DNA from: Sphingomonas sp. LaA6.9
GTDB lineage: Bacteria > Pseudomonadota > Alphaproteobacteria > Sphingomonadales > Sphingomonadaceae
Reading direction: 5' to 3'
Length of the DNA: 48,975 nt
Assembly: GCF_022601895.1 (NCBI RefSeq)
Contig: NZ_JAKVIO010000033.1
Span: forward strand, 1-48,975
Positions 1 to 48,975 of the stretch are shown one piece after another. A program made the translations under genes and the position numbers. Within the stretch, counting starts at the first letter, position 1. Each line of letters begins with the position of its first letter. Under the pieces are notes generated by a model that did no database searches, was not told the DNA's origin, and saw only the letters and a program-made list of their open reading frames with translations.

Positions 1-163
1 AGCGTGATCAGCCCGGCCTGGCCGGAGATCGCCGTGACCGTCCCTGCGGACCTACACCATGGCGTGGGACACGATCCAGGCCTGCCGGTCATATAGAATC
101 GAAGCTGCAAACGGCGGCCGCCGTTAGCCGAACTGGCAAGAGGGGTTCGGTGTCTGATCTTCG
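1..163. other. no convincing gene at left edge
   Basis: Short reading frames cross the left edge on both strands (for example a plus-strand tail ending in TAG near base 96). None has an RBS, a recognisable product or enough length to judge. I see no RNA gene or terminator here. Confidence 0.4.
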
Positions 164-565
164 CTAGCGGCGGAACCTGATGCTAGCCGCTATGCCGATG
201 ACCGTCCGGCCCGACGTTCCGCCGAACCTGTCCCGCGGTTCGCGGAAATGCGAGATTCCGGGTTTCAGGGTGACGCCTTCCGATAAGGGGATTCTATAAT
301 ATAGCTCGGCACTCTTGCGTATCATCTCTGGCCGAAGTGCCCGGACAGGGTCTTGCCGCGTGGTTTCGAATTGCCAGGGCGAAGGGCTGGGCTGTTCGAC
401 TAACTCAAAAGCGAACGGCGCAAGCGGGCTCTTCCTGACCGGCGATGCGGTTTCGGTCGGTGAGAGCGAAGGGGGACCAGCACGTGCGACGTATAGCGGG
501 TTCACGGCCATCAGGATCGCTCCCATGGCCAACCCAATCACAATTCGGGCTAAAGGCCTATACAT
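164..565 (-). CDS. hypothetical secreted or outer-membrane protein
   Basis: This encodes 133 residues. The N-terminus looks like a signal sequence: a basic MYRPLAR start, a hydrophobic stretch at about residues 8-22, and an AxA-like site before GPPSLSP. The middle is proline-rich and low in complexity. The C-terminal third (residues 88-133) has alternating hydrophobic and polar residues (AELYYRIPLSEGVTLKPG) and ends in aromatic/basic residues, as an outer-membrane beta-strand pair might. I do not recognise a family. It stands alone, and the start at 565 is the only ATG that keeps the signal sequence. Its upstream DNA is unusually AT-rich, so it may have been acquired horizontally. Confidence 0.5.
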   Translation of the reverse strand: MYRPLARIVIGLAMGAILMAVNPLYVARAGPPSLSPTETASPVRKSPLAPFAFELVEQPSPSPWQFETTRQDPVRALRPEMIRKSAELYYRIPLSEGVTLKPGISHFREPRDRFGGTSGRTVIGIAASIRFRR

Positions 566-919
566 AATTTAATAACGGCCACTCCATCATGAAAGTTCCA
601 TTATTAACCATGCAATGAGAACGCCTAAAACTTCGAGTGTTTATTTTCCATTTTGTACCACAATGTTGACATAAGAATTTGTCGACCGACGTTCTAATAC
701 GCATCGCCTTTTGAAAGGCCTTGGATCATTTTGCATTTTTTGGCGCCAGCGTCCGTTACATCTACTTTCCGTCGAAAGCGGACTGTCGTTCCATCATGGT
801 CAATGCGCGCGTTGCGACGCAATACAGTCCATGCGCCCGGCCCTTGCAGGATTGCTTCGTCGCTGCGCCGCTCGCTATGACCGCTGACGGTACCCCGAAC
901 GCACCTGCCGCCTATCCGA
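566..919. other. AT-rich intergenic region upstream of the hypothetical gene
   Basis: About 350 bp without a convincing gene. The stretch 566-720 is far richer in A and T than the surrounding DNA. It holds TTGACA (666-671) and TAATAC (695-700), but the 23 bp gap is too wide for one sigma-70 promoter. An 81-residue open frame starting with TTG at 721 has no RBS and an unlikely composition, and its end overlaps the OPT transporter gene, so I do not call it. Confidence 0.4.
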
Positions 920-2863
920 TCAGATCCCCGCGGATCGCCGGGCGTTGCGGTAGAGCAGCGCGATGATTCCCGTGAACATCACCAGCCCGATCGGTAGCGC
1001 GGCGCCCCTAAAGCCCTCGCCGACGATCGCGAGCGGCGCGTCGCTGTTGGTGCTCCAGACAAGGCCCGCAAAGGCGACGCCGAACAGGCTTTCGCCCACG
1101 ATTAGCCCCGTCGCCATCAGCACGCCCAGACGCCTGGCGAATTCGGGATCGGCGGAGCGTTCGGCGCGGCGTTCGTAGAAATAGCCGAGCACCGCACCGA
1201 CAGGGATGAGCAAGGTCAGCGCCATCGGCAGGTAGATGCCCATGCCAACCCCCAGGGGCGGGAGCCGCATCTTGCCCGCTTTGCCCAGCGCCTCGTCGAT
1301 CGCGATCACGACGACGCCAATCGTGGCGCCGAAGCCGATCAGGCTCCAGTCGAGATCGCCGCCGAGCACGCCCTTGGCGAGCGCCGAGATCAGCGCGGCC
1401 TGCGGCGCCGCCAGCGCATTCGCGCCCGCACCCGGGGCGCCCTGGAAGCCGAAGGCGCCGTTGAGCAGGCTCAGCACGGGCGGGATCACGAGCGAGCCGA
1501 AGATCACGCCGAGGACGAGCGCGAACTGCTGCTTCCACGGCGTCGCGCCGACGAGCTGGCCGGTCTTCAGGTCCTGGAGATTGTCGTTGGAGATGGTCGC
1601 GATCGAAAAGACGATCGCGGTCGTGAACAGCGCATAGGCGACGAGCGCCTGCGCGCGATCGGGATCGTCGTCATGGCCGTAGAGTATGGCGAGCAGCAGA
1701 GCCGCGCCAAGAACGGCAAGGATGCCGACGCCCGAAACCGGGCTGTTCGACGCTCCGATCAACCCCGCCATATAGCCGCAGACCGACGCGATCACGACGC
1801 CGATGAAGAGGATATAGACGAGCGTGCCCGCGATGATCGGCGCGGCGTGCTCGGCGATCGGCCCGCCTGCCGAGAACTGCCAGAGCAGGAAGGCGATCGG
1901 GAGGAGCGAGGCGAGGATCGTGCCGCCGACGATGCCGATCGGGAGATCGCGCTGCGTCAGCTCGAGCTCCTCTCCGTCCTTGCGTGCGCGCGCCGCCGCC
2001 ATCGCACTGCGGATGCCGCTGATGATCGGTCCCATGATCTTGAGCAGCGTCCAGATCGCGGCCACGCCGATCGTGCCCGCACCGATGAAGCGCACCTCAC
2101 TGCGGAAGGTGGTGTCGACGACATCGGACACCGCGCCCGAAACGCCGTGCATCGCGGTCATCACGGGGACGAGCCCGCCCCAGCTCAGCAGCATGCCGAA
2201 CAGCATCGCCGCGCCCACCGACAGACCGACAAGGTGGCCGACGCCGATCAGTGCCATCGAGAGGCTGGTCGAGACGCTGGTCGCGCCCGCGCCGACGCGG
2301 AAATAGGCAGCGGCCTCGGCGGCGGCGAGCTTGGTCGCGGCGAGGATCGCGAAGCCAGCCGCAGCGAGCGAACTCAGAACGATCGCGCGGAGACCCTTGG
2401 CATTCTCCTCGGCCCCGCCTTCGGACGCGGCGCCGACCTTGAGCACCTCCGCGGCGGCAACGCCTTCGGGATAGGGCAGGTCCGATCCCGTCACGAGCGC
2501 GCGCCTGAGCGGGACCGAATACATCACGCCAAGGATGCCGCCGATCGCGCAGACCGCGGTCGTCGTCCAATAGGGGAAGCCCTGCCACCAGCCGATCATG
2601 ACGAGCCCCGGAAGCACGAAAATGATCGCCGCCAGCGTGCCCGCCGCCGAGGCAATGGTCTGGACGATGTTGTTTTCGAGAATGTTGGCGTTCGAAAAGA
2701 AGCGCAGGATCGCCATCGAGATGACCGCGGCGGGGATCGAGGTGGCGAAGGTGAGGCCAACCTTCAGCCCGAGATAGACATTGGCCGCGGTGAAAACGAG
2801 CGTGATCAGGCCGCCAAGCACGATGCCACGCAGCGTCAGTTCGGGGAGTCGGATGGTTTGCAT
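920..2863 (-). CDS. OPT family oligopeptide transporter
   Basis: This 647-residue polytopic inner-membrane protein belongs to the oligopeptide transporter (OPT/YSL) family. Members import small peptides or metal chelates with protons. The whole length is alternating hydrophobic helices. The N-terminal LRGIVLGGLITLVFTAANVY followed by LGLKVGLTFATSIPAAVIS is the usual OPT opening, and PYPEGVAAAEVLK near residue 130 matches the conserved PxPE-type motif. Length is normal for bacterial members. The start at 2863 leaves a short N-tail before helix 1. It is transcribed alone, downstream of a secreted protein on the same strand. The substrate cannot be told from the sequence. Confidence 0.93.
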   Translation of the reverse strand: MQTIRLPELTLRGIVLGGLITLVFTAANVYLGLKVGLTFATSIPAAVISMAILRFFSNANILENNIVQTIASAAGTLAAIIFVLPGLVMIGWWQGFPYWTTTAVCAIGGILGVMYSVPLRRALVTGSDLPYPEGVAAAEVLKVGAASEGGAEENAKGLRAIVLSSLAAAGFAILAATKLAAAEAAAYFRVGAGATSVSTSLSMALIGVGHLVGLSVGAAMLFGMLLSWGGLVPVMTAMHGVSGAVSDVVDTTFRSEVRFIGAGTIGVAAIWTLLKIMGPIISGIRSAMAAARARKDGEELELTQRDLPIGIVGGTILASLLPIAFLLWQFSAGGPIAEHAAPIIAGTLVYILFIGVVIASVCGYMAGLIGASNSPVSGVGILAVLGAALLLAILYGHDDDPDRAQALVAYALFTTAIVFSIATISNDNLQDLKTGQLVGATPWKQQFALVLGVIFGSLVIPPVLSLLNGAFGFQGAPGAGANALAAPQAALISALAKGVLGGDLDWSLIGFGATIGVVVIAIDEALGKAGKMRLPPLGVGMGIYLPMALTLLIPVGAVLGYFYERRAERSADPEFARRLGVLMATGLIVGESLFGVAFAGLVWSTNSDAPLAIVGEGFRGAALPIGLVMFTGIIALLYRNARRSAGI

Positions 2864-2920
2864 CAGGGGGTCCTAAGCGCGGACACGCACACTGTCATGC
2901 CCGGAGATAAGAGAAGGGGT

Positions 2921-3562
2921 TCAAGGCCGGGTGCGGCGGAAGCGGATCGTTCGGCCATGACGTTCGAACACGAGCGCACCGTCCTCGATCGCAAAGGCCT
3001 CGCGTTGGAAATCAGCCCTGCCTAGGTCGTTGGGTTCGAAGCGAAATAGCAGATCATGCCCGGTGTCGGGCGAGAGGGCGTGCGGCCGATAGGGAATTTC
3101 ATATACCGGCAGATCGGGAACGACCGAGGTAACGACTGCACCGGGCTCGACGAGAAGCGAGCCATCCTCGTCGACATCGACATATTGCGGTCGGTCGGCA
3201 CCCGCGATCGTCACAATCAGCGTCAACGGAAAACCACCCAGCGCATCGGGATCGGTGAGACGCGCCGAAAGCCGGCCGCGCGGTGCGGGCGTGTCGCTGA
3301 CGAGCGCGAAACGCGGCGGGACGACCCTGGGCTCGCTCGTCAGATAGAGCGTTCCCTGTTCGACCGCCCATTGCCCCTCGGCCTGCTCGTCGAGCGCGCC
3401 ATAGCTCAATCCATAGCGAAAGCGGCCATCGGGGCTCAGTTCAAGACCGGCAGCCATTTCCATCTGCCCGCCGTCATAGCGCCCCGCGATCGAGGCGGGA
3501 TTTTCCGCATGCGCCAGGCCGGACGCCGACATGAGCGCGATCGTGAGCAGCGCGATACGCAT
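2921..3562 (-). CDS. hypothetical secreted protein
   Basis: This encodes 213 residues. The signal peptide is clear: [19 protein letters not shown], with AHA-E as a normal signal peptidase I site. The mature part is rich in beta-strand-like segments (SIAGRYDGGQMEMAAGLEL, LSPDGRFRYGLSYGALDEQA) that resemble lipocalin-like or META-type barrels, though I cannot name the family. Its ATG shares one base with the stop of the upstream HerA-like ATPase (TGATG), so the two are translationally coupled and probably co-transcribed. A periplasmic job is inferred from the signal only. Confidence 0.75.
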   Translation of the reverse strand: MRIALLTIALMSASGLAHAENPASIAGRYDGGQMEMAAGLELSPDGRFRYGLSYGALDEQAEGQWAVEQGTLYLTSEPRVVPPRFALVSDTPAPRGRLSARLTDPDALGGFPLTLIVTIAGADRPQYVDVDEDGSLLVEPGAVVTSVVPDLPVYEIPYRPHALSPDTGHDLLFRFEPNDLGRADFQREAFAIEDGALVFERHGRTIRFRRTRP

Positions 3563-5181
3563 CAGCGCCCCTTGAACAAGCCGCCGAGCAGGCCGCGCAG
3601 CAATTGGCCGCCCAGATTGCCGGCCACCTTTCGGCCTATGGATGTCGCCGCCGACCGCGCGGCGGATTCGACTATCTTCTCGGCAAAGCTGGGCTTGGCG
3701 GCTTCGCGCGCCTGCCGCGCAGCTTCGCGTTCGGCGGCAACGCGCTGGCGTTCGGTTTCCTTGGCCTGCCGGGCGGCCTCGCGCTCAGCGGCCATGCGCG
3801 CCTTTTCGTCTTCCCTGGCCTTGGTGGCGTCGAGTTTGGCCTGTTCGGCAGCCGCCTTGGCCTCTGTCGCGGCGGCCGCGGCCTCGGCCGCCTTCGCACC
3901 GAGCAGTTCCTCGGCGGATTCGCGGTCGATCAGCGTATCGTATTTGTTGCCGATGGCGTCGGTTTCCCTGATCACGCCGCGCTCGATCGGGGTGACCGGT
4001 CCGACGCGCGAGCAGACGGGCTTGATCAGCGTGCGCTGTACGGGAGAGGGCGCGCCATCGGCCTGGAGCAGCGAAACCAGCGCCTCACCCACCTTCAGCT
4101 CGGTGATCGCTGTGACGACGTTGACATCGGGGTTCGCGCGGAAGGTTTCTGCCGCCGACCTGATCGCCTTCTCGTCGCGCGGGGTGAAGGCGCGCAGCGC
4201 GTGCTGGACACGGTTGCCGAGCTGACCCGCGACTCCGTCGGGAATGTCGATCGGATTCTGCGTGATGAAATAGACGCCGATGCCCTTCGAACGGATCAGC
4301 CGCACGACCTGTTCGACCTTCTCGACCAGCGCTTTGGGCGCCTCGTCAAAAAGCAGATGCGCCTCGTCGAAGAAGAAGACGAGCCGCGGCTTGTCGGGAT
4401 CGCCGATCTCGGGAAGCGTCTCGAACAGCTCGGAGAGAAGCCAGAGCAGGAAGGTCGAATAGAGCTTGGGGCTGGCCATCAGCTTGTCGGCGGCGAGGAT
4501 GTTGACGACACCCCTGCCCTGATCGTCGGTCTTGAAAAAATCGTCGATATCGAGCGCGGGTTCGCCGAAGAACCTGTCGCCGCCCTGCGAACGGAGCTGG
4601 AGCAGCGAGCGCTGGATCGTGCCGATGCTCGCCTTCGATACATTGCCATAGGTGGTCGTGAGTTCGTCGGCGCGCTCGGCGCAGTGCGCGAGCATCGCCT
4701 GAAGGTCGTCGAGGTCGAGCAGCAGCAGCCCGTCCTTGTCCGCGACATGGAAAGCGATGGTCAGCACGCCCTCCTGCACCTCATTGAGGTCCATCAGCCG
4801 CGAGAGCAGCAGCGGCCCCATTTCGGAAATGGTGGTGCGGATCGGGTGGCCCTGTTCGCCGAACAGATCCCAGAACTGGACAGGGTTGTCCTTGTACTGC
4901 CAGTCGGTGTCGCCGATCTCGGCGGCGCGCGCAGCAAAGGGTTCGTGCACCTTGGCGGTTGGCGATCCCGCCATCGCCATGCCCGAAAGGTCGCCCTTCA
5001 CATCGGCGACGAAGACCGGGACGCCGGCGCGCGAAAAGCCCTCGGCGATGCCCTGCAGGGTGACGGTCTTGCCCGTGCCGGTCGCGCCCGCGATCAGCCC
5101 GTGACGGTTGGCGCGCCTGAAATTGAGGATCTGGCGCTCACCGCCGCCGGCCCCGATGAAGATTCCCGTCTCGTCAGCCAT
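3562..5181 (-). CDS. HerA-like ATPase (DUF853 / YjgR family)
   Basis: This encodes 539 residues. [14 protein letters not shown] is the Walker A motif near residue 40 and [13 protein letters not shown] is Walker B near residue 270, both typical of the HerA/FtsK-like DUF853 (YjgR) family. The N-terminal [20 protein letters not shown] also fits. Residues about 430-510 form a charged Ala/Glu/Lys/Arg-rich coiled coil (repeated [10 protein letters not shown]-type blocks), and the C-terminus is glycine/leucine-rich ([17 protein letters not shown]). I chose the ATG at 5181 because GGAGG lies 6 nt before it; the longer frame adds an implausible 21 residues. The physiological role of YjgR-type proteins is not established. 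Confidence 0.9.
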
Positions 5182-5191
5182 GCAGCGCCTC

Positions 5192-5225
5192 CATATGCCC
5201 TGCCCTCTTAGCGGCAGGGCATATG
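5192..5225. repeat. 13-bp perfect inverted repeat in the DUF853 leader
   Basis: CATATGCCCTGCC (5192-5204) and GGCAGGGCATATG (5213-5225) are exact complements around an 8-base loop. On the minus strand the hairpin sits between the degP-like stop and the RBS of the HerA-like gene, ending just before its GGAGG. No T-run follows in the minus direction. It could be an mRNA-stabilising or attenuating hairpin, or a rho-dependent stop after the protease gene. Confidence 0.7.
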
Positions 5226-5260
5226 GGACGACAAGCGCCGACAATCGGGCGCTTTTCGCG

Positions 5261-6799
5261 TCAGCGCGTCTTGAGCTTCACGCCCACATAACGCGCCGCA
5301 CCATTGCCGCGCTGGACGAGCAACAGCACCGGGCGATTGGCCGTCTGCGACGCACGCACCTGGGCGTTGAGCTCATCGGGCGTGGTCGTCGGGCGCTGGT
5401 TGGCCGACAGGATCAGGTCACCGCGCTGGATGCCCGAGTTGGCCGCATCGCTCGACGGATCGACCGCACCGACGACGACGCCGCGCACATTGGGTGCGAA
5501 GCCGAGTTGGCGCTGGATCTGCGGGGTCAGCGCCATCACTGCGATACCGAGCGAATCGCGCGTCGCCTGTTCGCCGGTATTGCTGTCGGGCTCGGTGACG
5601 GTATCGCCATTGGGGTCAGCGAATCCGGCGAGCTGCTCTTCTGGCGGACGCTGGCCAACGGTCGCGGTCACCGTCATGCGCTTGCCATTGCGATAGATCT
5701 CGATCGGCACGCGGGCGCCCGGCTTCTGATTGGCGACGAGATAGGAGAGCGTGTTGTCAGGGGTGACCGCGGTGTCCCCGACCTTGGTGACGACATCTCC
5801 CTGCTGGATGCCCGCCTTGGCGGCGCCTTCGCCGGGTTCGACGCGTGCGATCAGTTCGCCGACATTCTTGGGCAGCCCTAGCGACTGCGCGATGGCTTCG
5901 TCGATGGGCTGGAGGCCGACGCCGAGATAGCCGCGCTGGACGCGCGCGCCGGTCTTGAGCGTTTCGATGATTGGCCTGGCCTGTTCGGCGGGGATCGCGA
6001 AGCCGATGCCGACATTGCCCCCCGTCGGCGAGAAGATCGCCGAGTTGATGCCGATGACGTTGCCGTTCAAATCGAACATCGGGCCGCCGGAATTGCCGAA
6101 ATTGATCGCGGCGTCGGTCTGGATGTAGCGGTCATAGGCGCCGCCCTGCCCGGTGTTGCGGTGGATCGACGAGACGATGCCCGCCGTGACCGTGCCGCCA
6201 AGGCCGAAGGGATTGCCGATCGCGACAATCCAGTCGCCCACGCGCGTCTGCGTCGAATCGCCGAATTTCACGAAGGGCAGATTGGTCGCGTTGATCTTGA
6301 GCAGGGCAAGGTCCGACGCCGCGTCGCGGCCGATCAACTTGGCCTCATATTCCTTGCGATCGGGCAGCGTCACGGTGATCGATTCGACCACCGCACTGCG
6401 ATTGCCCGGCGCGACGACGTGGTTGTTGGTGACGATATAGCCGTCAGCCGAGATGATGAATCCCGAGCCAAGCGACTGCGCCTCGCGCGTGACAGGACGA
6501 CCATTGTTGTTGCCCCCGCCAAACTGGCCAAAAAAGTCCTGGAAGGGCGTGCCCGCGAAGGGGTTCTGGTTCTGGACCTGGACGGTCTGCTTGGTCGAGA
6601 TGTTGACCACCGCGGGGGCAAGCCGCGCGGTGAGGTCGGCGAAGCTCATCGGCGCACCTGGCCGCGGCGCCGCCGCAAGCATCGCGCGTTCGTCGTTCTG
6701 GGCGGTCTGGGCACCCACTGGCGTGTTCGTGCCCATCGTGATCGCCGCCCCGCCGACGAGCAGGGCGGTGGTGATGGCATAGGCGTAGCGCACGTTCAT
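5261..6799 (-). CDS. degP: DegP/HtrA (Do) family periplasmic serine protease
   Basis: This encodes 512 residues. A signal-anchor (about residues 5-22) is followed by a trypsin-like domain with His127 in TNNHVV, Asp163 in ASDLALLK and Ser237 in GNSGGP. Two PDZ domains follow (from about residue 285 with [11 protein letters not shown], and about 410-505 with [11 protein letters not shown]). A Gly/Asn-rich LA-like loop lies at about residues 80-105. The ATG at 6799 has GGAGG 7 nt upstream; the longer frame is not needed. It lies downstream of hflKC on the same strand, a common alphaproteobacterial arrangement. It degrades and chaperones misfolded envelope proteins. DegP is the family call; DegQ/MucD-type naming is possible. 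Confidence 0.95.
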
Positions 6800-6900
6800 A
6801 ATCCTCCGGTCTTCCTTCCAATTGGCGCGATTTCCCAGTCTCGCGCGGTTTCCCGCGACGCTGGCGCGCGATAGCTTAACGCAGATTGAATGGGCGACGT

Positions 6901-7767
6901 TCAACGACGACCCTGGAACTCCTTGAGATAGGTATTGTCAGGCGAAAGGATGATCGACGACGAGCCTTCAGGCGACGAACCATCGGTCCCGAAGGTCCGT
7001 TCATAGGACTGCATCGCACGATAGAAGTCGTAGAAATCGGCATCCTTGCCAAAGGCTGCGGCATAGGTCTTGGCGGCGTCCGCGTCCGCCTGCGCACGAA
7101 GAATCTGTGCCTGCTTCAGCCCCTGCGCCTGGATCGTGAGCGCTTCCTGACGCCGCGCAGTGCGCATCCGCTCGAGCGCGCTTTCGAGCGGCGCACCGCT
7201 GGGCAGATCGGCGCGCTTGATGCGCACATCGACGATCTCCGCACCATATTGGCGCGCGACCCGGTTGAGACCCGCCTGGATATTGTCCATCACCTGGCCG
7301 CGCTCGGCGCTCAGCAGCGTGGCGAAGGGTCGCTTGCCCAGTTCGTTGCGCAGCGCCGAACCCAAGATCGGGCGCAGTGCGGAAGCGACATTCTCGCTGT
7401 TCTTGGCGGTGATCACCATCCGCAGCGGATCAACGATGCGGAAGCGTGCAAAAGCATCGACCTGAAGCCTTGCCTGATCGGTCGACAGCACCTGCTGGCG
7501 CTCCATCGGGACCGAAAGGATCCGTTTATCGATCCAGGTGATGTTCTCGACAAAGGGAATCTGCCAGATCAGACCCGCGCCATCCGCGCCGAAGCCTTCC
7601 TTCGAATCATAGCGATTCACGATGCGCACCGGCTCGCCGAAGCGCAGCACGACACCCTGTTTGGTCTCGGGCACGATCGAGAAGGTGCTGGTGATCAGAA
7701 TCAGCAAGGCGATTGCGATCAACGCGGTCTGGACGGGATAGCGGCCGATACGATCGATCAGGTTCAT
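6901..7767 (-). CDS. hflC: HflC, protease modulator
   Basis: This 288-residue SPFH/band-7 protein has one N-terminal membrane helix (about residues 12-28, TALIAIALLILITSTFSIV). The band-7 core starts at KQGVVLRFGEPVRI. The C-terminal part is the coiled-coil RMRTARRQEALTIQAQ. HflC with HflK forms a large inner-membrane cage around FtsH and modulates its proteolysis. The ATG at 7767 overlaps the stop of hflK by 4 nt (ATGA), so the pair is coupled. The degP-like gene follows about 100 bp downstream on the same strand. Confidence 0.96.
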   Translation of the reverse strand: MNLIDRIGRYPVQTALIAIALLILITSTFSIVPETKQGVVLRFGEPVRIVNRYDSKEGFGADGAGLIWQIPFVENITWIDKRILSVPMERQQVLSTDQARLQVDAFARFRIVDPLRMVITAKNSENVASALRPILGSALRNELGKRPFATLLSAERGQVMDNIQAGLNRVARQYGAEIVDVRIKRADLPSGAPLESALERMRTARRQEALTIQAQGLKQAQILRAQADADAAKTYAAAFGKDADFYDFYRAMQSYERTFGTDGSSPEGSSSIILSPDNTYLKEFQGRR

Positions 7768-8867
7768 TGCCCCGCCTCCACCGTGGTGCGGGCGCGCTTC
7801 TTGATTTCGGGAAGCGGCAGATAGGGCGTAACCCCAGGCGCCTCGATCACGGTCTTGTCCACCTTGGCGAGAACCTTTTCCATCGTTTCGTAATACATGC
7901 GGCGCCGCGTCACTTCGGGGGCAAGCCGATATTGCTCATAGACCTTGTCGAAGGCCGCGGCCTCACCCTGCGCTCTCGCGGTCACCTGCTGCGCATAGGC
8001 GCGCGCGCCGTTGAGGTTGGATTCGACCTGCTGCTGCGCGGCCGCCACTTCCTTGAAGGCGTCGTTGACCGCGCTCGGCGGATCGGCCTGATTGATCGCG
8101 ATACCCTGAATCTGCACGCCCGCTTTGTAATCGTCGAGAATGCGTTGCATCGCCGCCGCAACCTGCTGCTCGATCTCGGTACGCCCGCGACCGATCGCGT
8201 CGTTCAGCGTGAAATTGGCAACGACCGCGCGCATCGCGCTTTCGGCAACTTCCTGGATCGTCGGCTCGGGTTCGGCGAGCTGGAAGAGATATTGCTCGGC
8301 AGCGCCCCGCTTGATGTTCCAGCGCACCGAATAGGCAAGGTCGATCAGGTTCTGATCGCCCGTCAGCACCAGATTGTCCTCGCCGCCGGCCTGACCGATC
8401 TGGATCGTCCGGATCGCCTGAATGTCGAGTTTTTCGACGCGCTCGATCGGCGCGGGCAACGAGAAGCCCACACCGGGCGCCAGCGTGCGCGAATATTTGC
8501 CGAACTGGGTAATCACACCCGCCTGTTCGGGGCCGATGCGATGAACGCTGGTCAGCGCGATCCATACCACGAAGAAGGCGAGGACGATCAGCGGCCATAC
8601 CGGTTTGCCGCCCGGACGCGAGAAGCCGCCACCACCGCCGAAAATCTCGCGCAGCCTGGCCACGATCTGATCCAGCGCCGAGGGCCCGGGCCCGCCGCGC
8701 GGTCCGCGTGGGCGTCCGCCGCCTGGCGGCCGGCTCCACGGGCTTGGCGGACGATCGCCGCCGCCCCCCGAACCGCCGCCCGAATCCTTGCCGCCGCCCC
8801 ACGGGCCGCCGCCACCTTCATTCAGCATCGCGTTCATCGACGCGAACCACCCCGATTTTTCGTTCAT
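7764..8867 (-). CDS. hflK: HflK, FtsH protease activity modulator
   Basis: About 367 residues. A Gly/Pro-rich cytoplasmic tail (residues about 10-60, runs such as GGGGPWGGGKDSGGGSGGGG) precedes one membrane helix (WPLIVLAFFVVWIALTSV). A band-7 domain follows (GPEQAGVITQFGKYSRTLAPG, AYSVRWNIK). The Gly-rich tail distinguishes HflK from HflC. The start is uncertain: ATGs at 8876 and 8867 and an upstream in-frame start at 8909 are all possible, and none has a strong RBS. I use 8867 because it begins the MNEKSGWF segment. It diverges from the Mrp-type ATPase gene, and both promoters must lie in about 70 bp. Confidence 0.93.
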   Translation of the reverse strand: MNEKSGWFASMNAMLNEGGGGPWGGGKDSGGGSGGGGDRPPSPWSRPPGGGRPRGPRGGPGPSALDQIVARLREIFGGGGGFSRPGGKPVWPLIVLAFFVVWIALTSVHRIGPEQAGVITQFGKYSRTLAPGVGFSLPAPIERVEKLDIQAIRTIQIGQAGGEDNLVLTGDQNLIDLAYSVRWNIKRGAAEQYLFQLAEPEPTIQEVAESAMRAVVANFTLNDAIGRGRTEIEQQVAAAMQRILDDYKAGVQIQGIAINQADPPSAVNDAFKEVAAAQQQVESNLNGARAYAQQVTARAQGEAAAFDKVYEQYRLAPEVTRRRMYYETMEKVLAKVDKTVIEAPGVTPYLPLPEIKKRARTTVEAGQ

Positions 8868-8937
8868 GCGGTCCATTATAAGAAGCGCTTTCCGGAAAAA
8901 CAGTGGCATTGCCGGAAACTCTGCCTATTTGGCGCAC

Positions 8938-9906
8938 ATGACCGATACCGACAGGCTTCTGGCCGCCATTACGCCCATTTCCGGAAAACGTACTGCCGCC
9001 CCGAGACTCGCCGAGGGGCGCGCGAGTCTGATCCTCGACGTGACCGGACTTTCCGGCGAAGAGCGGTTGCGCATGGAGGCCGATATCACGGCGGCGTTGC
9101 TTGCGCTTCCCGACGTCAACGAAGTCCGCATCGCGATGACCAGCGAGAAGAAGGATCGCCGGCTGATTGTCGTCGGCAGTGGCAAGGGCGGGGTCGGCAA
9201 GTCAACAGTGGCCGCAAATCTGGCGATTGCACTCAGCCATACCGGCATCAAGGTGGGGCTCATCGACGCCGATATCTATGGCCCCTCTCAGCCGCGGCTG
9301 ATGGCGACGGAAGGCGAACGCCCCCATGCCGAAGACCAGAAACTGATCCCCGTCGACAGTCGATATGGCATTCCGATGCTATCGCTCGGTCATCTGGTGA
9401 AACCCGGCCAGGCGATCGCCTGGCGCGGGCCGATGGCGGGCAATGCGCTCGGCCAGCTGATCGATGCGCAATGGGGTGATGCGGAGCTGCTGATCGCCGA
9501 CCTGCCGCCGGGTACGGGCGATGTCCAGCTCTCCATGATCCAGAAGCACAAGCCGTCTGGCGCGGTCATCGTCTCGACCCCGCAGGACCTTGCCCTCATC
9601 GACGCGACGCGTGCGATCGATCTGTTCAATCAGGCCAATGTGCCGATCATCGGGATCATCGAGAATATGGCGGGATATCAATGCCCCCATTGCGGTGAGG
9701 TCTCGGACCCCTTTGGCAGCGGCGGCGCCGAAGCGGCGGCGGGTTCGATGGGCCATCCCTTTCTCGGCCGCATTCCGCTCGATATCGCGATCCGCAAGGC
9801 ATCCGATGCGGGTACGCCCCCGGCCGCAGGTGACGCGCCGGAGGGCAAGGCGTTCCACCAAATCGCGGCGCGCCTGCGCGACTGGTTGAACCAACCCGTC
9901 AGCTGA
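8938..9906 (+). CDS. apbC: Mrp/NBP35 family Fe-S carrier P-loop ATPase
   Basis: This encodes 322 residues. A short N-terminal MIP18-like part (residues about 1-70) precedes a deviant Walker A, GKGGVGKS, near residue 82. DADIYGPSQPRL and IADLPPGTGDVQLS are the family signatures. CPHCGEVSDPFG near residues 248-251 is the CxxC that binds the bridging Fe-S cluster. The protein loads iron-sulfur clusters onto apo-enzymes in the cytoplasm. The ATG at 8938 starts MTDTDRLLAAI; the upstream open frame is proline-rich and runs antisense to hflK, so I exclude it. A CoA-binding protein gene follows after 31 bp, probably in the same operon. Confidence 0.95.
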   Translation: MTDTDRLLAAITPISGKRTAAPRLAEGRASLILDVTGLSGEERLRMEADITAALLALPDVNEVRIAMTSEKKDRRLIVVGSGKGGVGKSTVAANLAIALSHTGIKVGLIDADIYGPSQPRLMATEGERPHAEDQKLIPVDSRYGIPMLSLGHLVKPGQAIAWRGPMAGNALGQLIDAQWGDAELLIADLPPGTGDVQLSMIQKHKPSGAVIVSTPQDLALIDATRAIDLFNQANVPIIGIIENMAGYQCPHCGEVSDPFGSGGAEAAAGSMGHPFLGRIPLDIAIRKASDAGTPPAAGDAPEGKAFHQIAARLRDWLNQPVS

Positions 9907-9937
9907 CCATTTAGGGCATGAGGCCAAGGAGATGGAC

Positions 9938-10366
9938 ATGCCCCTGACGCGTGACGAAGATATCGCCCAGCTGCTCAGCGAGACGCGCACCATCGCGCTC
10001 GTCGGCGCATCCGACCGCCCCGATCGACCGAGCAACCGCGTCATGCGCTTCCTTCAAAGCCAGGGTTACCGCGTCATCCCGGTCAACCCGCAGATCACGG
10101 GGGAGCATGTCCATGGCGAATTCGTCTGGCGCGAGCTTTCGCAACTGGGTGACCCGATCGACATGGTCGATATCTTCCGCCGGCCGGAAGCCGCGGGCGA
10201 GGCGGTGGATCAGGCGATCGCGATCGGTGCCAGGGCGATATGGATGCAGCTGGGCGTGATAAACGAGGCGGCCGCAGCGCGCGCCGAGGCCGCGGGGCTC
10301 AAGGTCGTGATGGACCGATGCCCGGCGATCGAGATTCCGCGGCTTGGATTGACTCCGGTAGGCTGA
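9938..10366 (+). CDS. CoA-binding (YccU-like) domain protein
   Basis: This encodes 142 residues forming a single CoA_binding_2 Rossmann domain: IALVGASDRPDRPSNRVMRF at the nucleotide site, then YRVIPVNP, DMVDIFRRPE and AIWMQLGVINEAAAARAEAAG. These small proteins bind CoA in structures, but their cellular role is not well defined. Two ATGs are possible. AAGGAG ends directly against the one at 9932 and 6 nt before the one at 9938, so I choose 9938. Its stop abuts the stop of the convergent TauE-family gene, with TGA and TCA adjacent. Confidence 0.88.
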   Translation: MPLTRDEDIAQLLSETRTIALVGASDRPDRPSNRVMRFLQSQGYRVIPVNPQITGEHVHGEFVWRELSQLGDPIDMVDIFRRPEAAGEAVDQAIAIGARAIWMQLGVINEAAAARAEAAGLKVVMDRCPAIEIPRLGLTPVG

Positions 10367-11152
10367 TCAGCCCGCCCAGAGCATCTGCGCGATCGGGTTC
10401 TTCGGATCGGCGAGCAGCCGGATCGTCATTCCCACCGACATCACCACGAGCAGCGGCCGGATCAGCTTGCCGCCGAAGCGGATCGCGGTCATCGAACCTA
10501 GCCGTCCTCCGACAATGCTTGCTCCCGCCATGGCCAGACCCAGCGTCCAGTAGATATGCCCACCCGCCGTCATCACGATCAGCGCGCCGATATTGCTTGC
10601 GAAGTTCAGCAGCTTGGTATTGGCGGTCGCGCGGATCAGGCCGAAACCCAGCAGAGAAATCAGGCTGATCGTGAAAAACGACCCGGTGCCGGGGCCGAAA
10701 AACCCGTCATAAAAGCCGATCGCCGCTGCCACCGCGCTATAGGCGGGTATCTCGATGCGATGCCGCAGGTCGACCTCGCTCATTGCAGGCGAAAGCAGGA
10801 AATAGAGCGCAATAACGATCAGCAGGCCGGGGACGAGCCCCGCCAAGAACGAGGGGTCGATCCGCTGCACCACCAGCCCGCCCAAGGCGGCCCCGAGAAG
10901 CGATGCGAGCACGGGCCAGGCCATCCGCGCCAGATCGACATGGCCCGATCGCCAGAAGGTGTATGTCGCGGTGGCGGCGCCAAAGCTCGACTGGACCTTG
11001 TTGGTGCCGAGCGCCATCACCGGAGGGACGCCAGCACCGAGCAACGCGGGCAAGGTCAGCAGACCGCCGCCGCCAGCGATGGCGTCGATAAAGCCCGCAA
11101 CCGCGGCAATAGCGACCAGAAACAGGAAAGTTTCAGTGGCAAGTTCAACCAC
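10367..11152 (-). CDS. TauE/SafE family sulfite/organosulfonate exporter
   Basis: This 261-residue inner-membrane protein has about seven or eight helices. The family signature FIDAIAGGGGLLTLPALLGAGVP is split across residues 17-40 and a second half-repeat follows (GFYDGFFGPGTGSFFTISLI). Members of the family export sulfite, sulfonates or related anions; the substrate here is unknown. The start is a GTG at 11152, because the longer frame adds about 66 Arg-rich residues that overlap the next gene. It lies 8 bp after the stop of the inositol-monophosphatase family gene, so the two are probably one operon. Confidence 0.9.
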   Translation of the reverse strand: MVELATETFLFLVAIAAVAGFIDAIAGGGGLLTLPALLGAGVPPVMALGTNKVQSSFGAATATYTFWRSGHVDLARMAWPVLASLLGAALGGLVVQRIDPSFLAGLVPGLLIVIALYFLLSPAMSEVDLRHRIEIPAYSAVAAAIGFYDGFFGPGTGSFFTISLISLLGFGLIRATANTKLLNFASNIGALIVMTAGGHIYWTLGLAMAGASIVGGRLGSMTAIRFGGKLIRPLLVVMSVGMTIRLLADPKNPIAQMLWAG

Positions 11153-11160
11153 GTCAGCGC

Positions 11161-11940
11161 CTAGCGGATGATCGCGGACTCGGCCCGCTCGCGCAGGCGC
11201 TCGACGGCGTCGTCGTGGATTCCCGGCGCCGCCGCAATGACGCCGAAAGCCTCGCCCCTGGTGCTGTTGAAGCGCAGCGCGCCTCCGAAGGCATCGGTGA
11301 CCTTCACACCCGCCTCGCGCGCGATCAGCACGGCGGCGGCGATATCCCATTCATTGCCCCAGCGTATCGTCGCGACGAGATCGGCCTCATCCGCGGCAAT
11401 CATCGCGATGCGCAGCGCGATCGAGTTGGGCTTTTCGACCGTGCTCAGATCGCTGTCGACCCGGGGCAACGCATCGGTCGGCACGCGCGCGCCCGCAAAA
11501 CCTGTCCGGCTGCTGCCGACAAGGCGCTGGCCGTTGCGCCAGGCGCCCTGTCCCGCGATCGCACGCCAATGCTCGCCGCGCGCCGGCGCATCAAGCACAC
11601 CCAGCACGGGCGTGCCGCCCTCGACCAGCGCCACCGACACCGCCCAGCCCGGGCGTCCGCGGATAAAATCGCGCGTGCCGTCGATCGGATCGACCACCCA
11701 GACCCGCGGGACGAGCAGGCGATCGGGGTGGTCGGCGGTTTCCTCGGAAAGCCAGCCGGCCTCGGGATCTATTTCGGCCAGGCGCGTCCGCAGTATGTCA
11801 TTGGCGGCCAGGTCGATCTCGCAGACCGGGTTGCCCGGCGCCTTTTCCCATTGCGCGAACTCGCCGCGCCAGCGGCCATGCGCCATCGCCGCCGCCTCGG
11901 CCGCCGCCGCCGCCACGCGCTCGATCAGCGGCTCAGCCAC
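11161..11940 (-). CDS. inositol monophosphatase family protein (CysQ-like phosphatase)
   Basis: This encodes 259 residues. The metal-binding motif VWVVDPIDGTRDFIRG near residue 80 is the DPIDGT signature. The upstream SEETAD supplies another acidic ligand, and EWDIAAAVLIAREAG near residue 210 is the second family motif (WDxAA). The family hydrolyses 3'-phosphoadenosine 5'-phosphate or inositol phosphates. CysQ-like is the better guess for an alphaproteobacterium, especially beside a possible sulfite exporter, but this is inference. The first 8 nt of the gene overlap the end of pmbA. Confidence 0.88.
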   Translation of the reverse strand: MAEPLIERVAAAAAEAAAMAHGRWRGEFAQWEKAPGNPVCEIDLAANDILRTRLAEIDPEAGWLSEETADHPDRLLVPRVWVVDPIDGTRDFIRGRPGWAVSVALVEGGTPVLGVLDAPARGEHWRAIAGQGAWRNGQRLVGSSRTGFAGARVPTDALPRVDSDLSTVEKPNSIALRIAMIAADEADLVATIRWGNEWDIAAAVLIAREAGVKVTDAFGGALRFNSTRGEAFGVIAAAPGIHDDAVERLRERAESAIIR

Positions 11941-13279
11941 CCGCCACCGTCATGCCGTCCACGCGAAGCGTCGGGACATTGCTGGAATAGCGGAACTCGA
12001 GATCGTTCGCGGGAACGAGCGCGCGGTACATATCCTTCAGATTCCCGGCCACTGTCAGCTCGGCGACCGGCCGCGTAAGTTCACCATTCTCGATGAGGAA
12101 ACCCGCAGCGCCGCGACTATAGTCGCCGGTCACGCCATTGACGCCCATGCCGATCAGCTCGGTGACGTAGATGCCCTTCTTGATGTCCGCCATCAGTTCC
12201 ACGGGAGTCGCGCTTCCCGGCAGCATATGGAGATTGCTGCTCCCCGCCCCCGGTGCGCCGCCGATGCCGCGCGACGCGTGGCCCGTCGGCTCGAGCCCGA
12301 GCTGGCGTGCGGCCGCGGTCGCCATCAACCAGCCCGTCAGCACGCCCTTGTCGATGATCGTCGTCTTGTGCGTGGCCAGCCCCTCCCCATCGAAGGTACG
12401 CGAGCGCAGGCCGCGAATACGGTGCGGATCGTCGATGATGGTGATGTCCGCGCCAAAGACTTCATGCCCAAGACTGTCGAGCAGGAAGCTCGTCTTGCGC
12501 GCGATTGCGGCGCCCGTGATCGCGCCTATCAGATGACCGAGCAGGCTGCTTCCTGCACGCGGATCGAAAACCACCGGCATCGGCCCACTGGCGGGACGGA
12601 TCGGATCGAGCTTGGCGATCGCGCGCTCGCCCGCCTGCCGGCCGATGGCCGCCGCGCCATCAAGATCGCTGAGATGGCGCGCCGAATGATAGGCATAATC
12701 GCGCTGCATCCCGCTGCCATTGCCGGCGAGCACACTGGCCGAAACTCCGTGGCCAGTCCCCGCATAACCGCGTGCGAAACCCGTACTTGTTCCGAGCGCG
12801 ATCGCAGTGCGGCTGGCGCTGGCGCCCGCGCCCTCGCTGTTGGTGACGCCTGCGACGCTGCGCGCGGCGTCCTCGCATTCGAGAGCGCGCGCCCTGAGCG
12901 CTGCGGGATCGACCTCGGCGCCATCGTCGATGTCGATCACCGGCAGGTCGCCCAACGTCAGTCGTTCTTCGGGTGCGAGCGCGGCATAGGGATCCTCGGG
13001 AGCCTCGCGCGCCATCGCAACGACGCGCTCGACGAGCAAGTCAAAGGCCTGGGGCGACAGATCCGATGTCGAGGCGCTTGCCGAACGCTGCCCGACGAAC
13101 ACGCGCAGGCCGATCTCCTCGCCTTCCGACCGTTCGACATCTTCGAGCGCGCCCAGCCGCATCTGCACCTGCGTGGAGGCGCCGCCGATATAGAGCGCGT
13201 CGGCGGCGTCAGCACCCGCCTTGCGCGCTCGCGCCACGAGATCGGCAACCTGATTTTCGGCTTGTGATACAGAGAGCAT
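11933..13279 (-). CDS. pmbA: PmbA/TldE family metalloprotease-related protein
   Basis: This encodes 448 residues. It has the TldD/PmbA fold features: EIGLRVFVGQRSASASTSDL near residue 75, a middle region with PVVFDPRAGSSLLGHLIGAI, and the C-terminal GVNGVTGDYSRGAAGF and ENGELTRPVAELTVAGNLKD. TldE/PmbA lacks the metal-binding HExxxH of TldD; I see none here, which fits PmbA. With TldD it degrades unfolded peptides and matures some microcins. I chose the ATG at 13279; a TTG just before it is also in frame. It overlaps the downstream phosphatase gene by 8 nt. Confidence 0.92.
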   Translation of the reverse strand: MLSVSQAENQVADLVARARKAGADAADALYIGGASTQVQMRLGALEDVERSEGEEIGLRVFVGQRSASASTSDLSPQAFDLLVERVVAMAREAPEDPYAALAPEERLTLGDLPVIDIDDGAEVDPAALRARALECEDAARSVAGVTNSEGAGASASRTAIALGTSTGFARGYAGTGHGVSASVLAGNGSGMQRDYAYHSARHLSDLDGAAAIGRQAGERAIAKLDPIRPASGPMPVVFDPRAGSSLLGHLIGAITGAAIARKTSFLLDSLGHEVFGADITIIDDPHRIRGLRSRTFDGEGLATHKTTIIDKGVLTGWLMATAAARQLGLEPTGHASRGIGGAPGAGSSNLHMLPGSATPVELMADIKKGIYVTELIGMGVNGVTGDYSRGAAGFLIENGELTRPVAELTVAGNLKDMYRALVPANDLEFRYSSNVPTLRVDGMTVAGG

Positions 13280-13310
13280 CAATCGCGCTTAGGCCGAGCC
13301 GCGCGAAGGT

Positions 13311-14234
13311 TCAAGCAGCCGATCCCACCGCAGCGCAGGCGAGAAAGACGAGGAAGCCCGCAAAGCGGTTCGAGCGGAACTTGATCAGCCCGTCGAGAGC
13401 ATCGGCAGGATTGAGCGTCGCGACCTGCCAGAACAGGTGCAGCGCCGCGGGAAAAAGCGCGACGAGCGCGAGCGGATCGGGCCTGAGCGCCCAGATCGCG
13501 CTCCCCCAGAGCAGAACCGCGAACGCATAACAGGCAAGCACGCCGCCGCGCACCTGACTGCCCATGCGCAGCGCTGAGGAACGGACACCGATCAGCGCGT
13601 CATCCTCGCGGTCCTGCAGCGCATAGAGCGTGTCATAGCCGATCACCCAGAATATCGAGCCGGCATAAAGCAGCAGCACGGGGCCTGCGAGGTCGCCGCG
13701 GATCGCGGCCCAGCCCACAAGGGCGCCCCAAGTGAAGACGAGCCCGAGCCAGGCCTGCGGCCACCATGTGATCCGTTTCATGAAGGGATAGGCGGCGACG
13801 AGCGCGAGACTGCCCAGTGCAACGATTTGCGCGAAGGGCCGGAGCTGAAAGAGCACGATGAGGCCAATGAGGCAGAGCAGCAGCAGCCAGCCCCACGCAG
13901 CCTTCAATGAGATCAGCCCGCTCGCCAGCGGCCGGCTGCGCGTGCGCGCCACCTGCCGATCGAGATCGCGGTCGACGATATCGTTATAGACGCAACCCGC
14001 GCCGCGCATCGCGATGCTGCCGAGCAGGAACCAGAAGACCAGCGGCCATTGCTCGGCCAGCCCGCCCGCGAGCGCCAGTCCCCAGGCGCATGGCCAGAAG
14101 AGCAGCCACCAGCCGATCGGCCGGTCGAAGCGCGCGAGCAGCGCCAAGCCGCGGATCTTCTCGGGGAGGACGCGCATCAGCCCGCGATACTGGGTGTCGG
14201 GAACGATCTCGGGTTCTTGGGGCACGCTGTTCAT
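13311..14234 (-). CDS. ubiA: 4-hydroxybenzoate polyprenyltransferase
   Basis: This 307-residue integral-membrane prenyltransferase of the ubiquinone pathway transfers the polyprenyl chain to 4-hydroxybenzoate. It carries RFDRPIGWWLLFWPCAWGLA near residue 35. The first Asp-rich motif is NDIVDRDLDRQVARTRSRPL near residue 84, and the second is YALQDREDDALIG near residue 207. About eight or nine helices are visible. The ATG at 14234 is 41 bp from the divergent rsmE start, so the two promoters lie back to back. Length is normal for the family. Confidence 0.95.
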   Translation of the reverse strand: MNSVPQEPEIVPDTQYRGLMRVLPEKIRGLALLARFDRPIGWWLLFWPCAWGLALAGGLAEQWPLVFWFLLGSIAMRGAGCVYNDIVDRDLDRQVARTRSRPLASGLISLKAAWGWLLLLCLIGLIVLFQLRPFAQIVALGSLALVAAYPFMKRITWWPQAWLGLVFTWGALVGWAAIRGDLAGPVLLLYAGSIFWVIGYDTLYALQDREDDALIGVRSSALRMGSQVRGGVLACYAFAVLLWGSAIWALRPDPLALVALFPAALHLFWQVATLNPADALDGLIKFRSNRFAGFLVFLACAAVGSAA

Positions 14235-14275
14235 GCTAGGCGGCGCAATCCATTGACGACTTTCCGAGCTTCCTT

Positions 14276-15028
14276 ATGCCCGCAACCCCCGCATGGCCAC
14301 CCGAAAGCGCGCCGCGGCTGTTCGTCGACAGCGAACTCGCCGACGGACAGGAGCTTCGTATCGATGGCGGGCAGGCGCATTATCTGATCTCGGTGATGCG
14401 GCTGAAGCAAGGCGAGGCGGTCAAGCTGTTCGACGACCGCACGGGCGAATGGCTGGCCGAAGCGATCGCCATCGGCAAACGCGACCTGATCCTTAAGGCA
14501 ACCGCAAGGTTGCGTGACCGCGAGGCCGTGCCCGATCTGTGGCTCTGCGCAGCGCCGATCAAGAAAGGACGCGTCGACTGGGTGGCGGAAAAGGCGTGCG
14601 AGCTTGGCGTCGGCCGGCTCGTGCCGGTACTGACGCGACGCACCGTGATCGACCGCGTCAACACCGAGCGTCTGCGCGCGCACATGATCGAAGCCGCGGA
14701 ACAATGCGGCCGCACCGCGCTTCCCGAAATGGCCGAGCCCGTGAAGCTCGCCATGCTGCTCAAGGACTGGCCCGCAGACCGGACGCTGTTTTTCGCGGAT
14801 GAAGAAGGCGGCGCGCCTGCCTTCGAGGCAATGCGCGCGCATTCTGGCCCGGCAGCCATCCTTGTCGGCCCCGAAGGCGGTTTCGACGATGAGGAGCGCG
14901 CCGCAATCCGTGCGCTGCCGCAGGCGGTGGGAATCACGCTCGGCCCGCGCATCCTGCGCGCGGAGACCGCGGCGGCCGCGGCAACCAGCGTCTGGATGGC
15001 GGCCGCGGGCGACTGGAAAGACACGTAA
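14276..15028 (+). CDS. rsmE: 16S rRNA (uracil1498-N3)-methyltransferase RsmE
   Basis: This 250-residue SPOUT-class methyltransferase modifies U1498 of 16S rRNA. It has an N-terminal PUA-like part (GQAHYLISVMRLKQGEAVKLF). The C-terminal SPOUT knot is marked by AAILVGPEGGFDDEERAAI near residue 197 and LGPRILRAETAAAAA near residue 222, which form the SAM-binding site. A middle stretch, AEQCGRTALPEM, is also conserved in the family. The gene diverges from ubiA. The glutamate-cysteine ligase gene follows after 100 bp in the same direction. Confidence 0.95.
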   Translation: MPATPAWPPESAPRLFVDSELADGQELRIDGGQAHYLISVMRLKQGEAVKLFDDRTGEWLAEAIAIGKRDLILKATARLRDREAVPDLWLCAAPIKKGRVDWVAEKACELGVGRLVPVLTRRTVIDRVNTERLRAHMIEAAEQCGRTALPEMAEPVKLAMLLKDWPADRTLFFADEEGGAPAFEAMRAHSGPAAILVGPEGGFDDEERAAIRALPQAVGITLGPRILRAETAAAAATSVWMAAAGDWKDT

Positions 15029-15128
15029 GCGCCTCATAAAAAACACGTCCCCCTTCACAAGTCGATCGTCGCCAACCATCTGCACATCCGCGCTAGCCAA
15101 TGGGGGACGGCGCGGCTAAGGGCGGGCA

Positions 15129-16502
15129 ATGAGCACAAAGACGGTTTCAAATGGCAACGATCCGGTCATTGAGACCCGGGATCAGCTCGTCGCAGCCTTC
15201 GCCAAGGGTGAAAAGCCCAAGGAAGACTGGCGCATCGGCACCGAGCACGAAAAATTCGTCTATTGCACCAGCGACTATCACGCGCCCTCCTATGACGAGC
15301 CCGGCGGCATCCGCGACCTGCTTGGCTGCCTCACCCAATATGGCTGGACGCCAGTGGAAGAGAACGGCAACGTCATCGCGCTCGCGGGTCCCGACGGCAC
15401 CGTCAGCCTGGAGCCCGCGGGCCAGCTCGAACTTTCGGGCGCACCGCTCGAGAATCTTCACCAGACCTGCGCCGAGACCGGGCGTCACCTCGAACAGGTG
15501 AAGGCGATCGGAGACAAGACGGGCAAGGGCTTCCTCGGCCTCGGCATGTGGCCCGACAAGACGCGCGAAGAGCTCCCGATCATGCCCAAGGGCCGCTACG
15601 ATATCATGCTGCGCCATATGCCGCGCGTGGGCACGATGGGCCTCGACATGATGCTTCGTACCTGCACGATCCAGGTCAATCTGGACTATGCGAGCGAAGC
15701 GGACATGGTGAAGAAGTTCCGCGTCGGCCTCGCGCTGCAGCCGCTCGCCACCGCGCTTTTCGCCAACTCGCCTTTTACCGAGGGCAAGCCCAACGGATTC
15801 CTCAGCTATCGCAGCCATATCTGGTCGGACACCGATCCCGCGCGCACGGGCATGCTGCCCTTCGTGTTCGAGGACGGTTTCGGTTACGAGCGCTATGCCG
15901 ATTACGCGCTCGATGTACCGATGTACTTCGTCTACCGTGACGGCAAATATATCGATGCTGCGGGCCAGAGCTTCCGCGATTTCCTCAAGGGCAAGCTGCC
16001 AGCGCTTCCGGGCGAGCTGCCGACCGAATCCGACTGGTCCGACCACCTGTCGACCGCCTTCCCCGAGGTTCGCATGAAGAGCTTCCTCGAGATGCGCGGC
16101 GCCGATGGCGGACGCTGGAACAAGATCTGTGCGCTTCCCGCCTTCTGGGTCGGGTTGCTCTACGACCAGACTGCGCTCGATGCCGCATGGGATCTCGTCA
16201 AGGACTGGTCGATGGATGAACGCCAGCTGTTGCGTGATTCAGTGCCGAAGCTCGCGCTGGACGCGCCGGTTTCGGGCGGCCGCACGCTCCACGATATTGC
16301 ACCGCACGTGCTCGAGATCGCTGGCGCCGGTCTCAACGCGCGCGCGCGGCTCAACTCGTCGGGCGACAATGAAAGCGGCTTCCTCGACCCGCTGCGCGAA
16401 ATCGTGGCGAGCCGCAAGGTGCCCGCGCAGCGCCTGCTCAACAAATATCACGGCGAATGGGGCGGCGACCTCAGCCGTATCTATGGCGAGATGAGCTTCT
16501 GA
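15129..16502 (+). CDS. gshA: glutamate-cysteine ligase (GCS2 / plant-like class)
   Basis: This 457-residue enzyme catalyses the first step of glutathione synthesis, joining glutamate and cysteine with ATP. It resembles the alphaproteobacterial/plant class rather than E. coli GshA. Supporting stretches are WRIGTEHEKFVY near residue 36, SLEPAGQLELSGAPLENLHQ near residue 95, and GTMGLDMMLRTCTIQVNLDY near residue 170. DGGRWNKICALPAFWVGLLY near residue 325 also fits. Length is normal for this class. The gene stands alone, with the convergent membrane methyltransferase-like gene about 90 bp beyond its stop. Confidence 0.94.
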   Translation: MSTKTVSNGNDPVIETRDQLVAAFAKGEKPKEDWRIGTEHEKFVYCTSDYHAPSYDEPGGIRDLLGCLTQYGWTPVEENGNVIALAGPDGTVSLEPAGQLELSGAPLENLHQTCAETGRHLEQVKAIGDKTGKGFLGLGMWPDKTREELPIMPKGRYDIMLRHMPRVGTMGLDMMLRTCTIQVNLDYASEADMVKKFRVGLALQPLATALFANSPFTEGKPNGFLSYRSHIWSDTDPARTGMLPFVFEDGFGYERYADYALDVPMYFVYRDGKYIDAAGQSFRDFLKGKLPALPGELPTESDWSDHLSTAFPEVRMKSFLEMRGADGGRWNKICALPAFWVGLLYDQTALDAAWDLVKDWSMDERQLLRDSVPKLALDAPVSGGRTLHDIAPHVLEIAGAGLNARARLNSSGDNESGFLDPLREIVASRKVPAQRLLNKYHGEWGGDLSRIYGEMSF

Positions 16503-16593
16503 GCGCGGGCGGACGACTTTCGTCGGCGCATCCATTCAGGCGGTCAGCTCCTACCCCCCTCTAACCAACCGGGCTAGAATCGGTTGAACCGGC

Positions 16594-17907
16594 TCACTCA
16601 GCGGGTGCGAGATCCGCTGGCTTGCGTCCCGTAAGCCAGCGGATCAGCCGCGGGATAGGGCCGTTGCGCTCCATCCATTCGGCATAGGCGCGATAGGCGG
16701 GATCCTGCCCCAGATGCGCTTCCTCGGTGCGCGCGCGCCAGTAATAGACCCCCGAGACTATGCCCAAGATCGCGGTGTTGCGCGCGGCATCGACGAGGCT
16801 GCCCGAGGTCGCGAAAAAGGGAAGCAGCGACAACCACCAGAAAAGGTTTTTCGAGAGATAGGCAGGGTGCTTGGTCCACGCATAGGGTCCGTGCGTCAGC
16901 ACGCCGCGATGCGTGAGGTTGGAAAAGCGCAGCCCGAAGGCCACGGTCGCCCAGGCATAGATGGCGGTCAGCGCGACCAGCGCGATCCCCGTGCCCACCA
17001 GAAAGACGGGATAGTTGGCGAACCACATCGCCCAGTCGCCCGCGGCCTTGTGATGATCGAGCGGGCCGCCGGGGTTCATCAGGATGAAGGGCGGGTAGCA
17101 GATCAGCGCCGCGGTCCAGCCTGCAGCATAGGGATTGGCCGAGCGGATATGCGCATCGAGCGGCTTCATCGTCACCGCATAGCCGACGGTCGCGAACATC
17201 ACGTCGACGACGAACATCCCCGTTATCAGCCAGTTGATGAGCGACACCGGCCCGGAAAGCACCTCGCCGATCGGCGCGCGCACGAAATCGCCGAATCCGC
17301 CCGGCACGATGGAGAGCATGAAGGCAAGGAAGAAGCCCTTGACCGCCCAGGCGCGGAAATGGTCACAGAGCTTCTCGCGGTCGGCGATCCCCTGCCCCGC
17401 AAGCCACTGGCCGAAGACCCACGCGCCGTCGCGTGGATCAGTCAGCCGGCGATCGAGCCAGAGCACATAGGGGATGGACAGCCCGACCAGCCAGGGCGCA
17501 GCGGTGCCGAGCACCATCATCGAGAACTGGTAGTTGCCCTCCCAATACCAGCGCCCGATGCAATAGATCACCGCGATGATACCCCAGGTCGCCCAGAGGC
17601 CGGCGATCTTGCCGATCGAAATGTCGAGCGTGTCGGCAAGCGGCCGCGGCGGCATCGACCAGTCCATGCCCGTCGAGGGATTGCGGTGGACGCGGTCGAC
17701 AAACAGCGACCAGGCGACCATCGGCAGACCGCACCACAACACCGCCATCAGTGCCGAGTGCGGCCCGTCCATCCCGAACTGCCGCGCGATCGCGATCCAG
17801 GCGAACAGCCCGGCCAATCCTGCGACGCCGACGCCATGGCTGACAGCCGAGCGTGGGCGCGCATCGGTGACCGCGGCGTCGGCCTGCATCTGGGAGTGGG
17901 CATTCAT
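16594..17907 (-). CDS. isoprenylcysteine carboxyl methyltransferase-like membrane protein
   Basis: This 437-residue membrane protein has about nine or ten helices. The C-terminal 120 residues carry the ICMT/PEMT-type signature: GLRFSNLTHRGVLTHGPYAW, then TKHPAYLSKNLFWW and EEAHLGQDPAYRAYAEWM. The His-Pro pair and the EE...Y region form the SAM and substrate site in this superfamily. The N-terminal 280 residues are an extra membrane region I do not recognise, so the protein is about twice the length of minimal ICMT proteins. The substrate is unknown; lipid or small-molecule methylation is possible. Confidence 0.8.
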   Translation of the reverse strand: MNAHSQMQADAAVTDARPRSAVSHGVGVAGLAGLFAWIAIARQFGMDGPHSALMAVLWCGLPMVAWSLFVDRVHRNPSTGMDWSMPPRPLADTLDISIGKIAGLWATWGIIAVIYCIGRWYWEGNYQFSMMVLGTAAPWLVGLSIPYVLWLDRRLTDPRDGAWVFGQWLAGQGIADREKLCDHFRAWAVKGFFLAFMLSIVPGGFGDFVRAPIGEVLSGPVSLINWLITGMFVVDVMFATVGYAVTMKPLDAHIRSANPYAAGWTAALICYPPFILMNPGGPLDHHKAAGDWAMWFANYPVFLVGTGIALVALTAIYAWATVAFGLRFSNLTHRGVLTHGPYAWTKHPAYLSKNLFWWLSLLPFFATSGSLVDAARNTAILGIVSGVYYWRARTEEAHLGQDPAYRAYAEWMERNGPIPRLIRWLTGRKPADLAPAE

Positions 17908-17962
17908 GGCGCCGGCTTAGCGGACAATGGTTAGCGCGGGGTGAAATCGCTACCGCTGTATT

Positions 17963-18823
17963 TCAGCGCGAGCGTGCCAGCGCGCCGCGTGCCAGATGCA
18001 TCTCGATCGCGCGCGCGGTCCCGCGGGCGATGCGCGCGCGCCCCTGTTCGGAGAAGAGGAACTTTGTATCGTCCTGGTTGCTGAGATAGCCGGTCTCGAA
18101 CAGCACCGAGGGCATGTCGGGCGCCTTGAGCACGACCAGCGCCGCAAAGCGGTGATAGAGCGTGCGGAAAGGCATATAGGGGGATGCCTCCCGGTGCAGG
18201 ATGTCAGCAAAGCGCGTCGAGACATCCATCGTGTCGCGCTGTGAGAGATCGATCAGGATCGCGCTGACCGCCTGGCTCTGACGCCCGAGATTGACGCCAC
18301 CCAGCACATCCGCGCTGTTTTCGCGCGCGGCCAGCCGCGCGGCCTCGCGGTCGGATGCGATCTCCGAAAGCGTGTAAATGGTGGCGCCGCTTGCTTCGGG
18401 ATTTTCGGCGCTGTCCGCGTGGATCGAGATGAACAGATCGGCCTTCAACTGGCGTGCGATCTCGTAGCGCTGGGGCAGCGCGATGAACTGATCGTCGTCG
18501 CGCGTCAGCGCCACGCGGACGCGGCCCGAAGCGACGAGCGCGTCCCTGATCGCGCGCGCGATCGCAAGCGTCGCCGCCTTTTCGCGATCGCCGGTGTGCG
18601 GCGAGATCGCGCCAGGATCGTGCCCGCCATGCCCCGCGTCGATCACCACCAGCGGTCGCCCCTCCGGACCCGAAACCTGCGGCAACGGCGGCGCAGGCTT
18701 CGGCGCCCCGAGTGGCAGGGTGATATTGTAGCGGCTGCGCGGTTCGGGCGTATCGCCGCACGCGGCGCACAGCGCCGCGAGGAGCAGCGGCATGCCAGCC
18801 GCGAAACGCCTGCCCAAGATCAC
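17963..18823 (-). CDS. N-acetylmuramoyl-L-alanine amidase (Amidase_3)
   Basis: This encodes 286 residues. The N-terminal signal region (LGRRFAAGMPLLLAALCAAC) ends in a possible lipobox, so the protein may be lipid-anchored. The Amidase_3 zinc motifs are VVIDAGHGGHDPGAI (His), an acidic residue about 15 later (GDREKAA), FISIHADSAE (His) and PSVLFETGYLSN (catalytic Glu). The enzyme cleaves peptidoglycan between MurNAc and L-Ala in the periplasm, usually during cell separation. The start is a GTG at 18823, chosen because the ATG at 18793 would remove the basic n-region. It diverges from rne across a 465 bp gap. Confidence 0.92.
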   Translation of the reverse strand: MILGRRFAAGMPLLLAALCAACGDTPEPRSRYNITLPLGAPKPAPPLPQVSGPEGRPLVVIDAGHGGHDPGAISPHTGDREKAATLAIARAIRDALVASGRVRVALTRDDDQFIALPQRYEIARQLKADLFISIHADSAENPEASGATIYTLSEIASDREAARLAARENSADVLGGVNLGRQSQAVSAILIDLSQRDTMDVSTRFADILHREASPYMPFRTLYHRFAALVVLKAPDMPSVLFETGYLSNQDDTKFLFSEQGRARIARGTARAIEMHLARGALARSR

Positions 18824-19288
18824 TGGAAGCTACCCGCCCAAATCCCCATATCCGCGAAATGACAGGCAATGCGCGATGAATCGAGCGAAATATTCGTTTC
18901 GACCGCATCGCCTGCGGGCGCAAGCGGCGTGAACCCGAACGGCTTTTTGTTGCCCCTTCGGTGTTCGGATGCTAGCGGTGCAAGTTGCCGACGGACCCAT
19001 GGGTGCGCGCGGCGGTTTTGGGATCGTCCCTCGGGACGACAATTTCAGGTTGACGCTGCATGAGGCATTTCTCCCCCGCACCGCATTCCGCCCAAAGGGG
19101 CGGCGATGCTTCGGGCTTGGGGGCGGTTCCGGTGATGATCGCCGGACGTGCACGCGCAGCAACAGCACAGATTTACACTGCAACCCGGGCGAACGCGACG
19201 CGGAGTAACGCTTTCCGTGCGCCGTCCCCACAATTTGGCGCGCCGCCGGCCATGGATGCCGGCATCGGGCGCGCCCGGAGTATTTTTA
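18824..19288. promoter_or_regulatory. long divergent intergenic region; RNase E 5' leader
   Basis: This 465 bp gap separates the amidase start from the rne ATG. RNase E mRNAs typically have long 5' untranslated regions that let the enzyme control its own transcript. The gap includes an imperfect hairpin with GCGATG/CATCGC arms (about 18,873-18,912). Small open frames inside it have no RBS. I cannot place the promoters by eye. Confidence 0.5.
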
Positions 19289-21970
19289 ATGACCATGCGC
19301 ATGCTGATCGACGCGCGCCACCGGGAAGAGACCCGCGTGGCCGTCGTCAAGGGAAACCGGATTGAGGAGTTCGATTTCGAATCCGCCGAGCACAAGCAGC
19401 TCAAAGGCAACATCTATCTCGCCAAGGTAACCAGGGTCGAGCCGTCGCTTCAGGCGGCGTTCGTCGACTATGGCGGAAACCGCCACGGCTTCCTCGCCTT
19501 CAGCGAAATCCACCCCGATTATTACCAGATCCCCAAGGAAGATCGCGAAGCGCTGCTTCGCGAGGAAGCCGAGCACGCCGCCGAGGAAGAGGCACTGCGC
19601 GCCAAGCACGAGGATGAAGACGACGAGGCGCACGAGGGCGAGGACGGCGACGACCACGGCTTCGACGAAGTCGACAATGGCGATCCCGTCGATGAAGACG
19701 GCGAAGGCGACGGCAATGGCGAGTCCGGCAACAATGGCGATCGCCGCCGCAAGCGTGGCCGCGCCCAGGCCGACGACGGCGCGGTCGAGGCACTGCGCCA
19801 GAAGCGCATGGCGCTGCGCCGCCGCTACAAGATCCAGGACGTCATCCGCCGCCGTCAGGTTTTGCTCGTCCAGGTCGTGAAGGAAGAGCGCGGCAACAAG
19901 GGTGCGGCGCTCACCACCTATCTCTCGCTCGCGGGCCGCTATTGCGTGCTCATGCCCAACACGTCGAATGGCGGCGGCATCAGCCGCAAGATCTCCAATG
20001 CCGGCGACCGCAAGCGCCTCAAGTCGATCATGGCCGATCTCAAGCTGCCAAGCTCGATGGGCTGCATCGTTCGCACCGCGGGGCTCCAGCGCACCAAGAC
20101 CGAGATCAAGCGCGATTTCGACTATCTCGCACGGCTATGGGACGAAATCCGCGAAAAGACGCTTTCGTCGAGCGCGCCCGCGCTGGTTTACGGCGATAGT
20201 GACCTCATCAAGCGCGCGATCCGAGACATCTACAACCGCGATATCGAGGAAGTGATCGTCGAGGGCGAGGAAGGCTATCGCCAGGCCAAGGATTTCATGA
20301 AGCTGCTGATGCCCAGCCATGCCCGGCGGGTGCAGCCCTATTCGGACGCGGTGCCGCTGTTCCAGCGCTCCAATGTCGAGGATCAACTCGCCGCGATGTA
20401 TAACCCGACCGTCCAGCTCAAATCGGGCGGCTATCTGGTGATCAACCCGACCGAGGCGCTGGTCTCGATCGACATCAACTCGGGCCGTTCGACGCGCGAG
20501 CACGGCATCGAGCAGACCGCCGTCGCCACCAACCTTGAAGCCGCGCATGAGATCGCGCGCCAGCTGCGCCTGCGCGACATGGCTGGCCTGGTGGTCATCG
20601 ACTTCATCGACATGGAGTCCAACTCCAATATCCGTAAGGTCGAGAAGGCGATGAAGGCTGCGCTCGCCAATGACCGCGCGCGCATCCAGGTCGGCCGGAT
20701 CAGCTCGTTCGGGCTGATGGAAATGAGCCGCCAGCGCCTGCGTACCGGCGTCCTCGAAGCCTCCACGCGCCAGTGCCCGCATTGCGAAGGCACGGGCCTT
20801 GTCCGCACCGCATCGTCGGCGGGCCTGTCGGCGTTGCGCATGCTTGAAGACGAGGCCGCACGCGGCCGCGGCAGCCGCCTGACGCTGCGCGCCAGCCAGG
20901 AAGCGACGATCTACGTGCTCAACCGCAAGCGCGCCGAGCTCGCCGAGATCGAGGAGCGCTACGGCGTGACCATCGACATCCTGCCCGACGGCGAGACCGA
21001 GGGCGCGCGCATGAGCGTCGAATCGAGCGGCCCGCCGCCCGAGCACGCTCCGCGTTTCGAGCCTGTACTCATCGAGGAGGAAGACGATCTTCCCATCGAG
21101 GAGGAAGAGGACGAAGAGGAAGAGTCCGAGGAAACCGAGAGCCGTCGCGAAGAGCGTGGCGAGCGTGATCGCGAGGGCGGACGCCGCCGTCGTCGTCGCG
21201 GCCGTGGGCGTCGGGGCCGCCGCGAGGAGGGCGAAGGCCGTCCCGAGGGCGAGACCGAACAGGAAGCCGCCGCCGACGACGTTGAGGAAGCCGAAGGCGA
21301 AGCCGTTGAGAGCGAGGCCGAAGGCCAGGCCGAACGCGGCGCAGAAGACGAGGAAAGCCGGGAGGCCAAGCGCCGCCGCAATCGTCGCGGTCGCCGCGGT
21401 GGTCGCCGCCGGCGCGAGGGCGGCGAGGCGCAGGACGAATCGACCGGTGTCGGCGAAATGGCCGCATCCGGCGAGGCCGAGGCTCCGTCCGAGCCCGAAG
21501 TCGCGGAAGCAGCCGCTGAGCCTGAACCCGTGGCAGAGGAAAAGCCCAAGCGCACGCGCCGCCGACCGAAGGCAGAGGCCAAGGTCGAAGCCGCCGTCGA
21601 GGCTGCACCGGTGATCGAGGCGGAGCCGGCTGCGCCCGCGGCAGAACCAGAAGCCGAGGCAGCGCCCGCCAAGCCCAAGCGCACGCGCAAGAAGGCTGCA
21701 CCAAAGGTCGAGGCAGAGGTCGAACAAGCCACCGCCGAGCCCGCCCCCGTCGTTGAGCCGGAGGCTGAAGCCGAGGCAGCATCTGCCAAGCCCAAGCGGT
21801 CGCGGAAAAAGGCTGCGCCCAAGGTCGAGGCGGAGATCGCGGCAGCAGCGCCCGTGATCGAGCCGGCCGAGGCATCCGTCGCGCCAGCCGCCAACGATGC
21901 CGACGCCGACGAGAATGACGATTCGCCGCGTCGTGGCTGGTGGCAGCGCACCTTCGGCGGCCAGGAATAA
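19289..21970 (+). CDS. rne: ribonuclease E
   Basis: This 893-residue single-strand endoribonuclease is the core of the RNA degradosome. The catalytic half begins MTMRMLIDARHREETRVAVV, with an S1 domain split by an acidic insert (about residues 85-155, EDEDDEAHEGEDGDDHG). Catalytic aspartates lie in SIDINSGRSTREHG and VVIDFIDME, and the Zn-link is CPHCEGTG. The C-terminal half is disordered: acidic and Arg-rich blocks, then three KPKR(T/S)R-type basic repeats. It ends GWWQRTFGG, a tail typical of alphaproteobacteria. I chose the ATG at 19289; the upstream extension is unlike any RNase E. Confidence 0.96.
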   Translation: MTMRMLIDARHREETRVAVVKGNRIEEFDFESAEHKQLKGNIYLAKVTRVEPSLQAAFVDYGGNRHGFLAFSEIHPDYYQIPKEDREALLREEAEHAAEEEALRAKHEDEDDEAHEGEDGDDHGFDEVDNGDPVDEDGEGDGNGESGNNGDRRRKRGRAQADDGAVEALRQKRMALRRRYKIQDVIRRRQVLLVQVVKEERGNKGAALTTYLSLAGRYCVLMPNTSNGGGISRKISNAGDRKRLKSIMADLKLPSSMGCIVRTAGLQRTKTEIKRDFDYLARLWDEIREKTLSSSAPALVYGDSDLIKRAIRDIYNRDIEEVIVEGEEGYRQAKDFMKLLMPSHARRVQPYSDAVPLFQRSNVEDQLAAMYNPTVQLKSGGYLVINPTEALVSIDINSGRSTREHGIEQTAVATNLEAAHEIARQLRLRDMAGLVVIDFIDMESNSNIRKVEKAMKAALANDRARIQVGRISSFGLMEMSRQRLRTGVLEASTRQCPHCEGTGLVRTASSAGLSALRMLEDEAARGRGSRLTLRASQEATIYVLNRKRAELAEIEERYGVTIDILPDGETEGARMSVESSGPPPEHAPRFEPVLIEEEDDLPIEEEEDEEEESEETESRREERGERDREGGRRRRRRGRGRRGRREEGEGRPEGETEQEAAADDVEEAEGEAVESEAEGQAERGAEDEESREAKRRRNRRGRRGGRRRREGGEAQDESTGVGEMAASGEAEAPSEPEVAEAAAEPEPVAEEKPKRTRRRPKAEAKVEAAVEAAPVIEAEPAAPAAEPEAEAAPAKPKRTRKKAAPKVEAEVEQATAEPAPVVEPEAEAEAASAKPKRSRKKAAPKVEAEIAAAAPVIEPAEASVAPAANDADADENDDSPRRGWWQRTFGGQE

Positions 21971-22067
21971 GCAAATTGGTTGCCGGGGCGCGGTCCTGCG
22001 ATCGCGTCCCGGCCGCCCCTTTCGCTTTCATCGGGGGTTCATCTGCGGGGGAAGAGTTAGAGGGCAC

Positions 22068-23441
22068 ATGGCCGTTCCGTTCTGCTCCCTGTCCCATATT
22101 TTCCGGGCCGCCGTCGCGCTGCTCATGGCGGCCGTGCTGGTCGTCCAGCCCGCGATGGCCCAGTCGATCCTGCGCGACGCCGAAACCGAGGCGGTGCTCG
22201 AGGAAATGTCTGCGCCGCTGATCAAGGCGGCCGGGCTCGATCCCAGAAACGTCAAGGTCGTGCTGGTCGGCGACCCGTCGATCAACGCCTTCGTCGCGGG
22301 CGGGCAGATCGTATACATGAATTCGGGCACCATCATGCAGGCGGACAACGCCAATGAGGTGCAGGGCGTGATCGCACACGAACTCGGCCACATTGTCGGC
22401 GGACACATCATCCGGTCATCCGAGGGAATGAAGACCGCGACGGGTATCACATTGCTCAGCCTGCTCGCAGGCATCGCCGCGGTCGCGGCGGGGGCGGGCG
22501 AAGCGGGGATGGGCATCATGGCAGCGGGTCAGCAGGCCGCGCTCGGCAAATATCTCGCGTTCAGTCGCACGCAGGAATCCTCGGCCGACGCCGCGGGCGT
22601 GGACTATCTTGAAAAGGCGGGGATCAGCGGCAAGGGCTCGCTCGCCTTCTTCAAGCGCATCCAGAATCTCGAATATCGCCTCGCGATCCCGCAGGACGAC
22701 AGCTATGGCCGCACCCACCCGCTAAGCGGCGAGCGGCTTTCGGTGCTCGAGCATCAGTATCAGGCGTCGGCCAACTGGGACAAGCCGACCGATGCGGGGC
22801 TGGAAGAGCGCTTTCAGCGCGTGCGCGCCAAGCTCAAGGGATTCGCATCGGAACCCGCGGCGACGCTGCGCGACTTCCCCGAACGCAACAAGGCCGAGCC
22901 CGCACGCTATGCGCGCGCCTATGCCTGGCACAAATCGGCCTATCCGCAAAAGGCGATGGAAGAGGTCGACTCGCTGCTCGCGCTGCATCCGCACGACCCC
23001 TATTATCTCGAACTCAAGGGCCAGATCCTGCTCGAATCGGGCAAACCCCAGGAGGCGCTGCCCGCGCTGCGCGAAGCGGTGGAGCGTACGCGCTCGCAAC
23101 CGCTGATCGCGGCGCTTTTCGGCCATGCGCTGATCGCAACCGAGGATCCGAAGAATTTCGACGAAGCGCGTACCGTGCTGCGCGCCGCGGTCACGCGCGA
23201 CAACGACAACCCCTTTGCCTGGTACCAGCTGGGCGTCGTCTATGAGCGCGAAGGCGATCTGCCGCGCGCGCAGCTGGCGACCGCGGAGCGGTACAACCTC
23301 GAAGGGCGCGCGCAACTGGCGCTTGCCAATGCGCGACAGGCGATGCAGGGGATTCAGGAAGGCACGCCTGACTGGCTGCGCGCGCAGGATATCGCGATGG
23401 TCGCGGAAGCCGCCGTACAAGAGGAACGCCGCAGGCGCTGA
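22068..23441 (+). CDS. M48 family metalloprotease with TPRs (BepA-like)
   Basis: This encodes 457 residues. A signal peptide (about residues 10-31, ending AMA-Q) directs export. The zinc site is VIAHELGHIVGGHI, an HExxH motif near residue 104, with a downstream Glu in SRTQESSADAAGVDYL. After about residue 285 come TPR-like helices (PYYLELKGQILLESGKPQEA and later PFAWYQLGVVYEREGDL). This matches BepA/YfgC-type periplasmic proteases that watch over outer-membrane protein assembly. The ATG at 22068 is chosen to give the signal peptide. A DsbA-family gene follows 2 bp after the stop, so both are likely in one operon. Confidence 0.93.
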   Translation: MAVPFCSLSHIFRAAVALLMAAVLVVQPAMAQSILRDAETEAVLEEMSAPLIKAAGLDPRNVKVVLVGDPSINAFVAGGQIVYMNSGTIMQADNANEVQGVIAHELGHIVGGHIIRSSEGMKTATGITLLSLLAGIAAVAAGAGEAGMGIMAAGQQAALGKYLAFSRTQESSADAAGVDYLEKAGISGKGSLAFFKRIQNLEYRLAIPQDDSYGRTHPLSGERLSVLEHQYQASANWDKPTDAGLEERFQRVRAKLKGFASEPAATLRDFPERNKAEPARYARAYAWHKSAYPQKAMEEVDSLLALHPHDPYYLELKGQILLESGKPQEALPALREAVERTRSQPLIAALFGHALIATEDPKNFDEARTVLRAAVTRDNDNPFAWYQLGVVYEREGDLPRAQLATAERYNLEGRAQLALANARQAMQGIQEGTPDWLRAQDIAMVAEAAVQEERRRR

Positions 23442-23443
23442 TT

Positions 23444-24187
23444 ATGTCCAAGGGAAAATCCATCATGATTGCTGTTGCCGCGTTTCTCGCGGGTGCTGCC
23501 GGCACCGCGCTCGCCACGGGTGCGCTTTCCGGCCCGCAGGTGAGCGACGCCGAGCGCGCGAAGATCGAGGCCGTCGTGCGCGACTATATCCTCGCGCATC
23601 CCGAGATCATCCCGCAGGCGATCGAGAAGCTGCAGAGCCGCGAGGTCGCCAAGTCGGTCGACGCAAGCCGCAAGGCGATCGAGACCCCCTTCGCGTCGGC
23701 ATGGGCGGGCAATCCCAACGGCAATGCCACGCTCGCCGTCTTTTTCGATTATGCCTGCGGCTATTGCCGCCGCAGCCTGCCCGATATCGAGCGGCTGCTG
23801 AAGGAGGACAAGAACCTCAAGATCGTCTTCCGCGAACTCCCGATCCTGAGCGAAGACAGCGAAAAGGCCGCGCGCGTGAGCCTCGCGGCCGCCGAACAGG
23901 GCAAGTTCAAGCATTTCCACGACGCACTGTATGCATCGGGCCGACCGAGCGCGGCTGCGGTGGAAAAGGCGTCGCGCGATGCCGGGCTCGATGCGCAGGC
24001 CGTGCGTGCGTCGATCGGTTCCGAAGCTGTGCAACGCGAGATCGACAGCAATGTCGCGATCGCGCGTTCGCTTGGATTCTCCGGCACGCCAAGCTGGGTC
24101 GTAGGCGATCAGGTGCTTAACGGCGCCGTCGGCTACGAGGCGCTCAAGGAGGCCATTGCCGAGGCGCGCAAGTCTTCCGGCGATTGA
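23444..24187 (+). CDS. DsbA family periplasmic thiol-disulfide oxidoreductase
   Basis: This encodes 247 residues. The N-terminus is a membrane anchor or signal (residues 6-25). A short helical segment (DYILAHPEIIPQAIEKLQSR) like that of DsbA/ScsC-type proteins precedes the thioredoxin fold. The active site is Cys105-Gly-Tyr-Cys108, in FFDYACGYCRRSLPDIERLL. FSGTPSWVVGDQVLNGAVGY holds the cis-proline loop. It probably makes or reshuffles disulfides in envelope proteins. It follows the BepA-like gene by 2 bp, which fits a shared role in outer-membrane protein folding. It converges on the histidine kinase gene with a 10 bp gap. Confidence 0.92.
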   Translation: MSKGKSIMIAVAAFLAGAAGTALATGALSGPQVSDAERAKIEAVVRDYILAHPEIIPQAIEKLQSREVAKSVDASRKAIETPFASAWAGNPNGNATLAVFFDYACGYCRRSLPDIERLLKEDKNLKIVFRELPILSEDSEKAARVSLAAAEQGKFKHFHDALYASGRPSAAAVEKASRDAGLDAQAVRASIGSEAVQREIDSNVAIARSLGFSGTPSWVVGDQVLNGAVGYEALKEAIAEARKSSGD

Positions 24188-24197
24188 GCCCTGCCCG

Positions 24198-25562
24198 CTA
24201 GACCGGCAGCCACAGCCGGGCGCGCAGGCCCCGCTCCGGGCGGTTGGCGAGCGTGAGGCGGCCGCCATGCTGGTCCGCGATCGCGCGTGCGAGCGCAAGG
24301 CCCAGTCCCGTGCCGCCCGTCTCGCGGCTGCGCGATTCCTCGAGCCGGGTGAAGGGTTCGAACATCGTCTCGATCTTTTCTTCGGGGATGCCGGGGCCGT
24401 CGTCGTCGATCATGGTGACGACGCCGTCATCCTCGGGCGCGACGGTCACCACGGCCCTGCCGCCATATTTGACGGCATTGTCGATCAGGTTGCGCACGGC
24501 GCGCGTGATGAGCGTAGGCCGGATCGTAACGGTCGTGCGCGGCGGATTTGTGAGCGTGACATCAGCGCCCAGCGCCTGAAAGTCATCGACCACAGAATCG
24601 AGCAGCGCGCCGAGATCGACGCGCGTCTCGGGCTCGTTCGGACGTCCAAGACGGGCGAGCGAGAGAATATCGTCGAGCGTGCGGTTCATCTCTTCGACCG
24701 TGGCGGCAGCGCGATCGCGCTCCCCCTCATCCTCTATCCCCTCGACGCGGACACGCAGCGAGGCGAGCGGGGTCCGGAGATCGTGACCGATTGCCCCGAG
24801 CATACGGTCCTTCTCGTCGAGCATGCCCGCGATGCGCTTTCGCATGCCGTTATAGGCGGCGATCAGCCGCCGGACGTCGCCGGGGCCGCTTTCTGGTACG
24901 GTGACGCCGCCTTCGGCGCTGCGAAAGGATTCCACCGCACCCGTGAGTTCCCGGAGCGGCCGGGCGATACGCCGCCCGATCCAGATCACGGGAACAAGCA
25001 TCACTGCATAGAGGATCAGCGTCTGCGCGATCAGCCAGAAGACGACGCGATGATCGCGATAGGGCAGCTTTGCGGTGGCACTGATCCAGCGCTGCGGCCC
25101 GACCTGCGCCGCGACGACAAGCGTGGGACGCGGGCCGCGATCATCGCCCATCATCGCGCGCCGCGCGTGCACCATGCGCCCGAACCTGTCGATACGATGG
25201 ATCTCGCCCTCAGCCGCCTCAATCCGGAGGACCGGAATCTCGAGTTCGGCGAAGGCCGCGCTGGCGCGCTCGACGATGTCGCGACGCGGCCGCATATCGG
25301 GGCGGATCACGCTCTGTTCGGTCAGTCGAATCCCGCGCGATGGCGGCAGATGGTGAAAGCGCCGCTCAAGCGGCTGGCCAGCGCGATCGCGCTCGACCGC
25401 GTCGATCAGACGCGAGATTGTAGGAGCGCTCACCTGCGTCAGAATCAGCCGTTCGCGCTCTCGCAGCATCAGCCCGAAATTGATTGCCTGCGCGACCAGC
25501 AGCGCGATCGCCATCAGGAGCGCGATCTGCCCCGAAAGGCTTTTGGGCCAGAACCGCGTCAC
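24198..25562 (-). CDS. EnvZ-type sensor histidine kinase
   Basis: This encodes 454 residues. Transmembrane helices at about residues 10-30 and 175-195 flank a periplasmic sensor domain. A HAMP-like segment follows (IARPLRELTGAVESF). The H-box is GAIGHDLRTPLASLRVRVEG with His260, the N-box RNLIDNAVKYGGRAV, and the G-boxes DDGPGIPEE and GGTGLGLALARAIADQHGG. The start is a GTG at 25562 overlapping the response regulator's stop as GTGA; the longer frame would overlap it further. The signal is unknown. Confidence 0.93.
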   Translation of the reverse strand: MTRFWPKSLSGQIALLMAIALLVAQAINFGLMLRERERLILTQVSAPTISRLIDAVERDRAGQPLERRFHHLPPSRGIRLTEQSVIRPDMRPRRDIVERASAAFAELEIPVLRIEAAEGEIHRIDRFGRMVHARRAMMGDDRGPRPTLVVAAQVGPQRWISATAKLPYRDHRVVFWLIAQTLILYAVMLVPVIWIGRRIARPLRELTGAVESFRSAEGGVTVPESGPGDVRRLIAAYNGMRKRIAGMLDEKDRMLGAIGHDLRTPLASLRVRVEGIEDEGERDRAAATVEEMNRTLDDILSLARLGRPNEPETRVDLGALLDSVVDDFQALGADVTLTNPPRTTVTIRPTLITRAVRNLIDNAVKYGGRAVVTVAPEDDGVVTMIDDDGPGIPEEKIETMFEPFTRLEESRSRETGGTGLGLALARAIADQHGGRLTLANRPERGLRARLWLPV

Positions 25563-26278
25563 AGACGCGTTACTTCGGCGGCTAGCGTATAGCCGCCCCC
25601 CCACACCGTCTTGATCAGCGCCGGGTTCCTGGGATCGAGTTCGATCTTGCGGCGCAGACGGCTGACCTGATTATCGATCGCGCGATCAAAGGCATTGGCC
25701 TCGCGTCCCTGGGTGATGTCGAGCAACTGATCGCGGCTCAGCACATGGTTGGGACGTGTGACCAGCGCAAGCAACAGGTTGTATTCGCCCGTGGAAAGCG
25801 GAACGGTGACCCCTTCGCGGTCGACGAGGATGCGTTCGCCCGCCTTCAACACCCAGTCCGCAAAGGCGTAGCTGCTGCTCTCGGGCGCCGACTGGCGCGA
25901 TCCGCCATTGCCCGCGCGGCGCAGGATCACCTTGATCCGTGCAATGAGTTCACGCGGGGAAAATGGCTTGAGCACATAATCGTCAGCGCCCATTTCGAGC
26001 CCGACGATCCGGTCGGTCTCCTCGCTCCTGGCGGTAAGCAGGATGACGGGGATCTCACCGGTCTCGCGGATATGGCGGCACAGGCTCAGACCGTCCTCGC
26101 CGGGCATCATGATGTCGAGCACGACAAGGTCTATCGCATAGCCTGCGAGCCGCTGCCGTGCCGCTGCGGCGTCGCCCACCGCAGTCACGCGAAACCCGCT
26201 CTTCTGCAGATAGGCGGCAAGCGGCTCGCGGATCGAGCGCTCGTCGTCGACGAGAAGAAGGTGCGGTCGGTCGGTCAT
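25559..26278 (-). CDS. OmpR/PhoB-family response regulator
   Basis: This encodes 239 residues. The receiver domain has the acidic pair LLLVDDERS (residues 11-12), the phosphoacceptor Asp55 in VVLDIMMPGEDG, and the conserved Lys in YVLKPFSPREL. The C-terminal winged helix (about residues 140-235) contains LLLALVTRPNHVLSRDQLLD, then AIDNQVSRLRRKIE and IKTVWGGGYTLAAE, as in OmpR. It is the first gene of the two-gene operon, overlapping the kinase by 4 nt. The regulated genes are not evident. Confidence 0.95.
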   Translation of the reverse strand: MTDRPHLLLVDDERSIREPLAAYLQKSGFRVTAVGDAAAARQRLAGYAIDLVVLDIMMPGEDGLSLCRHIRETGEIPVILLTARSEETDRIVGLEMGADDYVLKPFSPRELIARIKVILRRAGNGGSRQSAPESSSYAFADWVLKAGERILVDREGVTVPLSTGEYNLLLALVTRPNHVLSRDQLLDITQGREANAFDRAIDNQVSRLRRKIELDPRNPALIKTVWGGGYTLAAEVTRL

Positions 26279-26349
26279 GCGTCGGTCGAACCTGTCATGG
26301 CGAAGCCGCAGACAGGATGCAAATCCGCCCGCGGCCCCGGGGATGAGAC

Positions 26350-26946
26350 TTATTTCGCTTCAGTGCGCCTGGCCTTCAGAGCGGCATGCGCCGCCTCACG
26401 TTCCTGCTTGGTCACCTGGCCGTCCTTGTTGGCGTCGGCGCCGTCAAACATTGCCAGCGCGCGCGACTGGAACTCGGCCTTGGTCACGGTGCCATCCTTG
26501 TTGGCATCCATCATGTCGCCCATGCCGGGGCCACCGCGATGCCCGCCGCGATGCCAGCGCTTGCCCTCGCCGCGTTCGCCCATCTTCTCACCGCGAGACG
26601 TCTGGCGCTTTTCATGCGCGGCATCGAATTCGGCGCGGCTCACCTGGCCGTTGCCATCGGTGTCCAGCGCCTTGAAGCGCTCATCCGCACGCGCCTTGTG
26701 CTGCGCATCGCGCTCGGCCTGGGTGATCTGGCCGTCACCATTGGTGTCGAGCTTTGCAAAACGCTGGTCGAGCTGCGCGGTCAGTTCGGCGCGGGTGACG
26801 GTGCCGTCATTATTGGCGTCAGCGCCATGCATGCCACCGCCACGGTGCATGCCAGCCGGGTGAGCGTCGCCGCCCGGCTGCGCGATCGCGATGCCGCCCG
26901 CGAGCAACAGGGCGCCAAGGCTGGTCGCCGCAATCATCTTTTTCAT
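26350..26946 (-). CDS. secreted EF-hand protein with five calcium loops
   Basis: This encodes 198 residues. The signal peptide is MKKMIAATSLGALLLAGG with a cleavage near AIA-Q. Five EF-hand loops are visible: DANNDGTVTRAEL, DTNGDGQITQAER, DTDGNGQVSRAEF, DANKDGTVTKAEF and DANKDGQVTKQER. Linkers are His/Gly/Met-rich. It probably binds calcium in the periplasm; no enzyme domain is present. The ATG at 26946 is chosen because the upstream in-frame start adds only a hydrophilic MWSNLT. The gene lies between the two-component operon and the tRNA and is transcribed away from the tRNA. Confidence 0.88.
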   Translation of the reverse strand: MKKMIAATSLGALLLAGGIAIAQPGGDAHPAGMHRGGGMHGADANNDGTVTRAELTAQLDQRFAKLDTNGDGQITQAERDAQHKARADERFKALDTDGNGQVSRAEFDAAHEKRQTSRGEKMGERGEGKRWHRGGHRGGPGMGDMMDANKDGTVTKAEFQSRALAMFDGADANKDGQVTKQEREAAHAALKARRTEAK

Positions 26947-27069
26947 GGTCAGGTTACTCCACACTTGCGGGCCCGTTGCCCACCGATGCTGTGACTTATG
27001 CGCAACGTCTGTCGCGCGAATATGTCAGCCGGGCGGAAAAGTGTCGCAAATTGTCGCTGTGGAAAAAGC

Positions 27070-27143
27070 TGGAGCGGGTGAAGGGAATCGAACCCTCGTC
27101 GTAAGCTTGGAAGGCTTCTGCTCTACCATTGAGCTACACCCGC
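27070..27143 (-). tRNA. tRNA-Gly (TCC), CCA encoded
   Basis: The minus strand folds as a complete tRNA: acceptor GCGGGTG pairing with CACCCGC, D-arm GCTC..GAGC, anticodon loop CTTCCAA giving anticodon TCC, and the T-arm with GGTTCGATTCC. The discriminator base is T and a CCA is encoded (27070-27072). Its 5' end faces the prophage on the right, and its 3' end faces the EF-hand gene. The gene is intact. Confidence 0.95.
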
Positions 27144-27185
27144 AACGCCTTGTAAATCCTAAGATTTCTCGGCCGACCCCTTCGG

Positions 27186-27218
27186 CATTCTGACGGTCGT
27201 TTCGTCAGAATTCTGACG
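27186..27218. repeat. three alternating copies of TTCTGACG, with a 16-bp palindrome
   Basis: TTCTGACG (27188-27195), its complement CGTCAGAA (27203-27210) and TTCTGACG again (27211-27218) lie between the tRNA and the first phage gene. The last two fuse into a perfect palindrome, CGTCAGAATTCTGACG (27203-27218). The arrangement suggests a dimeric DNA-binding protein, such as an integrase accessory factor or a regulator of the tRNA or of the left-end transcripts. No T-run is present, so a simple terminator is less likely. Confidence 0.7.
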
Positions 27219-27258
27219 GGGTGCCGGTTTGATAGCTGCGCCGATCTCGTTCGGCAAG

Positions 27259-27552
27259 CTAGTTAGACATATAAATCCAGTAGTCGCAATCCTGCTCGAG
27301 TATGTCTGCCAGGTGCAACATGCGTTCCGGATAGGAGGTTTCGGCCGCGGCCGCGCGGAATGCTGTGAAGTCGGTCGGGCGCCAGTACCAGTCTTCGACG
27401 AAGCCGGGTGCGAGCTCGACCTGGTGATATTCGCCGGTCGCGATTTTCATGATATCCCAGAGCTCGCGATCGACGGAATATCTTGTGTCGTCCCAGTCGG
27501 GGTGCTCGTCGAAGCCGGCGCCGAGCTTGGTGACGATGACATTAAGGCCCAT
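27259..27552 (-). CDS. hypothetical phage protein, last gene of the leftward operon
   Basis: This encodes 97 residues rich in Trp, Tyr and acidic residues (GAGFDEHPDWDDTRYS, EDWYWRPTDFTAF, DILEQDCDYWIYMSN). I do not recognise a family. I chose the ATG at 27552 (MGLNVIVTK), since the longer start is a TTG inside the preceding gene. The gene overlaps the upstream small gene by 11 nt, so it is translated as part of the integrase operon. It is the most tRNA-proximal phage gene. Confidence 0.65.
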   Translation of the reverse strand: MGLNVIVTKLGAGFDEHPDWDDTRYSVDRELWDIMKIATGEYHQVELAPGFVEDWYWRPTDFTAFRAAAAETSYPERMLHLADILEQDCDYWIYMSN

Positions 27553-27793
27553 CGCGGCCGCCCGCAATTTCCCACGCGTTGCCGCTCGTGCTGATTACGC
27601 GATCGCGTTGGCCTAGCATGCATCTCGTGACCGGCACGCCCATAAAGGTTTTCCGCGTGGCTGATCGCTCGGGAAGTCTGTCGCGTGACATCTCGTCTAA
27701 AAGCTCGGGGCGAAGATAGATCCGCAACGGCTCGTGACCGTCTTCGCGAATGGCGGCAAGGATCTCCGCGATTTCACGCGCGATCGCGTTCAA
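27542..27793 (-). CDS. hypothetical phage protein coupled to integrase
   Basis: This encodes about 83 residues. The frame begins with a TTG that overlaps the integrase stop by 4 nt (TTGA), and it runs to 27542. The protein is helical at first (AIAREIAEILAAIREDG), then reads EPLRIYLRPELLDEM and TFMGVPVTRCMLG, a mixed alpha/beta pattern. I do not recognise a family. Position suggests a small accessory protein, but an excisionase is not supported because no winged-helix or helix-turn-helix motif is visible. Confidence 0.6.
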   Translation of the reverse strand: MNAIAREIAEILAAIREDGHEPLRIYLRPELLDEMSRDRLPERSATRKTFMGVPVTRCMLGQRDRVISTSGNAWEIAGGRDGP

Positions 27794-29082
27794 CCCTGCT
27801 TTTCCTTCTTCTCTTCGGCCTTTGCACTGCGCGCCTGGCTGAGCGCGATCGCGCGGGCGGCCATGCCTGTGGTGCGGGGCATGTAGGTTTCGAGGATTTC
27901 CTTGGTTTCGTCCAGCGTGTGACCGGTGATCGCAGCGATCAGGTGATCGGCGATGCCCATTTCGCCGAGCATGACGACGCCCGTGCGGCGGTAGTCGCGG
28001 AATTCGAGCTCGTCGAGTTCGGCCGCGATGTCGGGGCGCACGGCGATCGCGGCGCGCTTCACCTCGAGGAAGCGGCGCTGGAAATAGGTCTGGCCGTTCT
28101 TGCGGTCCCACGGCAGGCTGTTGCGATCGTCGATGAACAGCGTCGTCACGCCTGCCTGTTTGCGCTTGGCGATCTCGGCCTCGACGCGATCGCGGAGCTT
28201 GCCGACGATCGGCACCTCGACCCAGCGGCTCGTCTTCCCCTGGCGAAGGCTGATGCCCATGACGTTGCCGGCGTCGTTCATGCCGGCGAGCGCCTCGAAG
28301 ACCTCCTTGTCCATCTTGAACGCGGGGATCTCGGCATATTGCCGGAGCTGGAACTTGAGCATGTCGCCCTGGCGCTGGCTCAGGAACGGTGCGAGCGCGA
28401 TCGTGAGCGCCAGGCTGGGCGCGCCTTCCTTCTCGGCCTGGGCCTCCATAGCGTCGCGCGTGACCGGCCACCAGATCTGGTCGCGCGGCGCCGGCTGCGA
28501 CAGCTCGAAGGCAACCGCAGGGTTCTCTGCGATCCATTCCTCCTTCTTTGCCCAGTCGAGCAGCGTCCGCAGCACGCGGAGCGTAGCATGCGCCATATGG
28601 TGGCGGACCTCGCCGGCACGCTCGCCGTCCTTGATCGGCGTCATCAGGGCATCGCGAAGCGCGAGCACGGCCTTGCGGTCGATCGCGAGGATGGAGAGCG
28701 CCCCTTCCCTGCCGTCACGCGCGGTCCATCGCATCAGCGTGCGAAACTTGGACGCATATTCGCGCTGAGTGCTGTCGGCCAGGCCGCCTTCCTTCACGGG
28801 CTTGAACCGCGCCTTTTTGTAGGCGTCGATCAAAGCGCACATGGTGCGCTGGTTGTGATGCGCCTTCACCTTTTTCGGCTTGGCGCCACCGAGTTTCCAG
28901 CTCTCGATCTGCTCGTTGAGCTTCTCGGCCGCCTTGATCGCGGCGGAGAGATCCTTGCCGAGTTTCTGGCCCTTCCATCCTGCGCGGCGAAGCGCTGGCG
29001 ACGGGTTCCAGTAATAGGCATATCCGCCATTGGCGAGCCGCTTGGCGTCCAGATATTGGGGCGTACCGGGTAGTTTGGCCAT
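27790..29082 (-). CDS. int: phage tyrosine recombinase (integrase)
   Basis: This encodes 430 residues. The N-terminal region has an arm-binding-like part (LANGGYAYYWNPSPALRRAG) and a core-binding SAM-like domain (STQREYASKFRTLMRW). In the catalytic domain I see the first Arg in FLSQRQGDMLKF and the second box as FRDYRRTGVVMLGE, where the usual His is replaced by Arg in HxxR. The last motif is ITGHTLDETKEILETYMP with the nucleophilic Tyr near residue 400. It inserts and excises the prophage. It is the distal part of the leftward operon, pointing to the tRNA-Gly. Confidence 0.94.
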   Translation of the reverse strand: MAKLPGTPQYLDAKRLANGGYAYYWNPSPALRRAGWKGQKLGKDLSAAIKAAEKLNEQIESWKLGGAKPKKVKAHHNQRTMCALIDAYKKARFKPVKEGGLADSTQREYASKFRTLMRWTARDGREGALSILAIDRKAVLALRDALMTPIKDGERAGEVRHHMAHATLRVLRTLLDWAKKEEWIAENPAVAFELSQPAPRDQIWWPVTRDAMEAQAEKEGAPSLALTIALAPFLSQRQGDMLKFQLRQYAEIPAFKMDKEVFEALAGMNDAGNVMGISLRQGKTSRWVEVPIVGKLRDRVEAEIAKRKQAGVTTLFIDDRNSLPWDRKNGQTYFQRRFLEVKRAAIAVRPDIAAELDELEFRDYRRTGVVMLGEMGIADHLIAAITGHTLDETKEILETYMPRTTGMAARAIALSQARSAKAEEKKEKQG

Positions 29083-29115
29083 GTTGCGGTTCCGTCGAAA
29101 ACCAAGCGGGCGAAG

Positions 29116-29427
29116 CTAGGCTTCGCCCTCGGGCGGGGTCAAGTTTTCCTGGTAGGCAGCATAAGCGGATTCGAGGGCGGCCATGTTGGGGAAGCACCGT
29201 CCGCGGCCCCATTTCGTCATCTCGACGTATCCGGGGTGACCTGCGTCTTCATATCGCTGAGCGCCCTCCCACCACGGTTGCTCGCTTTCCATCTCGAACA
29301 GCATTGAGCCGCAGTGAGGGCAACAAGGAAGGCTGTGACCACTCGGTCCGGGCACTGTGCGCCCGACCTTGTCAATACTGTCCCACCAAGTGCCCTTGGC
29401 GCTGTATACGATGCGGGTATCGCTCAT
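29116..29427 (-). CDS. hypothetical phage protein with zinc-ribbon-like CxxC
   Basis: This encodes 103 residues. It carries one clear CCPHCGSML knuckle near residue 36 and a second part rich in Trp, Glu and Gly (EQPWWEGAQRYEDAGHP), with a C-terminal FPNMAALESAYAAYQENL. The pattern resembles restriction-alleviation (Lar-like) or other small phage zinc proteins, but only one CxxC is present. Its start overlaps the DHH phosphoesterase stop by 4 nt. Function unknown. Confidence 0.65.
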   Translation of the reverse strand: MSDTRIVYSAKGTWWDSIDKVGRTVPGPSGHSLPCCPHCGSMLFEMESEQPWWEGAQRYEDAGHPGYVEMTKWGRGRCFPNMAALESAYAAYQENLTPPEGEA

Positions 29428-30332
29428 GGCGCCGGCACCTCGAAGCCAGCGGCGTTGCGATGACCGCCGCCGCCATAGCGTTTGGCGATCGCCGACACAT
29501 CCTGCCGGTCATCGAGCGAGCGCAGGCTATAGGTGCGGCTGCCGTCGGCGCGATCATAATAGCAGGCGGCAAAGGGTGCGTCGGGATAACGCTCGAGGAG
29601 TTCATGCGCGACGTCGCTGGCGAACGCCCAGGAACAATTGACCACGGGTACCGTGATGCCGTTGATCGGCTTGAACTGCGCCGTTGTGACCATCTCGGCC
29701 GTCTTCTGTTTGTAGAAGGCCTCGATCGCGGTCGCCTGCAGCATCACGGCACTCCGCTGATCATCGTCGGCGAGCTGGGTCGCAAGGCGTGTCCAGGTAT
29801 CGAAATCGTAGGGGTGCGCGCGCAGGTAGAGGCTGAAAGCCTTGGTTTCGGGCAGTGCGAAGCGCCAAAGATCCCGATCCTCGACGTACCGGATCAGGTC
29901 TGGGGCCGGCAGTCCCGGGTGGCAAAACTCCCAGACCAGGCGTGCGCCGGATTGATCCATGTCGAATAACGCGGCGACAGGCGGGCGATCGAGGGAATGG
30001 AGATCCCGTAGCACGTCGGGAACATCGCGATGACAAAACGGGAAATCGCCCGCCCAGCCAAGATTGAAAGGAGCGAGATCCTCCGCAGCGGTCTTATGGT
30101 GATCGAGGATGATGATGCTGGCGGCGCTCTGCGCGAGCTGGTCGAGCACGGTCCGCTTGTAGCTGAAGTCGCCGATGAGCACGTTTTTGCCGGCAACGTC
30201 GGGTGCCGATTTGCCATAGGTTGCTGGCCAATATTCGACTTCGCTGCCCCAGCATTGATGCACCTCCCAGGCGGCACCAAAGCCGTCATCGCAGGGCGAG
30301 TGATAGATAAAGATATCGGGCTTCCAGGTCAT
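29424..30332 (-). CDS. DHH-family phosphoesterase
   Basis: This encodes 302 residues. Metal-binding motifs are visible: IYHSPCDDGFGAAWE near residue 9, IGDFSYKRTVLDQL, IIILDHHKTAAEDL (the DHH motif) near residue 73, and the C-terminal DHHA1-type YGGGGHRNAAGFEVP. Relatives hydrolyse short RNAs, pAp or cyclic dinucleotides. A phage role in nucleotide recycling or in destroying host signalling nucleotides is possible but only inferred. The ATG at 30332 overlaps the previous gene by 4 nt; the longer frame adds an Arg-rich tail that is not protein-like. Confidence 0.88.
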   Translation of the reverse strand: MTWKPDIFIYHSPCDDGFGAAWEVHQCWGSEVEYWPATYGKSAPDVAGKNVLIGDFSYKRTVLDQLAQSAASIIILDHHKTAAEDLAPFNLGWAGDFPFCHRDVPDVLRDLHSLDRPPVAALFDMDQSGARLVWEFCHPGLPAPDLIRYVEDRDLWRFALPETKAFSLYLRAHPYDFDTWTRLATQLADDDQRSAVMLQATAIEAFYKQKTAEMVTTAQFKPINGITVPVVNCSWAFASDVAHELLERYPDAPFAACYYDRADGSRTYSLRSLDDRQDVSAIAKRYGGGGHRNAAGFEVPAP

Positions 30333-30934
30333 GCGGCTTCCTTCCAATCGGGCGGGGTGATGAACTTTGAGAGCGGGCGCGCGGCGGGATTGTCGGCGGC
30401 GCGGGCAGCGCGCTCCCATAGGTCGACCTGCAGGGCCTGTTCGCGGACGGGCTGTAGGCGCTCGGAGAGTGTCTCGCCGGCGCCCAGGCGTGTCCATCCA
30501 ACCAGGTTGATCCAGAACTGCCAGTGCGCGGCCTCGAGGCCCTCAATCTGGCGGCGCGCGAGATCCTCGGCGAGGCGGCGATCGGCGATGCGCTTGGGAT
30601 AGAGCCGCCGGCGCAGCATGATCTCGCGGCGCAGCTCGGCGACCTTCTCGTGCCAGCTGGGCCCGTCGAAACGGTGATTGCCGCGCAGATCCTCGGCGCA
30701 GGCCTCGAGCAGCTGCAGGTGCCGATCGGCTTCCTCCTGCGACATCGAGCGTCGGCGCACGAAACCGGGATAGGCGGCGCGCCGGTTTGCGAGTTCCTCG
30801 TCGACCGCGCGCTGGATCTCGGCCATCTCGATCGACCAGGGCGGGCGGATCGACAGGCGCAGCTGCATCGATGCGTCGAGCGGATGCGGCGCGTCGGGCG
30901 TCATCAGGTCGAAGTTGAAGTTGGGTCCGTTCAT
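30329..30934 (-). CDS. hypothetical phage protein (helical)
   Basis: This encodes 201 residues, mostly charged helices (MSQEEADRHLQLLEACAEDL, RLAEDLARRQIEGLEAAHWQ). A short Pro/Asn-rich N-terminus (MNGPNFNFDLMTPDAPHPLD) precedes them. No motif I recognise. It overlaps its neighbours by 4 nt at both ends, so it belongs to one long leftward transcript. Confidence 0.7.
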   Translation of the reverse strand: MNGPNFNFDLMTPDAPHPLDASMQLRLSIRPPWSIEMAEIQRAVDEELANRRAAYPGFVRRRSMSQEEADRHLQLLEACAEDLRGNHRFDGPSWHEKVAELRREIMLRRRLYPKRIADRRLAEDLARRQIEGLEAAHWQFWINLVGWTRLGAGETLSERLQPVREQALQVDLWERAARAADNPAARPLSKFITPPDWKEAA

Positions 30935-31563
30935 GATGATTTTCGCTTTGCTGTCCGCGCGCGATGCTCGAGCTTGGCGATCGCCATGATGGTGGGCTTG
31001 ATCTCCGGCGCTGCGCTTTCGTAGTCGCGTCCGAAGCGACCATTAAGGCGGGGGAGCATGGCGCGCGGCACAGGCTCCCAATTTTCCGGGTCAGTGTTTT
31101 GCTTGTTGCCGTCGAGGCATTTCAGGGCGAGCTTCTCAGCCAGCGGCCCGTTCGCCAGCTCCCAAAGCCACTTGTGCTTGAGTACGTACCGGCGCCCGAA
31201 GCCGGTGTGCGGGTTCGTCTCGGCGATGCTTATTTCAACATAGCCGTCCTTCGATACGCGTTCATGGCCCAACCACCGGGTATTGTGGGGGAGATTGCCC
31301 TTCTTGAACTGCGTCCGGGCGCTGTTCGGGTTGTAGGGCATCTTCTTGCCCTTGTTGGCAGGCGGGATGCCCGGGGCAAAGCAGCCAGTGCGGCCCGTTT
31401 TCCATCCCCTGCGCAGGCATAGCTGCTTGATACTGTCGACGGTTACATCATCGCGGCCGAACGTCGTGCAGAACGTGCTGTGTAGCTCAGCGCGAGGCAG
31501 GAGGTGCCGCGCCTCGATCCACGCGAGTTCCGCGTCGCTGTAGGGGATCGGCCGTCCCTTCAC
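30931..31563 (-). CDS. phage HNH endonuclease-like protein
   Basis: This encodes 210 residues. The HNH-like core is in KHKWLWELANGPLAEKLALK and CLDGNKQNTDPENWEPVPR, with His, Asn and Asn in the order and spacing seen in small phage HNH proteins. The N-terminal half (YSDAELAWIEARHLLPRAEL, then SIKQLCLRRGWKTGRTG) resembles a helix-turn-helix specificity module, so this may be a homing-type nuclease. Target unknown. It overlaps the adjacent genes by 4 nt. Confidence 0.8.
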   Translation of the reverse strand: MKGRPIPYSDAELAWIEARHLLPRAELHSTFCTTFGRDDVTVDSIKQLCLRRGWKTGRTGCFAPGIPPANKGKKMPYNPNSARTQFKKGNLPHNTRWLGHERVSKDGYVEISIAETNPHTGFGRRYVLKHKWLWELANGPLAEKLALKCLDGNKQNTDPENWEPVPRAMLPRLNGRFGRDYESAAPEIKPTIMAIAKLEHRARTAKRKSS

Positions 31564-31799
31564 GATGATTGATCCTCGATCATGCCGAGGTGCGATTTGA
31601 AGCGATCGCCATGATCGGCGACGATTTTGGCGGCGCGCAAGCGAAGGTCAAAGCCGCGTGCGATCTGGTCTGCGACCGCAACAATGGCATCGGCGCGCTT
31701 GACTTCTGTTTCGATCTGTTCCGGCCCGAGCTCTTCGTCGGAAAGGCGTTCGAGCTGCATGAACAGGTGGTTGTTGAGATCGGTGAGCTTGTTTTTCAT
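31560..31799 (-). CDS. small hypothetical phage protein
   Basis: This encodes 79 residues, largely one or two amphipathic helices (LTDLNNHLFMQLERLSDEEL, TEVKRADAIVAVADQIARGF). It resembles short phage proteins found in early operons of proteobacterial phages, but I cannot assign it. ATGA overlaps couple it to both neighbours. Confidence 0.7.
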   Translation of the reverse strand: MKNKLTDLNNHLFMQLERLSDEELGPEQIETEVKRADAIVAVADQIARGFDLRLRAAKIVADHGDRFKSHLGMIEDQSS

Positions 31800-32077
31800 G
31801 CGCCGTCCCTCGCGCGTTGCATGGCCTCTCCGGTCTGGGTGAGGTTCCAGAAGGGGATCGGCACCGTGCTGCCTTGCTCGAAAAGGAAAGTTTGCCGTGC
31901 CAAGCCGTCATGCGCGAGGCCGCGAAGCGTCGACACGCGAACCATTTTCCACTGCAATTGCGTCTGGTGGATCGGGACAGCGAAGTGCAGGTGCTCGAGC
32001 GCCCACTGTTTCTGGGTGCTCAGGCGGTGATACGCCGCCTTGAGCCCCTCGCGCCGCCTGAGATGGGCGTTGGGCAT
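31796..32077 (-). CDS. hypothetical phage protein
   Basis: This encodes 93 residues ([60 protein letters not shown]). The C-terminal part has the look of a winged-helix wing followed by a helix, so a DNA-binding role is possible. The ATG at 32077 shares one base with the stop of the DUF2312 gene (TGATG). Function unknown. Confidence 0.65.
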   Translation of the reverse strand: MPNAHLRRREGLKAAYHRLSTQKQWALEHLHFAVPIHQTQLQWKMVRVSTLRGLAHDGLARQTFLFEQGSTVPIPFWNLTQTGEAMQRARDGA

Positions 32078-32319
32078 CAATCGAGCCCGAGTGCGGCTTT
32101 GTAGGTGTCGAGGAGTGCCTCGGCCTCGGCGCGGTGATGCGCCTCGAGCTTGCGGAGGCGGACGATGGTGCGCATGGTCTTGACGTCGTAGCCGTTGGAT
32201 TTGGCCTCGCCGTAGACGTCCTTGATATCGCCCGCGATGCCGTCCTTCTCTTCCTCGAGGCGCTCGATGCGCTCGATGAACAGGCGCAGCTGGTCGGCGG
32301 CGACATTTTCAACGGTCAT
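32077..32319 (-). CDS. DUF2312 (GapR-like) DNA-binding protein
   Basis: This encodes 80 residues, nearly all helical: [20 protein letters not shown] near the N-terminus, then [33 protein letters not shown] and [13 protein letters not shown]. This is the DUF2312 family pattern, whose best known member is the Caulobacter GapR protein that clamps overtwisted DNA. A phage copy could organise or protect replicating phage DNA, or interfere with host GapR. The ATG at 32319 is preceded by GGGAGAA; the longer frame is an Arg-rich antisense-like extension. Confidence 0.88.
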
Positions 32320-32333
32320 GTTCTTCTCCCTGG

Positions 32334-32822
32334 TTAAAACTGAGCGGCTGCGCTTGCGGCGTCGGGCCAATTCCAAAAGCCCTGAGCGCCGCGTATCTCG
32401 ATCGGCGTGGGCCATTGTTCGATCTCGAGCATTGGCCAGCCCCAGTTGGCGTGCGCGTCGCGATCGCTGTCATTGACGCGGGCAAGGCCAAATTCAGCGG
32501 CTATGTCGTAGCCGTTTCTGGCTTCGCCAATCACGGCGGTTCCCAGCCCCGCTGCCAGTGGCAATCCCTCGCAGATGGCACCGCGCAGGATCCCTTCCGC
32601 CTTGTCGGCATGGAGGCATGTTGCCGCGCGCTCCTGGTCGCTACCGCGCAGTGCGTGAAGGATCCCAGCAATCTCGCCTGGCTTCATGGCTCGCGCCGCC
32701 GCATGGATCACAATCCGCTCGCCGACGATGACGCGTGGAGCGCGCCAACCACGAAACTCGTAGGGCTTCGCGCCGGCGACGATGAGCGACGCCCATGGCT
32801 GCCAGATGGTAAGCGCCTTCAT
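32334..32822 (-). CDS. ASCH domain protein
   Basis: This encodes 162 residues. The N-terminus [20 protein letters not shown] and the next [17 protein letters not shown] form the opening of the ASCH fold, a small RNA-binding-like domain. The C-terminal [20 protein letters not shown] and AQGFWNW are also usual in phage ASCH proteins. The ATG at 32822 keeps this fold; the longer frame is Arg/Cys-rich and lacks support. It probably binds RNA or modified nucleotides; the exact role is unknown. Confidence 0.86.
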
Positions 32823-33043
32823 GCCGCCGCTCCGCCGTCGTCGAAATCGATCGGCGTGTCGTCCAGGTGGATCTGTTCGACAGGGCGGAGCTTGCAGGCG
32901 CCGGCATGGTTGGCGGTGCGGACGCAGAAATAGTCGCCTGCAGCGAGCTTGTGGTGCCGGCAGCAATTGAGCCCGGGGCGGATCTTGAGCGGCACGTCGG
33001 GGTTGCGCGCATCCGGGAGTTTGTCGACCGCGGCGACCGTCAT
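32819..33043 (-). CDS. small hypothetical phage protein with cysteines
   Basis: This encodes 74 residues with a CC-x-H and later Cys residues (GLNCCRHHKLAAGDYFCVRT, ANHAGACKLRP), which could bind one zinc. The C-terminus is acidic. The ATG at 33043 overlaps the upstream stop by 4 nt. I do not recognise a family. Confidence 0.65.
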   Translation of the reverse strand: MTVAAVDKLPDARNPDVPLKIRPGLNCCRHHKLAAGDYFCVRTANHAGACKLRPVEQIHLDDTPIDFDDGGAAA

Positions 33044-33588
33044 GCTGCCTGCTCCGGCAGAATGGCTTTCCGCATGTCGGCCTCGGCCTCGGCGATATCG
33101 TCGAGCATCGAGAGGGCTTCGCTCAGCTCGACGTGGGGCGCGGCGTGTTTGCCATCGCCGAGCTGGCGGGTGACGTCGCGGACGATCGAACGAATGCGGT
33201 GAAAAACCTCGTCCCGCATCTGATGGGTTTCGACACGCTCAGCTTCAGTGATGAAATCAAAGAAATCGTCGACCGTGCCGGGCTTGGCGATCATGTGCAG
33301 CGCCTCGACGGGACAGCGATCGACGTGCGTCACGCTCGATGGGCAAATGTCGATCGCGGAACCATGGGTGCTTACATGCAGCCGCATCGTATCGCTGGTC
33401 GGAAAGCCGCAGAGCATGCCTTCGCGGATCTCGGTGAATACATGTTCCTCGACAAAGCCGCCGCAGCGCTTGTGCGTGATGAGCGTGCTATCGGCCTCGA
33501 GGTACTGCTCGATCAGGGCGAGCGCGGCCTTGTCACGCTCAGCAAACTCCGCGCGCATGACTTCGCGCTCCTGGTCAGTCATTGACAT
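33040..33588 (-). CDS. hypothetical phage protein
   Basis: This encodes 182 residues, with helical ends (EREVMRAEFAERDKAALALI, ELSEALSMLDDIAEAEADMR) and a cysteine-containing middle (THKRCGGFVEEHVF, DICPSSVTHVDRCPVEALHM). No known motif. The first 14 nt overlap the previous gene. Coupled in the leftward operon. Confidence 0.7.
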   Translation of the reverse strand: MSMTDQEREVMRAEFAERDKAALALIEQYLEADSTLITHKRCGGFVEEHVFTEIREGMLCGFPTSDTMRLHVSTHGSAIDICPSSVTHVDRCPVEALHMIAKPGTVDDFFDFITEAERVETHQMRDEVFHRIRSIVRDVTRQLGDGKHAAPHVELSEALSMLDDIAEAEADMRKAILPEQAA

Positions 33589-34150
33589 TGGGGTTCCCTT
33601 CGAAGTCGGGGTCGTCGAAAATCAGATCATCCGATGCGACGCCGGCGACGGCATTGGGATCGCCGCCGGCGTCGATCTCGGCGCTCTTCGCCGGGATCTC
33701 CGTGATGGGAACGGGGGCGGCGGGTGAACAACCGGAGTGTGTGCCGCCCCCGATCGGCGCGCTGCTCGCACCGATGCTGTCTGGAAATGTGTCGAGCGCC
33801 GCGATCGCCATGGCGCCGGCGCGAATGAGGTTCTTGCGCGCGGCCTCGAGGCATTGGCGTTCGCCTGGCTGCAGCTGGTCGATCGCATAGCCGAGGAAGC
33901 GTCGCGCCTGTTCGGCCAGGTGCGCGGGGCCGCGCGCGATATCAGTCTCGAGGCTGTAGCCCAGGCGCGAGATCTGGCTCAGTCGCTCCTGGATGATTGC
34001 CGAGAGCCCGGGCCCGTGCAGGACCGCGACCTCGTCATCGCCAAAGGCGGTCGCGATCGCGGGGCCACGCGAGACGAAAAGGCCGGCGCCGTCCTTCTGT
34101 GGCGCTTGCGGCACGGCGCCGAAGAGATCCTGTTCCTGCTGGTTGCTCAT
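33575..34150 (-). CDS. hypothetical phage protein with disordered C-terminus
   Basis: This encodes 191 residues. The first two thirds look folded (GLSAIIQERLSQISRLGYSL, QARRFLGYAIDQLQPGERQC). The last third is Pro/Ala/Gly/Asp-rich and acidic, probably disordered. I cannot assign a family. It is coupled to its neighbours by short overlaps. Confidence 0.68.
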   Translation of the reverse strand: MSNQQEQDLFGAVPQAPQKDGAGLFVSRGPAIATAFGDDEVAVLHGPGLSAIIQERLSQISRLGYSLETDIARGPAHLAEQARRFLGYAIDQLQPGERQCLEAARKNLIRAGAMAIAALDTFPDSIGASSAPIGGGTHSGCSPAAPVPITEIPAKSAEIDAGGDPNAVAGVASDDLIFDDPDFEGNPNVND

Positions 34151-34449
34151 GCGCGCTTCTCCGACTTGACGCCGAGCATGTGCGCCCGGGCCTTGATTGC
34201 GCTGGGGGACCGGTGGGGCAGCAGGCGATGAACGCCATGCATCCCGCGGGATGGATAGTGATCGCGGACAATCTGCAGCTCGCTGCGGCGCCAGTGCCAG
34301 GCCGACATGATTTCGTCGCTATCGGCGGCACGCCTGCGCGGCGGGGAATATGGGGGCAGACTGGCGATTAGGCCTTCGTGTGCACGGAGGGTCTCGGATC
34401 CCGTGCGGCCAGGGCGGCCTGCCAGCGCCCGATCGGTATAGCGTATCAC
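34147..34449 (-). CDS. SANT/Myb-like helix-turn-helix phage protein
   Basis: This encodes 100 residues. The C-terminal 50 residues read WHWRRSELQIVRDHYPSRGM, then VHRLLPHRSPSAIKARAHML, a three-helix SANT/Myb-like pattern seen in many phage DNA-binding proteins. The start is a GTG at 34449 that overlaps the stop of the 59-residue membrane protein gene as GTGA. It may be a regulator of the early operon. Confidence 0.7.
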   Translation of the reverse strand: MIRYTDRALAGRPGRTGSETLRAHEGLIASLPPYSPPRRRAADSDEIMSAWHWRRSELQIVRDHYPSRGMHGVHRLLPHRSPSAIKARAHMLGVKSEKRA

Positions 34450-34625
34450 TGGAACAGCCCCGCGAACTCGCGCGGGACGATCACCCAAAGCGCACGGACA
34501 TTGATGCAGAGCACGACAAGGACCGCGACTGTCATCATCCAGTTGTCGATCTGCTTCCGGCGCGCGCGAATGGCGCGCACGAGTGGGGTGTCGTCGACCA
34601 GGTCCCAGTCGCCGGGGCGGTTCAT
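34446..34625 (-). CDS. 59-residue single-span membrane protein
   Basis: This gene is easily missed because it is so short. It begins with the ATG at 34625, overlapping the upstream stop by 4 nt (ATGA), and ends with TGA at 34446-34448, which overlaps the next GTG. The protein begins MNRPGDWDLVDDTPLVRAIR and has a basic segment ARRKQID. One transmembrane helix follows (about residues 30-50, MMTVAVLVVLCINVRALWVI), then PREFAGLFQ. Tight coupling on both sides supports it. Function unknown; candidates are membrane-acting superinfection or host-takeover peptides. Confidence 0.72.
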   Translation of the reverse strand: MNRPGDWDLVDDTPLVRAIRARRKQIDNWMMTVAVLVVLCINVRALWVIVPREFAGLFQ

Positions 34626-34981
34626 GTGCGATCCTTTCGGGCTGCGCGCGCGAGAACGGCGTCGGTGGCGGCTTTCGCGCTCGCCTCTATCTCGTCCGCC
34701 TGAGCGATGAGGCTTTGGCCGATCGACCGCGCACTGTCGGGATGGAGGGTGTGGACCAGGGCGGACTGCCGACCGGTATCAAACATGAGGATGCCGATGC
34801 GGCCGCTCAGCGGGTCTGCCTCATCGGCAACGATCGTGATCACGCTGATGCCGTCCACCTCGAACACGAGCAAGGGCTGGCCGTTCATCTCTGTAGTGAA
34901 GGGGGCCATGCGCTCACGGGGCACAGGATTGCCAAGATTGTGGCAGTCGGGCGTGTACCGCGTGGGGAAGTGTGGGATCAT
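34622..34981 (-). CDS. hypothetical phage protein
   Basis: This encodes 119 residues with beta-rich N-terminal half (GQPLLVFEVDGISVITIVAD, RIGILMFDTGRQSA) and a helical C-terminus (SARSIGQSLIAQADEIEAS, AKAATDAVLARAARKD). The ends overlap neighbours by 4 nt. I do not recognise it. Confidence 0.65.
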   Translation of the reverse strand: MIPHFPTRYTPDCHNLGNPVPRERMAPFTTEMNGQPLLVFEVDGISVITIVADEADPLSGRIGILMFDTGRQSALVHTLHPDSARSIGQSLIAQADEIEASAKAATDAVLARAARKDRT

Positions 34982-35247
34982 ACGCCGGGCACCGGGTCGC
35001 CGTCGGGTCCGCTGATCTCGACGGTTATGGGATCGAGTTCGGCGCCGATCGCGGCCGCGACCTGCTCGGCGGGCGCAGCAACAATCTCATGCCGATCGGA
35101 GCTCGCAACGATGCTGCGCTGTTCGTCTGCGCGATCGCGCCGGATGGCGAAGACCTGCAGCGGGTTGATCCAGACGGGCCCTGTGCCCTCGGCGCCTTCA
35201 AAGCGGAGCAAGCCGCCGTCGCGCGCTGCGACGTGGTTGTCGTTCAT
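34978..35247 (-). CDS. hypothetical phage protein (FlbD-like pattern)
   Basis: This encodes 89 residues. The middle, GPVWINPLQVFAIRRD, then RSIVASSDRHEIVAAPAEQV, resembles the small FlbD-like fold in which an NP-L-V-I strand is followed by helix-turn residues. This is only a pattern match. It is the second gene of the leftward operon and overlaps the first by 4 nt. Confidence 0.55.
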   Translation of the reverse strand: MNDNHVAARDGGLLRFEGAEGTGPVWINPLQVFAIRRDRADEQRSIVASSDRHEIVAAPAEQVAAAIGAELDPITVEISGPDGDPVPGV

Positions 35248-35615
35248 GCGACCAGGCTCGCAGCGTTGGCGGCGAGTGCGTCGTGCTGTGCGGCAAGGTC
35301 CGCCTGGTCGATCTTCGCGATTAACGCCGGCGGGGTGCCGTCATCCTCGAAGAAGCAATCAACCGCATCGCGGCGCCAGACACTCCTGGGCGTGACAGCG
35401 TCGGCCCCCTGCACGAGCTTGCCGCGCCAGCGGCGATAGCCGAGCGGCGGCGGAAAGCCGTGATCGCGAATGAGCTCGCGCACCAGGCGCACGACAGTTT
35501 CGGGGGTGCTGCGATCTCGGCCAAGGCGACGGCCGATATAGTCGATGCCGCACTGTTCTTGGCGCATCCGTACGGCTGCAGAGCCGATGAAGCGCGAATG
35601 CGTAAGGACGGTCAA
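35244..35615 (-). CDS. first gene of leftward operon; putative DNA-binding protein
   Basis: This encodes 123 residues. The segment RRLGRDRSTPETVVRLVREL, followed by IRDHGFPPPLGYRRWRG, looks like a helix-turn-helix with a following wing, as in small phage AlpA/excisionase-type proteins. The C-terminus is helical (DQADLAAQHDALAANAASLV). It lies immediately downstream of the PL-type promoter and operator cluster. Function is inferred only from position and pattern. Confidence 0.62.
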   Translation of the reverse strand: MTVLTHSRFIGSAAVRMRQEQCGIDYIGRRLGRDRSTPETVVRLVRELIRDHGFPPPLGYRRWRGKLVQGADAVTPRSVWRRDAVDCFFEDDGTPPALIAKIDQADLAAQHDALAANAASLVA

Positions 35616-35644
35616 TGGTGCCTCCGTTCATTGTGAACGGGGCA

Positions 35645-35710
35645 ATGGATATTTCCATTTTGGCTATGCCGTCAATAGTAAATTTCCAAAATGGATATCA
35701 CCAAATTGGC
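35645..35710. promoter_or_regulatory. left operator cluster and PL-type promoter
   Basis: Three sites of the form CCA-WWW-TGG lie here: CCATTTTGG (35655-35663), CCAAAATGG (35686-35694) and CCAAATTGG (35701-35709). On the minus strand TTGACG (35675-35670) is an 18 bp spacer from TATCCA (35651-35646), with the first site inside the spacer. A repressor bound there would block the leftward early operon. The sites recur near the cro-like gene. Confidence 0.72.
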
Positions 35711-35766
35711 AAACTGTCACTTTTGGGGCAGCCGTCGCATGTTATTCTCTCCTTTCGGAGGGGGCA

Positions 35767-36120
35767 ATGGGCAAGAAATACGGCCGTCCGTGGTGGCGCC
35801 GCGACCCGTGGATAGGTCGTATTGTGGCGGGCATTTTTCTGTGGGTTCCCGCATGGCTTGCGCTCGGACTCGTGGTCGGCGATCGAGAGTTTGCGCTTGC
35901 ATCGCTGTGGGTCGCGTTGGCGCCATTTGCAATCTGGGTTGGCGGTGCGCTCGCGGGCCTAGCTGCGACGATTGAAGGGCCGTGGATAGCCGTCGCGGCA
36001 TGCTTCATATTTGGGATCGGGCTACAACAGGACGGCGGCGTCGGGGCGCTGGTCGGACTGGGGGCATTCGCTGGATTGCGGCTCATCGGCCATATCGTTT
36101 TGGCCGTTTCCGGCGACTAA
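35767..36120 (+). CDS. small membrane protein convergent with the repressor
   Basis: This encodes 117 residues. A basic N-terminus (MGKKYGRPWWRRDPWIGRIV) is followed by about four hydrophobic segments (AGIFLWVPAWLALGLVVGD, AFALASLWVALAPFAIWV-like, LAATIEGPWIAVAACFIFGI, GALVGLGAFAGLRLIGHIVL). The ATG at 35767 follows GGAGG by about 5 nt. Its stop overlaps the repressor's stop region by 4 nt, with the genes convergent. Position in an immunity region suggests a superinfection-exclusion membrane protein, but this is inference. Confidence 0.72.
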   Translation: MGKKYGRPWWRRDPWIGRIVAGIFLWVPAWLALGLVVGDREFALASLWVALAPFAIWVGGALAGLAATIEGPWIAVAACFIFGIGLQQDGGVGALVGLGAFAGLRLIGHIVLAVSGD

Positions 36121-36467
36121 GCGGCCTTCTCGTCCTTTTCCCCTCGGTACCCCAGAAGGCTTTCCGCTACGCGCTGGAAATCTCGTTGGCCACGCTGATC
36201 TGCGCGTCGAAATCCTTCGATTAGCCGCCGCTCCTCTTCCGTGAGAACATCCGGGTTATCGGTTCGGGGCAGAAGATCTGCAGGCGCAACGCCAAGGTGC
36301 GGCGCAAGACGGCGCATCCAATCCTGATCGAGGCCGCGCGAACCGAGCTCCACCTTGTTCAAGGCGGAGGGAGTAACGTTCGCCAGGCGCGCGAGTTCGG
36401 CCTGCGACATGCCAATGGCTTCTCGCAGTTCACGAATTCGGTTGGGTGTGTCGTTCTCGTTTGCCAC
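36117..36467 (-). CDS. phage repressor (XRE family), CI-like, no cleavage domain
   Basis: This encodes 116 residues. The helix-turn-helix is IRELREAIGMSQAELARLAN followed by VTPSALNKVELGSRG. The C-terminal 60 residues (PADLLPRTDNPDVLTEEERR, LIEGFRRADQRGQRDFQRVA) are helical and lack the Ser/Lys peptidase domain of self-cleaving CI repressors. I choose the GTG at 36467 because an upstream ATG would read through the operators. TATATT (36479-36474) lies just before the GTG, so the message may be leaderless, as for lambda cI. Confidence 0.85.
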   Translation of the reverse strand: MANENDTPNRIRELREAIGMSQAELARLANVTPSALNKVELGSRGLDQDWMRRLAPHLGVAPADLLPRTDNPDVLTEEERRLIEGFRRADQRGQRDFQRVAESLLGYRGEKDEKAA

Positions 36468-36473
36468 CCGCCG

Positions 36474-36550
36474 AATATAGACAATTTGGCCACTTGCCAT
36501 ATTGGCGTATTGCCACAACGCCACGACTTAGGATAGCCATTTTGGAAATT
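36474..36550. promoter_or_regulatory. right operator cluster at repressor/cro promoters
   Basis: Sites: ACAATTTGG (36481-36489, one mismatch), CCATATTGG inside GCCATATTGGC (36497-36505), and CCATTTTGG (36537-36545). The last is embedded in ATAGCCATTTTGGAAATTT (36533-36551), which nearly matches the complement of the second left site. The first two lie between the putative -10 of the repressor and the rightward promoter of the cro-like gene. This is an OR-like region. Confidence 0.72.
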
Positions 36551-36575
36551 TCCTTCCTCGTCGGGGTGCGCCGTT

Positions 36576-36794
36576 TTGAAACTGCTGGAATGGAGGAGGT
36601 CGAAGGGCCTGACGCAGCAGCTGGTTGCTGACGGGATCGATTGCGTGCTGTCGACCGTGGCGCGCTATGAGAAGGGTCTTCGCACTCCTGACGATGCAAC
36701 CATGGTCCGGATCTACGTCTTCACCGAAGGCGAGGTGCAACCCAACGATTTCTATGAGCTCCCCGACCTGCGCGCGCAAAGGAAAGCCGCGTGA
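36576..36794 (+). CDS. Cro-like helix-turn-helix regulator
   Basis: This encodes 72 residues. MKLLEWRRSKGLTQQLVADG, then IDCVLSTVARYEKGLRTPDD, is a compact helix-turn-helix, with the recognition helix near STVARYEKG. The start is a TTG at 36576, the only in-frame choice that keeps the first helix. It is the first gene of the rightward operon, directly beyond the right operators, as Cro is in lambda. It overlaps the next gene by 4 nt (GTGA). Confidence 0.78.
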   Translation: MKLLEWRRSKGLTQQLVADGIDCVLSTVARYEKGLRTPDDATMVRIYVFTEGEVQPNDFYELPDLRAQRKAA

Positions 36795-37033
36795 TCGCGC
36801 TGACATCGGCGCACAAGCAGGCGCTCAAGTGGATGAGCGAACGAGGCGGTGATGCAGCTGTCGCGCGGGTTAAGGGTGGTGGGCGCATCTACCTGGCTCA
36901 AGGTGAACACGCGCCGTTCATGCCTTCGACCGCGCGAGCGCTGATCGATGCTGGGCTGGCGGAATACATCGACGTAAACGGCAAGAAGGCCGTCCGCTTT
37001 CGGTTGACGGATGCGGGAAGGAAAGCCGCGTGA
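36791..37033 (+). CDS. small winged-helix-like phage protein
   Basis: This encodes 80 residues with a GTG start. The sequence ALTSAHKQALKWMSERGGDA, then STARALIDAGLAEYIDVNGK and RFRLTDAGRKAA, follows the helix-helix-wing order of a winged-helix domain (ending in TDAGR). It may be a replication initiator accessory or regulator. It converges on the small SOS-linked gene with a gap of 8 bp. Confidence 0.65.
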   Translation: MIALTSAHKQALKWMSERGGDAAVARVKGGGRIYLAQGEHAPFMPSTARALIDAGLAEYIDVNGKKAVRFRLTDAGRKAA

Positions 37034-37041
37034 GCGCGCTC

Positions 37042-37257
37042 TTATCCGCGCTTACGGATTGGCAAGGGGATCGGATCGCTCGCGCGTTCCTGATCTTCGA
37101 GATCGGCGACGCTGGCGAAAAGTGCCCGGGCGTAAGCCAGCGCGACCCAGCGGGGCATGATCGCGGGGCGGCCACCATCGGCGTTGGTGACGTGCACCAT
37201 GCCGTCCATCGTGCTCACGCGCGGAACCGCGCCGACATAGGCCGTCGTCTCTCTCAC
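37042..37257 (-). CDS. small protein behind an SOS box; candidate antirepressor
   Basis: This encodes 71 residues with a GTG start at 37257 and GGGGAG 9 nt upstream. The sequence (GAVPRVSTMDGMVHVTNADG, MPRWVALAYARALFASVADL) shows no known motif. It runs against the rightward operon. A perfect LexA box lies 33-47 bp upstream, overlapping the predicted -10. Because the repressor has no self-cleavage domain, a LexA-controlled antirepressor is the natural hypothesis, as in phage 186 Tum. This is inference. Confidence 0.55.
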   Translation of the reverse strand: MRETTAYVGAVPRVSTMDGMVHVTNADGGRPAIMPRWVALAYARALFASVADLEDQERASDPIPLPIRKRG

Positions 37258-37289
37258 AATACTCTACTCCCCTTTGAACTCGTAGGAAT

Positions 37290-37304
37290 GTTCCCATCTT
37301 GTTC
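37290..37304. promoter_or_regulatory. perfect alphaproteobacterial SOS (LexA) box
   Basis: GTTCCCATCTTGTTC is GTTC-N7-GTTC, the alphaproteobacterial LexA consensus. On the minus strand, a promoter reading toward 37257 has TTGACT (37326-37321) and AACAAG (37303-37298) with a 17 bp spacer, so LexA would cover the -10. Outside it, GTAGGAA (37282-37288) and TTCCTAC (37313-37319) form an extra inverted repeat, a possible second operator. Confidence 0.72.
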
Positions 37305-37466
37305 TCGTCCATTTCCTACAAGTCAAGGAAACGCGCGAGCAGTCTGCCGGTGTGTTCGCCGATCACTACAACCCTGTTTTTCCCCACATTTGCGGGTGTG
37401 CGCCACGCGGGCTTGCCAGAGCGTTAACCAATCTGGTGCCCAAATGATTTTGTTGGGCAGCCAAGT

Positions 37467-37682
37467 ATGAAGGGCGCGACACATAAGGCGCTTCGCGACG
37501 CAACACTCGCGCGCAGTGCAATCGTCCAGCGCAACCGCAAGGCCGCGGCGCAGCGCAAGAAACTGCGCAGCGCGCGGCTTCCCGCGGTCGCTGGAGACGT
37601 GCAGCCAGGCACTGCCAAAGGCGATTATTCGATCCGCGAGATCCTCGATCGGCTCAAGGCGCGCGAGGCCGCGAGCCAATGA
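37467..37682 (+). CDS. small basic phage protein
   Basis: This encodes 71 residues. The N-terminal half is very basic (LARSAIVQRNRKAAAQRKKL), and the C-terminal half is acidic-helical (GDYSIREILDRLKAREAAS). It could bind nucleic acid; no family is recognised. GCCCAA (37438-37443) and TTGGGC (37453-37458) form a small hairpin just before the ATG. It is the first gene of the replication transcript and overlaps the next gene by 4 nt. Confidence 0.62.
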   Translation: MKGATHKALRDATLARSAIVQRNRKAAAQRKKLRSARLPAVAGDVQPGTAKGDYSIREILDRLKAREAASQ

Positions 37683-38092
37683 GCGACCTCGGCTTTCTTT
37701 CCAACATTCCTGATGGCTTCCGGGCTCGTGTGGGCAGCGAGCCGAGCCCGGAGGGTCGCGGGGGCGGTGTGCTTGTTTTTCCTCTTGGCGCGCCGCCCCC
37801 AATCATCCCGATCGAAGCCGAAGCGTTCACGGGCGCCGCGCTGGCACGCAATGGTGACGGGTCGCACGATCTGCTCGTGTTCGGCGACGGGCGTTGCCTG
37901 CGTATCTCGCGCTATGATGCCGAGCAGCTGCAGCGCCAGCTCGACCTGCTGCTCTGCCCGGTATTTTCCCGAACCTCCGATGCACCAACGCCTTGCCATG
38001 GCGCCCCCATTTGCCCAGCATCGGACAACCTCGGCGCGGGCGACATGCTCCCAGGCACGCCCGCGCCAGTTTCCTTCGAGGCCGCGGAATGA
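37679..38092 (+). CDS. hypothetical phage protein
   Basis: This encodes 137 residues. The N-terminus is Pro/Gly-rich (GFLSNIPDGFRARVGSEPSP); the middle is a beta-like stretch (GSHDLLVFGDGRCLRISRYD) followed by a helix (AEQLQRQLDLLLCPV). The last 40 residues look disordered. The ATG at 37679 and the stop at 38092 overlap neighbours by 4 nt each. Function unknown. Confidence 0.65.
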   Translation: MSDLGFLSNIPDGFRARVGSEPSPEGRGGGVLVFPLGAPPPIIPIEAEAFTGAALARNGDGSHDLLVFGDGRCLRISRYDAEQLQRQLDLLLCPVFSRTSDAPTPCHGAPICPASDNLGAGDMLPGTPAPVSFEAAE

Positions 38093-38214
38093 TCGCGGCT
38101 CCCGTCATACATGAGAGCGGCGTCTGGTACGGCTCGCGAGGCCCCCAGCGGAATGTCATCGGGCATTCCCGTGCGGATCGAGGATCGCGCCGCGTGCAGG
38201 GGGCGGTCCATTGA
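38089..38214 (+). CDS. 41-residue coupled small protein
   Basis: The ATG at 38089 overlaps the upstream stop (ATGA) and the TGA at 38212-38214 overlaps the TTG of the primase (TTGA). The product begins MIAAPVIHESGVWYGSRGPQ and is basic after that. Tight coupling on both sides supports translation. It may simply be a translational bridge to the primase. Confidence 0.5.
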   Translation: MIAAPVIHESGVWYGSRGPQRNVIGHSRADRGSRRVQGAVH

Positions 38215-39347
38215 CCAGGGCCGCCCCAACTGCCGAGCAGCGCGCGGTGGCGCTCGCCGAAGTGCGCGAGATCTGCGCGCGATTGAACGACCAGGCCGAC
38301 AGCTGGGCGACGCAATTGCTGCCCAATGGCAAATATGAGGGCAAGACGCGCTGGCGCGTCGGTGACTTCGCCAACGGCCCCGGGCAGTCGCTGTGCATCT
38401 ATGTGGCCGGCACGTACCAAGGCAAATGGTGGGATTTTGCGGCGTCGCCAGGCATGCGCGGTTATTCGGGCGATATCCTCGACCTGATCGCTCAGGTCAA
38501 ATATGGCGGCGACAAGGGCCGTGCGATAGCGCATGCGCGCTCGGTGCTCGGGATGGACAATCTGGATCCCGAGCGCTTTGCGACCGAAACCGCGCGGATC
38601 CAGCGACGCCAGAAGAGCGCGAGCGAGCAGGCGCTGCGCGAAGCGGAAAAGATGCGGCGCAAGGCCGTGGCGCTGTTCATGGATCCGCGCGCGGTGCCGA
38701 TCGTCGACACGCCGGCGGAATGGTATCTAGCCGGGCGCGGCATCGATCTTTCGTGCCTTGAGATCCATGGGCAGCAATATGTGCCCAAGGCGCTGGCGTT
38801 CCATCCTGCAGTCTGGTGCACCGAGGCCGGATGCGACCTGGCCGCGTTGATCGCGCGCGTCGTTCTCAACGGCCAGCATGTGGCGACGCACCGTACCTGG
38901 CTCGTTGAGGAGCGCGGTGACTGGGTGAAGGCGCCGCTCGAGGCGCCCAAAAAGGTGCTCGGCACCTATGCCGGCGGCCATATCCCGCTGTGGAAGGGTG
39001 AATGTCGCGAGACGCTGATGCGGATTGCGCCCGGGACCGACATTTACAGCGCAGAAGGGATCGAAAACGGCCTTTCGGTTGCTTGCGCGCGGCCGACGCT
39101 GCGGGTGATCGCTTCGATCTCCGTCTCGAACCTAGGCGGCCTGGTGCTGCCCGAGCAGATGGGGCGCCTCGTCATCATCGGCGAGAATGACGCACCGGGC
39201 AGCAAGGCCGAAGCGTCGACCAACGCTGGGATCGTGAAGCACCAGGAGCTGGGCCGCGAAGTGGCAATGATCAGGATGCCCGCGGACGTGAAGGATGCGA
39301 ACGACATCCTGCGCGGCGCCGGCGATGTGGGGGAGATGGCGGCGTGA
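38211..39347 (+). CDS. Toprim-domain DNA primase-like protein
   Basis: This encodes 378 residues. The N-terminal half includes a DUF7146-like region: QLLPNGKYEGKTRWRVGDFA, then YQGKWWDFAASPGMRGYSGD and ILDLIAQVKYGGDKGRAI. The C-terminal Toprim part has IYSAEGIENGLSVACARPTL near residue 285 and LVIIGENDAPGSKAEAS near residue 325, the acidic metal-binding loops. No N-terminal zinc finger is visible, so it depends on a partner or recognises a different signal. It probably primes phage DNA together with the ATPase two genes downstream. The start is a TTG. Confidence 0.86.
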   Translation: MTRAAPTAEQRAVALAEVREICARLNDQADSWATQLLPNGKYEGKTRWRVGDFANGPGQSLCIYVAGTYQGKWWDFAASPGMRGYSGDILDLIAQVKYGGDKGRAIAHARSVLGMDNLDPERFATETARIQRRQKSASEQALREAEKMRRKAVALFMDPRAVPIVDTPAEWYLAGRGIDLSCLEIHGQQYVPKALAFHPAVWCTEAGCDLAALIARVVLNGQHVATHRTWLVEERGDWVKAPLEAPKKVLGTYAGGHIPLWKGECRETLMRIAPGTDIYSAEGIENGLSVACARPTLRVIASISVSNLGGLVLPEQMGRLVIIGENDAPGSKAEASTNAGIVKHQELGREVAMIRMPADVKDANDILRGAGDVGEMAA

Positions 39348-39682
39348 ATTGTATCGAGCTCTTGTTTGCGCTGCTGGTTGCGCACGCCTTGGCCGACTAT
39401 GCTTGGCAGGGCGATTTCATGGCGGCCGCGAAGAACCGGGCCAAGCCTATTCCGGGAGTGCCGTTCTATCAGCCGCTGATCTCGCATTCTGTCATTCATG
39501 GCGGCTTCGTCGCCCTGATCCTGCTCAATCCGTGGCTGGGATTGGCGGAGGCCATTGCGCATGGGTTGATCGATGACGCCAAGTGCACCGGCAAGATAAG
39601 TTTCAATGCTGATCAGGCCTTGCATGTCGCCTGCAAGATCCTCTGGCTCGCGATCGCGATCCTGGTGCCGGGCCTCTGGTAA
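39344..39682 (+). CDS. DUF3307 membrane protein
   Basis: This encodes 112 residues with GTG start. FALLVAHALADYAWQGDFMA, then HSVIHGGFVALILLN and EAIAHGLIDDAKCTGKISFN, is the DUF3307 pattern of His/Asp pairs inside or next to hydrophobic helices. The family is a small integral-membrane protein of unknown function that occurs in phages and mobile elements. It overlaps both replication genes by 4 nt and 1 nt, so its level is tied to replication. Confidence 0.82.
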   Translation: MNCIELLFALLVAHALADYAWQGDFMAAAKNRAKPIPGVPFYQPLISHSVIHGGFVALILLNPWLGLAEAIAHGLIDDAKCTGKISFNADQALHVACKILWLAIAILVPGLW

Positions 39683-41610
39683 TGGCATCTCGCGGCAAGA
39701 CACCCAAGAAAGGGCTCGAGCAGCTGGCCGCCCTGGTCGACGGGGCGACAGTGGTTCCGTTCGCGCGCGGCGAGGCGCCGCCGGCGGATGATCCGCGCTT
39801 TGACGGCGCACCCGAGCCCGAGGAACCGCAATCAGGCGGTCGGGATCCCGACGATGGGCTCTATGGACTGCCGGACGATTGCCCTGTGATCCCGCTGGGC
39901 ACGTGTAATGGCATGTATTTCTTTCTCGATGAGCTGAAGCAACTTCGCGAGTTGAAAGCGAAAGAACTTGAGAAGGGCAATATCGAGGCGCTGTTCGGCC
40001 GCAAGGTCGCGCAGGTCGACAAGATCTGGCCCCGCTATTCGAACAAAAAAGACATCAACGGTGATTTCATCATCACCGGATGGAAGCCCGAGATCGCGGC
40101 CAGGTCATTGCGCCTGGCGTGCGCGCGGCTTGGGATCTGGTCGGCGGAGGGCAAGGTGCGCGGCGAAGGCGCCTGGCGCGACGACGACGGCAATCTGATC
40201 CTGCACTGTGGCGACAAGATCTGGATCGCCGGCGCCGACGAAGGGCATCAGTGGCACGAGCCCGGCAAGATAGCCGACCTGGTCTATCCTGCAGGCCGCA
40301 AGCTCCCGCGCCCGGCGGTGACGCCTGCCGATCCAAGCGAGTTCGAGCAGCTCGAGGCGCTCATCGCCACCTGGCGCTGGGAACGGCGCGATATCGACGC
40401 GCGGCTGCTGCTGGGGTGGATCGCGGCGGCCCCGATCTGCGGCGCGCTCAAATGGCGCCCGGCGGCCTGGGTGACAGGTGGACGCGGCACTGGCAAGTCC
40501 GCGCTGCAGACGTTGATCAAGTCGCTGATGGGCGGCGATGCCGGCCTGATCGAGGCGGCGAGCGCGACGGAAGCCTATATCCGCCAGCTGCTCGGCAAGC
40601 GCACGCTGCCGGTGGCGCTCGATGAGCTCGAGGCCGATGCCGACGATCGCAAGCAACAGGCGATCATCCAGTTGGCGCGTTATGCGAGCTCGGGCGCGAA
40701 GATGGGACGCGGCGGATCCGATCACAACCCGCATGACTTCATAGCGCGATCGTCGTTCCTGTTCTCCTCGATCCTGGTGCCGCCACTGAGCCCGCAGGAT
40801 CGCAGCCGCATGGCGATGCTCGAGCTCAATCCCTTCGAGGATAGCGATGTCGAGCCGAAGCTGGATCCGCGTGCGTTGGGCCAGCTCGGCCGCGCGATCC
40901 GCCGGCGCATGGTCGACCAATGGCACCGCCTCGCGCGCACGATCGATATCTACCAGGATTGGCTGGGCCATTACGGCCACGACGCCCGCATGAAGGATCA
41001 GTTCGGCACGCTGCTCGCCTGCGCGGACTGCCTGCTCTACGATCACGAGCCAAGCGACGAAGAAGCCGAGATCTGGGCACGCAAGCTCGACGCGCGGCAC
41101 CTGGCCGAAAAGGCCGACGACACTGGCGAGGGCGAGCTCTGCGCCCGCTATATCGCCACGTCGCAGCTGCAGGGCCGTGGGGGCGATGAGCCCGAGAGCG
41201 TGGCCATGTGGATCGAAAAGACGCTGATCGCCGTGCCAATGCTGGTGGGCGAGCAGGACAGCGCCTGCGGCAAGGCGCAGCGCCGTCTCGAGATGAGCGG
41301 CATGCTGGTCGTTGCGGCCAATCTGGACGACGGCAAGGCGGTGAAGCGGCACACTGGCGGTCCCGGGCCCGCCGGCGCCAAACAGGATGTGGAGCGCGCG
41401 CTCTATGTCGCCGTGGCCAATAGCCATCGCGGGCTGGACGGGATGCTGCGCGATATGCGCTGGAAGGGCGGCGTGTGGAGCCAGGCGCTCGGTCGCGTCC
41501 AGGGCGCACACAAGCGCGTCAAGGTGCGGATCGGCGGGCGTGGCGAATGGGCGACGCTCGTGCCGCTGGCGGTGTTCTCCGACCAGGCGATCGAGGAGCC
41601 CGACGCATGA
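39682..41610 (+). CDS. primase/helicase-type P-loop ATPase (phage replication)
   Basis: This encodes 642 residues. A long N-terminal half (GRKVAQVDKIWPRYSNKKDI, DGNLILHCGDKIWIAGADEG) precedes a P-loop: WVTGGRGTGKSALQTLIK near residue 267, with a possible Walker B in LPVALDELEADADDRKQ. RSRMAMLELNPFED is a later motif. This resembles the D5-like or DnaB-like helicase half of phage replication proteins; primase and helicase here are separate genes. The ATG shares one base with the DUF3307 stop (TAATG). Confidence 0.82.
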   Translation: MASRGKTPKKGLEQLAALVDGATVVPFARGEAPPADDPRFDGAPEPEEPQSGGRDPDDGLYGLPDDCPVIPLGTCNGMYFFLDELKQLRELKAKELEKGNIEALFGRKVAQVDKIWPRYSNKKDINGDFIITGWKPEIAARSLRLACARLGIWSAEGKVRGEGAWRDDDGNLILHCGDKIWIAGADEGHQWHEPGKIADLVYPAGRKLPRPAVTPADPSEFEQLEALIATWRWERRDIDARLLLGWIAAAPICGALKWRPAAWVTGGRGTGKSALQTLIKSLMGGDAGLIEAASATEAYIRQLLGKRTLPVALDELEADADDRKQQAIIQLARYASSGAKMGRGGSDHNPHDFIARSSFLFSSILVPPLSPQDRSRMAMLELNPFEDSDVEPKLDPRALGQLGRAIRRRMVDQWHRLARTIDIYQDWLGHYGHDARMKDQFGTLLACADCLLYDHEPSDEEAEIWARKLDARHLAEKADDTGEGELCARYIATSQLQGRGGDEPESVAMWIEKTLIAVPMLVGEQDSACGKAQRRLEMSGMLVVAANLDDGKAVKRHTGGPGPAGAKQDVERALYVAVANSHRGLDGMLRDMRWKGGVWSQALGRVQGAHKRVKVRIGGRGEWATLVPLAVFSDQAIEEPDA

Positions 41611-41791
41611 GCGCTGCGCTCGCCGCCTCGACCTGTTTGCCCATAGGCGCTGCGCCGGCAGCTTCGCGATCGCGGAGCGGTCGTGGAGCGGTGCGCCGGT
41701 GCTCTGCATCATCTTCCCGCATCGAGAGATCGTCTATCGACGTCTTTCGTTCGTCTTATTTTTTTGTTTTGCCGGCGCCCGTGCCCGCTGA
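41611..41791 (+). pseudogene. possible broken or frameshifted short coding stretch
   Basis: After the ATPase stop, the frame in which cat-gag-cgc is read (through RRLDLFAHRRCAGSFAIAER and WSGAPVLCIIFPHREIVYRR) has high GC in third positions, as real genes here do, but it has no start codon. The ATG at 41607 opens a different frame with a weaker composition. A single-base slip would join them. This may be decayed coding DNA or a coincidence. Confidence 0.3.
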
Positions 41792-41845
41792 TATCAATCA
41801 GGACGGGCGGGCCATGCTGTTCGCTGCCCTCGGGCTCGGGGGGAT

Positions 41846-42112
41846 GTTCCCAAGGTCAAATTGGGAACGCGGTTGGGAACGCGGGTTGGGAACGTCCAAC
41901 CCATTGAAATCCCGCCACTATCGGCAAATGTTCCCATGTTCCCAACGTCCACGCGCGCACGCGATTTCGCGTATGCGCACTCGCGCACGCATTAGCGACT
42001 ATCATCATTTCTTGGGAACATTGGGAACATTTGATTATATCATTGATATTCAGTGCGTTGGACGTTCCCAATCGCGTTCCCAATCGCGTTCCCACACTCA
42101 AGCGCTGGGAAC
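41846..42112. repeat. 12-copy octamer array with exact two-fold symmetry; candidate origin
   Basis: Twelve copies of TTGGGAAC or its complement: nine perfect, three with one mismatch. Positions: 41846(-), 41861(+), 41873(+), 41886(+), 41930(-), 41938(-), 42012(+), 42021(+), 42064(-), 42076(-), 42088(-) and 42105(+). The six symmetric pairs share one centre at 41978-41979. Longer matches also mirror: TTGGGAACGTCCAAC (41886-41900) and its complement (42057-42071), and AAATGTTCCCA (41926-41936) and its complement (42022-42032). An AT-rich stretch lies at 42029-42052. A replication origin fits best; pac or partition site are alternatives. Confidence 0.85.
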
Positions 42113-42370
42113 ATCGGCCCGCCTCGCCTGCCTGAAACCGCAGATTTCTGCCATTTCGAATAAAATAGTGGGTGGATATGCGCTCTCGGCATCGACGGGT
42201 GCCGATCTGCGGTCATTTGAAGCCGCTGCGCTGGAAAAACTTTCGGCCTGGTGCGCGTCGGCCGCGCCGATCGGCGCGCTCGAGCTCCTCGACCAGGGCG
42301 AGGCCGGCGAGCGCGGACTGACGGGAGAGAATGGCGGTTTTCTGCGCCTCTCCGGGGGTGCGCAACATGC

Positions 42371-42394
42371 CGTCAGAATGGCAGCGTCAGAATG
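42371..42394. repeat. direct repeat CGTCAGAATG, twice, shared with prophage left end
   Basis: CGTCAGAATG occurs at 42371-42380 and 42385-42394, 14 bp apart. The same 10-mer is present in complement at 27186-27195, next to the palindrome at the left end. Confidence 0.6.
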
Positions 42395-42486
42395 CGAGGC
42401 GCAACGCCTTGGAAATGCGTCGATTTCTGGCGCTGGTCGGAAGCTTCTCAGGCTGCGCGCTGTCGACCTGGGCGCGATCGCGGCAT

Positions 42487-42510
42487 CGAAGGGGGGCAGG
42501 CCCCCCTTCG
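42487..42510. repeat. 11-bp perfect-arm hairpin, GC-rich
   Basis: CGAAGGGGGGC (42487-42497) and GCCCCCCTTCG (42500-42510) are exact complements with two bases between them. The stem is extremely stable. No T-run follows. It lies about 270 bp before the terminase small-subunit gene. Confidence 0.7.
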
Positions 42511-42783
42511 CCGGCGCCGAGATCCGCTGCCCGCTAGCGCAGCCGATTTTCTGGATTTCGGTCGAGCTTCGCTCACCCCCTCGACCTGCATGCCATGCGG
42601 TTGCCGGGGACGGCCGCGAAATGGTGGCGGACGCCATGGGGCACGGGGCGCGGGTAGCCACCCCCGGCGAAGGCTCAGCGCGCGAAACGCGTAGACCGTC
42701 GGATTTGGGGCTCGGGGCTAGGGATCTCGGTTCGCCGTCGATTTCGAACGTGGAACTAACGACGCTATGGGCGGGGTCGCGGC

Positions 42784-43395
42784 ATGTCAACGGCTGACAA
42801 TGGCGATGCAAAAATCGTTGCGGACGTCGTCGCGAGCGCGAAGTCGCTGCTGGCGGACCAGGCGCGCGAAGCCGAGCAGCTCGACATGCTCGATCCAGTG
42901 TCGCCCGAAGAAATGATCGAGGCTCGCGAGGAGATGGGCCCCCAAGCGGGGAATATGTCGGTGCTGCGCCTGGCGCGCGAGCGCAAGCGTGGGCGGCCGC
43001 CGGGAGCTAGAAACAAGCGAACCGATGATTTCGCGCGATACATCCTCGGCTTTGGACAGCATCCCGCGATCACGATGATGCAGATCCAGGCGACGCCGGC
43101 GGAAGTGCTGATCGAGGCCTCGCGCCAGCGCAAAGTTCATAGCTTTCGCAAGGATGGCACGCCGAACATCGTGATCGAGCGTCTGTCGTACGAAGCGGCT
43201 CAATCGCTTCGGATCCGATGCGCGGAAGGGTTGCTGCCGTATCTCGAGAGCAAGAAACCCGTTGCGGTCGATCTGTCCTTCAACGGCGTCGCGGATCTGA
43301 TGATCGAGGGCGTGACGCATACCCGCGAAGAAATGGGCGACATCCTCGAGGCGGATTTCCTGCCTGTCGATGGTGATGAGGCAGACGAGGCATGA
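42784..43395 (+). CDS. putative terminase small subunit
   Basis: This encodes 203 residues. After an acidic N-terminus comes a basic AT-hook-like region (RLARERKRGRPPGARNKRTD), then a helical region (ILGFGQHPAITMMQIQATPA, EVLIEASRQRKVHSFRKDGT). The gene is directly before the large terminase subunit and overlaps it by 4 nt, which is why I call it the small, DNA-recognising subunit. The sequence itself shows no certain family signature. Confidence 0.7.
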   Translation: MSTADNGDAKIVADVVASAKSLLADQAREAEQLDMLDPVSPEEMIEAREEMGPQAGNMSVLRLARERKRGRPPGARNKRTDDFARYILGFGQHPAITMMQIQATPAEVLIEASRQRKVHSFRKDGTPNIVIERLSYEAAQSLRIRCAEGLLPYLESKKPVAVDLSFNGVADLMIEGVTHTREEMGDILEADFLPVDGDEADEA

Positions 43396-44948
43396 TGCAA
43401 GCGCCGATCAAGCCGCGTAGGCTGGTATCGCCAGGCCCGATCGCCGATGGGTTCATGCGCTCGCGCGCGTTCATCTGCGGCATCATCGGCCCGGTGGGAT
43501 CGGGCAAGACGATGGCGGCGCTGCAGAAGGGCATCCGCGTCGGCGCAATGCAGCGCGGCATCCGCGACGATCGCGGCGTCACCTGGCGCAAGGCGCGCAT
43601 CGGCGTCATCCGCGAAAGCTATCCCAGCCTGCAGTCGACGACGCTCAAGAGCTGGTTCAACATCGTCCCCGAAAGCGAGGGCAATTTCAGCTGGAAAGCG
43701 CCCTATACGCACAGTTTTCGCAAGGTTCTGCGCCGCGAGGGCAATGTCCGCGGCGGGCGTCCGATCGACATACTCGATATCGAATTCGAATTCCGCGCCA
43801 TCGGCGATCAGTCGGTCGAAGAGGCCTGCCGCGGCTGGGAAGTAAACGCGGTGATCGTCGATGAGGCGGATCTCCAGCCTGAGGATCTCGTGTCGTTCCT
43901 GACGGGTCGTATCGGCCGCTTCTCCGATCTCGATCCAGCGCTGGTCGTGGATCCGCAGATCATCCTCTCGCTCAACATGCCCGATATCGACAACCACGTT
44001 TATCGGCTGCTGCTCGATCGCGATCTCGACGGGCTCAGTGAGGAGGACGCGGCGGATCTCGCCGAGGCGCTCAACGGCCGCGAGCTGATCGAGGCATTCG
44101 TTCAGCCTGGCGGCCGTGCGCACAATGCGGAGAACCTGCACAACCTGCCCGGTGGCCGCGGTTACTATGTGCTGCAGGTAGCGTCGAACAAGCACAAGCC
44201 CGGCTATGTCGACCGGATGGTCGACAACAAGCCGGTGCCACTGCAGCACGGGCAGCCGGTCAATGCGGGCTTCGCCTATACCGAGCATGTGCGTTCGCTC
44301 GAATGGGATCGCCGGCGCAAGCTGATCCTCGGCGTCGACCAGGGCCTATTTGCGGCCGCGGTAGCGCTGCAGCGCGATGAGCTCAACCAGATGCGGACGC
44401 TCGCCGAGGTGGTCAACATCGCGAAGGGCGGCAAATCGCTGCTCAAGGTCGGCCCGACTGCGTTCGGCAAGCGCGTTAAGCAGATGCTGGCCGACAAGTT
44501 CCCCGACATCGAGCCGCACCAGATCCGCGTGGTCGCTGATCCGGCGGCGTTCGCGGCGAGCGATCGCGAGGATAATGAGCAGGACTGGCTGCTGGCCTTC
44601 CAGAAGGCGCTCGGGCTCAAGGTCCACCGCGCGAAGTCGAACCGCCAGGGGCTTCGCAACGAGGCGATCTGGCAGGCGCAGGACCGCCGCGACGGCTATG
44701 CGGTCGATCCGGGCTGCAAGCATCTGATCAAGGCGCATGTCGGCGGCTATCGCTACCAGAAGGCAGAGATCGGCACGGGCGAGACGCGCGGTCATCTCGA
44801 GATCCAGAACACGATCTACACGCACGTCGCGGACGCCGAGCAATATGCCGCGCTCGAGGGCGAGCACGTGATCTCCGACATCCGCGGCAAGCCCAGGCGG
44901 AAGACATCGGTACGGATCGACGGCGATTACAACGAACTAGGAGGTTGA
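43392..44948 (+). CDS. terminase large subunit (packaging ATPase/nuclease)
   Basis: This encodes 518 residues. The ATPase Walker A is GPVGSGKTMAAL at residues 33-40 and Walker B is VNAVIVDEADLQ near residue 158. The nuclease half has an Asp in LILGVDQGLFAAAVAL near residue 315 and a later Asp in IRVVADPAAFAASDRE. The enzyme cuts and pumps phage DNA into proheads. Its length and motifs fit podovirus and T7-like packaging motors. It overlaps the small subunit by 4 nt. Confidence 0.9.
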   Translation: MMQAPIKPRRLVSPGPIADGFMRSRAFICGIIGPVGSGKTMAALQKGIRVGAMQRGIRDDRGVTWRKARIGVIRESYPSLQSTTLKSWFNIVPESEGNFSWKAPYTHSFRKVLRREGNVRGGRPIDILDIEFEFRAIGDQSVEEACRGWEVNAVIVDEADLQPEDLVSFLTGRIGRFSDLDPALVVDPQIILSLNMPDIDNHVYRLLLDRDLDGLSEEDAADLAEALNGRELIEAFVQPGGRAHNAENLHNLPGGRGYYVLQVASNKHKPGYVDRMVDNKPVPLQHGQPVNAGFAYTEHVRSLEWDRRRKLILGVDQGLFAAAVALQRDELNQMRTLAEVVNIAKGGKSLLKVGPTAFGKRVKQMLADKFPDIEPHQIRVVADPAAFAASDREDNEQDWLLAFQKALGLKVHRAKSNRQGLRNEAIWQAQDRRDGYAVDPGCKHLIKAHVGGYRYQKAEIGTGETRGHLEIQNTIYTHVADAEQYAALEGEHVISDIRGKPRRKTSVRIDGDYNELGG

Positions 44949-44949
44949 A

Positions 44950-45189
44950 ATGGCTCTGTTGAAACCACTCGGAAAGGCCCTTGGCGGCGTGCTGAAGGGA
45001 TTGGGGATCATCTCCACCCCGGGCAAGCCCCCCGCTCCGCTGCCCAGCGTCACGCGCGACGACGCCGCCGCCCAACAGGCGGCCGACGACGATCTGCGGC
45101 GGCGCAAGGGCGGCGCAGCCGACATCCTTACCGGTTCGGGGGGCGCCGAGGCCGCCCTGACCGGTGGCAAGCTCACCCTCGGCAGTTGA
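44950..45189 (+). CDS. small phage protein before the portal
   Basis: This encodes 79 residues. SVTRDDAAAQQAADDDLRRR, then KGGAADILTGSGGAEAALTG, follows the pattern of a short podovirus protein between terminase and portal (R-R-x-G...I-L-T-G). AGGAGG ends 5 nt before the ATG, a strong RBS. Its exact role is unknown. Confidence 0.72.
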   Translation: MALLKPLGKALGGVLKGLGIISTPGKPPAPLPSVTRDDAAAQQAADDDLRRRKGGAADILTGSGGAEAALTGGKLTLGS

Positions 45190-45200
45190 AAGGATCCATG

Positions 45201-45791
45201 ATGACCGAAGGAACACAGGAAAAATCGCTCGAAGAGCAGTTCAGGGACGGCCTCGATAAGGATGGCGCCGTGCTGCTCGCCGAGCGCGTGGCGGCCACGG
45301 AAGCCGAACTTGCCACCAAGGGCGAGGAGATCGTCGATCTCCGTTCGCAACTCGAGGCTGCGAACGCGCGCGCCGATGCTGCGGAGAAGGTATCGAAGGA
45401 AGCGCCCAAGTCGGTGTCGAAAAAGCCGGCCAGCCCCAAGCCGCGCAAGTTTCCGGAGATCAAGGCCGATGACGCGCTCGAACCCGAGCAGCTGCGCGAT
45501 GCGATCGGCGATGCCGAGGACGTCGAGATCGTCCTGGTCGATGGCAATGGCCGGGAAGTGCCAGGCAGCATGCCGATCAACGTCACGGGCAATGTCTGGA
45601 ACCTGCGCCTGCAGGGGCTGATGCTCACCGAGCCCGTCGAGATCACGGCGCCGCACGAGGGTGCTGGCTACCAGGTGGCGGGCTACGCGCTGCTGCTCGA
45701 CGGCAAGCTGGCCGCGCGGCGGATGCGGTCGGATCCCGTGAATGTCGCGGCGGGGCAGCGCGTCAAGCTGACCGACGACATCGTTTTCTGA
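45201..45791 (+). CDS. hypothetical coiled-coil phage protein
   Basis: This encodes 196 residues. Residues about 10-70 form a coiled coil (AERVAATEAELATKGEEIVD, LRSQLEAANARADAAEKVSK), followed by a basic linker and a beta-rich C-terminal domain (DVEIVLVDGNGREVPGSMPI, VEITAPHEGAGYQVAGYALL). The ATG at 45201 lies 6 nt after AGGA, so I prefer it over the one at 45198. It may be a head-assembly protein, but I do not recognise a family. Confidence 0.65.
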   Translation: MTEGTQEKSLEEQFRDGLDKDGAVLLAERVAATEAELATKGEEIVDLRSQLEAANARADAAEKVSKEAPKSVSKKPASPKPRKFPEIKADDALEPEQLRDAIGDAEDVEIVLVDGNGREVPGSMPINVTGNVWNLRLQGLMLTEPVEITAPHEGAGYQVAGYALLLDGKLAARRMRSDPVNVAAGQRVKLTDDIVF

Positions 45792-45840
45792 CCGGAGCGG
45801 GCGCGCTTCGGCGCGCCCCTCCATGAATGGGGATTTCAAA

Positions 45841-47490
45841 ATGGCGGACGACAAGCTGCAGGACGATGATCTGGTGAAGGCGCATCTGCGCAATCACGAA
45901 CGGCTGGCTGGCGAGCGTGCGCCCTATGAGAGCACCTGGCGCGAGATCGATGAGCGGGTCGATCCCGAAGGCCAGGGCGCGTTCGGCGGCGGCAAGACCG
46001 ATGGCGTGCGCAGCGAACGCAATTTCGATGTAACGGCGAGCGAGGGCCTCGAGCGCTTCCAGGCGGCGATGGCGTCGATCACGGTCCCCCGTGCGACCCA
46101 GTATATCCGGCTGAAGTTCGCAGACGAAAATCTCAACAAGCAAATGTCGGTTCGTCGCTGGTGCGAGCGCACCGCCGATCGGCTGTATGCGATCCGCTAT
46201 GCGGGGCACACCGGGTTCGAAACGCAGGCTGGCGCCGATTTCCGACAGCTGGGTAAATACGGCACCGGGCTGATCTGGACTGGCGTACGGCCGGGCGTCG
46301 GCCTGTTCTACAAGGCGCTGCACCTGTCCGAATGCTATATCGACGAAGACTATGCCGGCATGGTCGACACGGTGCAGCGCAAATATGAGCGCGATGTTCG
46401 CCAGATCGAGCAGGAATTCGGGCGCGATGCGCTGACGCCCAAGATGCGCAAGGCGTTTGACGGCAACAAGCTCAATGAGCGGTTCCAGCTGCTGCACATC
46501 GTCTGCCCCAATGGGGACCTGCAGCCAGGCGCTATGGATCGCCGCGGTATGCCCGTCGACAGCATCACGATCGCGGTCGACGAAAAGATGGTCCTACGCC
46601 GCAAGGGGTTTCGCTCAATGCCGATCGCGACATCGCGGCACGTGACGGGCCCATGCGACAAATATGGCCGTTCGCCCGCGGTCAAGGTGCTGCCGTCGAT
46701 CCGCGGTCTCAACACCATGAAGCGAACGATCCTGCGCGCGGCGCACAAACAGGCGGATCCCGCGCTCGCCTTTTACGATGACGACGGGATCACCTCGATC
46801 GTCACACGACCGGGCGGCGCCAATCCCGGGCTCGTCGACGAAAGCGGGCGTGTGTTGGTCGCGCGCATGCCTGGCGGGGACGGCAATCTGCCGATCGGCA
46901 TGGAAATGATCGAGCAGGATCGCCAGGTCGTGCGCACAGCGTTCCTCGAGGACTATTTCAAGCTGCTCACGGACGAAAAGGTCCAGCGCTCGGCCCAGGC
47001 CGTGCTCGAGATCGCGGCCAAGCAAGGTGTGCTCGTCGCGCCCTATGCGGGCCGGTACGAGACCGAAAAGCAGAACCCGATGACGCAACGCGACCTCGAG
47101 CTGTCGATGATGGCGGGGCAGATCGAACCCTTCCCGCCTGAAGTGACCGAAGCGGGCGCATATCCGATGATCGAATATGACAACCCGCTCAATCGGATGG
47201 CGCGGTCGCAGGAGGCGGCGGGGCTGACGCGCCTGATCGAAACGCTCACCCCGATGGCGCAGTCCGATCCGTCGGTGTTCGACGTCATCAACACCGATGA
47301 AGCCGCGACAGGTGTTGCGGACGTGCTGGGCGTACGACCGAGCTGGCTGCGTTCGAGGGATGAGATCGCGGCTGTGCGCAAGAAGCGCGCAGAGGACGAA
47401 GCTGTCGCCGCCGGCGTCGACCAGCTCGCCACGGTGGCGTCTGCGTATCAGGACATCGCCAAGGGCAACCAGATCGCGGAGGCCATATGA
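45841..47490 (+). CDS. podovirus portal / head-tail connector protein
   Basis: This encodes 549 residues. The opening HERLAGERAPYESTWREIDE, then SEGLERFQAAMASITVPRAT and SVRRWCERTADRLYAIRYA, fits the head-tail connector family of short-tailed phages. Later features are VCPNGDLQPGAMDRRGMP and AQAVLEIAAKQGVLVAPYAG. Twelve copies form the ring through which DNA enters and leaves the capsid. The ATG at 45841 is preceded by GGGGA; an ATG 18 nt upstream is also possible. It overlaps the next gene by 4 nt. Confidence 0.88.
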   Translation: MADDKLQDDDLVKAHLRNHERLAGERAPYESTWREIDERVDPEGQGAFGGGKTDGVRSERNFDVTASEGLERFQAAMASITVPRATQYIRLKFADENLNKQMSVRRWCERTADRLYAIRYAGHTGFETQAGADFRQLGKYGTGLIWTGVRPGVGLFYKALHLSECYIDEDYAGMVDTVQRKYERDVRQIEQEFGRDALTPKMRKAFDGNKLNERFQLLHIVCPNGDLQPGAMDRRGMPVDSITIAVDEKMVLRRKGFRSMPIATSRHVTGPCDKYGRSPAVKVLPSIRGLNTMKRTILRAAHKQADPALAFYDDDGITSIVTRPGGANPGLVDESGRVLVARMPGGDGNLPIGMEMIEQDRQVVRTAFLEDYFKLLTDEKVQRSAQAVLEIAAKQGVLVAPYAGRYETEKQNPMTQRDLELSMMAGQIEPFPPEVTEAGAYPMIEYDNPLNRMARSQEAAGLTRLIETLTPMAQSDPSVFDVINTDEAATGVADVLGVRPSWLRSRDEIAAVRKKRAEDEAVAAGVDQLATVASAYQDIAKGNQIAEAI

Positions 47491-47777
47491 GCGATCGCCA
47501 CGCCTTATTGAACAAGATGCGCTGGCGATCGGTGATGATCTCGCGCGCCTTCAAGCGTCTGTTCAAGTCGGAGCAGGGCCAGATCGGTCGGACCGCGCAG
47601 CGCGTGCTCGCCGACCTGGCCGGATACTGCTTCGCAGACAAATCCACCTTCCACGACAATGCGCTGATCATGGCGCGGCGCGAGGGGCGCCGCGATGTGT
47701 GGCTGCGCATCAAAGGCTACCTCAACCTGGACGAGGCACAGGTCCAGCAAATCATGGAGATCGACGATGAATATTGA
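47487..47777 (+). CDS. Bbp19-like phage protein
   Basis: This encodes 96 residues. RTAQRVLADLAGYCFADKST, then IMARREGRRDVWLRIKGYLN, is the small Bbp19-like family found after the portal in Bordetella phage BPP-1-type podoviruses. The function is not known; a head-assembly role is inferred from gene order. ATGA overlaps the portal stop, and the scaffold gene starts 11 nt inside its end. Confidence 0.8.
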   Translation: MSDRHALLNKMRWRSVMISRAFKRLFKSEQGQIGRTAQRVLADLAGYCFADKSTFHDNALIMARREGRRDVWLRIKGYLNLDEAQVQQIMEIDDEY

Positions 47778-48681
47778 CGGCGACGGCGGCGATACGGGTG
47801 CGGCTGACGATCTGCTGGGTGGCGGTGCCGGCGGAGACCAGGGCGGTGGCGATCAGGGCGGCGATCAAGGCGGCGGTGACGCTGGTGCCGGCGGTGGCGA
47901 CGCGGTGGATCCGGAATTCTATGGCCTTCTCTCCGCGCAGGGTGCCGAGGGCGATAATCCGTCGAACCGGGACTGGATTAAATCCGCCGGGTTCAAGGAT
48001 ATGGACGGCGTTGTGAAGGCGCTGCGCGACAACATAAAGGCGGTTCGCGACAGCGGGCGGGTGAAGGTTCCGGGAGAGGATGCCAGCGATGAAGATCGGG
48101 CCGCGTTCGCACGAGCGATCGGCGTCCCCGAAAATATCGATGGCTATGAGATCAAGGCGCCCGATGGGATCCAGCTCAATGAGCCCCTGATCGGTGCTCT
48201 CCGCGAAAGCGCGCTCAAGCATGGCGCGCCAAAGGGCGCCTTCGAAGGGCTGGTCTCGGACTTCATCCAGGCGCAGCTCGATGAGGCGGCGGCCGAGAGC
48301 AAAAAGCAGGATGACCTGGCGTCGGCCAAGGTCAAAGAATGGGGTGCCGGCGCGAACGAAAAGCTCTCTCACGTCAACAGCGCGGCGCGGCATCTCGGCT
48401 TCAGCAAGGCCGATATGCAGGGGTTGCGCAATGGTCTCGGTGCCGATCGCGCTCTCGACCTGCTCGCCAAGCTGGGCGAAGGGATGGCCGAGGACACGTT
48501 GATGACGGGCGGCCGCGGTCGCTTCGGCGTCACGCCTGCTGAAGCGCAGAGCGAGCTCGACAAGCTCAACAGCGATCCCGAGCACATGGCAGCGCTCGAT
48601 CGCAGGGATCCGGGTGCCCTGGCGCGACGCCAGCGCCTCATCGATGCCGTCGCTGCAGGGCGATCGCAGAAGGCTGCGTGA
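47767..48681 (+). CDS. putative scaffolding protein
   Basis: This encodes 304 residues. The N-terminus is extremely Gly/Asp/Gln-rich (GDQGGGDQGGDQGGGDAGAG), then helical charged segments (DWIKSAGFKDMDGVVKALRD, IGALRESALKHGAPKGAFEG, DEAAAESKKQDDLASAKVKE). This is the usual look of podovirus scaffolding proteins, and it lies just before the presumed capsid gene. The ATG at 47767 gives MNIDGDGG; the longer frame is Cys/Ser/Arg-rich and overlaps the Bbp19 gene. Confidence 0.78.
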   Translation: MNIDGDGGDTGAADDLLGGGAGGDQGGGDQGGDQGGGDAGAGGGDAVDPEFYGLLSAQGAEGDNPSNRDWIKSAGFKDMDGVVKALRDNIKAVRDSGRVKVPGEDASDEDRAAFARAIGVPENIDGYEIKAPDGIQLNEPLIGALRESALKHGAPKGAFEGLVSDFIQAQLDEAAAESKKQDDLASAKVKEWGAGANEKLSHVNSAARHLGFSKADMQGLRNGLGADRALDLLAKLGEGMAEDTLMTGGRGRFGVTPAEAQSELDKLNSDPEHMAALDRRDPGALARRQRLIDAVAAGRSQKAA

Positions 48682-48916
48682 TCACAGAAACCCCGGTTGA
48701 CGCGCGAGTCGGGGTATGAGATTGATTGCGCGACGGTTCGGGGGATCCGTCCAAAAACCCCCAAATTAAGTCCTGGCCTAGCCGCCTTCGGGTGCGCCCC
48801 AGGCCCAGCGCTGGATGGCGTCGCCGATCGCGGGCGTTAAACGATAGAGCGGCCCGGGGATCTGCCCCGCCTAGCCCTTCGAAATCGGTCACAACCTTTT
48901 TCGTGAGGGCAATTCC
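48682..48916. other. intergenic region before the capsid gene
   Basis: About 235 bp. It has two hairpin candidates: ACCCCG / CGGGGT, and a five-G/five-C pair around 48739-48764. Neither has a T-run, so they are weak terminator candidates. It probably carries the RBS region and perhaps a promoter for the capsid gene. Confidence 0.4.
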
Positions 48917-48975
48917 ATGTCCATGTCAGTCAATGAGACCGCCCAGGTCGCTTTCGATAACAACGTCACGCTCGG
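48917..48975 (+). CDS. start of major capsid protein gene (partial)
   Basis: Only 19 codons are in the window: MSMSVNETAQVAFDNNVTLG-like. GAGGG at about 48905-48909 is the RBS. Gene order (terminase, portal, Bbp19, scaffold, then this) makes it the major capsid protein, but the visible residues alone would not identify it. Confidence 0.6.
   Translation, partial: MSMSVNETAQVAFDNNVTL

Follow-up and report, generated by a model that had tools for sequence, protein, structure and literature searches.

Which protein reads twelve copies of a short DNA word set out as a mirror image of each other, and what would be gained from such a layout? The question is raised by the stretch of DNA analysed here (the window), 48,975 bp of Sphingomonas sp. 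LaA6.9 corresponding to a complete contig of a 95-contig genome, in which an array of this kind is located between the replication genes and the terminase genes of a phage. A preliminary description of this DNA had suggested that a symmetric complex of initiator proteins binds here, at an origin of the phage, with a pac or partition site as alternatives. Taking into account that the layout is conserved, that it accompanies a helicase gene, and that the word appears to track the C-terminal domain of this helicase, the origin is still the best-supported reading. We consider it quite likely that the array is a phage replication origin; its reader would be an initiator helicase that loads itself onto the DNA as two hexamers facing each other head-to-head.

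The array and its genetic surroundings

The coordinates of the array, its octamers, and the neighbouring genes are collected in Table 1. Nine of the twelve octamers are exact (TTGGGAAC/GTTCCCAA), those starting at 41930, 42088, and 42105 have one mismatch, and a 7-bp core, TGGGAAC (complement GTTCCCA), is kept in all of them. The strand order is (-)(+++)(--)|(++)(---)(+), with six octamers on each strand, and the successive steps between core centres are 16, 12, 13, 43, 8, 75, 9, 42, 12, 12, and 18 bp. Each octamer on the left has a partner on the right, the core centres of the six pairs adding up to 83956-83958, which gives a common centre at 41978-41979 within about one base. Thus, the twelve octamers in 267 bp, the strand pattern, and the pair sums of the preliminary description were reproduced, as were the 12-bp spacing of copies 9-11 and the 12 and 13 bp of copies 2-4. 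The mirroring that it had noticed in the flanking letters was also found, the arms 41886-41908 and 42049-42071 being 91% complementary across 23 nt.

Of the 16 copies of the core in the whole window, 12 are inside the array, and the clustering of octamers reaches a Poisson -log10 p of 28.3 under an order-1 Markov background, a value uncorrected for the number of words. When the array's own gaps and strands were shuffled, a complete six-pair mirror with sums within 2 was obtained in 3 of 1,000,000 shuffles, a test on the cautious side, given that the gaps being shuffled already form a near-palindrome; the symmetry that had been claimed therefore withstands comparison with shuffled arrangements.

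Table 1. Features of the window related to the array (strand. = no strand assigned).
Feature	Position	Strand	Basis or remark
Cro/C1-type regulator	36117-36524		
DNA primase gene (Toprim_3, DUF7146; phrog_510)	38211..39347	+	Pfam and PHROGs matches
642-aa P-loop (SF3/AAA+-like) putative helicase, proposed self-loading initiator	39682..41610	+	phrog_21086, phrog_35358
Helicase C-terminal domain, residues 527-642, proposed iteron reader	41260..41607	+	Word-tracking columns, partial Mantel
Putative specificity segment, residues 614-625 (KVRIGGRGEWAT)	41521..41556	+	Columns enriched for change
Mirror-symmetric 12-octamer array, candidate origin of replication	41846..42112	.	267 bp
Octamer 1	41846..41853	-	Exact
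Octamer 2	41861..41868	+	Exact
Octamer 3	41873..41880	+	Exact
Octamer 4	41886..41893	+	Exact
Octamer 5, inner left pair	41930..41937	-	1 mismatch, core intact
Octamer 6, inner left pair	41938..41945	-	Exact
Central gap, alternating purine-pyrimidine tract	41946..42011	.	Symmetry centre 41978.5; alternation 0.73
Octamer 7, inner right pair	42012..42019	+	Exact
Octamer 8, inner right pair	42021..42028	+	Exact
AT-rich right spacer, possible unwinding element	42029..42063	.	A+T content
Octamer 9	42064..42071	-	Exact
Octamer 10	42076..42083	-	Exact
Octamer 11	42088..42095	-	1 mismatch, core intact
Octamer 12	42105..42112	+	1 mismatch, core intact
Small RGRPxGARNKRT protein, TerS-like by position	42784..43395	+	No Pfam family above cut-off
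Terminase large subunit (TerL)	43392..44948	+	phrog_979, weak for the window protein (E 0.0022)
Head-tail connector PF12236	45823-47487		Pfam

The array begins 235 bp past the stop codon of the helicase gene, in agreement with its earlier placement just after the primase and helicase genes. Regarding the 642-aa protein, phrog_21086 is of unknown function and phrog_35358 is a DNA primase family, and sub-threshold matches were obtained in its family with TIGR01613, the P4-family primase C-terminus (30/71 members), DUF5906 (16/71), and DUF927 (7/71). It has been labelled here as a putative divergent SF3/AAA+-like helicase because a P-loop is present and these P4-family, DUF5906, and DUF927 models were matched only below their cut-offs. 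A gene for DUF3307, a phage membrane protein family, occupies 39344-39682, between primase and helicase. Downstream, phrog_15261 (function unknown) is matched by 22 of 36 aligned relatives of the TerS-like protein, the protein of the window not being among them, and phrog_2 by 4 of 5 aligned members of the TerL family. Nine open frames scanned with the aim of locating the left end of the prophage gave no useful match.

An AT-rich stretch adjoins the octamers, as previously described, the right spacer reaching 70% A+T, compared with 50% in the left spacer and 35% in the whole window. No turn of GC skew across the window coincides with the array, and a tRNA/Rfam search of the window gave no match near it, the sole one being a tRNA-Gly at 27070-27143. 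Coding function had been named in the preliminary description as something that would refute its reading; a 440-aa open frame (41475-42797) does span the array. It begins within the helicase gene, out of frame with it, and has BLASTP matches in 13 of 118 other array loci; the stretch is not clearly coding.

Conservation of the layout in related phages

Relatives were collected by alignment-based searches and comprise at least 80 virus loci (among the matches listed of 296 relatives) and 64 genome loci. As the helicase was used as bait, it is present in every locus of this set by construction. Arrays were detected with a word-blind cluster scan followed by refinement of the sites, the window being included. 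Of the 167 loci with a gene for a helicase relative, 139 turned out to have a two-strand array, and 119 non-redundant arrays were left after removing 20 ahead of the symmetry test; hence the layout, whose lack of conservation in related prophages would have refuted the preliminary description, is not peculiar to the window. In the one-mismatch scan of array-negative loci (19/28), a paired layout was recognised by eye in L036, L068, L090, L113, L125, L143, L156, and L182.

An opposed pair of inner blocks is present in 97 of the 119 arrays, the other 22 being excluded from the meta-profile, the spacing, and the counts per half. When arrays were aligned on their inner blocks, the bins from +80 to +116 contained 153 minus and 5 plus sites, while the left bins from -100 to -68 were more mixed (75 plus, 33 minus); the outer sites took no part in the alignment, and their strands there are those predicted from the window. 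Taken one by one, the mirror was significant (p<=0.05) in 42 of 119 arrays and non-significant in 77, with a combined p of 6e-30, in which related arrays are counted as independent. Inner steps measure 8-9 bp in 203 of 211 cases, the spacer to the next opposed block 40-45 bp (41/84 on the right, 33/68 on the left), and the outer same-strand steps 11-12 bp (137/242). Among the 97 arrays, 6+6 is the commonest number of sites per half (14), followed by 5+6 and 6+5 (11 each). The centre is also particular in its sequence, with a mean purine-pyrimidine alternation of 0.67 versus 0.50 after shuffling (97 arrays) and a longest alternating run of 18.5 on average versus 6.3, and the right spacer is more A+T-rich than the left one in 50 of 70 arrays. 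The gene order primase-helicase-array-TerS-TerL was observed in 78 of 119 loci; the helicase and the array are 1-5 kb apart in some.

The words, compared for 117 of the 119 arrays (as in the residue/word tests and identity-pair comparisons below), fall at a distance of 0.2 into 51 groups by average linkage, 61 by complete, and 30 by single linkage, the number ranging from 10 to 77 when the cut-off is varied over 0.15-0.25; the 119 arrays have between them 80 different seed 7-mers. To judge by this comparison, the grammar, that is, the strand order, the inner 8-9 bp steps, and often spacers of about 42 bp, is kept while the word changes. One case is L010, found via the helicase (55-57% identical), where a layout nearly that of the window is built with TTGGGAAGT. 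A host factor was also contemplated as the reader of the octamers and set aside, because the sphingomonad loci alone bear many different words.

With TerL as bait, at least 78 new loci were obtained, a set that is not independent since several contigs are shared with the helicase set. For the 39 having at least 6.5 kb upstream, the helicase was encoded in 33 (30 with an array, 3 without one by the scan), and 3 of the 6 without a helicase nearby show some two-strand repeat. Two loci have the array apart from the helicase gene: L214, with a textbook mirror array at 6796-7042 and the helicase elsewhere in the same virus record, and L012, with an array at 4945-5192 by the terS-like/terminase region. 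Therefore, the array and its proposed reader are separable. L214 is one of the 6 loci without a helicase nearby, as are L259 and L267, in which the replication proteins are of the AAA_25 type and the repeats are laid out differently. Scans with single proteins yielded no relatives, no match was obtained when phage records were searched at DNA level with the array as query, and in the open-access papers searched, among the matches listed, no such array was described in phages of this kind.

Which protein tracks the word

Whole-protein Mantel tests over 81 loci did not separate the four proteins (r 0.18-0.21). Domain-level tests were then restricted to the 65 loci in which the word had been oriented and none of the four proteins was missing; r with the word was 0.245 for the helicase C-terminal domain, 0.141 for the remainder of that protein, 0.158 for the primase, 0.205 for TerS, and 0.202 for TerL. 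The domain retains a partial r of 0.158 (p 0.002) once the other four are removed. Conversely, after removal of the domain, neither the primase nor the remaining part of the helicase correlates with the word any longer (r about zero), with residual values of 0.106 for TerS (p 0.006) and 0.081 for TerL (p 0.044). None of these global correlations is strong (r about 0.1-0.25), and the nearest-neighbour word distance (0.261 for the domain versus 0.252 for the rest of the helicase) does not favour the domain.

At the level of single columns, 12 of the top 30 word-tracking positions of the helicase lie in the C-terminal domain, which has 90 of the 564 columns (Fisher 0.001, Mann-Whitney 8e-5). The best values of TerL (V186 0.286, smoothed peak 0.093) are near those of the helicase (R616 0.295, smoothed peak 0.104), and the smoothed helicase peak is found near residue 545, not at 614-625. 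Pairs with a C-terminal identity of at least 60% have the same word in 47 of 63 cases, against 290 of 6786 for all pairs. In pairs with at least 55% C-terminal identity (19 with different words and 50 with the same word), the five columns most enriched for change are K614, R616, G621, W623, and T625, with p from 2e-4 to 3e-3, uncorrected. Words of the type [CG]TT-N1-3-AA are present in all 8 loci with W623 (the window, L010, L031, L048, L049, L057, L111, and L162) and in 4 of 109 without W, and AGAAC is found in 11 of 13 words with T623 and in 0 of 104 without T, these tests being uncorrected for shared ancestry or for how many columns were compared, and the patterns for W and T having been selected with the data in view. 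The most difficult case for the domain as reader, and at once a natural pair for studying the change of specificity, is L093/L096, with near-identical helicases whose C-terminal domains are 94% identical and whose words are nevertheless different; 3 of the 7 domain differences are at positions 616, 617, and 621.

It has to be noted that no natural swap isolates the C-terminal domain, because no pair joins a similar domain to a dissimilar rest (0 pairs with C-terminal identity of at least 50% and the rest below 45%); in pairs with a similar rest and a C-terminal identity below 40%, the word is still the same in 9 of 39. Considering this evidence together with the discordant pairs described below, the C-terminal domain tends to be a better guide to changes of the word than TerS, TerL, the primase, or the other parts of the helicase.

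Other functions for the array

The fixed neighbourhood formed by the array and the terS-like gene could reflect a dual site, serving both as origin and as start of packaging, in which the helicase would read the octamers and TerS another nearby sequence; we regard this as unlikely.

A packaging site alone, of the pac or cos type, at which the downstream TerS-like protein would bind the octamers to start packaging, finds some support in position and covariation: the array precedes the terS-like gene in the prevailing gene order, stays by it where the helicase is encoded elsewhere (L012, L214), and its word retains the residual correlation with TerS and TerL and the word-tracking TerL columns mentioned above. 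However, the discordant cases follow the helicase. L010 and L031 keep the TTGGGAA-type word of the window with helicases 54-55% identical to its own, despite TerL proteins of only 39-41% identity, and L011 has the word CGGAACCG despite a TerL 78% and a TerS 66% identical to those of the window. Likewise, pairs with TerS at least 50% and C-terminal domains less than 40% identical have the same word in 4 of 75 cases, whereas those with domains at least 50% and TerS less than 40% identical do so in 27 of 58. Moreover, L229, L251, and L261 encode TerL and lack an array, with no helicase match in the whole record, although these records may be fragments. Because the discordant pairs follow the helicase C-terminal domain, reading by TerS is not preferred; the pac site already named as an alternative in the preliminary description is thus kept as a rival, at a low level of probability.

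Clusters of octamers of such size are known at centromere and operator regions, and a Cro/C1-type regulator is encoded in the window, so that a site for partition or for the control of transcription might be envisaged, with a repressor of the phage or a ParB-like protein binding to it. Nevertheless, homologues of this regulator were found in 47 of the 119 array loci, compared with 97 to 104 (depending on the query) for the primase and all of them for the helicase used as bait, and the words appear to track the helicase domain, which makes this reading very improbable. Finally, coincidental repeats or coding sequence, for which the 440-aa frame could be adduced, are scarcely credible, since they would already be contradicted by the 97 of 119 arrays in which the grammar is conserved although the word is another, and by the rarity of the mirror among shuffles.

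Likeness to known origins

Iteron plasmids of the RepA type and lambda O origins contain several short repeats beside an AT-rich stretch, these being direct repeats at which host DnaB is loaded. The array departs from this one-strand arrangement, having six octamers on each strand and being accompanied by a phage helicase.

Closer parallels are provided by the origins of PICI/SaPI elements, known here by descriptions. According to published work, these origins have two opposed iteron sets (PMC6092414, PMC9894130), the C-terminal domain of SaPI Rep recognises downstream iterons, with apparent binding as two hexamers (PMC7581432), and the opposed repeats direct two head-to-head rings (PMC9894130). 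As in them, the window presents an initiator helicase gene, as proposed here, directly followed by iterons, and opposed sets flanking a central region, with a full mirror in the window and inner opposed blocks in most relatives. Their specificity resides in the C-terminal domain of the helicase, to which the covariation of word and domain would correspond here, and their centre is AT-rich, while here the centre has a mean of 42% A+T versus 35% for the loci and the AT-rich part is the right spacer. The differences are also clear. Homology with Rep (DUF927 or P4-type primase C-terminus) is limited to the sub-threshold matches, and a PDB search up to E 10 found no chain named SaPI Rep among 25 matches. 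PICI/SaPI are satellites, whereas the arrays are found in full phages with TerL and portal-type genes (in the window, TerL and the PF12236 connector), each half here has mixed strands (1+3+2), and the word differs between most phages.

Concerning P4, the ori has, according to its annotation, six octamers of the TGTTCACC type in the order (---)(+)(--), with start-to-start steps of 10, 11, 22, 43, and 10 bp. Each crr copy has (++) with a step of 9 bp and, 43 bp beyond, (-)(-)(+); the right half of the window array reads (++) with a step of 9, then 43, and (---)(+), absolute word polarity not being comparable because homology between the words is not established. In the P4 record (L278), the stretches 4291-4590 and 9310-9413, which hold ori and crr, have steps of 9-11 bp and 43 bp, and the corresponding values in the window are 8-9 and 43-44 bp by octamer starts. 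The window array thus looks like a pair of P4-like halves turned towards each other within one unit, whereas in P4 some 4.7 kb separate ori from crr, whose two copies are directly repeated. Searches of the P4 alpha protein against the family profiles gave no C-terminal match (E 0.44) and a match with the whole profile of P-loop size only (E 0.03), and TIGR01613 stays below cut-off for the helicase. As no homology to P4 alpha was detected outside the P-loop, the array was filed neither as P4-type nor as PICI-type, although, by analogy, it may work like the origins of both. In view of the opposed iteron sets that the cited PICI/SaPI papers report and of the half-array spacing common to P4 ori and crr, the earlier remark that no origin with exactly this mirror layout was known needs correcting, as there are precedents for the layout.

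In eukaryotic viruses, the repeats of SV40 in opposite orientation direct two head-to-head hexamers (PMC9894130), and the DNA-binding domain of SV40 large T antigen and papilloma E1 is N-terminal (PMC7581432). Compared by description, this position differs from that of the array's putative reader, which is C-terminal. The sites of T antigen are pentamers.

Proposed mechanism

Based on these analogies and on the covariation, we infer that the adjacent 642-aa P-loop helicase would be the initiator of the array. Its C-terminal domain would bind the octamers, with a specificity largely determined by residues 614-625, and the six octamers on each side would seat one ring, so that two hexamers could be loaded head-to-head. 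Melting would take place between or beside the rings, probably at the AT-rich right spacer or at the centre with its purine-pyrimidine alternation, and both forks would be primed by the product of the upstream primase gene.

On balance, and by a narrow preference, we also favour a more general picture, in which a widespread phage family, found mostly in Alphaproteobacteria since the genome loci point there, would use a fixed 6+6 mirror platform for loading two helicase rings. Each lineage would have a private word, rewritten in all copies along with a helicase reading segment of about 12 residues, making up a natural lock-and-key code with dozens of pairs that could set which co-infecting phages use each other's origins. 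If this is true, bacterial phages use the strategy of two facing rings that SV40 is known to follow and that has been suggested for the islands of staphylococci, and the 6+6 sites in one compact origin make the stoichiometry of the rings directly testable. In addition, dozens of natural word/reader pairs with one layout would constitute a data set on how the specificity of an initiator evolves when about twelve sites have to change together.

Distant phages and additional repeats

The helicase matches 23 phage records, and the two close ones (L008 and L009) have arrays. Eight of the other 21 were examined, with 27-31% identity and longer primase proteins. In Bdellovibrio phage phi1422 (L275, JQ177062), a 6+6 mirror with the word GGTAACA is located at 6345-6651, directly after the primase gene; 11 sites were obtained by the scan (p 0.0005) and one by eye, its centre is AT-rich by eye, and the annotated features displayed for this stretch include no origin. 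This mirror suggests that the design reaches beyond Alphaproteobacteria. Among the other distant records, L270, L271, L274, and L277 gave no convincing array, L272 has one that is nearly one-strand, and L273 and L276 have weak two-strand arrays.

Other types of repeats were seen far upstream of the helicase gene, where one-strand clusters with a layout unlike that of the origin arrays occur in L125 (106-436, ACCTGTC x23), L044 (1644-1862, CGTAGCC x16), and L032 (2953-3148, AGCAGCA x21). Lastly, the match to the helicase in L020 (G223 C1 3022891-3023175) is short and interrupted by four stops, so that it seems to be a decayed copy.
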